Shown here piece after piece: positions 1-51,308 of a stretch of DNA of 51,308 nucleotides (the first letter of the stretch is position 1; every line of letters starts with the position of its first letter). The notes below the pieces were generated by a model that was not told the origin of the DNA, did no database searches, and saw only the letters and a program-made list of their open reading frames with translations. This DNA comes from Dehalococcoidia bacterium (lineage in GTDB: Bacteria > Chloroflexota > Dehalococcoidia > SZUA-161): NCBI GenBank assembly GCA_011174795.1, contig DUEY01000016.1:1-51308 (forward strand), given 5' to 3'. Made by a program: the position numbers and the translations under genes.

Positions 1-158
1 AACTCGGCATCCATGAGAAGCATGAGCACGGGGGGGATTGAAGCGAGTATCATCGAAAGGACGACGACAGCCGCTAAAACCTCAATAAGGGTCGCGCCCT
101 TGGGGTTGCTATGAAGGGCTTTGCGGAACAGTTTCGAAAGAAATTTCCCTCGTCCCAT
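1..158 (-). CDS. Type IV prepilin-like protein, N-terminus only (truncated by window edge)
   Basis: Not in the ORF track. Reverse strand from ATG at 158 reads MGRGKFLSKLFRKALHSNPKGATLIEVLAAVVVLSMILASIPPVLMLLMDAE: a basic leader, G|(A)TLIEV prepilin cleavage motif and hydrophobic helix, directly downstream of pilC. Confidence 0.8.
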   Translation of the reverse strand, partial: MGRGKFLSKLFRKALHSNPKGATLIEVLAAVVVLSMILASIPPVLMLLMDAE

Positions 159-186
159 GAGTCATCACCTCGACCTTGTCTTCTCC

Positions 187-1401
187 CTAAGACGGCAGCA
201 CATCCACCATTCCATAGATGGAGCTGAATATGGCTATAGCGATAAAGGCGATGACGCCGCCCACGAGGATGGTGAGTGCTGGCGTCATCATACCGGTCAG
301 CTGGGTAATGGCTGCCTCCGCCTCTTCTTCATAGAAACCGGAAACTTTGGTCAACTGTTCCTCCAGGGCTCCTGATTCCTCACCTATGGCTACCATCTCC
401 GACATCAGCATGGGAAAAAGCGGGTCCGCAGACACTGCCTCGGAAAACAGCGTGCCGTCAGCTACCTTTGAACGAGCGATATTTATCGACTCGCGTATGG
501 CTGAATTCTCGGTTGTCTCTGAGGCCAGCTTTAAGGAATCGATCAGTGATACGCCGGCTCCTACCATCATGCTTATGTTGCGGCAGAAGCGGGCAATGCC
601 ACCCTTGAGTATTACCTGCCCGACTATGGGTATCTTTATCATAAGCTTGTCCTTGTTTCGCACCCCTGCCTCCGTCCTGGTATAGAGATAGATACCAGCA
701 CCTGCTGCGGCGAGAATCACAATCATGTACAGGATGTTGGACTTGAAGAAATCGCTGATGCTTATAAGTATTCTGGTCATCGCCGGCAAATCCTCTCCGA
801 ACTCGGAAAACAGCTCGGTCAGCGCCGGAACGACAACGACCATCATGAGGACTATGGCGCCGGCTGCGAGCACGAGGACGACCGACGGGTAGGCCAGACT
901 CTTCTTTATCTTGGACTTCAGTGCTTCGTCCCTCTCCATGTGAGTGGCTGTCTCCTTCAACACCCCGGACAGGTTACCTACCTCCTCGCCGGTTCTCAGC
1001 AGGTAGACATAGAAGTCGGGGAAGGCAGCGGTATGTTTGGCACAGGCTTCGGAAAAACGGCTTCCCCTTTCAAGGTCGGCTATCACTTCCTTGAGAATAG
1101 CCCTGAACGCTCGTTTGCCAAAGCGTGTTTGTATTGTCAGGGCTCGCAGGATAGGTATACCGGCGTCAAGAAGGCTGGCTACGTTTCTGCTGAACTGGAT
1201 GACGTCCTTCCGCTGGACCCCGAATAGTGACGGCAATGCTTCGTGCAGCGCGGGCAGCTTGAGGATCTTCCGCAGATTGATGATGGTGAGACCGGAATCC
1301 CACAGTATCTCCTCGGCGCTGATCTGGGATTCGGCTTCCAGAACACCGGTAACCTCAGTCCCATCGGCTGTTGTAGCAGTGTATTTAAACTGCATACCCA
1401 T
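187..1401 (-). CDS. pilC: Type II secretion/type IV pilus inner-membrane platform protein (PilC/GspF family)
   Basis: GspF-like duplicated domains (VIQFSRNVASLLDAGIPILRAL..., ARFCRNISMMVGAGVSLIDSLKLASE...), TM helices; next to GspE/PilB. Confidence 0.9.
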   Translation of the reverse strand: MGMQFKYTATTADGTEVTGVLEAESQISAEEILWDSGLTIINLRKILKLPALHEALPSLFGVQRKDVIQFSRNVASLLDAGIPILRALTIQTRFGKRAFRAILKEVIADLERGSRFSEACAKHTAAFPDFYVYLLRTGEEVGNLSGVLKETATHMERDEALKSKIKKSLAYPSVVLVLAAGAIVLMMVVVVPALTELFSEFGEDLPAMTRILISISDFFKSNILYMIVILAAAGAGIYLYTRTEAGVRNKDKLMIKIPIVGQVILKGGIARFCRNISMMVGAGVSLIDSLKLASETTENSAIRESINIARSKVADGTLFSEAVSADPLFPMLMSEMVAIGEESGALEEQLTKVSGFYEEEAEAAITQLTGMMTPALTILVGGVIAFIAIAIFSSIYGMVDVLPS

Positions 1402-1433
1402 ACCTCCCCTAAAGCTTTAACTTATAATATGAC

Positions 1434-1445
1434 ATAACATGTTAT
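1434..1445. promoter_or_regulatory. 12-bp perfect palindrome ATAACATGTTAT upstream of pilC (candidate operator)
   Basis: Direct reading: ATAACATGTTAT equals its own reverse complement and sits 33 bp upstream of the pilC start. Confidence 0.35.
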
Positions 1446-1531
1446 ATATGTCTATAGTACTTTAATCTTAATCTGGCGTTAACAATATAGTCAAGAGTAA
1501 CAGGTTCACCACGAGTTGCTTTATTCATGCT

Positions 1532-1620
1532 ATTGCGAGCGCAGCGAAGCAATCGCCCGGGCCCCTCTCCACGCCGTGAGATTGCTGCGTCGTCCGCCTG
1601 CGGCGTCCTCCTCGCAATGG
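1532..1620. repeat. REP/BIME-like palindromic intergenic element
   Basis: ATTGCGAGcgcagcgaaGCAATC ... GATTGCtgcgtcgtccgcctgcggcgtcctCCTCGCAAT: outer arms ATTGCGAG/CTCGCAAT are inverted, with inner GCAATC/GATTGC; located in the pilB-pilC gap. Confidence 0.65.
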
Positions 1621-1687
1621 CGTTGCTCTTGGTGTGTCATATACTGAGTCGGCTGTGAAAAGGGGGAATCTGTAAACAACAGGGTAG

Positions 1688-3394
1688 CTACACTATCGTG
1701 AAGACATGCCGCATGACTTCACTGGGGGTGGTTATCCCGTCCTTGACCTTTAACATGCCGTCCCTGGGCATGGGGACCATACCCTCTTGAACCGCCTGTT
1801 CCTTGAGCTCGCCCGCGGTCGAGCCCTTCATCACCATTTTTCTGAGGTCATCGCTGACGGTGATCAGTTCGTACACCCCAACTCGACCCATGAAACCGCT
1901 GCGGGAGCAGAAGTTGCATCCTCGGCCCACCGAGAAATGTGTTCTTGATTCGTCCATCTGGGACTCGTAAGCTTTGGCTTCAGCCGGTGAAGCCTCAACC
2001 ACTTCCCGGCAATAGGGGCAGACCCGCCTCACCAGGCGCTGGGACAGGCTGCCGATAACTGCCGATGTGACGAGGAATGGCTCCACACCCATGTCAATGA
2101 GGCGGATGAGAGCGCTGACGGCGTCGTTGGCGTGGATTGAGCTCAATACCAGGTGTCCTGTGATGGCTGCCTGGACAGCGGTAGTAGCAGTCTCCTGGTC
2201 CCTGATCTCACCGACGAGGATAATGTCGGGGTCAAGTCGCATGATGGCGCGCAGCCCGACGGCGAAGGTGATGTTGGCTGCCCGGTTGACCTGGATCTGG
2301 TTGATGCCTCTAAAGCTGTACTCAATCGGGTCCTCGATGGTCATTATGTTATGCTCCTTGGCATTGAGTCCCTGCAAAGCGGCGTACAGGGTGGTGGTTT
2401 TACCTGAACCGGTGGGACCGTTAACCAGGATCATCCCGAACGGTGACCCCAGTTGTCTCTCGAACGGCTGACGAACTGCGAGGGACATTCCCAGGTCTTC
2501 CAGCCTGATAAGCAACATGGACTTGTCCAGCACCCTGAGTACCGCCATCTCGCCGTGACCGCTTTCAACAGTGGCGACACGGAAATCCACTTTTTTACCG
2601 GCAATGACGCTACCAAACTGGCCGTCCTGGGGTCGGCGGCGCTCGGCAATATTCAGGTTGGACATTACCTTGATCCTGGTCATGATGGCGCTGTGGACTC
2701 CCAGGGGCAGGCGGACCGCCTCGTGCAGAACGCCGTCTATCCTGTTTCGCACCAGGAGGCAGTCCTCTTGCGGCTCGATGTGGATGTCCGATGCGCGGTC
2801 CCGTACTGCCTGGGCAAGCATCATGTCCACCGCCTGCACAACGGGGGCCTGCTTGACGGCGTCGAGGTCCGCGACCTCCGTTACATCTGCTTCTATGCCT
2901 GCGATACCGGCTATCTGGCTGATCTGCTCCTCGATCTGCATCCTCAGGCTGTAGTTATTGTCTATAGCCTCTGAGAGACGCATGCCGATAGGCAGGACGG
3001 CATGAATCTTCTTCCGGGTCATGGTGGCGATGCTATTGAGCTTGCGGGTATCTTTCGGGTCCTCTGTGGCTAACGTGAGGGTATCGCCATCTACTGAGAT
3101 CGGCAGGATATTGCGCTCCCTGGCCACCTTCTCGGGTATCAGGGCTGCGGCTTCGGGCTGTATCTCAACACGTGCCAGGTTTATGACCGGTATCCCCAGC
3201 TGCAGGCTGAGGATGGATGCCAGCATGTCGGGGTCTACCAGCCCCTGCTCCAGAAGCGTATCACTCAGCTTCTTATTGGAGGTAGCAGCGAGTTTCTCGG
3301 CCGACCTGAGTTCTTGCTCGGTAATGAAGTCGCCTTCGACCAGGGCTGCGCCCAACTCGATGTCTGCTTTCGCTAAGCCTTTTTCATCTGCCAT
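1688..3394 (-). CDS. pilB: Type II secretion/type IV pilus assembly ATPase (GspE/PilB), with MshEN-type N-terminus
   Basis: Walker A GPTGSGKTTTLYA, Asp/His boxes, IEDPIEY, VGEIRDQETA, CxxC zinc motif region (VCPYC...CNFC). Confidence 0.93.
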   Translation of the reverse strand: MADEKGLAKADIELGAALVEGDFITEQELRSAEKLAATSNKKLSDTLLEQGLVDPDMLASILSLQLGIPVINLARVEIQPEAAALIPEKVARERNILPISVDGDTLTLATEDPKDTRKLNSIATMTRKKIHAVLPIGMRLSEAIDNNYSLRMQIEEQISQIAGIAGIEADVTEVADLDAVKQAPVVQAVDMMLAQAVRDRASDIHIEPQEDCLLVRNRIDGVLHEAVRLPLGVHSAIMTRIKVMSNLNIAERRRPQDGQFGSVIAGKKVDFRVATVESGHGEMAVLRVLDKSMLLIRLEDLGMSLAVRQPFERQLGSPFGMILVNGPTGSGKTTTLYAALQGLNAKEHNIMTIEDPIEYSFRGINQIQVNRAANITFAVGLRAIMRLDPDIILVGEIRDQETATTAVQAAITGHLVLSSIHANDAVSALIRLIDMGVEPFLVTSAVIGSLSQRLVRRVCPYCREVVEASPAEAKAYESQMDESRTHFSVGRGCNFCSRSGFMGRVGVYELITVSDDLRKMVMKGSTAGELKEQAVQEGMVPMPRDGMLKVKDGITTPSEVMRHVFTIV

Positions 3395-3458
3395 CGTTGC
3401 CGTTCCTCAACAGCGGTAATGAAGTCTCGAATGTGGCTCTGCTTCACCCAAGCTTTAT

Positions 3459-3487
3459 ATTATAACAGCTAAGTCTACTCAATACAA
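3459..3487 (-). promoter_or_regulatory. Sigma70-like promoter for the pilB operon (TTGTAT-N17-TATAAT)
   Basis: Reverse strand reads TTGTAT tgagtagacttagctgt TATAAT, upstream of the pilB start at 3394. Confidence 0.6.
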
Positions 3488-3694
3488 AACGGACATACCA
3501 TACCTGCTGTATATACTATAATTTAACGTACTTTACCTGTGAGAGGCAATAGTCCTTTCGGTATATACCACGGGGATTTCAATAGGAAAATAGTTGGATA
3601 GACGAGTGCTCGTACGTAGTACCGGAGGTGTGTAAACGGCCAAAATGGATATGATTTCGGAGGCGATGGCGAGTTGTCTTGGAGCGCGATTAAC

Positions 3695-3725
3695 AAGAGA
3701 GCGAGGCGGTTAGCCTCGCTCTCTT
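3695..3725 (-). terminator. Stem-loop terminator downstream of the GGDEF/HD-GYP gene
   Basis: aagagagcgaggc-ggtta-gcctcgctctctt: perfect 13-bp stem, 5-nt loop, 24 bp past the stop of the 3749..5665 gene. The U-tract is weak. Confidence 0.65.
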
Positions 3726-3748
3726 AGGATTGCGTATCTAACGCCTAG

Positions 3749-5665
3749 CTATTCCTGAGCTTTTTCGCGCCTCTGCTCTGCTTTAATCCTGGCTCTCCGT
3801 AGGGGAATAAAGGCCTCGATAATCCTGCTGTCGAACTGCGTGTCGGAGCAGCGCTTCAGCTCCTCTATGGCCTCTTCCTCGGATAATTTACCCTCGCGGT
3901 AGGGACGGTATGATGTCATGGCATCGTAGGCATCGGCTACCGCCATAATTCGGGCTTCCAGGGGGATATGCTCACCTTTTAATCCCGATGGGTAGCCGCT
4001 GCCATCGTAGCGTTCGTGGTGATATTGGACCGCAGCCAGACACTCACTCAAGCCTTCGGCATGCTTCAGTATCGCCACTCCACATTCAGGGTGCGCCCGT
4101 ATCTGTTCCCACTCCTCTTCATTCAAAGCGCCGGGCTTCATAAGCACTGTATCGGGTACCCCGATCTTGCCGATATCGTGCAGTAAAGCGGCTGCACGGA
4201 TTTTCGCTATCCTGTCGTCGGAGAAGCCGAGCGCTTCGGCGATCTCGGTTGCGTACTTGCTGACGCCTTTGGAATGGCCGTAGGTATAAGTGTCCTTAGC
4301 ATCAACGGTGGCTGCCAAGGCATATATTGTACTCAGTAACACTGGCTCTCCCCCTATCTTGGTCTTGGTCTTCAGCGACTGCTTCAAGGCTTTCTTTGCT
4401 GAAGAGGCAACTTCGGAGGCCATGCACACGCGGTTTCTCCCCGCTTGCTTGCTGTAGTAGAGTGCGGCATCTGCTGCCTGGAGGAACTCTTCACGCATAA
4501 TCCCGTCACCGGGCCATGAGGCTACGCCGATGCTACCGGTAAGGGAAAGCCCTTTTGAGTCCATCTCGCTTTCTATCCGTTTGCGTATTCTCCTGGCTAC
4601 CTTGTAGGCGCCATCAATGGGCGTCTGCGGCAGAATGAGGGAAAACTCGTCTCCACCGTAACGGAATGCCATATCTATACTTCTTACGGAGCCTCTTAAA
4701 TATTCTCCGATTTCCTTGAGGATTTCATCACCTGACGAATGTCCGTAGACCTCGTTGTATCTCTTGAAAAGGTCCAGGTTCAGAATCAGCAGGGAGAATA
4801 CGTCACCGAAGCGGGAGCATCTGGCGATCTCCTCGTTCAGGCGCTCATGGAAATAGCGGTGATTGAATAATCCTGTCAACTCGTCTATGTGTGCCTTCTC
4901 TTTAGCTTCGGAATAAAGCTGAGCATTTTCGATGACAATTGCTGCTTCGCTGACCAGCGTCATCAGCAGGTCTATGTCGTCGCTGGAATATAAATCGCCC
5001 GATTCCTTCGCATTCAGCGCCAGGATTCCGACCAACTTGCCCTTACTCTGGATAGGTAACAGTAACTCTATTCCCGTTTTTTCTATCAGGCTCCTTTCCA
5101 TCGGCCTCAACTTTTTAAATTCCGGTGCTGTATCAAGGAGTTCGCTCTTAAGGGGCTCATCGTTTGTGGCAAGCCAGGTTACAATCGGACTGGTATTGCT
5201 CAACCTTATAGGTACTGTTGGCTCCGAATTATTCAGACGTTCGGCGTACTCTAAAGTAAAGGCATCGTCGCCGGGCAGGAGGAGGCTGGCCTGGGTGGCT
5301 TTCACTGCCATGACTATAGGCTTCAGCATCGCTTCCGCCAGTTCTTCCAGGTCGAGCACATTGCTCATTCTTCGAGCGAAATTAAGGACCATCTGCCGGT
5401 AATCATAGCTCTCGCCGTAAAGGAAGCTGTCTCCATACTGCTGCAGTAGATTCCTCAGGGGGTTGAAAAGCCACGCCATGGCAGACGCCAAGGCGAGAAT
5501 AGCGACGATGATGGCTGCGGTAGTCCAGGTTTGAACAAGCTTGTACAATCCCCAGAGCGCCAGCAGATAGGCGGCGGTAACAAACACGCTGATAGCTGAG
5601 TGCAACAGGTTCTTCGTTGCAGCCCGCTTGATAGCGGTGGACCTGAATTCATTGGGCATCCGCAC
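3749..5665 (-). CDS. Membrane-anchored GAF-GGDEF-HD-GYP protein (cyclic-di-GMP turnover)
   Basis: Two N-terminal TM segments, GAF-like region, RYGGDEFSLILP, and HDIGKIGVPD...HHERYDGSGYP (HD-GYP). Confidence 0.92.
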   Translation of the reverse strand: MRMPNEFRSTAIKRAATKNLLHSAISVFVTAAYLLALWGLYKLVQTWTTAAIIVAILALASAMAWLFNPLRNLLQQYGDSFLYGESYDYRQMVLNFARRMSNVLDLEELAEAMLKPIVMAVKATQASLLLPGDDAFTLEYAERLNNSEPTVPIRLSNTSPIVTWLATNDEPLKSELLDTAPEFKKLRPMERSLIEKTGIELLLPIQSKGKLVGILALNAKESGDLYSSDDIDLLMTLVSEAAIVIENAQLYSEAKEKAHIDELTGLFNHRYFHERLNEEIARCSRFGDVFSLLILNLDLFKRYNEVYGHSSGDEILKEIGEYLRGSVRSIDMAFRYGGDEFSLILPQTPIDGAYKVARRIRKRIESEMDSKGLSLTGSIGVASWPGDGIMREEFLQAADAALYYSKQAGRNRVCMASEVASSAKKALKQSLKTKTKIGGEPVLLSTIYALAATVDAKDTYTYGHSKGVSKYATEIAEALGFSDDRIAKIRAAALLHDIGKIGVPDTVLMKPGALNEEEWEQIRAHPECGVAILKHAEGLSECLAAVQYHHERYDGSGYPSGLKGEHIPLEARIMAVADAYDAMTSYRPYREGKLSEEEAIEELKRCSDTQFDSRIIEAFIPLRRARIKAEQRREKAQE

Positions 5666-6126
5666 TGTGGAACCAGACTCCCTTCTTGCCTCTCACTGTA
5701 TCTATTTAAATGGTTTATGCCGCTGTAGTACTTTGTGGCGATTTGGTTATTACTATTCTAGGAATTCGGTATAGGGAGGGTCAATCCCACTTTAGTAATA
5801 GTGGCACTAGTACTTTTGGGTATCGGTGCCCAGTATGCAGCATTACATAAATGTTATGCTCTTCCTGGGATTAGACTCACTAACTGTTGCTGTATTGACG
5901 TATGGAAATGTCCATGGAAGTGGTAAAAATTGACTGAACTATACTAATGTTAACCGAAATGTCGTTTTGGGGCTGTAAGCTCGCGGGTTATGAGCGACGA
6001 AAAGACTTTTTAAAAAGCGGTGGTCGGAGATATGGGGTCATGAAGCGCTTCAGCAATGCCAACTGGGCGGTCATAGGGGTCAGTGGAGATACGGGCATAT
6101 TTCGTGCGAGGCTCGGTTCTTTTCAG

Positions 6127-6906
6127 TTAGAGATATCTTTTCTGCGGGGATTTGAAGAAGAGGATTATGAGAAGAATCAGGCATCCAGTGATTATATACT
6201 TTGTAGCGGTGTATGTGGAATGCCATACCGCGTTTGCTTTGTCAAGTATCTGATAATCCGTTACATAGATTATTTCGCAGTCGCTATCTTGACGGGTAGT
6301 GCTTGTGGTTCGATAAAAGCCTTCCTCGGTGGAGTAATTGACGAGATACCCCTTTAAATATATTTGATCTCCTGTCGATGTTGCTTTTATTTCGTTATAA
6401 GTATGATCATCTGCATAGAGAAGATGGTTGTTCGATAGGGAATATACGTCGAAAAGCCCAGGCCTGTATTGAACGTAGCAGGTATAAGGTCCGCTGCTGT
6501 ACTCCGCTGTTTTATATACCTCGGTCCTGACGTTGATTCCCCAGATAACACAGATATCCTTGATGTTGATGGCATCCCCCCAGTTTTTATGATAGTAGTC
6601 GAACCAGCTCTGGGAATCGTGGCAGGAAACCACCAGTCCGTAGAGTTCGTAGTCATAGAGAGGTGTAATGGTATAAAAAGTGCCGCCCCGCTCTACCTGG
6701 AAAGGAGCTCTATCTGTCGCTGTCTGAATAGGTTCCTGGTGCAGCTCTTTATGTATGTGTTCCCGAGCGGGCAGATTATCGTGCTGAAAATAAGCGACGA
6801 TGAAAAGAATGATGCTGATTACCAGCACGATTCTTAGAATTATTTTAATTGTTCTTATTTTGGCGGTGGAATCCTCAGTCGACGGTTGGTAGATTGTTGT
6901 AAACAT
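6127..6906 (-). CDS. Hypothetical protein with N- and C-terminal transmembrane helices
   Basis: 259-aa ORF; TM near residues 20-42 (IILRIVLVISIILFIVAYF) and C-terminal (YIITGCLILLIILFF). No family recognised. Confidence 0.6.
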   Translation of the reverse strand: MFTTIYQPSTEDSTAKIRTIKIILRIVLVISIILFIVAYFQHDNLPAREHIHKELHQEPIQTATDRAPFQVERGGTFYTITPLYDYELYGLVVSCHDSQSWFDYYHKNWGDAINIKDICVIWGINVRTEVYKTAEYSSGPYTCYVQYRPGLFDVYSLSNNHLLYADDHTYNEIKATSTGDQIYLKGYLVNYSTEEGFYRTTSTTRQDSDCEIIYVTDYQILDKANAVWHSTYTATKYIITGCLILLIILFFKSPQKRYL

Positions 6907-7129
6907 CTTTTGCCTGCGCAGCCGTTTTTATGCCTGTTGCCTGATTCTTCCCGGCGAGCTCTTTATTGCCCGGGGTATTCCCCTGCTATTCATGATACCA
7001 TCGTGGGTCAATGGAACTCCGCAGGTAAAAATGATGGAGGTCTGAGCATCACATCAATTGCTGGTATGTGATACAATAGCATCCTGACGTATAATCGTAC
7101 TAAACTGACAGAGAAGAGAATAGATACAG

Positions 7130-8191
7130 GTGAGAGCGAGAATGCAGCAGACGGCGGGCCGTATTTCGGCATGGTTTTCCAGTACATTATCCGGGCTGAG
7201 AGACACCGTGCGGAAATATACAGGATCTCCGGGAGGGATAGCAAAGTCTCGTGGTCAGGGGGCACAGGGTGTTACGCGTGCCCGGCCGGGGCGGGTTGTA
7301 CACAAGCGGGCTTTCGCAGGCAGAAGTCAGGAGGCTGTTGAGCTCTGGGGGAGGAGGTTTACCATCGTTGACAGGGGACTTGATCCTGACGAGGTATATG
7401 CTGCTATCAGCGATCTGAATGAAATGCTGGATGAGGCTGAGATGTCATATCAGGCGGGAGTTGAGGGGAGTGAGGGTGGCTCGGATATGGCGTTTGACGA
7501 TGCCGAGGAGCAGGCACGGGATATTTTGAAAGAGGCGGAAGAGAAGGCCGAAGAGGTGGTACGGCGTGCCCAGGAAAGGGCCGCTCAAATTCTGGAGAGA
7601 AGCAAGCACCTGGCGGAGAAGGAAGTGAAAAACAGGCTCCGAAAAGCCTATGAAGAATTTATGTCGGAGATGAAGATTTCGGAAAAAACGGCGCTCGGAT
7701 CATATATATCTATGAGCGGGGATAAGGCGACTGAACCATCAGTGGAAGAGGACGCGCAATCGCAGTTGGCGTTGTCCGAATCGAAAGCTGAAGCTGGTGA
7801 GGAGGTCGAACCATCAGCGGCGGAAGAACTGGAAGCGGGTGAACCTGAGGAGCAGCCATTGCTTGCTGAGGATAGGGAACCGGTATTCTACGAGGGCCTT
7901 ATAGAGCTCGCGGTTCGACCACCAGTAGGCTCCGACCAGGTGCTGCAACTGCACAAAACGTTGAGACATATGCCCGAGATTGAAGTGCTGAATCTGGGAA
8001 TATCTGACGATAAAGGTATCAGGATAGGGTTGTTTCTGGAGAGCCCTCTGCCGCTACTGGAGATTCTTAGTGCATTACCCGAAGTGGAAAAGGCTGCGGA
8101 GGTGAAACTGAGACCGGGATATGTGATATACGACCGGAGATTGGGTGTCGCGACTCCCGATAGCAAGATAATAGTTACTTACACGAAGTAA
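7130..8191 (+). CDS. DivIVA-like N-motif / coiled-coil protein with conserved C-terminal alpha-beta domain (paralog A)
   Basis: RRFTIVDRGLDPDEVYAAISDLNEML motif, Ala/Glu coiled coil, acidic linker, C-terminal EGLIELAVRPPVGSDQVLQLHKTLRHMPEIEVLNLGISDDKGIRIGLFLESPLPLLEILSALPEVEKAAEV. Confidence 0.75.
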   Translation: MRARMQQTAGRISAWFSSTLSGLRDTVRKYTGSPGGIAKSRGQGAQGVTRARPGRVVHKRAFAGRSQEAVELWGRRFTIVDRGLDPDEVYAAISDLNEMLDEAEMSYQAGVEGSEGGSDMAFDDAEEQARDILKEAEEKAEEVVRRAQERAAQILERSKHLAEKEVKNRLRKAYEEFMSEMKISEKTALGSYISMSGDKATEPSVEEDAQSQLALSESKAEAGEEVEPSAAEELEAGEPEEQPLLAEDREPVFYEGLIELAVRPPVGSDQVLQLHKTLRHMPEIEVLNLGISDDKGIRIGLFLESPLPLLEILSALPEVEKAAEVKLRPGYVIYDRRLGVATPDSKIIVTYTK

Positions 8192-8270
8192 ATACGGTCT
8201 GGGGCACTTTTTTAAATCGGTTTTACCACTATTTTAATTCTCCCAAGAGTAATAAGTTGAATTGCTATGG

Positions 8271-8276
8271 TATAAT
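8271..8276 (+). promoter_or_regulatory. Extended -10 promoter element (TGG-TATAAT) upstream of paralog B
   Basis: ctaTGGTATAATcta in the long intergenic region between the paralogs. Confidence 0.4.
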
Positions 8277-8419
8277 CTAATGGGAAGGTGTACTCTTTTA
8301 GGAGTCGAGAACTACAGATTGAATTTATATTGGATTGCACGACTATATTACTATAGGAGTAAGTACTAATGTCCCATTGCAAAGTGATACAAAATGCCGC
8401 ACAATTGGGGCAGATAAGA

Positions 8420-8437
8420 TAGGTTACATATAACCTA
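8420..8437. promoter_or_regulatory. Inverted repeat TAGGTTA-CATA-TAACCTA (candidate operator or hairpin)
   Basis: Perfect 7-bp arms with a 4-nt centre, 39 bp upstream of the paralog B start. Confidence 0.35.
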
Positions 8438-8476
8438 CGATGGGGTATTATGCCTGTTAGCAGGATGTGACTGGCT

Positions 8477-9784
8477 ATGGTGGAAGAAGAAAAGGAAATA
8501 CTGGGTCACAAGTTCAAGATGGTCGACAGGGGACTTGATGAGAGCGAGGTATACTCCTTCGTCGAGAGCCTGACGAATCAGTATGGCAACTTTAACGAGA
8601 AGCTTCAGCAAATCGATGCGGTGGTCGCCAAGCTCACAGAGCAGTTTGGCGACATTTCGAGAAAGCTGGATAAAGTGGATTTCTCCGGCCGAACGAACGG
8701 ACATACGGCGGAGGTCAATGGTAATAAGCCGAGCAGCCAGGATTTTGTTAGCACAAACGGTCACCGTGCCGAGGTTGACGGCGAAATGGAATATCTGAGT
8801 TCTCTGGCGAAGTTTGCCGAGAGAACTATAGTTGAGGCTGCTAAGCGGGCAAAGAGTATTGAGTGGGAAATAGAGACAAAGGCCAGAGCCAGGGCAGAGG
8901 AAATTATCGGGCGAGCTAAAGAGCAGGCCGGAGCAGGGGGTGGTGCGGCCGGTGCCGGTCTTGAGGCGGGTGCGAGGGAAAGAGCGGAGGAGATAATAGC
9001 GGCTGCACAACGTAAGGCTCAGGATATTATCAGAGTTGCCGAGTCTCAAGCCGGGGCAGCCGCATCATCCGCAGAGGCTGAGGAAATTCTTTCTGTGGCG
9101 AAGAAGAAGGCGGAGAAGAGCGCCAAGATAGCCCAGAAGGAAATTGAACAACTGATGTCCTCAGCGAAGAACAAAAAGCTGGGGGAGGATGAGGTAAGGG
9201 AGGCGTTTGAGAAGATACAGGGGAATCTCCAGTCGCTCGCTGAGGTCTTTGAGCAATCAGCGGAAGCTGCAACCGAGGAGAGGGTCGAAGCCCCTGAACC
9301 TGTTGAAGATAAAGTGGCTCCGGTAGAGGAAGAAGCGGTCGAGGAAGAGGCACCTGTCGAGGAGAAAGAGCCCGTCGAGGACGTAGTAGAGGAAGCTGAA
9401 GAGATCAAGCAGGAGGAGCCCCCTGAGGCTGTAGCTGAAGAGCCGCAGGAGCAGCCTCCAAAGAAGGCGAAGGGCGGAGCGGCTGGCACTGAATCATTCG
9501 AGGGTACTGTTGAATTGATACTGCCGCCTCCCGTAGGTTTGGATAGAATGCTGCAGCTGCATAAGAGTTTGAAACATACTCCTAATATAGATGTCTTGAA
9601 TCTGGGTGGCTCGGTGGATAAGGGTATAACGATCCGGGTGCTTCTGGAGACCCCGATACCGCTGCTGAAGGTAATTGCTGAGCTGCCGGAGATAAAGGAA
9701 GCCAGGGAAGAGGTGCCTGAGGGTGGTAAGGAGGCTGGTGGTGACGAGGCTTCCATGAGAAGAGTTCTCATAACCACCTGGTAA
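8477..9784 (+). CDS. DivIVA-like N-motif / coiled-coil protein with conserved C-terminal alpha-beta domain (paralog B)
   Basis: HKFKMVDRGLDESEVYSFVESLTNQY motif, long Ala/Glu/Lys coiled coil, very acidic linker, C-terminal EGTVELILPPPVGLDRMLQLHKSLKHTPNIDVLNLGGSVDKGITIRVLLETPIPLLKVIAELPEIKEA; aligns by eye to 7130..8191. Confidence 0.8.
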   Translation: MVEEEKEILGHKFKMVDRGLDESEVYSFVESLTNQYGNFNEKLQQIDAVVAKLTEQFGDISRKLDKVDFSGRTNGHTAEVNGNKPSSQDFVSTNGHRAEVDGEMEYLSSLAKFAERTIVEAAKRAKSIEWEIETKARARAEEIIGRAKEQAGAGGGAAGAGLEAGARERAEEIIAAAQRKAQDIIRVAESQAGAAASSAEAEEILSVAKKKAEKSAKIAQKEIEQLMSSAKNKKLGEDEVREAFEKIQGNLQSLAEVFEQSAEAATEERVEAPEPVEDKVAPVEEEAVEEEAPVEEKEPVEDVVEEAEEIKQEEPPEAVAEEPQEQPPKKAKGGAAGTESFEGTVELILPPPVGLDRMLQLHKSLKHTPNIDVLNLGGSVDKGITIRVLLETPIPLLKVIAELPEIKEAREEVPEGGKEAGGDEASMRRVLITTW

Positions 9785-9797
9785 AGAAGCCAGGTTC

Positions 9798-10643
9798 TTA
9801 GATATCGGCGCCCCCTCGCTCGATAGCCACGATGTTTTTAAACCTCTTTTGTTCTAAGTTGTGCTGCCATGGCGTTATCTGGGGTATGTTCGGCTTAATA
9901 AGCCTCTCCCTGAGAATTGTTGCCCGACCGTGAGCAGTCTCAGAGTTGCTAAGCGCCTCTCGAAACCTTTGCTGTGTTTCAGGCGGGGCATTGACTATTA
10001 CCCTTGCTAACACTGTTTTCTGGTTTGAGGTTAGGTCTACCAGCCTGGCGATTAGGTTCTCTTTGGGTTCTTCTGCCCGGTTCAGGATGGTGATAGCATG
10101 GTTTGTTTCATCTTGCAGCGCTCCCAGCACGTATACGGGGATATGGCGTTTCCGCTCGTTTAGTAGATTAATCTCCTCGATCCTGCGCTCGGCGAGCTTC
10201 ATGTGGAGGTTGGCCTTGGCGTCGTCTCCGAAGGTGAAAAAGGCTTGCACTTTCTCGGCAGCTGTTTTCAAGGGGTAAAGCGTGTCACCGGGAAGGCTGC
10301 TCGTAGATGCCGTTACTATACTCCCGCTGGCGATGAGAAGAACCAGGGCTAAGGAGAAGGCTACCGCCCACCGCCTCTGCCAGTGCCAGGACGGCAAGCG
10401 CCGCTTCTCCTCAATCTCTTCTTTCGTTGCTATTGTTGATAAAAGACGTGCCTTGGCTGCTTGCTTAAATGCAGGACGAGGCTTAACGGAGAAGATGTCA
10501 CTGGCGGAAAGAGCTGCTCTGAGTAGAGGCTCGAGCTCTTCACTGAGCGTGGGATAGCTTTCCAGGCATTTCTCGACTGTTTCACCCTTGAAGATGATGC
10601 GCTCGAGGCATATATCGAGAATGTCATTAAATTTTTTATTCAT
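9798..10643 (-). CDS. DUF5667 domain-containing membrane protein, likely partner of the adjacent ECF sigma factor
   Basis: Central TM, SLPGDTLYPLKTAAEKVQAFFTFGDDAKANLHMKLAERRIEE typical of DUF5667; 8-bp overlap with the sigma factor gene. Confidence 0.8.
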   Translation of the reverse strand: MNKKFNDILDICLERIIFKGETVEKCLESYPTLSEELEPLLRAALSASDIFSVKPRPAFKQAAKARLLSTIATKEEIEEKRRLPSWHWQRRWAVAFSLALVLLIASGSIVTASTSSLPGDTLYPLKTAAEKVQAFFTFGDDAKANLHMKLAERRIEEINLLNERKRHIPVYVLGALQDETNHAITILNRAEEPKENLIARLVDLTSNQKTVLARVIVNAPPETQQRFREALSNSETAHGRATILRERLIKPNIPQITPWQHNLEQKRFKNIVAIERGGADI

Positions 10644-11262
10644 GGTTGCTCCAGCCGGAGAACTTTTTACGCAGTGCCACCAGGGCGCTGTGCTGCATGA
10701 CCTTCACCGCCCCTTGACTCTTGCCGAGCACCTTTGCTGTCTCTGCTATGGACAACCCGGCGGCAAAGCGCAGCTCAATAACTTCTCGCTGCGCCTTGGT
10801 TAGCTGCTCAACTGCCTGGATTAACTGCTGAATATCCGATTTCAATTCTGCCTTTTCCGCTGGGTCGACGGTTTCTCTCAGAGGCTGACTGTCCAGAGGT
10901 AATGTCCTCCTGGACTTATCGGTCCGCCAGTAATCTATAACAAGGTTTCGTGCGATGCGGAACAGCCAGGACGAAATGGGTGCTCCGCGCCATTTGAAGG
11001 AGGGGCCGGACTCAAGTGCCTTAAGAAATACCTGTTCGGTCAAGTCCTCCGCCTCCGTCTGGTTCTGTACCCTGAGGACTATATAACGGTAGACTTTGGC
11101 ACAATATTGTTCATAAAGCCAAGCCCATGCTTCGGGGTCCCGCCTTTTCAATCTCTGGGCCAGGGCTTTTTCGTCCTGCACCTGCGGCTTCTCCCCTGGT
11201 TTCGTTAACTGCAAGTATAAACCAGGGGAGGAGTGCAGGTAAACCATAGCTGGATAAGACAT
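10636..11262 (-). CDS. ECF RNA polymerase sigma factor (sigma-70 family)
   Basis: Region 2 (FLKALES...WLFRIARNLVIDYWR) and region 4 (LTKAQREVIELRFAAGLSIAETAKVLGKSQGAVKVMQHSALVALRK). True start is probably downstream of the first Met. Confidence 0.92.
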   Translation of the reverse strand: MSYPAMVYLHSSPGLYLQLTKPGEKPQVQDEKALAQRLKRRDPEAWAWLYEQYCAKVYRYIVLRVQNQTEAEDLTEQVFLKALESGPSFKWRGAPISSWLFRIARNLVIDYWRTDKSRRTLPLDSQPLRETVDPAEKAELKSDIQQLIQAVEQLTKAQREVIELRFAAGLSIAETAKVLGKSQGAVKVMQHSALVALRKKFSGWSNHE

Positions 11263-11280
11263 CGACCTTGGCTCCAGCCT

Positions 11281-12213
11281 TTATTTCCAGGGAAGCAAGA
11301 CGCCGATGCGCTCTCCGAAGCGATGCTGTTGGAAAGGTTTTACTTCCAGGGGGCGCTCCTGCCACAGATTCCCAAGCCGCTGCCTGAGCTGGGGTAGCAT
11401 CTCTTGGATTGCAGGTGATTCGCTTGATACAATCGCGATCAACCTGGTACCCGGCACGTATTTATCCTTGGTTGCCACCAGGAGGTACTTGCCCGGCTCT
11501 GTAAAGACATGCTTCAGTTCCCCGTTGCCGTCGGTCAGGCCCAGGTAGGAGCTATAGCTATTCAGCTCATTCATCAGACTTGTCAGGTCTCCTGTAGCTG
11601 CTTCAGTAAATGCTTTCCCTAGTCCCTGACTGTATGCTGACGATAGGTCACAACCGTAACCGGGACACAGCGGTAGCGTGATGGCCCATACCTTGGCTTC
11701 GGACGCTGGTTCCTGGTTCAACCTGTTCTGGATAACCTGTATGGTAACGGTCTCGTTGGCATCCGCTCGCAGCGGTGCTCTGATGGTGAGTTTGCCGAGT
11801 ATATCAGGCTTCACGCTTAGATACGCCAGACCGGGGCCATATCCTTCGTATGTCGCGATGATCATGAACCTCCCCGGCATGCTGAAAGTGCAGGATACGG
11901 TACCGTCACCGAGGCTCTTGCCCAGAAACAGGCAGGAGTAGCCCGCTGCTGAGAACAAGCTGTTTCTGACGGTAGCGGGGTGACCCAGAGCCCATACACT
12001 TGCCCCTTCTACAGCCGCACCGCTTTCCCGCTCCGTCACGGTAATCGTTACCAGTTCGCCAACTTTGACATCCCGGGGCACTTTAACTGCCAGAACTGAA
12101 ATCTCTGGCTGCACAACGTCGGTATCCTCTTGGGCCGCAGCCACGGTGACGCTGGAGAGAGCTATTAATATCGCCAGCATTACCGCTCCCGTCTTCAATA
12201 ACGCCCTTGTCAT
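11281..12213 (-). CDS. Secreted protein with Ig-like/carboxypeptidase-regulatory-like repeats
   Basis: Internal start MTRALLKTGAVMLAILIALSSVTVAAAQ gives a signal peptide; two similar beta domains (VKVGELVTITVTERESGAAVEGASVWA..., RADANETVTIQVIQNRLNQEPASEAKVWA...). ORF-track start at 12285 is longer. Confidence 0.7.
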   Translation of the reverse strand: MTRALLKTGAVMLAILIALSSVTVAAAQEDTDVVQPEISVLAVKVPRDVKVGELVTITVTERESGAAVEGASVWALGHPATVRNSLFSAAGYSCLFLGKSLGDGTVSCTFSMPGRFMIIATYEGYGPGLAYLSVKPDILGKLTIRAPLRADANETVTIQVIQNRLNQEPASEAKVWAITLPLCPGYGCDLSSAYSQGLGKAFTEAATGDLTSLMNELNSYSSYLGLTDGNGELKHVFTEPGKYLLVATKDKYVPGTRLIAIVSSESPAIQEMLPQLRQRLGNLWQERPLEVKPFQQHRFGERIGVLLPWK

Positions 12214-12349
12214 TTTCTCTGCCCTCCTTGCCTTGAATTTTGGTTTCTGTTTATTAAAACGATGAAAGGGGGAAAAGGTTAGCACCGCAGGGATAAATCA
12301 ACGGAATTTATAGGGCAGAGAGCAGCGATATGTCAAAGGTCGAGAGCGA

Positions 12350-12378
12350 TTGACGGTGCTGGGGGGCGGTGTTATGAT
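12350..12378 (+). promoter_or_regulatory. Sigma70 promoter for the tRNA gene (TTGACG-N17-TATGAT)
   Basis: TTGACG gtgctggggggcggtgt TATGAT, ending 8 bp before the tRNA 5' end. Confidence 0.7.
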
Positions 12379-12386
12379 TAATTCGT

Positions 12387-12462
12387 GGCAGCGTAGCTCA
12401 GAGGCCAGAGCAGGGGACTCATAAGCCCATGGTCGCAGGTTCGAATCCTGCCGCTGCCACCA
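12387..12462 (+). tRNA. tRNA with CAT anticodon (probably elongator tRNA-Met), CCA encoded
   Basis: GGCAGCG/CGCTGCC acceptor stem, GCTC/GAGC D-stem, CTCATAA anticodon loop, GCAGG-TTCGAAT-CCTGC T-arm, A-CCA 3' end. Confidence 0.93.
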
Positions 12463-12729
12463 AGTCTGCACACTCCCCAGTCATCGAGCTATGTTTGTAC
12501 CTCTTTGTGCGTGCCTGGAAATCTTTTTTACACCAGACTTGTATTGCGGACTGATGGACTGTATCAGAGGCAATAAACACGTACATTGTTATGAGGAAGT
12601 CCGATTAATTAATGGGCATCACGGACTGCGGACTCCTGATGGAGGGGCTTTGGCATGGCGTATGGGAATAACCTCCGCTATTTAAAATGATTGCGACATA
12701 TGCTAAAATCAGTGCCATAAAGCTGGGTC

Positions 12730-15700
12730 ATGGTTTATTCGTTAGGTCTGGATATCGGCTCCGTCACCGTCAAGGTAGCGCTGGTTGCTGAGGACGGCAG
12801 GGCGGTCTATCTGGATGCTGAGAAAATCACCGCCAGCCCCAAAGCAGCGGTCGCCTCGCTGCTGTCGAGGCTCTCCGAGAAGTTTAACCTCAGTGAAATC
12901 ACGACAGCGGGCGTATCCGGCTCAGGCAGTATTACTATACCGAAGGAGCTGGACTGGGCTGAATACAGCAGCTCGCTGTCGATTGCCTCAGGGCTGCTGC
13001 ACTCCCATCCCGATGCGAAGACGATTGTACAGATTGGTGGCCAGAGCTCTTTCGTCATAGCGCTCGTGGATGGGCTTAAGAAACCGTGGCATGTAGTTTC
13101 AAACCCGCTCTGTGCCGCAGGCACCGGCAGGTTTCTTGAGCAGCAGGCATACCGTATTGGAATTAGCTTGGAAGATTTCGCCCGACTGGCGCTGGAGTGT
13201 GAAGGAAGCCCGCCTCGAATCGCCGCCAGGTGCAGTGTTTTCGCCAAGACCGACCTCATCCACCTGCAGCAAAAGGGTGTACCGATGTCGGCTATGCTCT
13301 ACGCCCTCTGTGAGAGTATAGCGAGGATGGTTGCCTCCCTGAAAAAGGGCGAATTTGAGGAGCCAATCTACTTCGTCGGCGGTGTTGCTGCCAACAGTGC
13401 GATTCTCAGGGCGCTCAATGAAACGCTCTCTGCCCGAAACGGCTCACCTGTTGACGTTATCATCCCTGAAAACTATCTCTATATCGAGGCTGTGGGTTCT
13501 GCTTTAATCTCCAGAGAATCAGGCAAGGTTTCGAAGGTGATTGTTCCAACGGAGGAGGATAGCAAGCAGCGATATTTTGTGATGCCCAAGTTGGAAAAGG
13601 TAATACAGCATGATGGCTGGGTAGCGCCGAAGATAGAGGGGCCATTTACCGGATATCTGGGGGTGGATATCGGCTCAACCAGTACAAAGGCAGTCATAGT
13701 TGATGAGTCAGGTACTGATGTTCTCGCCAAGAATTACCTTATGACAGCGGGAAGGCCCGTTGAGGCGATAAAGGAAGTCTTTCGCAATTTACTCAAAGAT
13801 GTCGGCGATAATGCCAGAATAGCGGGGGTGGGAGTTACCGGTTCAGGGAGATACCTTGTGGGCAGCTTTATCGGAGCAGACCTCATAAGGAACGAAATTA
13901 CTGCTCAGACGAGGGCGGCAATGGAGCTGGATCCCGAAGCGGACATTATTGAGATAGGAGGGCAGGACTCGAAGCTTGTCATCAAGAGAAACGGCGTTGT
14001 CGTTGATTATCAGATGAACAAGGCATGCGCGGCCGGAACAGGCAGCTTCATAGATGAGCTTGCCGAGCAGCTTGGCATACGTGTTCAAAACGGGGAGTTC
14101 GCCAATCTAGCGTTTGAAGCAGATCATACTATTGACCTCGGGTCGAGATGCGCTGCTTTCATGGGACAGGCAGTTGCCTCAGCTCAGCAGGAAGGTTTGC
14201 CGCTGGAGGTGATAACCGCCAGCCTTGCAAACTCTATTACGGCGAATTATCTCTCGAATATACTGGGGACGAGGAAATTAGGGGAAAGAGTTATATTGAC
14301 CGGAGCAGTATTTTACAATGATGCCGTTGTATCGGCGTTTAAGAGAGCGCTCGGCGAGAAGGAAATAATAGTACCTGAGCATAAAGAGGTGAGCGGGGCG
14401 ATAGGAGCCGCGCTCCTGGCCAGGGATGAAGCTGGTGGCAAGTCCTCCATGTTCAAAGGATTTCAAAGAGTAATCGATAGCGAATACAAGGTTTCCACCT
14501 TTACCTGCAAGCGGTGCGATAATAACTGCACTATAAGCAGGCTGGAGATACCCGGAGAGAGCCCCACGTTCTACGGCAGCAGGTGCGACCTCTTCGACAG
14601 CACGATAAGCCGTGAGAGGATGGAGACCGCTTTCGATGAACGTGAGAGGCTGCTGTTTAAGGATTACAGAGAGGGCGAAGGAACGGGGCCTACTGTGGGG
14701 ATTCCCAGAGCCTTGATGGTGTACGATTATGCCCCGTTACTTATCGGCTTCCTGAACGCGCTTGACGTAAAGGTTGTTTTATCCAGTAAAACCAACAACC
14801 AGATAATGCATAAGGCTGTCGAGTTGAGCTATTCCGATAGCTGTTTCCCTATCAAGCTGCTCCATGGACATGCAGCCAACCTTGCTAATGTAGACTACAT
14901 TCTGTACCCCTGCGTCATACGAATGGGGCTTAAGGAGGGTGACGAGAATCAAAAATATGCCTGCCCCTTGGTACAGGCATCGCCGTTTATTATCCGGCAG
15001 GCTCTTGATATCAGGAAGCGTCTCCTTATTCCGATAATTGACTTCAGCGGGGGCGACGATGAGGCGATAGATAATCTGGCAAACGTTGCGGTGGAGATGG
15101 GCTTCAGCAGGAAGCAGGGCAAGGAGGCTGCACGCTGTGGTATTAAAGCCCTGCGCAGGTTCGAAGCGGCACAGGTTGAGCTTGGGAAGAAGATAATGGC
15201 GCAGTTGCACCAAAGCGACCAGTTGGGTGTTGTTCTTTTTGCCAGGTCGTATATGTCACAGGATTCTGGGGCTAATCTGGGAATAGCCGAGAAGCTTGCT
15301 CAATTGGGCGTCGTGCCGATACCTCTCGACTTTTTACCGATTTCCTCGGTTAATATAGGTGAGTACTCAGACCGTCCGTACTGGTTTAACGAGAGCAAGC
15401 ACATAGCCGGTGCTGCCATAACTTTCAACGATTCGCAACTCTACGGGCTGGTTCTGACGAACTTCGGCTGCGGGCCGAACTCGTTTGTACTCAATATTGT
15501 CGAGGATATCATGGGCGACAAGCCGCTGGGCCAGTTGGAGATTGACGAGCATGCTGCTGAAGCCGGTATCGTTACCCGCCTTGAGGCATTCGTGGATACC
15601 ATCAGGGGATTCGCCTCCAGCAAAGCGAGGGAATCACTGCGTCGAGATGTGGATATACGACGGTTTGCATACACACGGTTCAATGAGAGCGAGATCGTGC

Positions 15701-16890
15701 TCCTGCCGAGCATGTGCAATCATGCAGAGGCGCTGGGTGCGGCGATGCGGGCATATGGCGTTGATGCAGTGGTACTTCCTGAGGCTGATAAGAGGAATCT
15801 CCTCTATAGCAGCAGGGTAACATCGGGCAAGGAGTGCTTGCCGTACCGGGTTACTCTGGGCGGTTTTATGAGGTATCTCTACGAGGAAAGGGACAGTACA
15901 GTCGACCTCCAGGATGTTGAGGGATTTATGGCTGGTGCGTACGGTCCGTGCCGCTTCGGTAAGTATGCAGTGGAGCAAATAAGGATACTTCGGGAGTTGG
16001 GCTTTGATTTCCCGATACGAACCACTGTTTCCAATAATGGCTATCACGATTGGAACCTCGGTCCTGGATTTGAGCGTCTGGCCTGGAGGGGCATCGTTGC
16101 CGTTGACTATCTGGAGAAGCTGCTCTGGCGCACACGCCCTTACGAGAAGACTGAGGGGGCGGCTGAGGCGCTCTTCGGGGAGTACCTGGCGAGGATAGCT
16201 AAACTTACTCGTAAGAGGGAGAGGCTCAACGAGGTCTTACATGAAGCGACTGATAGATTTAAGTCGTTAGTAGACCACACCGAGCCAAGGCGACCGCTGG
16301 TGGGGATAAACGGCGAGGTCTTTTTACGGTCTAACAGGTTCAGCAATTGCGACCTGGTTAAGGAGTGTGAGAAGGTGGGATTAGAGGTCATCGTCTCACC
16401 GCTCGGTGAATGGTTTAAGTATATAACACACAGGAATATCGAGGATGGCTTCAAGGACAGGAACCTCAGGAGAATTGTAACCGGGTACATTCGAAAATTC
16501 CTGCTGGATAAAGACGAGAATTCTCTGGCTGTGACTTTTAAGGGGGATGATTTCATTCAAGCTGTAGAGCCTACTGCCAGGGAGCTACTGCATTTATCAG
16601 GGCAGTACCTGTCTCCGAGATGTGGCAGCGAGGCTGTTCTTAGTATAGGAGCAGGCGTTGAATGGCTGGAGGACCCGAGATTTGAAGGTGTTATCTCTGT
16701 GATGCCGCATGGCTGCATGCCCGGTGGTATTGTGGCTGCAATGTCGGAGGAACTCAGCGCGAAGTATCATAAGCCGTGGATCAGTCTCACCTACGACGGC
16801 ATCATGGAGACCAATAACCTTGTAAAAATTAGCAATTTCGCTGAGGTTATCAGATACTGCAGCAAGGATAAACTGCGTTCAGCAACTTAA
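12730..16890 (+). CDS. Acyl-CoA dehydratase activase fusion: two BadF/BadG/BcrA/BcrD ATPase domains + DUF2229 + dehydratase-like C-terminus
   Basis: Two ASKHA phosphate motifs (LGLDIGSVTVKVALV; LGVDIGSTSTKAVIV), NKACAAGTGSFIDE, then VGIPRALMVYDYAPLLIGFLNALDVKVVLSSKTN...SCFPIKLLHGH (DUF2229). Confidence 0.9.
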   Translation: MVYSLGLDIGSVTVKVALVAEDGRAVYLDAEKITASPKAAVASLLSRLSEKFNLSEITTAGVSGSGSITIPKELDWAEYSSSLSIASGLLHSHPDAKTIVQIGGQSSFVIALVDGLKKPWHVVSNPLCAAGTGRFLEQQAYRIGISLEDFARLALECEGSPPRIAARCSVFAKTDLIHLQQKGVPMSAMLYALCESIARMVASLKKGEFEEPIYFVGGVAANSAILRALNETLSARNGSPVDVIIPENYLYIEAVGSALISRESGKVSKVIVPTEEDSKQRYFVMPKLEKVIQHDGWVAPKIEGPFTGYLGVDIGSTSTKAVIVDESGTDVLAKNYLMTAGRPVEAIKEVFRNLLKDVGDNARIAGVGVTGSGRYLVGSFIGADLIRNEITAQTRAAMELDPEADIIEIGGQDSKLVIKRNGVVVDYQMNKACAAGTGSFIDELAEQLGIRVQNGEFANLAFEADHTIDLGSRCAAFMGQAVASAQQEGLPLEVITASLANSITANYLSNILGTRKLGERVILTGAVFYNDAVVSAFKRALGEKEIIVPEHKEVSGAIGAALLARDEAGGKSSMFKGFQRVIDSEYKVSTFTCKRCDNNCTISRLEIPGESPTFYGSRCDLFDSTISRERMETAFDERERLLFKDYREGEGTGPTVGIPRALMVYDYAPLLIGFLNALDVKVVLSSKTNNQIMHKAVELSYSDSCFPIKLLHGHAANLANVDYILYPCVIRMGLKEGDENQKYACPLVQASPFIIRQALDIRKRLLIPIIDFSGGDDEAIDNLANVAVEMGFSRKQGKEAARCGIKALRRFEAAQVELGKKIMAQLHQSDQLGVVLFARSYMSQDSGANLGIAEKLAQLGVVPIPLDFLPISSVNIGEYSDRPYWFNESKHIAGAAITFNDSQLYGLVLTNFGCGPNSFVLNIVEDIMGDKPLGQLEIDEHAAEAGIVTRLEAFVDTIRGFASSKARESLRRDVDIRRFAYTRFNESEIVLLPSMCNHAEALGAAMRAYGVDAVVLPEADKRNLLYSSRVTSGKECLPYRVTLGGFMRYLYEERDSTVDLQDVEGFMAGAYGPCRFGKYAVEQIRILRELGFDFPIRTTVSNNGYHDWNLGPGFERLAWRGIVAVDYLEKLLWRTRPYEKTEGAAEALFGEYLARIAKLTRKRERLNEVLHEATDRFKSLVDHTEPRRPLVGINGEVFLRSNRFSNCDLVKECEKVGLEVIVSPLGEWFKYITHRNIEDGFKDRNLRRIVTGYIRKFLLDKDENSLAVTFKGDDFIQAVEPTARELLHLSGQYLSPRCGSEAVLSIGAGVEWLEDPRFEGVISVMPHGCMPGGIVAAMSEELSAKYHKPWISLTYDGIMETNNLVKISNFAEVIRYCSKDKLRSAT

Positions 16891-18077
16891 AGGTGAAGAG
16901 GCTCGACGCAGCCTTTACTTACCATGAATAGCTCCGCTTGTTTCAGGAAATTCGGATCGAAGTAGTCGAGGTCAGTTGCAGTTATCAGCACCTGCTGGTA
17001 TTCGGCAACCGAATGAAGAAGGTGGCTTCTTCGCTGAGCATCCAGTTCCGATAGAACATCATCCAGGAGAAGTATCGGTTGCTCCCCGGTTTTACCGAGC
17101 ATGAATCTGGCCTCAGCGAGCTTTAACGATAGGGCAGCAGTCCTTTGCTGCCCTCTGGAGCCATAAATCCCTAAATCTACGTCATCTGTCGAGAAGCGGA
17201 GCTCGTCGCGGTGTGGCCCTATCAGTGACATCCCTTGGTTGATCTCCTTGACCCTCGCTGTTTGTAGTGCTTGAAAAAACACTGTAGAAATTTCCTCAAG
17301 CCTGGAATCTCCTGCTCCCTTCTTCTTATCGATGCTTCTATGATAAGCAAGGCTTAAGATGCCTTGTCCGCCGCTGAGTTCATCGTGGATGACCTGGGCT
17401 AAACGGGTAAGTTCGGTCACCATGTGTTCCCGCTGGACCGTTATATAAGCCCCTGTTTGTACGAGCTCTTGGTCCCAGTAGAGGAGCTCATCCGGACTTG
17501 CCCTGTTATCGGCTATCAGGCGCAGGAGGCGGTTGCGCTGCCACAGGATACGTTGATATCGCTGCAACTGGCGCAGGTAATGGCGGTCGATCTGGGAGTT
17601 AGTAATGTCAAGATAGCGGCGGCGAAGAGCTGGCTCACCTGCTATGATATTGATGTCCTGGGCGCTGAAAGGGACTACGTTGATTTGGCCGATAAGGTCA
17701 ATGGCACGCTTCGCTGTGCCATTAATCCTGATACGCTTCTGGACGGTTGAGGCTCCGGTTGTGCTCTGCTCTGTAGAGGATGAGTCGTTGGGTTTGCCCA
17801 TGAGGGCGATTTCGAGGCGAAGTTTCTTGCCAGCCCTATGAGCTTCTGCTGCGATTCGACAGACAGGCAATTCCTCTTTGAGGGCGGACCAATTGATGAG
17901 CTCCCTCTCGTTGCTGGCGCGATGTGACCTGCTGGTAGCCAGAATGTAGATTGCTTCGAGCAAATTGCTCTTTCCCTGAGCATTCTCACCTTGGAACACC
18001 ACTAGGTGAGATGGGAGGTCGAGTTCGAGGCTGGTGTAGTTGCGGAAGTTTGCCAGGCTTAAATACGTGAGGACCAA
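16887..18077 (-). CDS. recF: DNA replication and repair protein RecF
   Basis: LANFRNYTSLELDLPSHLVVFQGENAQGKSNLLEAIYILATSRSHR; LIGPHRDEL; SRGQQRTAALSLKLAE; ILLLDDVLSELD. Confidence 0.95.
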   Translation of the reverse strand: MVLTYLSLANFRNYTSLELDLPSHLVVFQGENAQGKSNLLEAIYILATSRSHRASNERELINWSALKEELPVCRIAAEAHRAGKKLRLEIALMGKPNDSSSTEQSTTGASTVQKRIRINGTAKRAIDLIGQINVVPFSAQDINIIAGEPALRRRYLDITNSQIDRHYLRQLQRYQRILWQRNRLLRLIADNRASPDELLYWDQELVQTGAYITVQREHMVTELTRLAQVIHDELSGGQGILSLAYHRSIDKKKGAGDSRLEEISTVFFQALQTARVKEINQGMSLIGPHRDELRFSTDDVDLGIYGSRGQQRTAALSLKLAEARFMLGKTGEQPILLLDDVLSELDAQRRSHLLHSVAEYQQVLITATDLDYFDPNFLKQAELFMVSKGCVEPLHL

Positions 18078-18183
18078 GCTTTACCTGTCTTTCACTGGTG
18101 TGCTGTATACCTGTAGTAACGATTTCATAGCCCTATGTTGATGGCGCTATACGTGCTCAGGCTTGGAGTAAATAACTAGCGCT

Positions 18184-19020
18184 TTAAGACTCCCTTATTG
18201 CTATGCCCATAGCGCCTGGGCCAGCGTGTGTTCCTAAAGTAGCCCCTACTCTCGTTATATAGAGTGGAGCCTCGGGGAAAGCCGTTTGTATGCGGTCGGC
18301 GAGGCTCTTTGCCTCGTCATGAATTGTTGTGTATGTCACCGCTATGTCTTTCACTCTAGCGAAGCCCGTGGCGAACTCGTAAAGGCGGTCCTCAGCCTTG
18401 GCCTTGGTGCGAGCTACACCAGTCTGCACAAGCTCGCCGTCTCGAATGGTAAGGAGAGGCCTTACTCGCAGTGCTGTCCCCAGCAAACCTCGGGTTTTGC
18501 TGAGGCGACCACCCCTTATCACGTATTTAAGAGTGTCGAGTAAAATGAGGATATGCGTTCGAGGGATCGACTGGCGCACGACCTCAGCTACTTGCTCCAG
18601 GGTCGCTCCAGAGCGGGCTTCCTGCGCGGCGGCGATAACCAGAAGCCCGCAGCCAACCGACAGCGTCGCAGAGTCTATCACTTCGATACGGCATTTTTTC
18701 TCAACGAGCTGGCTACCCAGCAATGCAGAATTGTAGGTGCCACTCTCTTTGGAGGTAAGATGTATCGAGATAATCTCGTTTGTTTCATCGGCGATCTTAT
18801 TATAGGTCTCGGCGAAGTCCTGCGGAGACGGCACGGAGGTAGAAGGATGGACGGAACCGTGTATCAGCATATCGTAGAATTCGTCTTTGCTTATATCTAC
18901 GCCGTCGCGGTATGATTTGTCACCAAACACCACATAGAGTGGAATCACTGAAATGCCTAACTCTTGTGCCAACTCAACTGGGATATCGAACGTGCTATCG
19001 GTCACAACTTTAACAGTCAT
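18184..19020 (-). CDS. DegV family protein (fatty-acid binding)
   Basis: VKVVTDSTFDIPVELAQELGISVIPLYVVFGDKSYRDGVDIS..., SKESGTYNSA, LLDTLKYVIRGGRLSKTRGLLGTALRVRPLLTI. Confidence 0.93.
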   Translation of the reverse strand: MTVKVVTDSTFDIPVELAQELGISVIPLYVVFGDKSYRDGVDISKDEFYDMLIHGSVHPSTSVPSPQDFAETYNKIADETNEIISIHLTSKESGTYNSALLGSQLVEKKCRIEVIDSATLSVGCGLLVIAAAQEARSGATLEQVAEVVRQSIPRTHILILLDTLKYVIRGGRLSKTRGLLGTALRVRPLLTIRDGELVQTGVARTKAKAEDRLYEFATGFARVKDIAVTYTTIHDEAKSLADRIQTAFPEAPLYITRVGATLGTHAGPGAMGIAIRES

Positions 19021-19222
19021 GCTTCTCCTTAAAACACATTCTTACAAGCGTTTAAGCGATTTGGCAGTCGAAGATATTGCCATCATTGTAACATCTTTTT
19101 CAACATGCTTCACTTTTAACAGGCGACCCAAATCGTATAGATACTTGAGATGCTGGCAATGCTGCTCTCGTTGACACTGGATGAGTATTTAGATTAATCT
19201 ATCCTTGGAGGGCTGAGTAGGG

Positions 19223-20146
19223 GTGACTGCGCCGGTGACCACAGAAAATAAACTCCGGGAGAGGATTATCGAGCTCAAGAAGGGGCTCAATGCGGTTATT
19301 ATGGCGCATAATTATCAATTACCTGAGGTTCAGGACATCGCTGATGTTACGGGCGACTCCTTGGAATTAGCACGCGAGGCAACCCGGATTGATTGCGAGG
19401 TCATCGTACTGTGCGGTGTGCTCTTCATGGCGGAGAGCGCTGCCATATTGAATCCTGCACGTACTGTGCTGCTCAGCGAAGGAACCGCTGGATGTCCTAT
19501 GGCGGACATGATAAATGTCGATGACCTGAGACGATGGAAGCAGAGGTATCCCAAGGCTACAGTAGTCTGCTATGTGAACTCCTCGGCAGCAGTCAAAGCG
19601 GAGAGCGACTACTGCTGTACCTCCGCTAATGCGCTGAAGGTGGTGGATGCGGTGCCTAACGATGAGATACTGTTCGTCCCAGATATGAACCTGGGACACT
19701 ACGTGTCGACCAAGACCAACAAACGGATAATACTCTACCCCGGATACTGCAACACCCATCATCGCCTTACGGCTAAGCATGTCATAAGGGCCAAACAGGG
19801 GCATCCTGATGCTGTGGTGCTGGTGCATCCCGAGTGCCGTGCCGAGGTCATTGAGCAAGCTGATGCAGCGCTCAGCACCTCACAGATGCTGCGATATGCC
19901 AGGGAAAACTCAGCGAAGACGTTCCTTGTCGGCACTGAGGAGGGATTGGGCTACCGCTTGCAGCGGGATAATCCGGGCAAGATCTTCCATGTCATTTCTA
20001 AGTCTCTCATATGTCCTGACATGAAGAAAACGACGTTGTATGAAATTGTCAGGACGATGGAGAGGAGGAAAAACGTTGTTATTGTTCCCGAGGAGGTGAG
20101 GCTGAGGGCGGAGCGTGCCTTGGACCGAATGCTGGCTGTAGTTTAG
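19223..20146 (+). CDS. nadA: Quinolinate synthase NadA
   Basis: MAHNYQLPEVQDIADVTGDSLELAREA; CGVLFMAESAAILNP; VPDMNLGHYVS; HPECRAEV; GTEEGLGYRL. Confidence 0.96.
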   Translation: MTAPVTTENKLRERIIELKKGLNAVIMAHNYQLPEVQDIADVTGDSLELAREATRIDCEVIVLCGVLFMAESAAILNPARTVLLSEGTAGCPMADMINVDDLRRWKQRYPKATVVCYVNSSAAVKAESDYCCTSANALKVVDAVPNDEILFVPDMNLGHYVSTKTNKRIILYPGYCNTHHRLTAKHVIRAKQGHPDAVVLVHPECRAEVIEQADAALSTSQMLRYARENSAKTFLVGTEEGLGYRLQRDNPGKIFHVISKSLICPDMKKTTLYEIVRTMERRKNVVIVPEEVRLRAERALDRMLAVV

Positions 20147-20159
20147 TCTGGCAGGATAG

Positions 20160-21707
20160 TTGATGAATGAATATGATTACATAATAGTGGGCAGTGGGAT
20201 AGCCGGGCTTTATGATGCTCTGCTGGCTCAGGAGTTGGGCAGCGTTCTCATCCTCACTAAAGGCAGCATTGATGAGTGCAACACGAAGCATGCTCAGGGA
20301 GGCATCGCTGCGGCAATAAGCAATGCCGACTCGCCGGAGCTTCACTTTCAGGATACTATTGATGCCGGTGCTGGCTTATGTGACCCGGAGGCGGTGCGCA
20401 TTCTCACGGAGGAGGCCGCTGACCGTATTGCTGACCTCGTCAAGTATGGAGTTCCCTTCGATACGGTTAATGGCGAGATAGCCCTGACGATGGAGGCTGC
20501 CCACAGCGTTGCGCGCATTTTACATGCCGGCGGTGATGCTACGGGCGAGCATATAGAGACAACACTGAGCAGGGCTGCACGCTCTGCGAGGAAGATTACC
20601 ATTCGTGAGCACTGTCTTGCTACCGACATACTTGTGCGGGATGGAAGTGTCTATGGGGTTGCCGCTATTGACCTACACACCGGGTCTGTGGAGGAGTTTG
20701 GCTGCCGTTTCCTCATTCTGGCGACTGGTGGTGTAGGTCAGTTGTTTAAGACTACCACCAATCCTGATATTGCTACTGGCGATGGTGTGGCTCTAGCCTA
20801 CCGTGCCGGCGCTGAAATCGTCGATATCGAGTTTATACAGTTCCATCCCACTGCGCTGTACCTACCAGGAGCACCACGGTTTCTCATCTCGGAAGCGGTT
20901 AGGGGCGAGGGAGGTATATTGCGGAACTCCAGGGGGGAGCGCTTCATGCTGAGCTATACAGAGATTGGCGACCTGAGCGCTAGAGACATTGTTGCCCGCA
21001 GCGTTCATGCTGAGATGAAAAAGACCGGGACAGACCATGTGTACCTCGACGTAACCAAACTGCAGCCACGCGTTATCGCCAATCGCTTTCCTCACATCTA
21101 TAAATTCTGCCTTGACCATGGTCTGGATATCACAACTTCGATGATACCGGTAGCTCCTGCCGCCCACTACATAATGGGGGGTGTCAGGACTAATTACTGG
21201 GGGGAAACAAATATAAATGGTCTGTTTGCCAGCGGCGAGGTGGCGTGTACCGGTGTACATGGGGCAAACCGCCTAGCCTCGAACTCATTGCTGGAGGTGC
21301 TGGTCTTCAGCAAGCGAATTGTGGAACGGACGAAGGGAGGGGGTGGCAATACATACGAATCTGCTGGTGATGAGGTCCATTCACTTGGGTCACGGGAGCC
21401 CGGAAGTGTTTCAGTTCCGCCGCTGACCCTTAATTCTCTCCAGTCGCTGCTCTGGGACAACGTGGGTATTGAACGCTCTGGGAATGGATTGGAGAAAGCG
21501 GTTACTATCCTCGCCGCCTGGGAGAGGAACCTCCAGCCCTCTGTAGACCGTCCTTCATATGAGCTGGCGAACATGGTAGTGGTGGGACGCTTAATGGCTG
21601 AGGCAGCATTGATCAGGGAGGAGAGCAGGGGGGCTCACTTCCGCTCAGATTTTCCAAAGCCGTCGGATGCTTGGCTCAAGCATGTCGTGTTCAGGAAGGC
21701 AAGCTAA
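20160..21707 (+). CDS. nadB: L-aspartate oxidase NadB
   Basis: FAD motif DYIIVGSGIAGLYDALLA; TKHAQGGIAAA; IQFHPTALY; ISEAVRGEGGILRN; AAHYIMGGVRTNYWGETNINGLFASGEVACTGVHGANRLASNSLLE. Confidence 0.96.
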   Translation: MMNEYDYIIVGSGIAGLYDALLAQELGSVLILTKGSIDECNTKHAQGGIAAAISNADSPELHFQDTIDAGAGLCDPEAVRILTEEAADRIADLVKYGVPFDTVNGEIALTMEAAHSVARILHAGGDATGEHIETTLSRAARSARKITIREHCLATDILVRDGSVYGVAAIDLHTGSVEEFGCRFLILATGGVGQLFKTTTNPDIATGDGVALAYRAGAEIVDIEFIQFHPTALYLPGAPRFLISEAVRGEGGILRNSRGERFMLSYTEIGDLSARDIVARSVHAEMKKTGTDHVYLDVTKLQPRVIANRFPHIYKFCLDHGLDITTSMIPVAPAAHYIMGGVRTNYWGETNINGLFASGEVACTGVHGANRLASNSLLEVLVFSKRIVERTKGGGGNTYESAGDEVHSLGSREPGSVSVPPLTLNSLQSLLWDNVGIERSGNGLEKAVTILAAWERNLQPSVDRPSYELANMVVVGRLMAEAALIREESRGAHFRSDFPKPSDAWLKHVVFRKAS

Positions 21708-21728
21708 TATTTATGGGGTGGTTGGGGA

Positions 21729-22589
21729 ATGGATGAGATACTTCAGGAAACGCAGGTCGAGGAAATAATAGACAGGGCTTTGGCCGAGGATTTAGGTCAG
21801 GGCGATGTTACTACTGAAGCGCTGATACCGGCAGACCAGGAGGGAATAGCACACCTGGTGGCCAAGGGTGCCGGGATATTGGCGGGACTTGGCTTGACCA
21901 CCAAGGTGTTTCAAAAGGTGGATGCAGAACTGAAGGTCGAAGAGCTTGTTTCTGATGGCACTAAGGTGACTTCCGGGGATAGAGTGGCTGTTGTTAGGGG
22001 AAAAGTATCAAGCATTCTCAGGGCGGAGAGGGTAGCATTGAACTTCCTTCAGCATCTAAGCGGCATCGCTACTGAGACGGCACGGTATGTGGATGCTGTT
22101 TCGGGGACTAAGGCACTGATTATGGATACACGTAAGACAATCCCCGGTTTGAGGATGCTTGAGAAGTATGCTGTGCGGGTAGGTGGAGGAAAGAATCATA
22201 GACTGAACTTGGGTGATAGCATTCTAATTAAGGATAACCACCTCGTAGCCCTTCGCTCTCGTGGTGTTGGGTTGGGGGAGGCTGTAAGAAAGGCTCGGAA
22301 GCAAGCACCTGAGCGCTTGAAGGTAGAGGTTGAGGTCGAGTCTATAGACCAGGCTGAGGAGGCGCTGTTTGCAGGGGCGGAGGTGATTATGCTTGATAAT
22401 ATGAGTTTAGAGGAGATGCAACAGGTGGTGGAGCTAGCGCAGGGGAGAGCTATGCTTGAAGCATCTGGTGGAATTACTCTTGAAAACGTACGCGCGGTAG
22501 CTGAGACCGGCGTTGACCTGATATCAATTGGTGCACTCACCCATTCGGTAAAGGCGCTGGATATAAGCCTTGAAATCGAGTTTGGATGA
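21729..22589 (+). CDS. nadC: Nicotinate-nucleotide pyrophosphorylase (carboxylating) NadC
   Basis: ALAEDLGQGDVTTEALIP; LNFLQHLSGIAT; DTRKTIPGLRMLEKYAVRVGGGKNHR; MLDNMS; EASGGITLENV. Confidence 0.96.
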   Translation: MDEILQETQVEEIIDRALAEDLGQGDVTTEALIPADQEGIAHLVAKGAGILAGLGLTTKVFQKVDAELKVEELVSDGTKVTSGDRVAVVRGKVSSILRAERVALNFLQHLSGIATETARYVDAVSGTKALIMDTRKTIPGLRMLEKYAVRVGGGKNHRLNLGDSILIKDNHLVALRSRGVGLGEAVRKARKQAPERLKVEVEVESIDQAEEALFAGAEVIMLDNMSLEEMQQVVELAQGRAMLEASGGITLENVRAVAETGVDLISIGALTHSVKALDISLEIEFG

Positions 22590-22610
22590 GGTGACTACGG
22601 TTTCCCCTTT

Positions 22611-23450
22611 TCATTCCTGCTGACCTTGGAGCTTCCGGTCATAACCTCCAGACCTGTATCCCTCGAGGTCCAGTGTTGCAAACTCATACCCCAGGCTCTT
22701 GAGCTTTTGTAAAATCCGGTGCATGACAGCTTCCTCGAGCAGCAGGTTGATTTCATCCTGCCCGCACTCAATACGTGCTAGGTCGCCATGATCTCGAACC
22801 CGTAATACCTTCACCCCCGTCAAAGCGCGGATATAGCCTTCGGCGCGGGCTATTCTTTCGAGCTTCGCTGGTTCAATGGGTTGACCGTATGGGATTCTTG
22901 ACGCCAGACATGAGTTTGCTGGTTTGCTGGCTGCCGTAAGCCCCAGCAGGTTTCCCATGATCCGAGTCGCATCTTTGGAAAGACCTGCATCCATCAGGGG
23001 GCTGTATATACCCATTTCCTTTGCTGCTTTGAGGCCGGGCCTGTATTCATCCAAATCCGAGAACGTCGTGCCATCAGCAACCGTGATAAAACCAAGCTCA
23101 GTCGCTTTCCTTATCAGCTTTTCAAACCGGTAGCTCTTGCATAGGTAACATCTTTGAGGCGGGTTATTGCGAAATCCGGGTATATCAAGCTCGTTGAGCT
23201 CCAGCATCAAGAACTTTATTCCGATGTCATTGGCTATCTTCCTCGCGTCATCAATTTCAACAGCTGGCAGCAGAGGAGAATCAATAGTGATGGCTAACGC
23301 CTTCCGACCGAGGGCTCTGTTAGCCAGCATGGCTACTAGAGAGCTGTCAGCACCGCCTGAGAAAGACACGGCTATGCTTCCCTTATGCCTCAATGCTTCC
23401 ACAAGCTCATCTATTCTTTTACTCCACAGTCTGCGCTCGGTTTTGTTCAT
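22611..23450 (-). CDS. larE: ATP-dependent sacrificial sulfur transferase LarE
   Basis: PP-loop SFSGGADSSLVA; NPPQRCYLCKSYRFEKL; SCLASRIPYGQPI. Confidence 0.93.
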   Translation of the reverse strand: MNKTERRLWSKRIDELVEALRHKGSIAVSFSGGADSSLVAMLANRALGRKALAITIDSPLLPAVEIDDARKIANDIGIKFLMLELNELDIPGFRNNPPQRCYLCKSYRFEKLIRKATELGFITVADGTTFSDLDEYRPGLKAAKEMGIYSPLMDAGLSKDATRIMGNLLGLTAASKPANSCLASRIPYGQPIEPAKLERIARAEGYIRALTGVKVLRVRDHGDLARIECGQDEINLLLEEAVMHRILQKLKSLGYEFATLDLEGYRSGGYDRKLQGQQE

Positions 23451-23460
23451 GGCTTCTCGC

Positions 23461-24714
23461 CTACATCAGAGCTTCGATGGCCTTCTGTTTCACCACGTCC
23501 TCAAGCTCCCTCAGAGGCTTGCCTGTTTGGTCTGCCAGCTTCTTAACGTCATCGTATTCTGGCTTGACCTGGATAATTTGTCCTCGTGTGCTTCTGGCTA
23601 CTTTTACATTGACGATTTGCTTTACGTCATCGACGATTACCTCAACGGGCAAAGATTCCCGGGCAAGGATCCGCCGTTCACATGCTTGAATTCTTACTCC
23701 CAGCGTGCCTGTCTCTTCTATCAGGATTCTACACATGCGCTCTATGCTTGAGAAATCTGTTATTACTTTGACGATATGTCCCGGCCTGCCTTTCTTGGTT
23801 AATGTTGGTATCACTATCACATCCTTGGCACCTTCTTGAAGCATCTTGTCCATGGCGCAACCTATTACTTCTCCGGTTGCATCATCGATATTGGTCTCGA
23901 TCGAATATACATAGTCACTTGAGAGCCCGAAGTCACAGGTCTCGCCTAGGACAACCCTCAGTACATTAGGCATCTCGATAAATTCCTTTGAGCCTGCGCC
24001 GTAGCCAATGCCGATTGGTTTCATAGGCGGATAGAACCTGACAGAGTGATGTACCAGGGTGGTCAGGAGCGCAGCCCCTGTTGGTGTAGCAAGTTCGGCT
24101 TCGACGGGTCCTCCGATGGTAAGGAAGCCTTTAGAACGTAGTATTTCTATTGTGGCTGGTGCGGGGGATGAGACCGAGCCATGGGAGAACTGAAACGAAC
24201 CGCCCCCGACAGCGACTGGGGTTGAATAGACGGTTGCATCTGTGAAAAGGCCTAAATCATCAAGTGCAGCGGCAGTGCCGATGACATCGGAGAGGGTATC
24301 GGCAGAAGCAGTTTCGTGGAGATTTACTTCCTGCACGCTTTGCCCATGAGCTTGTGCCTCGGCGGAAACGAGGGCGTTTATTGAGTCTAAGGCAAACTGT
24401 TTGGCTTTGTCAGAGAGCTGCAAATCCTGTAGGCATGTGGATGCCGCTTCTATGAGTTCAACTGCAGTCCTGTGGATGACCTCCTCTTCAATCTTAATAT
24501 CGAGCGCTTTAGCTCGTATACCTCTGCTGATGGTATCTCTAACCCCAATCTCCAGGTTTTTACATCCAGGCAAGTATTTGACAGGTGTTCTCATTGCCTC
24601 GATAACTGATGTGGTGTTTGCGCCGAGGTCGAGCAGGGCGCCAATTATCATATCCCCTGATACACCGGCTATCTGAGGGTCAAAGACAAGGATGCGTCTA
24701 TTATCCTTTGACAT
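23461..24714 (-). CDS. larC: Nickel pincer cofactor biosynthesis protein LarC (single uninterrupted ORF)
   Basis: FDPQIAGVSGDMIIGALLDLG; VHLHE-like VNLHETASADTLSDVIGTAAAL; GGGSFQFSHGSVSSPAPATIEIL; TPTGAALL; IETNIDDATGE. Confidence 0.94.
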   Translation of the reverse strand: MSKDNRRILVFDPQIAGVSGDMIIGALLDLGANTTSVIEAMRTPVKYLPGCKNLEIGVRDTISRGIRAKALDIKIEEEVIHRTAVELIEAASTCLQDLQLSDKAKQFALDSINALVSAEAQAHGQSVQEVNLHETASADTLSDVIGTAAALDDLGLFTDATVYSTPVAVGGGSFQFSHGSVSSPAPATIEILRSKGFLTIGGPVEAELATPTGAALLTTLVHHSVRFYPPMKPIGIGYGAGSKEFIEMPNVLRVVLGETCDFGLSSDYVYSIETNIDDATGEVIGCAMDKMLQEGAKDVIVIPTLTKKGRPGHIVKVITDFSSIERMCRILIEETGTLGVRIQACERRILARESLPVEVIVDDVKQIVNVKVARSTRGQIIQVKPEYDDVKKLADQTGKPLRELEDVVKQKAIEALM

Positions 24715-24755
24715 AGATCTCCCCTTTTATTTCTCGATTAAGACTAGTATACTAC

Positions 24756-24774
24756 GTGCACATGTATTGTGCAC
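24756..24774. promoter_or_regulatory. Symmetric operator-like inverted repeat GTGCACA-TGTAT-TGTGCAC between larC and larB
   Basis: Perfect 7-bp arms around a 5-bp spacer, in the 83-bp divergent intergenic region. Confidence 0.5.
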
Positions 24775-24797
24775 CTTATGTGTCTTAGGAGGTTTTC

Positions 24798-25580
24798 TTG
24801 TTGAGAGAAGTGCTTGAGAAGCTGGCGAGGGGTGAAATCACTTTGGACCAAGCTGAGAAGGCTCTCAAGGCGTTAGCTTTGGAGGAGGTTGGTGATTTAG
24901 CTAGGCTGGATGTAGGTCGGGAAATCAGACATGGCGTACCTGAGGTCGTTATTGCTGAGGGCAAAACACCGGATGATGTGGCTGAGATAGCGTCAACAAC
25001 CCTGGATAAGACGGGAAGGGTGATCATAAGTCGAGTTACCGAGAAGCATCTTGCGGCTCTGGAGGCGGTAGTAGCAAAACACGGTTTACCAAAGGAAGGT
25101 ATGGATACGGGGACTGTGGTGATGAGAAGTAAGGATTTTACGGCGAGGGCTACAGGGGGGAGAGTGGGAATAATCACGGCGGGCACTTCCGATATTCCTG
25201 TTGCTGAGGAAGCCAGGGCGATGGCTTCGGAGATGGGATGTGAGGTTACAACGGCCTACGATGTGGGAGCGGCGGGAGTACACAGACTGTTGCCCCCGCT
25301 GAAAGAGATGCTGGCACAGGACGTCGATGTAATTGTCGTGGTTGCTGGCAGGGAGGGTGCGCTGCCCACGCTGCTGGCAAGCATGGTAGATGTGCCCTTG
25401 ATAGCTGTTCCGACATCTTTTGGATACGGTTTTGGCGGAAAGGGCGTTGCCGCCATGATGGCTATGCTGCAATCTTGTTCCCTGGGCTTATCGGTTGTCA
25501 ACATTGATGGGGGAATTCCTGCGGGTGCAGTGGCAGCTTTAATCGCCAACCGAGCTGCTAAATTCAGGAAAAGAGATTGA
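24798..25580 (+). CDS. larB: Nickel pincer cofactor biosynthesis protein LarB (TTG start, strong AGGAGG RBS)
   Basis: AIR-carboxylase-like: VGIITAGTSDIPVAEEARAMASEMG; VAGREGALPTLLASMVDVPLIAVPTSFGYGFGGKGVAAMMAMLQSCSLGLSVVNIDGG. Confidence 0.94.
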   Translation: MLREVLEKLARGEITLDQAEKALKALALEEVGDLARLDVGREIRHGVPEVVIAEGKTPDDVAEIASTTLDKTGRVIISRVTEKHLAALEAVVAKHGLPKEGMDTGTVVMRSKDFTARATGGRVGIITAGTSDIPVAEEARAMASEMGCEVTTAYDVGAAGVHRLLPPLKEMLAQDVDVIVVVAGREGALPTLLASMVDVPLIAVPTSFGYGFGGKGVAAMMAMLQSCSLGLSVVNIDGGIPAGAVAALIANRAAKFRKRD

Positions 25581-25588
25581 GTTTAATG

Positions 25589-26050
25589 CTAGTGCCTTGG
25601 CTGGTGTCGTTCTTCGCTATCTATATAGATGGTGACGGGCCCATCGTTGTGGATCTCGACCAGCATATGCTGCTGGAAGCGACCGGTTTTAACCTGTAAT
25701 CCCGCGTTACGCAGATAGTGGACGAATTTATCAATCAGTGGCTCAGCTTTCTCAGGTGGGGCGGCATCGGTAAAGCTGGGACGGCGTCCTTTGCGGGTAC
25801 TGGCAAAGAGAGTGAACTGGCTGACTACTAATAGTTCACCGGCAATATCCAGAGCGGATAGATTGAACTTTCCAGCCTCGTCGGAGAAGATACGCAGGTT
25901 AGCAATTTTTTCTGCTAGGTAGTGGGAGTCGGCATCGGAATCACCATCACCAACCCCGAGAAGCACCACGAGGCCTTGATTGATGGTAGTGATGGGTTGC
26001 CCTTCGATGCTAACTGAAGCACGGGAGACCCGCTGGATAAGGGCTCTCAA
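25589..26050 (-). CDS. dtd: D-aminoacyl-tRNA deacylase
   Basis: MRALIQRVSRASVSI...GLVVLLGVGDGD; LLVVSQFTLFASTRKGRRPSF; FGRFQQHM-like TGRFQQHMLVEIHNDGPVT. Confidence 0.95.
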   Translation of the reverse strand: MRALIQRVSRASVSIEGQPITTINQGLVVLLGVGDGDSDADSHYLAEKIANLRIFSDEAGKFNLSALDIAGELLVVSQFTLFASTRKGRRPSFTDAAPPEKAEPLIDKFVHYLRNAGLQVKTGRFQQHMLVEIHNDGPVTIYIDSEERHQPRH

Positions 26051-26349
26051 CCGCCTTCCTCTGGTTTGGCCTCTGTCTTTGTGTCGGCCTTTGCTTCTGC
26101 CGTTACCTTTGCCTTTTCTTCTGCTTTTGTCTCTTTGTCATCATCTCTGCGGCTGGTATGTTTCATCGAGCTTCTGCCATGATCGGTACAGTAGAAGCCG
26201 CTTCCCTTGAAGAGGATGGGCACAGAATGGATTACGCGGCGGGCCTTACCCTCACAGAGAGGGCAGTTAGCCACTGGCTCTTCGTCGAACCTTTGCCTTC
26301 GTTCGAATCTGTTGCTACAACTACTACATATGTATTCGTAGATTGGCAA
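26047..26349 (-). CDS. FmdB family zinc-ribbon protein with K/E/A-rich tail
   Basis: PIYEYICSSCSNRFERRQRFDEEPVANCPLCEGKARRVIHSVPILFKGSGFYCTD. Start reassigned to TTG at 26349 (GTGAGG RBS upstream), giving the usual (M)PIYEY N-terminus. Confidence 0.88.
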   Translation of the reverse strand: MPIYEYICSSCSNRFERRQRFDEEPVANCPLCEGKARRVIHSVPILFKGSGFYCTDHGRSSMKHTSRRDDDKETKAEEKAKVTAEAKADTKTEAKPEEGG

Positions 26350-26408
26350 CTCTAACCTCACATAAAAAACGCCTCTTAGACGAGGTCGCCGCATCTCGTT
26401 GGGCAGCA

Positions 26409-26435
26409 TTAGCACTCAATACTTAAGAGTGCTAA
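26409..26435. promoter_or_regulatory. CIRCE element (HrcA operator), perfect TTAGCACTC-N9-GAGTGCTAA
   Basis: TTAGCACTC aatacttaa GAGTGCTAA read directly; exact match to the classical CIRCE consensus. Confidence 0.93.
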
Positions 26436-26443
26436 CCAAGAAT

Positions 26444-26472
26444 AATGTAGCATCCTAGCTTAGCCTTGTCAA
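26444..26472 (-). promoter_or_regulatory. Sigma70 promoter for fmdB-dtd (TTGACA-N17-TACATT)
   Basis: Reverse strand TTGACA aggctaagctaggatgc TACATT; the CIRCE begins 9 bp downstream of the -10, covering the predicted start site. Confidence 0.8.
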
Positions 26473-26486
26473 GGGCGGCTTACTCT

Positions 26487-26515
26487 TGCCTTTTATCAGT
26501 GCCTATGTTAAACTC
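26487..26515 (+). promoter_or_regulatory. Putative sigma70 promoter for the rpsB operon (TTGCCT-N17-TAAACT)
   Basis: TTGCCT tttatcagtgcctatgt TAAACT upstream of the rpsB leader hairpin. Confidence 0.5.
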
Positions 26516-26519
26516 ATTC

Positions 26520-26541
26520 AGCCAGCCGTGTTCGGCTGGCT
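26520..26541 (+). promoter_or_regulatory. 5' leader hairpin of the rpsB mRNA
   Basis: AGCCAGCCG-TGTT-CGGCTGGCT, perfect 9-bp stem with tetraloop near the predicted start site and no U-tract. Confidence 0.55.
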
Positions 26542-26592
26542 AAAAGAATGTGTGTAATTATATAACCTGGAGAGGATAAGGAACTTATAGCA

Positions 26593-27465
26593 ATGGCAGA
26601 ACCCATTTCGATGAAGTTGCTCTTGGAGGCCGGAGTACATTTTGGTCATCAAGTAGCGCGATGGAATCCCAAGATGAAGCCTTACATTTTTAGTCAGCGT
26701 AATGGCATACACATAATCGACTTGGAACAAACTGTTGTTTTGCTGGAAAAGGCCTGTGATTTCATGCGTGAGGCGGCGGAGAAAGGCGAGGATATCATTT
26801 TCGTTGGGAGCAAGAAACAGGCGCAAGAGGCTATTGAGGAGGAGGCCAAACGCTGTGGTGTTTTCTACGTCAATCAGCGCTGGCTCGGGGGAATGCTTAC
26901 CAACTTCTCCACTATTCAGTCGCGTATTGACTACCTCGTCCGCCTTGAGGATCGTAAGGAGAGAGGCGAGTTCGAGCGCTTACCCAAGAAGGAAGGTTTG
27001 AAACTGGAAAAGGAGATAGCACATCTTAACAGGTTGCTGGGCGGTGTCAAAGAGATGACGCGGATTCCAGGGGCTTTGTTTATCATCGATCCCACCAAGG
27101 AGAGGAATGCTATTGCGGAGGCGAGACGGGTTGGAGTGCCTATCGTCGCAGTTGTAGATACCAACTGTGATCCTGACGAAGTCGACTATCCTATCCCTGG
27201 CAATGACGATGCGATCAGGGCTGTAGCTCTTTTCTGTAGCGTTATTGCCGATGCCGTATTAGAAGGCAAGCAGGCGCTGGAGGCTAAGGCTGCAAAGGAG
27301 ATGGAGGAGGCTGAGTTGGAGCTTCCGGCTGACTATGAGGCTGTTTTTGAGCCTGATGAACCGGTTAGAGGTGAGAAGCCTGAGGAGGAGGGTGAGATGG
27401 AGCAAAGCGAGAAGCTGGAGGAGCCTGAGGAGACCGAGCCAGCTTCTGTAGAGAGCGAGGATTAG
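26593..27465 (+). CDS. rpsB: 30S ribosomal protein S2 with acidic C-terminal extension
   Basis: [63 protein letters not shown]. Confidence 0.97.
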
Positions 27466-27472
27466 GGGTTAC

Positions 27473-28000
27473 ATGCAGATTTCTACTGAAGCGATTAGGG
27501 AATTACGTGATAAAACAGGTGCCGGCATAATGGAATGTAAGCGCGCCTTGCAGGATGCCGATGGCAATATTGAAGCCGCTGCTGAAAAGCTTATCGAGCG
27601 TGGTTACGAGATTGCTAAAAAAAAGGAGAATCGTATCGCCAGGCAGGGGCTGGTAGAGTCTTATGTTCACGCAGGTGGGCGAATAGGTGCCTTGGTGGAG
27701 ATTAATTGCGAGAGCGATTTCGTAGCTCGAACTCCGGAGTTTAAAGAACTGGCCCATGACCTAGCGATGCAGGTGGTTGCTACGTGTCCCAGCTATGTCG
27801 GTGCTGAGGATATACCAGAGGGTACAGAATTCGAGGAGGAGGATTGCCTCTTACTTCAGCCGTTTATAAAAGACCCCGGAAAAAAAGTTCAGGATATTAT
27901 CGCTGAGGCAGTGGCTAAGGTCAGGGAGAACGTTAAGATAAGAAGGTTTATTCGATTTGAGTTGGGGGTAGATGGGCAGGATGAGCAGTCCGAAGTATAA
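27473..28000 (+). CDS. tsf: Elongation factor Ts
   Basis: [52 protein letters not shown]. Confidence 0.97.
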
Positions 28001-28706
28001 ACGTGTTCTGCTGAAGATTAGTGGTGAGGCTCTCATGGGTGAGAGCCAGTTCGGTATTGATGCTGACACGTTGAGGAATATCGCTTGTCAACTGAGAAAC
28101 GTTGTGGACGGCGGGGTTCAGGTTGCTATTGTCGTGGGTGGAGGGAATATCTGGCGGGGGCAGGCCGCTGAGGAAAGAGGGATGGACCGGGCTACCGCTG
28201 ATTACGCGGGTATGCTGGCAACGGTAATTAATGGGCTTGCGCTTCAGGATGCCCTGGAGAGGGAGGGGGTGGATACGAGGACACAGAGTGCGATACCGGT
28301 GCAGGCGGTTGCCGAGCCTTATATTCGGAGACGTGCTATCCGGCATCTTGAGAAGGGACGAGTAGTTATCTTCGCTGCGGGCACCGGCAATCCTTACATG
28401 ACCACTGATACAGCGGCCGCTTTGCGAGCTATTGAGATCAGTGCTGATGTATTACTTATGGCTAAGAACAAGGTTGATGGGGTCTATGACGCGGATCCTC
28501 TGTCCAATACTGGGGCGAAGAAATATGATAAGCTGAGCTACATAGACGCGCTGAACATGAGACTTGAGGTAATGGATTCCACTGCACTCTCGCTCTGTAT
28601 GGATAATAACCTTCCTATCATAGTCTTCGATCTTCAAGCTCCAAGCAGCATTGAGCGAGTGATTGTCGGTGAACTCATAGGCACAGTGGTTAACGCGGGC
28701 GGATAG
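27981..28706 (+). CDS. pyrH: UMP kinase
   Basis: [68 protein letters not shown]-track start 27972; ATG at 27981 (MSSPKYKR) preferred. Confidence 0.96.
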
Positions 28707-28804
28707 CTGGCGGAGTGAATCTCACGCGATTGCTGAAAAAGTGTTTTCGAACGGACGTCTGATTCCTAAGGCTTGTCATTGTGACTGTAGTTGAGGTAGT
28801 GTAG

Positions 28805-29365
28805 ATGAGTGTAGAGGAAGTGTTTAAGAATACCGAGATCAAAATGCGTAAGGCGGTATCGGTTTTAAAGGACGATTTGGCATCAATCCGTACAGGCAGA
28901 GCCAGTTCGGGCCTTGTAGACCATATACGGGTAGACTACCATGGGGTGTCGGTCCCGCTTGAGCAGATTGCCAGCGTCGCTGTACCTGATGTCCGGATGA
29001 TTGTCATTCAGCCTTGGGAAAAGGATATTTTACCAAATATAGAAAAGGCTATTCTCAAGTCGGAGCTGGGACTCACTCCGGCAAGCGATGGCAATGTGAT
29101 CAGGCTGTCTCTTCCTCAGCTTACAGAGGAACGGCGTAACGAGTTAGTTAAGATGGTGCGGAAAAGGGTTGAGGATGGTAAGGTGGCTGTTCGCAACGTG
29201 AGACGAGAGGGGCTTGAGAAGCTACGCGACCTCAAGGAGAGTAAGGAGATCTCTGAGGATGAGCAGAAGCGTGCTTTGGGCCATCTGCAACAGCTCACTG
29301 ATAAGTCTACCGAGGAAATCGATCAAATAGCAAAGGGCAAAGAGACTGAACTCCTAGAATTCTAA
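28805..29365 (+). CDS. frr: Ribosome recycling factor
   Basis: LKDDLASIRTGRASSGLVDHIRVDYHG...; VRNVRREGLEKL. Confidence 0.97.
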   Translation: MSVEEVFKNTEIKMRKAVSVLKDDLASIRTGRASSGLVDHIRVDYHGVSVPLEQIASVAVPDVRMIVIQPWEKDILPNIEKAILKSELGLTPASDGNVIRLSLPQLTEERRNELVKMVRKRVEDGKVAVRNVRREGLEKLRDLKESKEISEDEQKRALGHLQQLTDKSTEEIDQIAKGKETELLEF

Positions 29366-30138
29366 TGCAGAGGTGGTGGGTGGTGGCAGGACTAAGGGCT
29401 GCAGTATCATCCGTGAAAAAAATTTTTCCGCTCCCCAAACACGTAGCCATTATTATGGATGGAAATGGGCGGTGGGCTGAAAAACGAGGTCTTCCCCGCC
29501 TTATTGGCCATCGAGCTGGTACGGATAATGTCCGCCGTGTTGTCGAGTGCTTCGATGCGTACCAGGTGAAATATCTTACCCTTTATGCATTTTCTACTGA
29601 GAACTGGAGGCGTCCGGGGGAGGAAGTCGACGGCTTATTGCGTATTCTGGCCGAGATGATCGATCGTGAGACCAGAGAGCTTCACAGGCGGGGCGCTAAG
29701 TTAAGACACCTGGGTAGAATCGATGGGCTGCCGCCACTGCTGCAAGATAAGGTTCAAGAGGCTCTTGAGATGACTAAGAATAATCCTGGGATGGTTCTAA
29801 ATATCGCTTTCGATTATGGCGGGCGCGCCGAGATTTTGGAGGCGGTTCGTCGGATTATTCAGGATGGAATCCCCTCTGAAGAAATAACCGAATCTGTTTT
29901 TAGTAGCTATCTCTATACCGCAGATGTGCCCGAGCCAGACCTGGTTATCCGTACCGGCGGTGAGATACGGTTGAGCAATTTCCTCATCTGGCAGACAGCT
30001 TATAGTGAGTTCTATTCCACATCGACTTTATGGCCGGACTTTGGTGAGAAGGAAATCGAGGAAGCGTTAGTAGCGTATAGTCAACGCGAGAGACGTTTCG
30101 GCGGATTGAAAGCGGAAGGAGAGGCGAGAGAGGGCTGA
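29365..30138 (+). CDS. uppS: Isoprenyl (undecaprenyl) diphosphate synthase
   Basis: HVAIIMDGNGRWAEKRGLPRLIGHRAG; LYAFSTENWRRP; DLVIRTGGEIRLSNFLIWQTAYSEFY. Confidence 0.96.
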   Translation: MQRWWVVAGLRAAVSSVKKIFPLPKHVAIIMDGNGRWAEKRGLPRLIGHRAGTDNVRRVVECFDAYQVKYLTLYAFSTENWRRPGEEVDGLLRILAEMIDRETRELHRRGAKLRHLGRIDGLPPLLQDKVQEALEMTKNNPGMVLNIAFDYGGRAEILEAVRRIIQDGIPSEEITESVFSSYLYTADVPEPDLVIRTGGEIRLSNFLIWQTAYSEFYSTSTLWPDFGEKEIEEALVAYSQRERRFGGLKAEGEAREG

Positions 30139-30151
30139 GAGAACTGAGCCC

Positions 30152-31012
30152 TTGGTTTCTCATCGCAGGATGCTCCGGCAAAGAGTAATTAGCGCAGCAG
30201 TCTTCCTCCCTATCCTCTTTGTTGCCATCTGGTTCGGTGACCCCTGGTTTTCTATCGTAGTGGCTATTGCTGCTCTCCTCGGCGCCATTGAGTTCTACGC
30301 TATGTTTACCACCGAGCGGTGGCAACCTCTGACCTGCTTTGGTACCATATGGGTTCTGTTCTTCATCTCTAATGCTTACTATGCGCATTCTTACAGCTCA
30401 GAAAGCACATGGATTCTGGTAACCTCGTCTTTAATAGCATCAGCGATAATTTTTTCTCTGCTTCTCGTTATTCTTCAGGGCTCCCCTCGGGAGAAGATTC
30501 TTTACAACTGGGCATGGATTCTGGCTGGAGTGTTCTATGTAGGGTGGCTTCTGGGGCACTGGATTCTTTTAATGAACTCCGGTGAGGATTATGGCTGGGA
30601 TGGCCGGGATTGGGTTCTACTGGCCCTGTTCTCCACGTTCGCCGTGGATACCACCGCTTATTTTACGGGGCGTGCTTTCGGCAGACACAAGCTGGCGCCT
30701 GCGATATCACCAGCGAAGACATGGGAGGGGGCTGTAGGCGGTTTGGTGGGGGCGATAGCGGCTGTGGTCATTCTGGCGCTGATTCTCGAGGAACCGCTGG
30801 ATATCGGTTACGGCAAATTGGTGGTTATAGGCTTTCTGGTGGGCGTCTTTGCCCAACTGGGCGACCTCGCTGAGTCAAAGCTGAAAAGGATCATGGGGGT
30901 GAAAGAATCAGGGTCGCTGATTCCCGGTCATGGTGGTATTCTCGACCGTCTCGATAGCGTCGTCTTCACTGGGGTGGTGGTATACTATTGTCTGAGATGG
31001 TTTATAGGATGA
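30152..31012 (+). CDS. cdsA: Phosphatidate cytidylyltransferase
   Basis: Multi-TM; AFGRHKLAPAISPAKTWEGAVGG...; LGDLAESKLKRIMGVKESGSLIPGHGGILDRLDS. Confidence 0.95.
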   Translation: MVSHRRMLRQRVISAAVFLPILFVAIWFGDPWFSIVVAIAALLGAIEFYAMFTTERWQPLTCFGTIWVLFFISNAYYAHSYSSESTWILVTSSLIASAIIFSLLLVILQGSPREKILYNWAWILAGVFYVGWLLGHWILLMNSGEDYGWDGRDWVLLALFSTFAVDTTAYFTGRAFGRHKLAPAISPAKTWEGAVGGLVGAIAAVVILALILEEPLDIGYGKLVVIGFLVGVFAQLGDLAESKLKRIMGVKESGSLIPGHGGILDRLDSVVFTGVVVYYCLRWFIG

Positions 31013-32133
31013 AAAAGCTGGTAGTGCTCGGTTCCACAGGCTCGATAGGTCGTCAGACCCTGGAGATTGTTCGTGCTTTCCCTGAGAGATTTGAGGTCGT
31101 TGCCCTGGCTTGTGGGAAGAACGTTTCTTTATTGGAAAAGCAGATTGCTGAATTCAGGCCTCGCTTTGTTGGTGCTGACTCTGCAGAGGATAGCGAGAAA
31201 ATAGCGGGAGCAAAACGTCTTTCTCTTGAGGAACTTGCTTCTCATCCCGATGTCGACCTCGTAGTTCTGGCAACTGCCGGGAGGGCTGGTCTGGGTCCTG
31301 CTCTGGCTGCGATTACCGCAGGCAAGACGGTTGCTCTGGCAAATAAAGAGGTGCTGGTGATGGCGGGCGAGATAGTGACTGCGGAAGCTCGGCGCCATAA
31401 GGTCGAAATAATGCCTATAGATAGCGAGCATAGTGCTATCTGGCAGTGCCTGCGTGGTGAGGAAAGTACAACAGTCGCCCGGCTCATTTTAACCGCCTCC
31501 GGCGGTCCCTTTCGGCTGTATTCCTCGGAGCAACTGGCTGCAGTCACCCCGGAAGAAGCGTTGAACCACCCTACTTGGCAGATGGGTGCAAAAGTCACTA
31601 TTGATTCCGCTACGCTGATGAACAAGGGCTTGGAAGTTATCGAGGCGCACTGGTTGTTCGGCATTCCCTTTGCCCAGGTGGAAGTGGTACTTCATCCCCA
31701 GAGCATAATACACTCCGTAGTGGAGTTCGTTGACGGTTCAGCGAAGGCGCAGCTAAGCCTGCCGGACATGCGGTTGCCCATCCAATATGCTCTGACCTAT
31801 CCAGAGCGATGGGAGGGCCCGTTCCGTGTCGGGGTCGATTACGGGAAGTTAGGATTGCTTGACTTCGGGGCGGTTGATGTGAACAGGTTCCCCTGTTTAA
31901 AGCTGGCGGTGGAGGCTGGGGAAAAGGGGGGTACCTATACCGCGGTGCTCAGCGCTGCCGACGAAGTGGCAGTAGAGCTTTTCCTTACGGGGAAAATCAG
32001 CTTTACCGATATCGCTACCCTGATAAAGAGGACCCTTGACCGGCACGAGGGGGTGGAACATCCCTCGCTGGAGCAGGTTCTTGAGGCGGATGGCTGGGCG
32101 AGGGAGACCGCCCGCGCGTTAGTTTTGAGGTAG
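31009..32133 (+). CDS. dxr: 1-deoxy-D-xylulose-5-phosphate reductoisomerase
   Basis: MKKLVVLGSTGSIGRQTLEIV; ALANKEVLVMAGEIV; PIDSEHSAIWQCL; LTASGGPFR; NHPTWQMGAKVTIDSATLMNKGLEVIEAHWLF. ORF-track start 30988. Confidence 0.96.
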   Translation: MKKLVVLGSTGSIGRQTLEIVRAFPERFEVVALACGKNVSLLEKQIAEFRPRFVGADSAEDSEKIAGAKRLSLEELASHPDVDLVVLATAGRAGLGPALAAITAGKTVALANKEVLVMAGEIVTAEARRHKVEIMPIDSEHSAIWQCLRGEESTTVARLILTASGGPFRLYSSEQLAAVTPEEALNHPTWQMGAKVTIDSATLMNKGLEVIEAHWLFGIPFAQVEVVLHPQSIIHSVVEFVDGSAKAQLSLPDMRLPIQYALTYPERWEGPFRVGVDYGKLGLLDFGAVDVNRFPCLKLAVEAGEKGGTYTAVLSAADEVAVELFLTGKISFTDIATLIKRTLDRHEGVEHPSLEQVLEADGWARETARALVLR

Positions 32134-32136
32134 TGG

Positions 32137-33204
32137 ATGATAGTAGTAACCATAATAGTATTTCTTCTTATCCTTGGACTTCTCATCTTTGTCCATGAAC
32201 TCGGGCATTATGCCACCGCCAGATTTTTTGGAGTGAAGGTCGAGGAATTTGGCATAGGGTATCCACCGAGGATATATGCCAGAAAGCGCGGTGAAACCGA
32301 GTACTCGCTGAACTGGATTCCCCTGGGAGGGTTCTGCAAACTCCTTGGGGAGGAAGACCCCAGCAGCCCGAGGAGCCTTGCCAGTAAAAAGCCGCTGGTC
32401 AGGCTGGTGGTTTTGGGCGCGGGCTCATTCATGAACGCAGTGCTTCCCATCATATTGCTGACCATAGCTTTCATGGTTCCGAGACAGGTCAATGTAGAGG
32501 ATATTTTGATAGAGGGCATTGCTCCTGACTCGCCAGCTATGGAAGCCGGGATTGAGCCGAGGGATACCATACTCAGTATGAACGGAAATGCTGTTGAAAA
32601 TAGAGGTGATGTTTTCTACTATACTCACTTAAGCTTTGGCGAAGAAACGACCCTTGAACTGCTTAAGCCGGATGGCACTATAGAAACAGTAACACTCATT
32701 CCCCGTTGGGACCCTCCTGAAGGGGAGGGCGCGATGGGGATTAACCTATACCCGGAGCCGGTGAATCTTCGCACGATTAGCGAATCTGACCCATTTTGGG
32801 AAGCGGTACCGAAAAGCGCGACAACGCTCTGGCAGACGTTCGAATTGATCAGGAACGAGGTGAAGAGCTGGTTTGTGCAGAAGGAGGCGCCTGAGGTGGG
32901 TGGCCCTGTCGCTATCTTTCAACTCACGGGTGAGGCGAATGAAGCGGGGCCTTCGTACCTTCTTCAGTTCGCTGCATTTCTCAGCCTGAATCTGGCGATA
33001 ATCAATCTGTTTCCATTGCCGGCACTCGACGGCGGCAGGATTGTATTTGTCCTCATAGAGATCGTACGGCGAGGGAAGCGTGTCTCGCCGAGGACGGAGG
33101 CGATGGTTCATCTCGTCGGCTTCATGATGCTGATGGGCTTGATAGTGGTGATAACCTATTACGATATACTGCGTGCAATCAGAGGGGAGAGCCTTGTGCC
33201 ATGA
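32137..33204 (+). CDS. rseP: Site-2 protease family zinc metalloprotease RseP with PDZ domain
   Basis: LIFVHELGHYATARFFGVKVEEFGIGYPP; PDZ region; INLFPLPALDGGRI. Confidence 0.94.
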   Translation: MIVVTIIVFLLILGLLIFVHELGHYATARFFGVKVEEFGIGYPPRIYARKRGETEYSLNWIPLGGFCKLLGEEDPSSPRSLASKKPLVRLVVLGAGSFMNAVLPIILLTIAFMVPRQVNVEDILIEGIAPDSPAMEAGIEPRDTILSMNGNAVENRGDVFYYTHLSFGEETTLELLKPDGTIETVTLIPRWDPPEGEGAMGINLYPEPVNLRTISESDPFWEAVPKSATTLWQTFELIRNEVKSWFVQKEAPEVGGPVAIFQLTGEANEAGPSYLLQFAAFLSLNLAIINLFPLPALDGGRIVFVLIEIVRRGKRVSPRTEAMVHLVGFMMLMGLIVVITYYDILRAIRGESLVP

Positions 33205-34250
33205 ACAAGCGCAGGGCGTCCAGAGTGGTCAGGGTAGGCGGAGTAGAGGTTGGTGGTGCAGGTCGTGTTGTGGTTCAGTCGATGACTAAGACCGATACCA
33301 GGGATGTAGCAGCTACGGTGAAGCAAATCCGCCGGCTTGAAGAATGCGGCTGTGAGATCATCAGGGTAGCGGTGCCTGATATGGAGGCTGCTCGCGCAAT
33401 TATTAACATAAAAAAGAAGATAGCTATTCCTGTTATTGCCGATATTCATTTCGACTACCGCCTTGCCTTGGCGGCGCTGGATGCCGGCGTAGACGGGCTC
33501 AGGTTGAATCCGGGTAATATCAGTGACCGCGACCAGATTGCCACCGTTGTTCGTGCTGCCAAAGACAGGGCCGTTCCTATCCGTGTCGGAGTTAATGCGG
33601 GCAGCTTGCCCCGCTCATTAAAAAAGGACGCTTCGGTGGTTGAGCGCATGGTTGATGCCGCCCTTGACGAGGTCCGCCTGCTGGAAAGCCTGGATTTCGA
33701 CTTGATAAAGGTATCGGTAAAGGCGTTCGATGTCCTCAGCACCGTGGAGGCGTATCGTGCTATTGCTCAGAGGATTCCGTACCCGTTGCATCTGGGTATA
33801 ACCGAGGCAGGGTTGCCCTGGTCTGGAGCTATCCGCAGCGCAGCAGGTCTGGGGATTTTGCTCTATGAGGGTATAGGCGATACTATCAGGGTATCGCTTA
33901 CCACAGCGGATGCCTGCCTGGAGGTGGAGTGCGCCTATGAGATACTCAAGTCGCTCAAGCTCAGGGAGCGGGGCCCGATATTGGTTAGCTGTCCCTCCTG
34001 CGGCCGTGCTGAGACCGATATTGTGAAGCTGGCTGAAGATGTCGAGGAAAGGCTGAAAGGGGTCGAGAAAACGATTAAGGTGGCTGTGATGGGATGTGTG
34101 GTGAACGGCCCGGGCGAGGCGAAGGATGCTGATGTAGGTATCGCCTGTGGCAAGGGCAGGGGTGTCATCTTCAAAAAGGGACAGAAGGTGCGGACGGTGG
34201 ATGAGCCAGACTTCCTAAAGGCGCTGATGGTGGAGGTAGAGGCGTTCTGA
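33201..34250 (+). CDS. ispG: 4-hydroxy-3-methylbut-2-enyl-diphosphate synthase (flavodoxin-type IspG/GcpE)
   Basis: VQSMTKTDTRDVAATVKQIRRLEECGCEIIRVAVPD; IADIHFDYRLAL; RLNPGNI; CPSCGRAE; VMGCVVNGPGEAKDADVGIACGKG. Confidence 0.96.
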   Translation: MNKRRASRVVRVGGVEVGGAGRVVVQSMTKTDTRDVAATVKQIRRLEECGCEIIRVAVPDMEAARAIINIKKKIAIPVIADIHFDYRLALAALDAGVDGLRLNPGNISDRDQIATVVRAAKDRAVPIRVGVNAGSLPRSLKKDASVVERMVDAALDEVRLLESLDFDLIKVSVKAFDVLSTVEAYRAIAQRIPYPLHLGITEAGLPWSGAIRSAAGLGILLYEGIGDTIRVSLTTADACLEVECAYEILKSLKLRERGPILVSCPSCGRAETDIVKLAEDVEERLKGVEKTIKVAVMGCVVNGPGEAKDADVGIACGKGRGVIFKKGQKVRTVDEPDFLKALMVEVEAF

Positions 34251-34331
34251 TTGAAATAAAAAGCTGCAGCGCTTCGGCAAGTTTCACTGATGCGTTAGCT
34301 ATCATCACCTCTGCTCATTAAGGTAGAGTGA

Positions 34332-35138
34332 TTGTTCTCCGCTGTTGAAATAGCCGCTATCCTTCTGATCGGGGCAACCGCTGGTTTAGTGACCGGTATT
34401 ATAGGCTCCAGCGGTGTAATGGTGATCGTCCCTGCCCTGACACTGTCACTGAGCTACGCTGTCCATACTGCCATCGGCACCAGTCTGCTCATCACTGTAG
34501 TCGCCTCGTCGGTTACTGCCTTTGTCTATTACCGCCATGGCAATATCTATGTCAGGCCTGCCCTGTGGATTGCTTTAGCCTCTATCGCCGGTGCACAGGC
34601 GGGGAGTGCGTTTGCCGACATGATACCGCCGATAGGAATGGGCAGTCTCTTCGGGTTCTTCCTAATACCGATGGGCCTCATATTGTGGGTCAGGGGGGTG
34701 CGAAAGACGGCCGCCTTAGCGGAGGGCTCGGCAATTTCGGAAGGGTCTCTTCCGGCAATGACCACGAAAAGCAGGCTCTCTGCACTTGGCCTGGGGCTGT
34801 TCGTCGGCATAACGTGCGGGCTGTTCGGAGCTGGCGGCGGCATAATGTTTCTGCTCATCCTTGTCTTTGTGCTGCACTATCCGCTGCACTTGGCAGTGGG
34901 CACATCCTCGCTTATAATGGCAATAACTGCTTTCTCTGGGGCTATGGGCTATAGCTTACGCAGCAATATTGATGTCTACGCTGCTCTCATTGCCAGCGTT
35001 CCCACGGTGTTAGTGGCGAGTTCCGGAGCAAGATGGGCTAACAGGGTCTCACCGTTAACTCTGGGTCGAATTATAGGGACAATGCTTGTAGCGCTTGGCA
35101 TCGCGATGATAGTGCTCAATATCATAGGTGAAGGATAA
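34332..35138 (+). CDS. TSUP (TauE/SafE) family sulfite/sulfonate permease
   Basis: Multi-TM, two-repeat pattern (GATAGLVTGIIGSSGVMVIVPAL...; GLFVGITCGLFGAGGGIMFLLILV...). Confidence 0.9.
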   Translation: MFSAVEIAAILLIGATAGLVTGIIGSSGVMVIVPALTLSLSYAVHTAIGTSLLITVVASSVTAFVYYRHGNIYVRPALWIALASIAGAQAGSAFADMIPPIGMGSLFGFFLIPMGLILWVRGVRKTAALAEGSAISEGSLPAMTTKSRLSALGLGLFVGITCGLFGAGGGIMFLLILVFVLHYPLHLAVGTSSLIMAITAFSGAMGYSLRSNIDVYAALIASVPTVLVASSGARWANRVSPLTLGRIIGTMLVALGIAMIVLNIIGEG

Positions 35139-36837
35139 AGAGATGCGCCTGTCGAAGATGTTCGGTAAAACCCTGCGTGAAGTGCCTGCTGATGCAGAGA
35201 CCGTGAGCCACCAGCTTTTACTTAAGGCGGGAATGGTTCAGCAGGTGGCGGCGGGGGTGTATTCGTATCTTCCCCTAGCGTGGCGGTCGCTGCGCAAGAT
35301 CGAGCAGATAATACGTGAGGAGATGAATGCCGCCGGCGGACAGGAGCTGAGTATGCCTGTCCTCCAGCCTCTCGAGATATGGGAGGAAAGCGGCAGGGAC
35401 TTTGCCTTCGGCAAGGGGCTGTTTACCCTCAAGGACCGCAGAGACCGTAGGCTGGTCCTTGGACCTACTCACGAGGAGGTGATTACCGACCTCGCCCGCC
35501 GCAACGTGAGAAGCTACCGTGACCTGCCCCTGATGCTTTACCAGATTCAGACCAAGTTCCGCGATGAGCCCCGTCCCCGTGGCGGGCTGGTGCGGGTACG
35601 CGAGTTCACCATGAAAGACTGCTACAGCTTCGATATCGATGAGGAAGCGCTGGAGCTCAGCTACCAGAAGATGAAAGAGGCATATAGAAATATCTATGCC
35701 CGCTGTAGCCTTGAGGCTGTTGTGGTCGAAGCCGACAGCGGGGCTATCGGGGGGAAGGACTCACATGAGTTCATGGTGATTGCTGAAACAGGCGAGGACG
35801 AGGTTATCTACTGTGGCGACTGCGACTATTCGGCGAACGTAGAGAGGGCGGAATGCGCCAAGTCGCATCTGGAGGAGGAGGCGCTGCTGCCCATGGAAGA
35901 GGTGGCTACTCCCGGGGCCAGGACCATTGAAGAAGTGGCAAATTTCCTTGGAGTGACCAGGGATCGCACCCTTAAGGCTGTTTTCTACTCGGCGGATGGT
36001 GAACTGATATTTATTACAATACGTGGTGACCTCGAGGTAAACGAAGTTAAGCTGAGGAACGCTCTGAAATGCTCTGAGTTGAGGCTGGCCAGCGATGAAG
36101 AGGTAAAGGAAGCAGGGCTTGTGGCAGGGTCGGCGTCTGCGGTGGGGCTTAAAGGGATTAAGATTGTAGCTGACGACTCGATAAATTTGGGACAAAACTT
36201 TGTCGTTGGCGCCAACAAGCCGGATGCCCATATCAAGAACACCAACTATCGTCGTGACTTCAAGGTGGACATCATCACCGATATCGCTCAGGCTGAGGCA
36301 GGGCACAGGTGTCCCCGCTGCGGCGGCGAGTTGCGGTCAACACGTGGTATCGAGGTAGGGCACATCTTCAAGCTGGGAACCATTTTCAGCCAGAAGCAGG
36401 CGGCTTTTTACCTTGATAGAGATGGTAATCAGAAACCTATGGTCATGGGCTGCTACGGTATAGGCCTGGGAAGGCTTCTCGCGGCGGCCATCGAGCAGAA
36501 CCACGACGAGGATGGAATTATCTGGCCTGTTCCTATAGCGCCATATCACGTTTATCTCTGTGCACTGGGCGTGGATGACCAGCAGGTGGTCTCAGTTTCT
36601 GAGAAGCTTTACACTGAGCTTGAAGAGAACGGTATCGAGGTACTCATCGACGATCGCAATGAGTCAGCGGGGGTTAAATTCAACGATGCTGACCTTCTGG
36701 GGATGCCGGTGAGGCTCGTTGTGAGCAAGCGCGCCCTGAAGTCGAATAGCGCCGAGTTGAAGATGCGCAGGGATAGAGAATCTGAGCTTGTACCTCTGGA
36801 TGAGGTAGCTGACAGGCTGAAGGAGCTGCTGGGTTGA
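35128..36837 (+). CDS. proS: Prolyl-tRNA synthetase
   Basis: MRLSKMFGKTLREVPADAETVSHQLLLKAGMVQQVAAGVYSYLPL; LGPTHEEVITD; QTKFRDEPRPRGGLVRVREFTMKDCYSFD; GCYGIGLGRLLAAAIEQNHDEDGI. Confidence 0.97.
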   Translation: MKDKEMRLSKMFGKTLREVPADAETVSHQLLLKAGMVQQVAAGVYSYLPLAWRSLRKIEQIIREEMNAAGGQELSMPVLQPLEIWEESGRDFAFGKGLFTLKDRRDRRLVLGPTHEEVITDLARRNVRSYRDLPLMLYQIQTKFRDEPRPRGGLVRVREFTMKDCYSFDIDEEALELSYQKMKEAYRNIYARCSLEAVVVEADSGAIGGKDSHEFMVIAETGEDEVIYCGDCDYSANVERAECAKSHLEEEALLPMEEVATPGARTIEEVANFLGVTRDRTLKAVFYSADGELIFITIRGDLEVNEVKLRNALKCSELRLASDEEVKEAGLVAGSASAVGLKGIKIVADDSINLGQNFVVGANKPDAHIKNTNYRRDFKVDIITDIAQAEAGHRCPRCGGELRSTRGIEVGHIFKLGTIFSQKQAAFYLDRDGNQKPMVMGCYGIGLGRLLAAAIEQNHDEDGIIWPVPIAPYHVYLCALGVDDQQVVSVSEKLYTELEENGIEVLIDDRNESAGVKFNDADLLGMPVRLVVSKRALKSNSAELKMRRDRESELVPLDEVADRLKELLG

Positions 36838-36871
36838 GGGTTTCTAACATGCCATATTCGCATACTGTGCA

Positions 36872-36900
36872 TTGACAAAAAAGGCTACGTGATGTAGTAT
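36872..36900 (+). promoter_or_regulatory. Strong sigma70 promoter (TTGACA-N17-TAGTAT) downstream of proS
   Basis: TTGACA aaaaaggctacgtgatg TAGTAT. Confidence 0.8.
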
Positions 36901-36947
36901 TTATACACGGAGCCAAATAGAGCCCCGAATTCAGGAGGGAGGTGCCT

Positions 36948-36992
36948 ATGAGGCTTCACGGACTTTTAGGGGTGTGGCAGATTGACAGTTGA
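36948..36992 (+). CDS. Putative 14-aa leader peptide MRLHGLLGVWQIDS
   Basis: AGGAGG at 36933-36938, 9-nt spacing, ATG...TGA; the stop codon lies 1 nt before the GNRA hairpin. Confidence 0.4.
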   Translation: MRLHGLLGVWQIDS

Positions 36993-37144
36993 GGCCCTGC
37001 CGAGAGGCAGGGCGGGCCGGCCTTGAACTCGGCTCGATGAGTAAGAGGAGGCCAGTCTGGCGATAAGAGACCTCATTCGGTGTTAAACACCGAGAGAAAG
37101 AGCCGGGCTCGAGACAAAACACAACAGAAGAAGAGCAATCTGTG

Positions 37145-37167
37145 GAGGGCGTTTTTGAAACGCCCTC
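37145..37167 (+). terminator. Intrinsic terminator of the proS-nusA intergenic RNA
   Basis: GAGGGCGTTT-TTG-AAACGCCCTC, 10-bp perfect stem, followed by TACTTT. Confidence 0.7.
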
Positions 37168-37243
37168 TACTTTATCCAGGCACAAGATATATGATGAATA
37201 GCCAGTGATGGTATCTCGTCAGGCTTGTTCGAGTGCGAGGGGG

Positions 37244-37272
37244 TTGCATTAAATTTTAAAAAATGCTATACT
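37244..37272 (+). promoter_or_regulatory. Sigma70 promoter for the nusA operon (TTGCAT-N17-TATACT)
   Basis: TTGCAT taaattttaaaaaatgc TATACT. Confidence 0.65.
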
Positions 37273-37295
37273 TCGCTCACTACAGACATGGAGCG

Positions 37296-37319
37296 AAGTG
37301 GGTATAACCCACTTTTTTG
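37296..37319 (+). terminator. Leader terminator/attenuator in front of nusA (rimP-leader-like)
   Basis: AAGTGGGT-ATA-ACCCACTTTTTT, 8-bp stem plus a run of T's, about 17 nt after the predicted start site and upstream of the nusA RBS. Confidence 0.75.
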
Positions 37320-37361
37320 TTAGTTTAAGGGAAGCGGTGTTTATAAGGAGGTCGGGGCAAG

Positions 37362-39032
37362 ATGAAAACAGATTTTCTACTTGCCATTACCCAGTTAGCT
37401 GCAGAGAGAAACCTGCCGAAGGAAGTGGTCTTCGCAGCGGTTGAGGCTGCGCTGGTAACTGCTTTCAAGAAAGACGAAGTTGGGGCACGCCAGGATATCT
37501 CGGTGAAGATTCACCCTGCCAGCGGCGATGTCAAGGTTTACGCTACCAAAATTGTCGTGGAAGAGGTGAACGATCCCTACAAGGAGATATTGCTTGCTGA
37601 GGCACGTAAAATAAAGAAGGATATCAAGGTAGACGAAACCATCTCCTTTGAGACAACCTCCTTTCACTCGGGACGAATAGCGGCACAAACTGCTAAGCAG
37701 GTTGTACTACAACGCCTTAAAGAAGCTGAGAGAGAGTTCATATTTGGTGAATACGCGGACCAGGAGGGGGACATCGTCAGTGGCGTAGTTCAGCGGATAG
37801 AACCGCGACAGGTTATTATTGACCTCGGAAAAGCGGAGGGGATATTGCCTCCGGGCGAGCAGGTGAGGGGTGAGCATTATCGAATGGGGCAAAGACTTAA
37901 ACTCTACCTGTTGGAGGTTAACAAGACAAATAAAGGGCCACGGCTCGTGATGTCTCGCTCACACCCGAATCTGGTAAGGCGTCTCTTTGAGTTAGAGGTT
38001 CCTGAGATTTATAACGGTAATGTGGAGATTAAAGCAGTTGCACGGGAGCCTGGCTATCGCAGTAAGGTAGCAGTGGCTGCGAACATGGAAGGCCTGGATC
38101 CTGTAGGCTCCTGCGTTGGGCTGAGGGGTGTCAGAATTCAAAACGTAGTTAACGAGCTTAATGGCGAGCGGATAGATGTTATCCAGTGGGATGATGATCC
38201 CAAAGTTTATATAGCCAATGCACTGAGCCCGGCGCAGGTAGTCAGTGTTGACATTAATGAAGCAGAGAATACGGCTATGGTTGTCGTTCCTGACAATCAA
38301 CTCTCTCTGGCAATCGGAAAAGAGGGGCAGAATGCCAGGCTTGCTGCCAGAATTACGGGCTGGAGGATAGACATAAAGAGCGCCAGTGCCGCAGAGTCGG
38401 AGAGGCTGGCCGTAGCGGCGGAGAAGCCTGAAGAGGCTGTTCCGGCTAAGGAAAAGATAGCGGCAAAGAAGGAGAAACCGCATGTACCTGCGGTGCATCC
38501 AGAGCTGTATGAGAGGCCATTGGAGCAGCTCGGCCTTTCGTCGCGAGCATTCGGCTTGCTGCTCGGAGTTGGGATTACCAAGATAGGGCAGCTTCTGGAA
38601 AAGAGCGATAAGGATTTACTCGCGATGAAGGGCTTCGGCAAGAAAGCTCTTGAAGAGGTTAGGGAGCGGCTCGAGGCGCTTGATATACTCCCACAACCGG
38701 TTAAGGAAGAGATAGAAGTACCTCAGGTTGGTGTTGAGGAAGAAGCCGAGCTTATCGAGGAAGTAGAGGAGGCAGTGGAGGAGGTCGAGGCTGAATTAGT
38801 CCCCTATGAGGCACCTCCTGAGGAAGAAAAGCCTGCCGTGAAACCCAAGATTCGCTTCGCTGAAGATATCTTTGCTACTGCGGCGGTCGGTCCTGAGGTC
38901 GGTAAAAAGGGTAAGAAGAAAAAGAAGAAGCCGTCAAGAGAGGAGCGATTGGAGGATGCTAAGGCGAGGAGAGGGAGAAAAGCTCCTCGTGTGACCGTTG
39001 AGGATGAATATGAAGAGGTTGTTGAGGAGTAA
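37362..39032 (+). CDS. nusA: Transcription termination/antitermination protein NusA with acidic/basic C-terminal extension
   Basis: MKTDFLLAITQLAAERNLPKEVVFAAVEAALVTAFKKD; S1 and KH domains (VGSCVGLRGVRIQNVVNELNGERIDVIQWDDDP; NQLSLAIGKEGQNARLAARITGWRIDI). Confidence 0.96.
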   Translation: MKTDFLLAITQLAAERNLPKEVVFAAVEAALVTAFKKDEVGARQDISVKIHPASGDVKVYATKIVVEEVNDPYKEILLAEARKIKKDIKVDETISFETTSFHSGRIAAQTAKQVVLQRLKEAEREFIFGEYADQEGDIVSGVVQRIEPRQVIIDLGKAEGILPPGEQVRGEHYRMGQRLKLYLLEVNKTNKGPRLVMSRSHPNLVRRLFELEVPEIYNGNVEIKAVAREPGYRSKVAVAANMEGLDPVGSCVGLRGVRIQNVVNELNGERIDVIQWDDDPKVYIANALSPAQVVSVDINEAENTAMVVVPDNQLSLAIGKEGQNARLAARITGWRIDIKSASAAESERLAVAAEKPEEAVPAKEKIAAKKEKPHVPAVHPELYERPLEQLGLSSRAFGLLLGVGITKIGQLLEKSDKDLLAMKGFGKKALEEVRERLEALDILPQPVKEEIEVPQVGVEEEAELIEEVEEAVEEVEAELVPYEAPPEEEKPAVKPKIRFAEDIFATAAVGPEVGKKGKKKKKKPSREERLEDAKARRGRKAPRVTVEDEYEEVVEE

Positions 39033-39041
39033 AAGCAGCGG

Positions 39042-39356
39042 ATGGTGAAGCCTCTAAAGCGTGTTAAGCACTTTCCTGAGCGTACATGCATAGCATGTAG
39101 AAAAAAGAGACCAAAATGGGAACTGGTGAGAATCGTGCGCACTCCCGGTGGCTCTGTAGAGATAGACCTGAGAGGAAAGAAGGCGGGGCGGGGAACATAC
39201 CTTTGCAAACAGCAGAAATGCTGGGAGATTGGATTGGCGAGGAAGAGGTTGGAACGCACGCTGAATTCTGATATTGTAGCTGCTGAGCGTGCTGAGCTTG
39301 TAGCATATAGCAGGACCTTACCTGAGGTGGTTGAAGCTTCTGAGGTATTACCATGA
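39042..39356 (+). CDS. ylxR: YlxR family (DUF448) nucleoid/RNA-binding protein
   Basis: PERTCIACRKKRPKWELVRIVRTPGGSVEIDLRGKKAGRGTYLCKQQKCWE. Confidence 0.93.
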   Translation: MVKPLKRVKHFPERTCIACRKKRPKWELVRIVRTPGGSVEIDLRGKKAGRGTYLCKQQKCWEIGLARKRLERTLNSDIVAAERAELVAYSRTLPEVVEASEVLP

Positions 39357-39379
39357 GTTGGTTATAAAGGAGCCTTTAC

Positions 39380-41191
39380 GTGAAGCGAAAGGTTGGTAAA
39401 GAAGAGGATGTCGGGCAGGATAAAGCTCCGGCTGATGATGGGTCAGGAACAGAGGCCGCGATTGCGATTCCTCACGTGATTTCGGTAAGACAGTTGGCGG
39501 AGCTTCTGGATGTTAGTGCTATTGATGTGATCAAGTACCTGATGAGAAATGGAATTATGGCCAGCATAAATCAGGTGATCGACTATGATAGCGCCGCGGT
39601 TGTCGCTGCCGATTTGGGTTATGAGACAACGGAGGCGGCCGAGGAGACGGTGGAGACCGCTGAGCGGTATCGGTTTGATGATGAGGACAGCGCTGCTCAA
39701 AAACCACGCCCTCCGGTGGTTACCATTATGGGACATGTCGACCATGGTAAGACTAAGCTCCTCGATGCTATACGGCAAACAAATGTGGTTGACACCGAGG
39801 CGGGAAGCATCACACAGCATATTGGCGCCTATCAGGTTCAAGTCCATGGGCAAAAGATTACTTTTTTGGATACACCCGGACATGAAGCCTTCACCACAAT
39901 GCGTGCTAGAGGAGCGAAGGCTACTGACATCGCGATTCTCGTCGTCGCTGCTGACGATGGGGTTATGCCGCAGACACTGGAAGCCATAGACCATGCTCGG
40001 GCGGCGGATGTGCCTATAGTGGTTGCGATTAATAAGATAGATAAGTCTAATGCTAACGTGGACCGGGTTAAGCAGCAGCTTGCTGATAATGGTTTGCTTA
40101 TTGAGGAGTGGGGTGGCGATGTAGTCTGTGTCCCGGTCTCCGCAAAGCAGGGTGATGGCATATCCGATCTTCTTGAGAACTTGCTCATTGTGGCTGAGAT
40201 TCAGGAATTGAAGGCTGACCCTACCCGACCTGCTGTCGGGGTAGTTATAGAGGCTAGTTTGGATAGTAGCATGGGTTCTTTAGCTACGGTCCTCATTCAA
40301 TCGGGAACCCTCCATGTCGGCGAAAACGTGGTAGTTGGCGAAACCTGGGGCAGGGTAAAAGCGATGTTCGATGACAAAGGCAAGCGGGTAAGAAAAGCTG
40401 GACCGTCCATGCCTGTTGGAGTGTTGGGCCTTAATAGCGTTCCACAGGCTGGAGATGCCCTGAATGTAGTCGGCAGCGAAAGGGAAGCCCGAGTTGGGGC
40501 GCAGCAGCGACAGTACGGGAGAGAGGGAGCGAAGCGAGTTGGTGCGCCGAGCTTGAGCAATCTCTTCTCTCAAATCCAGACAGGGCAGGTGAAGGAGCTT
40601 AATATCATTGTCAAAACCGACGTACAGGGCAGCCTCGACCCGATAAGGAGCTCTTTAGAGCGCTTAGGGAGCGAAGCGGTTAGTGTCAGAATTGTCCATT
40701 CCGGTAGTGGCAGCATTACGAAAAATGACGTAATGCTGGCCATTGCCTCCAGGGGAATTATCATCGGATTCAACACACGCCCCGAGCCAGAAGCAAAGCT
40801 CCTTGCTGAGTCGGAAGGCGTTGACATTCGTAATTACCAGGTCATATATAACTTGGTTGAGGATGTGGAGAAGGCTTTAGCGGGTATGCTAGAGCCTGTT
40901 TATATTGATGTGGTGGAGGGTCATGCGGAAGTAAGGGCTATTTTCAAGGTCAGGCAAGGCCAGATAGCGGGAGTGTATGTAGCGGACGGGAAACTAAGCC
41001 GCGGCGCACTGGCCAGGGTTCTTCGTAACGGCGAGGTTATCCATGAGTCATCTATATCGAGCCTGAGGCATTTCAAGGATAATGTTAAGGAGATGGCGGC
41101 CGGGTTCGAATGCGGGGTGGGTATTGATGGATTCTCGGCGTTCGAGGAAGGCGATGTTATCGAGGCATACAGGAAAGAGGCGGGAGGCTAA
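39380..41191 (+). CDS. infB: Translation initiation factor IF-2
   Basis: [79 protein letters not shown]. Confidence 0.97.
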
Positions 41192-41211
41192 GCGGTTCAG
41201 ACAGGGGTGGG

Positions 41212-41586
41212 ATGAGTACGCGTCGCATAGCACGAGTTAATGACCTTATCCGTAAGGAAATAAGTGAGTTGCTTCTGCGTGAGATAAGGGACCCCCGGCT
41301 TGGTGGCTTGTTAAGTGTTACGGAAGTATCGACTTCACCTGATCTCAGGCATGCCAGGGTTTTTATCAGCGTTATGGGCTCTGAGGAAGAGAAGGGGCGG
41401 GTAGTGGATGGACTGGCTGCTGCATCCGGATTTCTGCGTCGTAGTTTGGGCGACCGTCTTACGTTGCGCTATACCCCCGAACTCATTTTTGAACTGGACG
41501 AGTCTATCGAGCGTGGAAGCCGTCTGCTTGAGTTGATTGAAGATGTGGCTCAAAGCGAAAGTCTTGGTGAAGTGGACCAGAGTTGA
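41212..41586 (+). CDS. rbfA: Ribosome-binding factor A
   Basis: RRIARVNDLIRKEISELLLREIRDPRLGGLLSVTEVSTSPDLRHARVFISVMG. Confidence 0.95.
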   Translation: MSTRRIARVNDLIRKEISELLLREIRDPRLGGLLSVTEVSTSPDLRHARVFISVMGSEEEKGRVVDGLAAASGFLRRSLGDRLTLRYTPELIFELDESIERGSRLLELIEDVAQSESLGEVDQS

Positions 41587-42485
41587 CCATTGATGGAATC
41601 CTGAATCTGGACAAACCCAGAGGAAAAACCTCTTTTGAAGTTGTGGCCGCTATCAGGAGGTTGAGTGGGGAGCGGAGGGTGGGGCATGGCGGGACCCTGG
41701 ATCCTGAAGCTACGGGTGTATTGCCGGTCTGCCTGGGACAGGGAACCAGGATGTTTGAGTTCCTGGTGGAGGCCGGCAAAACCTATCGTACTGAAATAGA
41801 ATTAGGTGTAGCCACTGACACCTATGATGCTGCTGGTAGGATTACCCGTCGGGGCGATATCTCTGCACTAACCAGAGGAGATATTGAGGCTGCCACAGCC
41901 TCTTTTACCGGCCTAATAGCGCAACTACCCCCTATGTATAGCGCAGTAAAGCATCAGGGTGTACCACTTTATCGCCTGGCTCGGGATGGGATAGAGGTGC
42001 CGCGAAGAGCGAGAAAGGTGGAGTTATCCCGTATCGATATTTTAGAATGGCGGCCCCCTTTATTGACTTTGGAGGTGGAGTGCGGCAAGGGGGCTTATAT
42101 CCGCTCTCTCGCTCATGACCTGGGGGAAAAGCTGGGGTGTGGTGCCCATGTAGGAAACCTGATTCGAATGAGAAGCGGCCCCTTTCACATTAATGATAGC
42201 GTAACCCTTTCTCAGGTGGAGGAGGCTTTCAGGGAAGGGCGCTGGGCTGAGCTCCTACATCCTATCGATATCGCTGTTATCGGCTTGCCGTCCGTAACCG
42301 TTAATAATGAAGAAGCACAGGCGCTGAGCAATGGTCGTTCCCTAGTGGGGGAGCGGGATGCCTGGCCTTCAGGGGAACGGTGTCGTGCCTATTCTGGCGA
42401 TGGACGCTTTATCGCTATCGTACGCTACGACGGGGAGCAGGATTGTTGGCGGCCTCTGAAGGTTTTCGTTCAAAGACTGGGGTAA
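41583..42485 (+). CDS. truB: tRNA pseudouridine(55) synthase
   Basis: GILNLDKPRGKTSFEVV; RVGHGGTLDPEATGVLPVCLGQGTR; QLPPMYSAVKHQGVPLYRLAR; CGKGAYIRSLAHDLG. Confidence 0.96.
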   Translation: MTIDGILNLDKPRGKTSFEVVAAIRRLSGERRVGHGGTLDPEATGVLPVCLGQGTRMFEFLVEAGKTYRTEIELGVATDTYDAAGRITRRGDISALTRGDIEAATASFTGLIAQLPPMYSAVKHQGVPLYRLARDGIEVPRRARKVELSRIDILEWRPPLLTLEVECGKGAYIRSLAHDLGEKLGCGAHVGNLIRMRSGPFHINDSVTLSQVEEAFREGRWAELLHPIDIAVIGLPSVTVNNEEAQALSNGRSLVGERDAWPSGERCRAYSGDGRFIAIVRYDGEQDCWRPLKVFVQRLG

Positions 42486-42488
42486 AGC

Positions 42489-42518
42489 TTGACATTTAGT
42501 ATAGCGAGTGTGTATAGT
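42489..42518 (+). promoter_or_regulatory. Sigma70 promoter (TTGACA-N18-TATAGT) for the DUF5679 gene
   Basis: TTGACA tttagtatagcgagtgtg TATAGT, then GGAAGGGGGTG RBS. Confidence 0.7.
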
Positions 42519-42544
42519 CTAACCGACTAGGAAGGGGGTGCACA

Positions 42545-42685
42545 GTGCAGGCATATTGCTTCAAGTGCAGAAAGAAGGTTGATATTCAGAACCCTACCCA
42601 GGTTAAGCTGAAGAACGGCAAGCCAGCTACTAAAGGAAAATGCGGTAAGTGTGGGACAACGGTATTCAGGATCGGCAAAGGCTAA
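42545..42685 (+). CDS. DUF5679-type mini zinc-ribbon protein (46 aa; GTG start; absent from ORF track)
   Basis: Direct translation MQAYCFKCRKKVDIQNPTQVKLKNGKPATKGKCGKCGTTVFRIGKG; two CxxC pairs, own promoter and RBS. Confidence 0.87.
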   Translation: MQAYCFKCRKKVDIQNPTQVKLKNGKPATKGKCGKCGTTVFRIGKG

Positions 42686-42711
42686 GTGTTAAGTCGCGAG
42701 ATTTATGCAGA

Positions 42712-43374
42712 TCACTCCATAAGCAGCTTGTTAATAAGGGACAGCGGGTTGTTTTGGAGTGTTTCTGCAATTTCTTTTTCGGTGAGGGAAGCGCTTTTAG
42801 CGATAGAGTAGGCTAGTTCAGGAGTGAGTAAGTCGAGTTCGTCGTGAGCGTCTGAGTTTACGATGAGCTTGGCTCCAGCCTTGCGGGCAACTTGGGCGAC
42901 GTGTTTGTTGGTGGCGGCGTGTTGCTTTCTGGCTGTGATTTCGAGGTAGATGTTGTTATCAGCAGCAAGTCTGGCCTCTTCGGAGGTTATCAATCCGGGA
43001 TGCGCTAAGATGTCTACGTACGGGGATTGTACGGCAGCTCGGTTTGTACCTGGTTCAACGGGCTCGGCGGTGGTCTCGCCATGGACGACAACGAGCCTTG
43101 CGCCCATTTCCTTGGCTGCCTTTGCGCTTGCCGCAATCGCCGCTACTGGCAGGTGGGTGAGTTCGACACCGGGGATGGCGGTGATATTCCAGTGCTTTCG
43201 GGCGAGGGCGCAATCGTCGATAGTCTCGGCGATCAGCCTTTCCAGGTATCCGATGCCGACGTGGTCGGTAATTGCAATAGCCTGGTAGCCATTAACAATC
43301 GCTCTTCTCACAAGTTCCAGTGGCGATAGGGCGCCATCGCTTGAAGATGTGTGAGTGTGGAAATCGTAAACCAT
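42712..43374 (-). CDS. PHP domain-containing histidinol-phosphatase-type phosphoesterase
   Basis: YDFHTHTSSSDGALSPLELVRRAI; AITDHVG; IPGVELTH; VVHGET; DILAHPGLI; NSDAHDE. Start set to the MVYDFHTH Met (ORF track 43416). Confidence 0.9.
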   Translation of the reverse strand: MVYDFHTHTSSSDGALSPLELVRRAIVNGYQAIAITDHVGIGYLERLIAETIDDCALARKHWNITAIPGVELTHLPVAAIAASAKAAKEMGARLVVVHGETTAEPVEPGTNRAAVQSPYVDILAHPGLITSEEARLAADNNIYLEITARKQHAATNKHVAQVARKAGAKLIVNSDAHDELDLLTPELAYSIAKSASLTEKEIAETLQNNPLSLINKLLME

Positions 43375-43481
43375 TCTTGCGGCATCGAGGATAACATAAG
43401 CCTTTATATCAGGCAAGTTACCTTTGGGCGGGATAGACGGGAAGTCGGTTATTTGCTCTATTCGAAAGGAGAGGTGATATT

Positions 43482-44612
43482 TTGGGACAGATAAATGTTG
43501 CTATAGTAGGGGTGGGGAACTGCGCCTCGTCTCTGGTTCAGGGAGTATATTACTATCGAAATGCTTCAGAGAATGATTTCGTACCCGGGCTGATGCATGT
43601 TAATCTGGGCGGCTACCACGTGGGCGATATCAATTTTGTGGCTGCCTTCGATATCGACCGTAATAAGGTCGGAAAGGACCTGGCGCAGGCCATATATGAA
43701 GCTCCCAACAATACCTTGAAGTTCTGTGATGTTCCCTCAACCGGGGTAGTGGTGGAGCGAGGTATGACACATGACGGGCTGGGTAAATATCTTTCTCAGA
43801 TTATCACCAAGGCGCCCGGTTCGACTGCCGATATGATCAACATCCTCAAGGACAGGAAGACCGATGTCGTCGTCAACTATCTCCCCGTGGGCAGCGAGCA
43901 GGCGACCAAGTGGTATGTGGAGCAGGTACTCGATGCCGGCTGCGGCTTCATCAACTGCGTCCCGGTATTTATTGCTCGTGAAAAATACTGGCAGAAACGC
44001 TTTACGGATGTTGGCCTGCCCCTTATCGGTGACGATATCAAATCCCAGGTGGGGGCGACTATCACACACCGTGTGCTGACCAGGCTCTTCCGTGAGCGCG
44101 GCGTCAAGCTTGAGAGAACGTATCAGTTGAATTTTGGGGGAAATACCGATTTCTATAATATGCTGGAGCGGGAGAGGCTGGAGTCGAAGAAGATATCCAA
44201 GACGGATGCGGTAACCTCCCAGCTTGACTATGACCTCGGCCCCGGCAATATCCATATAGGTCCCAGCGACCATGTCCCCTGGCTGGAAGACCGCAAGTGG
44301 TGCTATCTCCGGATGGAAGGGCGCACCTTTGGTGATGTGCCGCTGAATCTCGAGTTGAAGCTGGAGGTGTGGGATAGTCCTAACTCGGCAGGGGTAGTTA
44401 TCGATGCCATAAGGTGTTGCAAGCTGGCTATGGACAGGGGACTGAGTGGCACCCTTGTCGGGCCTTCTGCCTATTTCATGAAATCACCTCCGGTACAGTA
44501 TACAGACGAGGAAGCTCGAATATTGACCGAGGATTTCATCGCTGGCGGTAAGGGTGGAGGAACGAAGGTTTCTGGTGGCGGTAGAACGGTAAAGAAACGC
44601 AAGCGAAAATAG
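43482..44612 (+). CDS. ino1: Inositol-3-phosphate (myo-inositol-1-phosphate) synthase
   Basis: [25 protein letters not shown]...; [52 protein letters not shown]. Confidence 0.94.
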
Positions 44613-44618
44613 GAAACT

Positions 44619-45767
44619 ATGAAGATCGCTCTGGTTTCGCCTTATGATTATGCTTATCCCGGTGGGGTGAATACACATATCTCCCATATCAAGAATAATT
44701 TCACCCGAATGGGGCACGAGGTAAGGATTATTGCCCCTTCCTCGAAGCCGGATGAAACCCGTAAGAACGGAGATATCATCGTCTTCGGGAGACCAGTGCC
44801 TATCCGCGCCAGTGGCTCCGTTGTCCGCAGCCCTGTATGGCCGGGGCTCGTATTTTCCGATCGCGTTGGTGAGATGCTCAAAAAGGAAAAATTCGACGTT
44901 ATTCATATCCATGAGCCATTGATGCCGACGCTGGCCACTGCGGTATTGCATCATTCGTCACAGGAGCTGATTGTTGGCACCTTCCATGCCTACCGCCACA
45001 GGAGCTGGGGCTACCCGATATGGAAGCCGATAATACTTAATCGGTGGTTCAACAAGCTCGACGGTAGAATAGCGGTTTCAAATGCTGCGAGGGAATTTGT
45101 AAGCAAATATTTTCCCGCCGAGTACACGATAATTCCCAACGGAATCGATGTGGAGCACTTCGCGGCTGATGTGGAGCCTCTACCCGAGTTCAGCGATGGT
45201 AAATTGAACATCCTGTTTGTCGGCAGGATAGAGAAGCGAAAGGGATTCAAGTACCTGCTTGGAGCCTATGAGATTGTTAAACGGAAATTACCGGAATGTC
45301 GTCTCATCGTGGTAGGTCCCCGGGACCGTTCCTGTCGTAAATACCAGGGCATTGTCGAGAGGCGGAAACTCAAGGACGTCGTTTTCGCCGGTTACGTGAG
45401 CTACGAAGATTTACCTCGTTACTACAGAAGTGCTGATGTTTTTTGCTCTCCTGCTGTCGATAAGGAGAGCTTCGGAGTGGTTTTACTGGAGGCAATGGCG
45501 TCCGGCAAGCCGACGGTAGCCTCGAATATCACGGGCTATGGCGGTGTTATCAGCCATGGTTCTGAAGGGCTGCTGGTCAAGCCAGCGGATAAAGAAGCTC
45601 TCGCCGATGGCATTTTCCAATTACTCAACGATGAGGGGCTCAGGCAGAAGCTGGGTAATACGGGCAAGGCGAAGGTCGGGAATTATAGCTGGGAGAAGGT
45701 TTCTCGCCAGGTTCTGGATTACTACCGGGAGCTTCAAAAAGGTGGCCCCGGAGCGGTACGTGAGTGA
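44619..45767 (+). CDS. Glycosyltransferase family 4, PimA-like
   Basis: MKIALVSPYDYAYPGGVNTHISHIKNNFTRMGHEVRIIAPSS; ILFVGRIEKRKGFKYLL; ESFGVVLLEAMASGKPTVAS. Confidence 0.9.
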   Translation: MKIALVSPYDYAYPGGVNTHISHIKNNFTRMGHEVRIIAPSSKPDETRKNGDIIVFGRPVPIRASGSVVRSPVWPGLVFSDRVGEMLKKEKFDVIHIHEPLMPTLATAVLHHSSQELIVGTFHAYRHRSWGYPIWKPIILNRWFNKLDGRIAVSNAAREFVSKYFPAEYTIIPNGIDVEHFAADVEPLPEFSDGKLNILFVGRIEKRKGFKYLLGAYEIVKRKLPECRLIVVGPRDRSCRKYQGIVERRKLKDVVFAGYVSYEDLPRYYRSADVFCSPAVDKESFGVVLLEAMASGKPTVASNITGYGGVISHGSEGLLVKPADKEALADGIFQLLNDEGLRQKLGNTGKAKVGNYSWEKVSRQVLDYYRELQKGGPGAVRE

Positions 45768-46371
45768 AGAACCACGGCTCGTCAAGGCGCGACGCACTCT
45801 GGCGCAGCATATTAACAGGTACCCGGCGAAGCTGCTGGCGAAAACGGGTCTAAGCCCCGATGTTTTAACTATACTTGGCTTACTCATTGCTATTGCTGTG
45901 GCCTGGATACTATCCACGGGCCGCTTTTTTTTAGGCGGCTTTCTGGTGTTGCTCTCGGGCGCATTTGACATGATAGATGGGGCGCTGGCTCGGGCTACCG
46001 GGCGCAGCACGAAGTTTGGCGCTCTACTCGATTCCACACTGGACCGCTTCTCGGAGGCTGCGCTGTTCCTCGGGCTGCTGGCATACTATGCGAATCAGGG
46101 TTCCGAGACGGAAATTATACTCGTTGGCGCGGGGCTGGTGGGCTCGATGACAACCAGCTATGTGAGAGCGCGTGCTGAGGGACTGGGGCTGACATGCGAG
46201 GTAGGGCTATTCACCCGCCCGGAGAGGATTATCCTGCTGGCAATCGGTCTCATATTCAACCAGATGCTGGTGGTGCTGTGGATAATAGCGGTACTCTCGA
46301 ACCTTATAGCATGGCAGCGCCTGTTTTACGTCTGGCAGCAACTGAGGAACGGGCGCAAGAGCGGTGGCTAG
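45760..46371 (+). CDS. CDP-alcohol phosphatidyltransferase (phosphatidylinositol(-phosphate) synthase-like)
   Basis: Motif DMIDGALARATGRSTKFGALLDSTLD = D-x2-DG-x2-AR-x8-G-x3-D-x3-D; multi-TM. GTG start at 45760 overlaps the GT stop; ORF-track start 45538 is artefactual. Confidence 0.9.
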   Translation: MSEEPRLVKARRTLAQHINRYPAKLLAKTGLSPDVLTILGLLIAIAVAWILSTGRFFLGGFLVLLSGAFDMIDGALARATGRSTKFGALLDSTLDRFSEAALFLGLLAYYANQGSETEIILVGAGLVGSMTTSYVRARAEGLGLTCEVGLFTRPERIILLAIGLIFNQMLVVLWIIAVLSNLIAWQRLFYVWQQLRNGRKSGG

Positions 46372-47969
46372 TGCGGTTCAATGGAGACGTACTTCAGGCG
46401 GGATATCCAGAGCGATGTGAGGGGTAGGTTCTTCACGTAGGGTTTGACCAGTATATATTCAACATCGAAGTACAAGGGCAGGCAGGCGGCATTGTTGACC
46501 AGCATCTGCTCGGCCTGCTGGTAAAGGCTCATCCGCGCAGCATAGTCTTTCTCTATCCTTGCCTCTTCCAATAAAGCATCCACCTCGGGGTTACTGTATT
46601 CGCCGATGTTATGGCTGGTTTCGCTGTGGAACAGGATGTCGAGGAAATTCTGCGGGTCGGGATAATCGGCACCCCAGCCGAGGGTGAATAACTCGTCCTT
46701 TTCTGCCATGAGAAGGTAGGCATATTTCTCGGGCTCCAGTTGTCTCAGTTCCACTTCCATTCCCAGATTGCGCCGCCACATATCGATCAGCGCTGCCTCA
46801 TCACTCGGTATCATGCCTCTGCCCGATGAGGTCAGCGTAATTGGTGGAAGGTCGGTGGCATTGCCGTATTCCGATTCCACGAGCAGCTGTCGCGCCAGTT
46901 GGGGGTCGAAAGCCAGACCTTGAATATCCTCGTTATAACCGGGCATACCTGGGGGAAGTATGCCGTCAGCGGTGGTGACAAGGTTCTTTAATACCAGCCT
47001 GACGAGCTTGTCCTTGTCTATGGCGTGACAGAATGCTTGACGCACACTGGCGTCGTCGAATGGCGGACTGGCTGAGTTAAATCCAACGAAGGATAGGCTG
47101 AGTTGGGGTATAATGTTGAGCTCCTGATGCAGAGGGTTGGCTGGGTCGAGCACCCGTTCTATATCGGACGTGGAAACCTCCACAACGTCGATTTCGTCCC
47201 TCTCGTACATAATCATCGGCACCCCGCCCCAGAGCAGATAGACTACGTACTCTATTTTTGGCGGTTCCAAATAGTAGAGCTCATTCCTCTGAAGAATTAT
47301 GAAATCGTCTCCCTGCCATTCATCGAGCCGGAACGGCCCTGTTCCGTTGGGTTCCTTCCACCAGTCTTTTCCCGAGGCAACGTTTTCCTGGTCGACGACG
47401 TAGGCGGCGGGGTGAGCCAGCTTTGACAGGAAGTATTTCTTGGGTGCATCGATAGTAATTCGTAGGGTATAGTCATCAAGTACCTCGATACCATAGACCT
47501 CCTCGGCTATCCCTGATAGCTTGTCCTCGACGCCGAGGATATCGCCGAGATAAGTCTCAGCGATATCCGACCCGGTTGATGGGTCGCAGGCGCGTTCCAG
47601 CGAGTACTTGAAATCGCTGGCTGTAACCTCTTTGCCATCGTGGAACTTCACGCCTTGCCTCAGGCGGAATGTATAGGTAGTTCCGTCATTGCTTACCTCC
47701 CAACTCTCGGCGATGTCGGGTGTAAGGTTGCCCGCGGGGTCGAAGGCTACCAGCCCGCTGAATATCTCGACAATGTAGCTTACCGACATCTCAGAGCGCG
47801 CAAGCGCTGGATCGAGCGTTGGCGGGCTGACATCGAAGAGGGTTAGAGTACCTTCTGCGGGAATATCGGGAAGGTCGGGGAGATTTGGTTCCAGCAGGTT
47901 GCAGCATGGGAAAAGAAGGCAAAGCGCAATGAGGACGCTGATGATAAGCGGTGGTATTCTCGTTTTCAC
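46368..47969 (-). CDS. ABC transporter solute-binding lipoprotein, family 5 (peptide/nickel type)
   Basis: LCLLFPCCNLL lipobox-like N-terminus; AEGTLTLFDVSPPTLDPALARSEMSVSYIVEIFSGLVAFD; RLRQGVKFHDGKEVTASDFKYSLERA. Confidence 0.92.
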   Translation of the reverse strand: MKTRIPPLIISVLIALCLLFPCCNLLEPNLPDLPDIPAEGTLTLFDVSPPTLDPALARSEMSVSYIVEIFSGLVAFDPAGNLTPDIAESWEVSNDGTTYTFRLRQGVKFHDGKEVTASDFKYSLERACDPSTGSDIAETYLGDILGVEDKLSGIAEEVYGIEVLDDYTLRITIDAPKKYFLSKLAHPAAYVVDQENVASGKDWWKEPNGTGPFRLDEWQGDDFIILQRNELYYLEPPKIEYVVYLLWGGVPMIMYERDEIDVVEVSTSDIERVLDPANPLHQELNIIPQLSLSFVGFNSASPPFDDASVRQAFCHAIDKDKLVRLVLKNLVTTADGILPPGMPGYNEDIQGLAFDPQLARQLLVESEYGNATDLPPITLTSSGRGMIPSDEAALIDMWRRNLGMEVELRQLEPEKYAYLLMAEKDELFTLGWGADYPDPQNFLDILFHSETSHNIGEYSNPEVDALLEEARIEKDYAARMSLYQQAEQMLVNNAACLPLYFDVEYILVKPYVKNLPLTSLWISRLKYVSIEPH

Positions 47970-49252
47970 CTATTGTTTCTCCGTACCCTCAATCGAATTA
48001 CCTCGCTTATGCCCGGCATCAGCAGGATGCCTGTTATAACGAGAACGGTGAGACCATCTCGGCGGTTTTCGTCAGTGGTTCCCTGGCAGCTAAACAGCGC
48101 ACCGTCGGGCGTTGGCGTCGCTGTTACCTGGGGAACTGCAGTCTGAGTCGGCTGCCGGGGCTCAAGCCCCAGACTGAGACGCCACAGGTCATCCAGGCCG
48201 GCGGTATCAAAGCCGTACACTTCCAGAAGTGCGTCGTCATAAGTCGAGCCCCGCTTGAAGATATCGAGGAGAAGTAATATTTCCTCCTTACCGTATTCCT
48301 GAATGAGGAATTCGACGACGCTGTAGCTCTCGGCGTAGGAGAGAAGCGCCTCATTGTAGTCTGATGGAAAACTGCTGGAGATAGTCTGTACTGAGATAAG
48401 GCTGTCCCTTGATATAGCCGCCTCGAGTGCAGCCTTGATATCGGCTCTCAGCTCGCCCTCGGCGTATAACGCTAGGCCTTCATCGAGCCATGTCGGTATA
48501 TCATTGTAGGGATTGTAGACAATCTGGTAGATCACCATGTGCGCTATTTCATGGGATATAGCCCTCTTGCCCCATTCCAGCTCGTGCGGCGCAACTCCAA
48601 TAGCGATGATACCGTAATCTGGAAATGCTGCGCCTCCCATCCACTCCTGGGGATATATCATGGCTTCGAGGAGGTCGTACTGGCTGGCGTAAATATATAT
48701 CTCTACCGCCTGGTCGAGTTCCACCCCAACGTCGCGGGCAAGTCTCTCGAGTGCTTCATGAGCGGCGTCCAGCAGGGTCTGGGCAAAGGGCTGCTCACCC
48801 GTATACCAGAACAGCGTTACATCGCTTTCCGTCAGGCTTTTCCAGACATGACGCTCGTCATTGAATTTCACAGTGGCCCAGGGGGTCTCGAGCTTGCCTC
48901 CGCTGGCGTCCTCTATCCTCCAGCTGTAGTGAACCTCCGTACCCGGAGGCAGGCTGCCGAGCAGCTTCCGCATCTCCCAGGTCCAGTTTATATCGATTGC
49001 CGTAGCGGGCTCGAACTCAATCTGGACGACGCTGGTCGCTTCGACGGTGGTTATCATATCCACCCGGTAGCGGAGGAAGATGTCGTTGATATCAGCAGCG
49101 CCTTCAGCTTCAAGGTTGAATGTTATCGCTTCGGGAAAGCGGACATCGGCGCTGTAAGTCGCTGATAGTCCCGCCTGTGCCTGCGCCGGACCAGCGGCGA
49201 GGGTGATAAGGAGAAGCAGCGGTAGAAAGAGAGGAACAAACCTTTTCATCAA
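47966..49252 (-). CDS. Peptidase MA family (gluzincin-type) membrane-anchored metallopeptidase
   Basis: Signal peptide; AISHEIAHMVIYQIVYNPYNDIPTWLDEGLALYAEG (HExxH...E); C-terminal TM. Confidence 0.85.
   Translation of the reverse strand: MMKRFVPLFLPLLLLITLAAGPAQAQAGLSATYSADVRFPEAITFNLEAEGAADINDIFLRYRVDMITTVEATSVVQIEFEPATAIDINWTWEMRKLLGSLPPGTEVHYSWRIEDASGGKLETPWATVKFNDERHVWKSLTESDVTLFWYTGEQPFAQTLLDAAHEALERLARDVGVELDQAVEIYIYASQYDLLEAMIYPQEWMGGAAFPDYGIIAIGVAPHELEWGKRAISHEIAHMVIYQIVYNPYNDIPTWLDEGLALYAEGELRADIKAALEAAISRDSLISVQTISSSFPSDYNEALLSYAESYSVVEFLIQEYGKEEILLLLDIFKRGSTYDDALLEVYGFDTAGLDDLWRLSLGLEPRQPTQTAVPQVTATPTPDGALFSCQGTTDENRRDGLTVLVITGILLMPGISEVIRLRVRRNNR
48139..48176. repeat. Nested inverted repeat inside the linker-coding region of the peptidase MA gene
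   Basis: CAGTCTG...GGGGC-TCAA-GCCCC...CAGACTG on + strand. Confidence 0.4.
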
Positions 49253-50347
49253 CCATGAACCCTGGACGCCAGGTATGCTTTCAGTAGTTCATCGAGTTTG
49301 CCGTCGAGCACGGCGGAGGTATCGCTGGTTTCATACCCGGTTCGATGGTCTTTAACCATTTTATAGGGATGGAGTACATAGCTCCGAATCTGGTTGCCCC
49401 ATTCAGCGGTAACGTGTTCGCCCTTAAGCCTCGCCTGTTCCTCTGCTTTCTTCTCCAGTTCCTGTTCGAGGAGACGTGAGCGGAGGATACGCAGGGCTGT
49501 TTCCTTGTTTCGAAACTGCGAGCGCTCGTTCTGGCAGGTGACCACCGTGCCGGTGGGCATGTGTGTCAGGCGGACTGCACTGCTCGTTTTCTGCATGTGC
49601 TGGCCGCCTGGGCCGCTTGAGCGGAAGGTCTCCACCTTGAGGTCATCGGGGTCGATAGTAACATCCACCTCGCTGTCCACTGCTGGCATAACCTCTACCA
49701 GTGCGAACGAGGTATGGCGGCTGTGGGAGGCATCGAAGGGTGAGATGCGCACCAGCCTGTGTACCCCGCGTTCCCCCTTGAGGTACCCGTAGGCGTATTC
49801 ACCCTTGACCTCGATGAGGACGCTTTTTATCCCCGCCTCCTCCCCGGGGGAGGTCTCGATAACCTCCGTCTCGTAGCTGTGCTGCTCTCCCCAGCGAAGG
49901 TACATTCTCAGCAGCATCTGTGCCCAGTCCTGCGACTCTGTGCCTCCGGCACCGGCATGTATCGCCAGCATAGCGCCTCGTGAGTCGTACTGACCGCTGA
50001 GCTGAAGTTGAAACTCAAGTTCTTCGAGGGAGCGCTCGATGCCCGTTATTTCACGGATGATATCTTCTTCTAGGGAGCGGTCATCTTCGTCGAGGGATAT
50101 ATCGGTGAGAGTGGCGAGATCGGCCACCTTTTTCTCGAGCTCACGCCAGGTGGCCACAACATACTTCAGGCGTGAGACCTGGCGCATCGTCTGCTGCGCC
50201 TTCTCCTGGTCATTCCAGAAGTCGGGATGTGAGGCTTCTTTTTCGAGCTGGGCTATCTGATACTCTTTAGAAGCGATGTCAAAGATGCACCAGCATCTCG
50301 GAAATGCGCCTCTTCAGCTCCTCCAGCTTCTGCTTCTGTTCCTCCAT
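49249..50347 (-). CDS. prfB: Peptide chain release factor 2 with programmed +1 frameshift
   Basis: Frame-0 MEEQKQKLEELKRRISEMLVHL-TGA (50347-50279), slip at CTT-TGA-C (50284-50278), continuing DIASKEYQIAQLEKEASHPDFWNDQEKAQQTMRQVS into the 49249..50187 ORF (GAGGTESQDWAQMLLRMYLRW; SSGPGGQHMQKTSSAVRLTHMPTG). Confidence 0.95.
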
Positions 50348-50380
50348 GTTTCCCTCTCTTGTACCGGGGCTGCTGTTCTA

Positions 50381-51094
50381 TTATAGCTGCAATTTCAACT
50401 GGGATGTAGTCCCCTCGGCATAAGGCGATTCGAGGCGTCCTCCCGCCGCCAGGTGGGCCAGCCTTGTCGGCTCGGGCAGACGCAAGCCGAGGCAGCAGTT
50501 CAGCGTCCAGGTTATGGCGGCTTGCAGGTCCACTTTGTGTCCTATCGATACATAGAGTGGATTCGTCCTCAGCTTGGTGCGGAGCGCTGCTCCGATAACC
50601 TCACCGTTATGGGTTAGCTCTGCATGGGAGCCAGGCTCTGGAGCTACCAGTTGATGCTCGCCGCAGAGCCTTGATTTTGCGCAGCCCACCGTCGGTCTAT
50701 CCCAGAGCAGGCCCAGGTGTGAGGCCAGCCCGAATCTCCGGGGATGGGCAATGCCCTGTCCATCCACCAGTATCAGGTCGGGTTCGCTGTCCAGCTTCTC
50801 ACAGGCAGCGATGATCAGGGGCGATTCCCTGAACGAGAGCAGCCCGGGCACGTAGGGGAAGGTGACCCGCTGCTCCACCACTCGATGTTCCACCAGCTTT
50901 AATTCGGGGTAGTTGAGAACTACGACCGCTGCACGTGCATAGCCCCGGTCATCAGGCGCGGATATATCCACCCCAGCGACAAGTCGGACATCACCGACCT
51001 CCTCCCTTCGTGATATCCTTGCCGCCAGCTCCGTCTGTACCTGCCGGGCTTCCTCCGGTGTCATCTGCCAGTCGTGTAAACGCCGCGCTTTCAT
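50381..51094 (-). CDS. nfi: Endonuclease V
   Basis: VAGVDISAPDDRGYARAAVVVLNYPEL; TFPYVPGLLSFRESPLIIAACEKL; LILVDGQGIAHPRRFGLASHLGLLWDRPTVGCAKSRLCG. Confidence 0.95.
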   Translation of the reverse strand: MKARRLHDWQMTPEEARQVQTELAARISRREEVGDVRLVAGVDISAPDDRGYARAAVVVLNYPELKLVEHRVVEQRVTFPYVPGLLSFRESPLIIAACEKLDSEPDLILVDGQGIAHPRRFGLASHLGLLWDRPTVGCAKSRLCGEHQLVAPEPGSHAELTHNGEVIGAALRTKLRTNPLYVSIGHKVDLQAAITWTLNCCLGLRLPEPTRLAHLAAGGRLESPYAEGTTSQLKLQL

Positions 51095-51202
51095 AAGCTA
51101 TGTCGTACTTTCATCCTGAAATGAAATGATTTGTAAACAAAACGGGGGACTGTGTCTGCTTTGACCCTATTGTAATAGCCACCATAGCGGATGGCAACGA
51201 CA

Positions 51203-51308
51203 TCAACCGAAGAAATCGCGTACGGAGTCGAACTGGTGCGGGAGGATATAGAGCACGAAGGGGAACTTATCGAGCAGGAAGGATGCGAGCGGGGAGTCCT
51301 GGAATGTA
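51203..51308 (-). CDS. C-terminal fragment of an unidentified protein (truncated by window edge)
   Basis: Reverse strand open frame ...FQDSPLASFLLDKFPFVLYILPHQFDSVRDFFG-stop; GC-rich third positions and co-orientation with nfi. Competing + frame from ATG 51191 looks less coding-like. Confidence 0.4.
   Translation of the reverse strand, partial: TFQDSPLASFLLDKFPFVLYILPHQFDSVRDFFG

Follow-up and report, generated by a model that had tools for sequence, protein, structure and literature searches.

Introduction

Both arrest leaders and small RNAs that are translated have been described before. To our knowledge, the short arrest peptides described so far are encoded in the leader of a regulated gene. 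Attenuation of pyrE is known in enterobacteria. Among the arrest peptides, ErmBL halts the ribosome with its Asp10 in the P site, its residues Arg7 and Val9–Lys11 being critical (PMC4935803).

Here we consider an element located between proS and nusA in a 51,308-nt stretch of DNA (further, the window) from a Dehalococcoidia bacterium of the phylum Chloroflexota (assembly GCA_011174795.1, contig DUEY01000016.1). Comparative data indicate that it is a real, undescribed small-RNA gene family, found across Chloroflexota. It resembles ErmBL, ErmCL, and TnaC in having a short ORF, a strong Shine-Dalgarno sequence, and the critical residues at the C-terminal end of the peptide; as in arrest leaders generally, protein-level selection in this short ORF is observed at the residues nearest the peptidyl-transferase center. 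However, ErmBL, ErmCL, and TnaC are leaders of a regulated gene, whereas the Chloroflexota copies are mostly free-standing and have a terminator; a 5′-leader position is seen in the pyrE branch and in the copies preceding sir2 and secreted-protein genes.

Of the translated small RNAs, SgrS/SgrT and rnTrpL/peTrpL (Sinorhizobium, PMC7298713) are similar to the element as small RNAs with a translated short ORF in the 5′ part and, as proposed for the element, act apart from a downstream gene. Their peptides and RNAs are, however, unrelated to those described here. We also know of no fixed codon-to-hairpin register or closed three-way junction in either of them. The enterobacterial pyrE/pyrBI attenuators share a translated leader, a terminator, and pyrE with one branch of the Chloroflexota family, but the leader and the RNA are different, and most Chloroflexota copies have no pyrE downstream. 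The Downstream-peptide and yfr6 RNAs (Weinberg 2010, PMC2864571) also combine a structured RNA with a short conserved ORF within approximately 250 nt; in those RNAs, the ORF is preceded by the structure, which is located in the 5′ UTR and constitutes a separate motif of other organisms, while in Chloroflexota the ORF comes first. In Rfam and in the open, non-preprint literature we have found no free-standing RNA that combines a folded domain with an arrest-like peptide and a hairpin locked in register. For Chloroflexota, a phylum represented largely by genomes of uncultured bacteria, the family contributes one more conserved RNA and one more conserved micropeptide; a 14-codon gene would escape ordinary annotation.

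Results

Locus Between proS and nusA

The proS (35128–36837) and nusA (37362–39032, assigned by Pfam) genes flank an intergenic element of about 300 bases, in which a promoter and a 14-codon ORF are followed by a hairpin, a three-way junction, and a terminator (Table 1). The genome from which the window comes contains one copy of the element, and the predicted transcript folds with z = –5.5 relative to dinucleotide shuffles.

Table 1. Features of the proS–nusA intergenic element, with positions in the window.
Feature	Position	Strand	Remarks
Sigma-70 type promoter TTGACA-N17-TAGTAT	36872–36900	+	TTGACA 36872–36877, TAGTAT 36895–36900; 10/12
Helix P0, 5′ strand GGAGCC	36909–36914	+	MFE fold; own vs. 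swapped pairing
Helix P0, partner GGCTTC	36952–36957	+	Inside codons 2–4; P0 encloses the Shine-Dalgarno sequence and the start codon
Shine-Dalgarno sequence GGGAGGTG	36937–36944	+	In the family, GGAGG(TG) is nearly always present
14-codon ORF, MRLHGLLGVWQIDS and stop	36948–36992	+	Core G-V-W-Q-V-D, GVWQID in the window
Asp codon GAC	36984–36986	+	Last conserved residue; 7 nt before H1; proposed P-site codon
Hairpin H1, GCCCTGCC-GAGA-GGCAGGGC	36994–37013	+	8 bp, GAGA loop, 1 nt past the stop
Closing helix P1, 5′ strand	37022–37035	+	Covariation; own vs. swapped pairing
Arm P2, GAGGCC-AG-TCT/AGA-GACCTC	37048–37074	+	10/10 pairs with compensatory changes
Arm P3, TCGGTG/CACCGA	37077–37093	+	6/6 counted pairs with compensatory changes
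Closing helix P1, 3′ strand	37100–37113	+	Covariation; own vs. swapped pairing
Intrinsic terminator	37142–37175	+	13-bp stem and TTTAT tail; fold of the window sequence

The preliminary description of this locus had proposed the promoter, the 14-codon ORF with its ribosome-binding site, and an 8-bp GAGA hairpin starting 1 nt after the stop codon; all of them are present, and the hairpin pairs covary. The proposed three-way junction is borne out by the fold and by covarying helices, but its closing helix spans 14 positions (13 of them paired in the window), not 6 bp. One of its arms, P3, stands as described, and the other, read as ATGAG/CTCAT, has to be replaced by P2 in the light of comparative data. 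The terminator is indeed there, with a longer stem than the 10 bp originally given, and helix P0 had been overlooked.

A promoter-like sequence TTGCAT-N17-TATACT is seen upstream of nusA (37244–37272), followed by two hairpins, the second of which has a T run (37295–37315); this arrangement may be a separate nusA attenuator. In the region 35128–39032, proS is followed by nusA with no ORF recognized as rimP in between; rimP commonly precedes nusA in other bacteria.

Distribution of the Element

Scanning with Infernal cmscan against Rfam 15 at the gathering score yields no match at the element, either in the window or in 20 further loci that include distant members, and nothing credible appears there at relaxed thresholds. 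The suggestion that this is a candidate undescribed RNA class holds, given that cmscan gives no match, relatives and other classes contain homologs, and the helices covary. In the open, non-preprint literature we found nothing relevant on the peptide, on arrest or leader peptides of Chloroflexota, or on such small RNAs. Several known RNAs were considered and rejected. The tmRNA (G000:C1:1199–1551) and SRP RNA of this genome are encoded at other positions; the 6S RNA model RF00013 finds nothing in these genomes, and the element has a translated ORF and a three-way junction. Programmed frameshifting is rejected as there is no slippery heptamer before H1, and a selenocysteine (SECIS) role, as UGA is not invariant.

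The DNA search of 61 related genomes identified the element in all eight relatives searched within its family, as well as in several further families; three loci from this search (L016–L018) lack the peptide and were discarded as chance matches. Covariance models were built from 14 copies and then, for the ORF and H1, from 82 diverse copies. Model search finds the element in 112 out of 394 genomes belonging to the class (two to eight copies each in some of them), as well as in other Chloroflexota classes. An exact degenerate pattern (GVxQxD-x-stop and a hairpin arm), applied to one genome per species in 85,462 bacterial and archaeal species, matches 39 loci, all labeled Chloroflexota, Chloroflexi, or Dehalococcoidia and subgroups. 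Conservation in 137 non-redundant loci is far beyond chance.

A phage or mobile origin was rejected, with zero exact-pattern matches in viral contigs and no copies found in plasmids. The listed complete genomes of family f15 contain no copy, so the element can be lost, and this, together with the patchy distribution in the class, means that it is not essential across the class.

Conservation of the Peptide

The peptide statistics were collected over the 137 non-redundant copies. The core residues G, V, W, Q, V, and D are kept in 127, 134, 105, 130, 123, and 123 copies, respectively, the Asp position being occupied by E in six more. Third codon positions vary in 32, 66, 32, 61, and 42% for the G, V, Q, V, and D codons, while positions one and two vary in at most 10% outside the Trp codon (Trp has only one codon). 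Such freedom at third positions with nearly fixed first and second ones demonstrates protein-level selection on the core.

Conservation stops at D, with no conserved residue after it, and the stop codon may be TGA, TAA, or TAG, or be absent. Residues upstream of the core are weakly conserved (M-R/K/T-L-H in Dehalococcoidia, others elsewhere) and may be held in part by the P0 pairing.

RNA Structure

All eight H1 pairs covary, with 94.5% of cells paired and none of 500 shuffles scoring as high. For the junction, we used an unguided alignment of 35 copies, in which P1, P2, and P3 comprise 14, 10, and 6 pairs. Standard pairs occupy 86% of the cells, and 27 out of 30 pairs have changed on both sides (11 out of 14 in P1); if the partners are slid by one to three columns, the fraction of paired cells falls to 31–44%. 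The same three helices are recovered by RNAalifold unaided. The homolog and covariation check that the preliminary description had called for thus comes out in its favor. Moreover, the P1 strands prefer their own partner to swapped ones (z = –18.6), and a control stretch shows no such preference; for P0, this comparison gives z = –3.5 with –0.9 in the control, providing moderate support.

Conserved nucleotides in the junction are AAGT-GAG and the P2 bulge AG. Judging by single-sequence folds, copies from other classes mostly retain the same plan of a hairpin, a closed multibranch domain, and a terminator, with different sequence. The covarying helices are all mutually compatible, and by eye we see no conserved alternative pairing of H1 or P1 with the terminator. 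An antiterminator formed by the H1 and terminator arms was considered and rejected by inspection: the shared GCCCT/AGGGC of the window's family is absent from L014, L083, and L085.

Register of the Asp Codon and H1

H1 starts 6–7 nt past the D codon in 112 out of 137 copies. The stop codon is found directly after D in 10 copies, one codon later in 95, and farther on in 32, and the distance from D to H1 is mostly kept in all three groups. As this spacing is independent of the stop, it is the D codon and the hairpin that are held in register. The ribosome-controlled layout noted in the preliminary description therefore survives these checks, but with the conserved distance measured from the Asp codon and not, as proposed, from the stop.

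The simplest reading suggested by the alignments is that the position of the ribosome matters, with the Asp codon in its P site and H1 facing it, the content of the A site being free. This suggests that the nascent peptide arrests the ribosome when Asp occupies the P site, by analogy with ErmBL, where V-D also precedes the A-site codon, a resemblance of sequence only (PMC4935803). From these comparisons, we consider arrest at the Asp codon to be somewhat more probable than its absence. Reduced forms (L148–L154, L221, L225) keep only the peptide core and H1, implying that GVWQVD and H1 constitute a minimal, separable unit.

Transcription Units and Gene Neighborhoods

TTGAC is found within 110 nt upstream in 105 out of 127 copies; the promoter score is 9.0, compared to 6.4 in mononucleotide-shuffled sequence, and the sites are located mostly 75–84 nt before the ATG. 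Terminators are predicted in 114 out of 125 copies, compared to 14% in mononucleotide-shuffled sequence, where base composition only is kept. With a predicted promoter and terminator of its own and a translated ORF, the element has the makeup of a dual-function small RNA. Indeed, of the two options raised initially, an attenuator or a free-standing small RNA, the latter fits the majority of copies, which are free-standing units with their own promoter and terminator. The options are not mutually exclusive, and from its gene order the pyrE branch has the appearance of true attenuation.

Among downstream ORFs of at least 120 aa, the nearest one shares the strand of the element in 97 out of 142 cases and lies on the opposite strand in 45, and upstream ORFs of this length are split 71 to 66, both counts being based on mechanical calls with clade copies not independent. 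Copies with an opposite-strand downstream gene include L064, L079, L084, L094, and L096. Neighbor clustering reveals shared genes only clade-wise: proS (6), rhomboid (10), rpe (7), and pyrE (11), which argues against most copies being attenuators of one fixed gene.

A conserved gene reachable only by read-through, as expected for an attenuator, is observed only in the pyrE branch, and is seen neither in the window, given the promoter-like site of nusA, nor at copies with convergent neighbors. At 13 loci, representing at least five families, pyrE lies on the same strand right after the terminator, its ATG mostly within a few tens of nucleotides, leaving no room for a promoter. In this branch the element, judging by this arrangement, should gate pyrE by read-through. 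In families f77 and f78, reduced copies without the junction and the terminator are located directly before secreted-protein genes, several per genome, and in family f22 they directly precede sir2.

Proposed Mechanism and Alternatives

We estimate at roughly 0.5 the probability of what we consider the best explanation: an RNA of approximately 265 nt that would at the same time be a tiny mRNA, with arrest at the Asp codon and an output directed mostly away from the neighboring genes. A ribosome would initiate on the ORF and make M...GVWQVD, and the nascent chain would silence the peptidyl-transferase center with Asp in the P site and a sense or stop codon in the A site. H1, located at the mRNA entry of the ribosome, would add to the block, P0 would re-form behind the ribosome, yielding one ribosome per RNA, and the junction domain would be presented at the entry side. 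In most genomes, the arrested complex would act apart from neighboring genes as a ribosome-holding or translation-sensing RNA; in some lineages, the module may have been recruited in cis, acting on pyrE through the terminator and, as a 5′ leader, on sir2 and secreted proteins.

The trans output of free-standing copies seems less probable than the arrest itself, and the excess of same-strand downstream genes (97 vs. 45) counts against it, leaving room for cis roles. More tentatively, the element could be an autonomous RNA gene whose product is an arrested ribosome, that is, the first class to park or mark ribosomes via its own arrest peptide and an entry-side structured domain, present in the ancestor of Chloroflexota and recruited in cis on several occasions. 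If true, ribosome stalling would be put to a new use in a phylum-wide family, with the arrest-like peptide, the hairpin locked in register, and the folded domain making up a gene by themselves.

The main rival to the arrest model is a released peptide, which the conservation of the short peptide could reflect instead: a signal or effector of 12–20 aa with an active C-terminal GVWQVDx, H1 and the junction serving only to stabilize its mRNA. Protein-level selection on the core, the free-standing transcription unit, and the stop codon right after D or Dx in 105 out of 137 copies are consistent with it, but 32 copies run on into unrelated tails with no conserved residue after D, H1 is positioned relative to the D codon rather than to the stop, and by inspection there is no signal peptide or hydrophobic segment; we regard this explanation as unlikely. 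The opposite possibility, that the ORF is fortuitous in a structured non-coding RNA, is compatible with the strong RNA structure, but the variation of third positions (32–66% except Trp, vs. at most 10% at the first two) is decisive against it and leaves it a negligible chance.

A general cis attenuator, in which ribosome behavior on the leader decides terminator read-through into the next gene, would account for the 13 pyrE loci and for the same-strand bias, and has a precedent in enterobacterial pyrE; yet the next gene downstream is convergent for many copies, in some of them within a conserved context (L076 and L079, as well as L084 and L094, which share an opposite-strand neighbor), downstream genes such as rpe and rhomboid appear by eye to have promoters of their own, and conserved alternative pairing of H1 or P1 with the terminator is not seen, making it quite unlikely as a general explanation. 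It is still harder to see the three-way junction as a ligand-binding aptamer to which the peptide only couples translation: the conserved junction nucleotides with the P2 bulge and the compact covarying fold would be expected of an aptamer, but the reduced forms dispense with the junction while keeping the peptide core and H1, and the junction sequence differs between classes, so that we consider this role improbable.

Divergent and Associated Loci

Several loci deviate from the common pattern. At about 100–200 in L201, the peptide core is tandemly duplicated, the ORF ending in ...AFLGAWQVDQAFLGVWQVD and the stop. Genome G011, with eight module matches, contains divergent paralogs (L092, L095, L162, and L163) with a longer ORF and the ends GVWLEYQ, GVWLEIQ, or GVWLEID. 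In paralogs L073 and L093, the core is GVWLFPS directly followed by the stop, with the length and the hairpin spacing unchanged, and this is possibly another solution to the same arrest.

In L148 (2926–7230), there are two identical genes for a 225-aa secreted protein with no Pfam match, ending in ALEGWNDRASPIS; each is followed within a few nucleotides by a reduced GVWQVD leader and then by a different secreted-protein gene. Finally, an ordinary c-di-AMP riboswitch is located on the minus strand of L190 (392–521), approximately 2.5 kb from the element.
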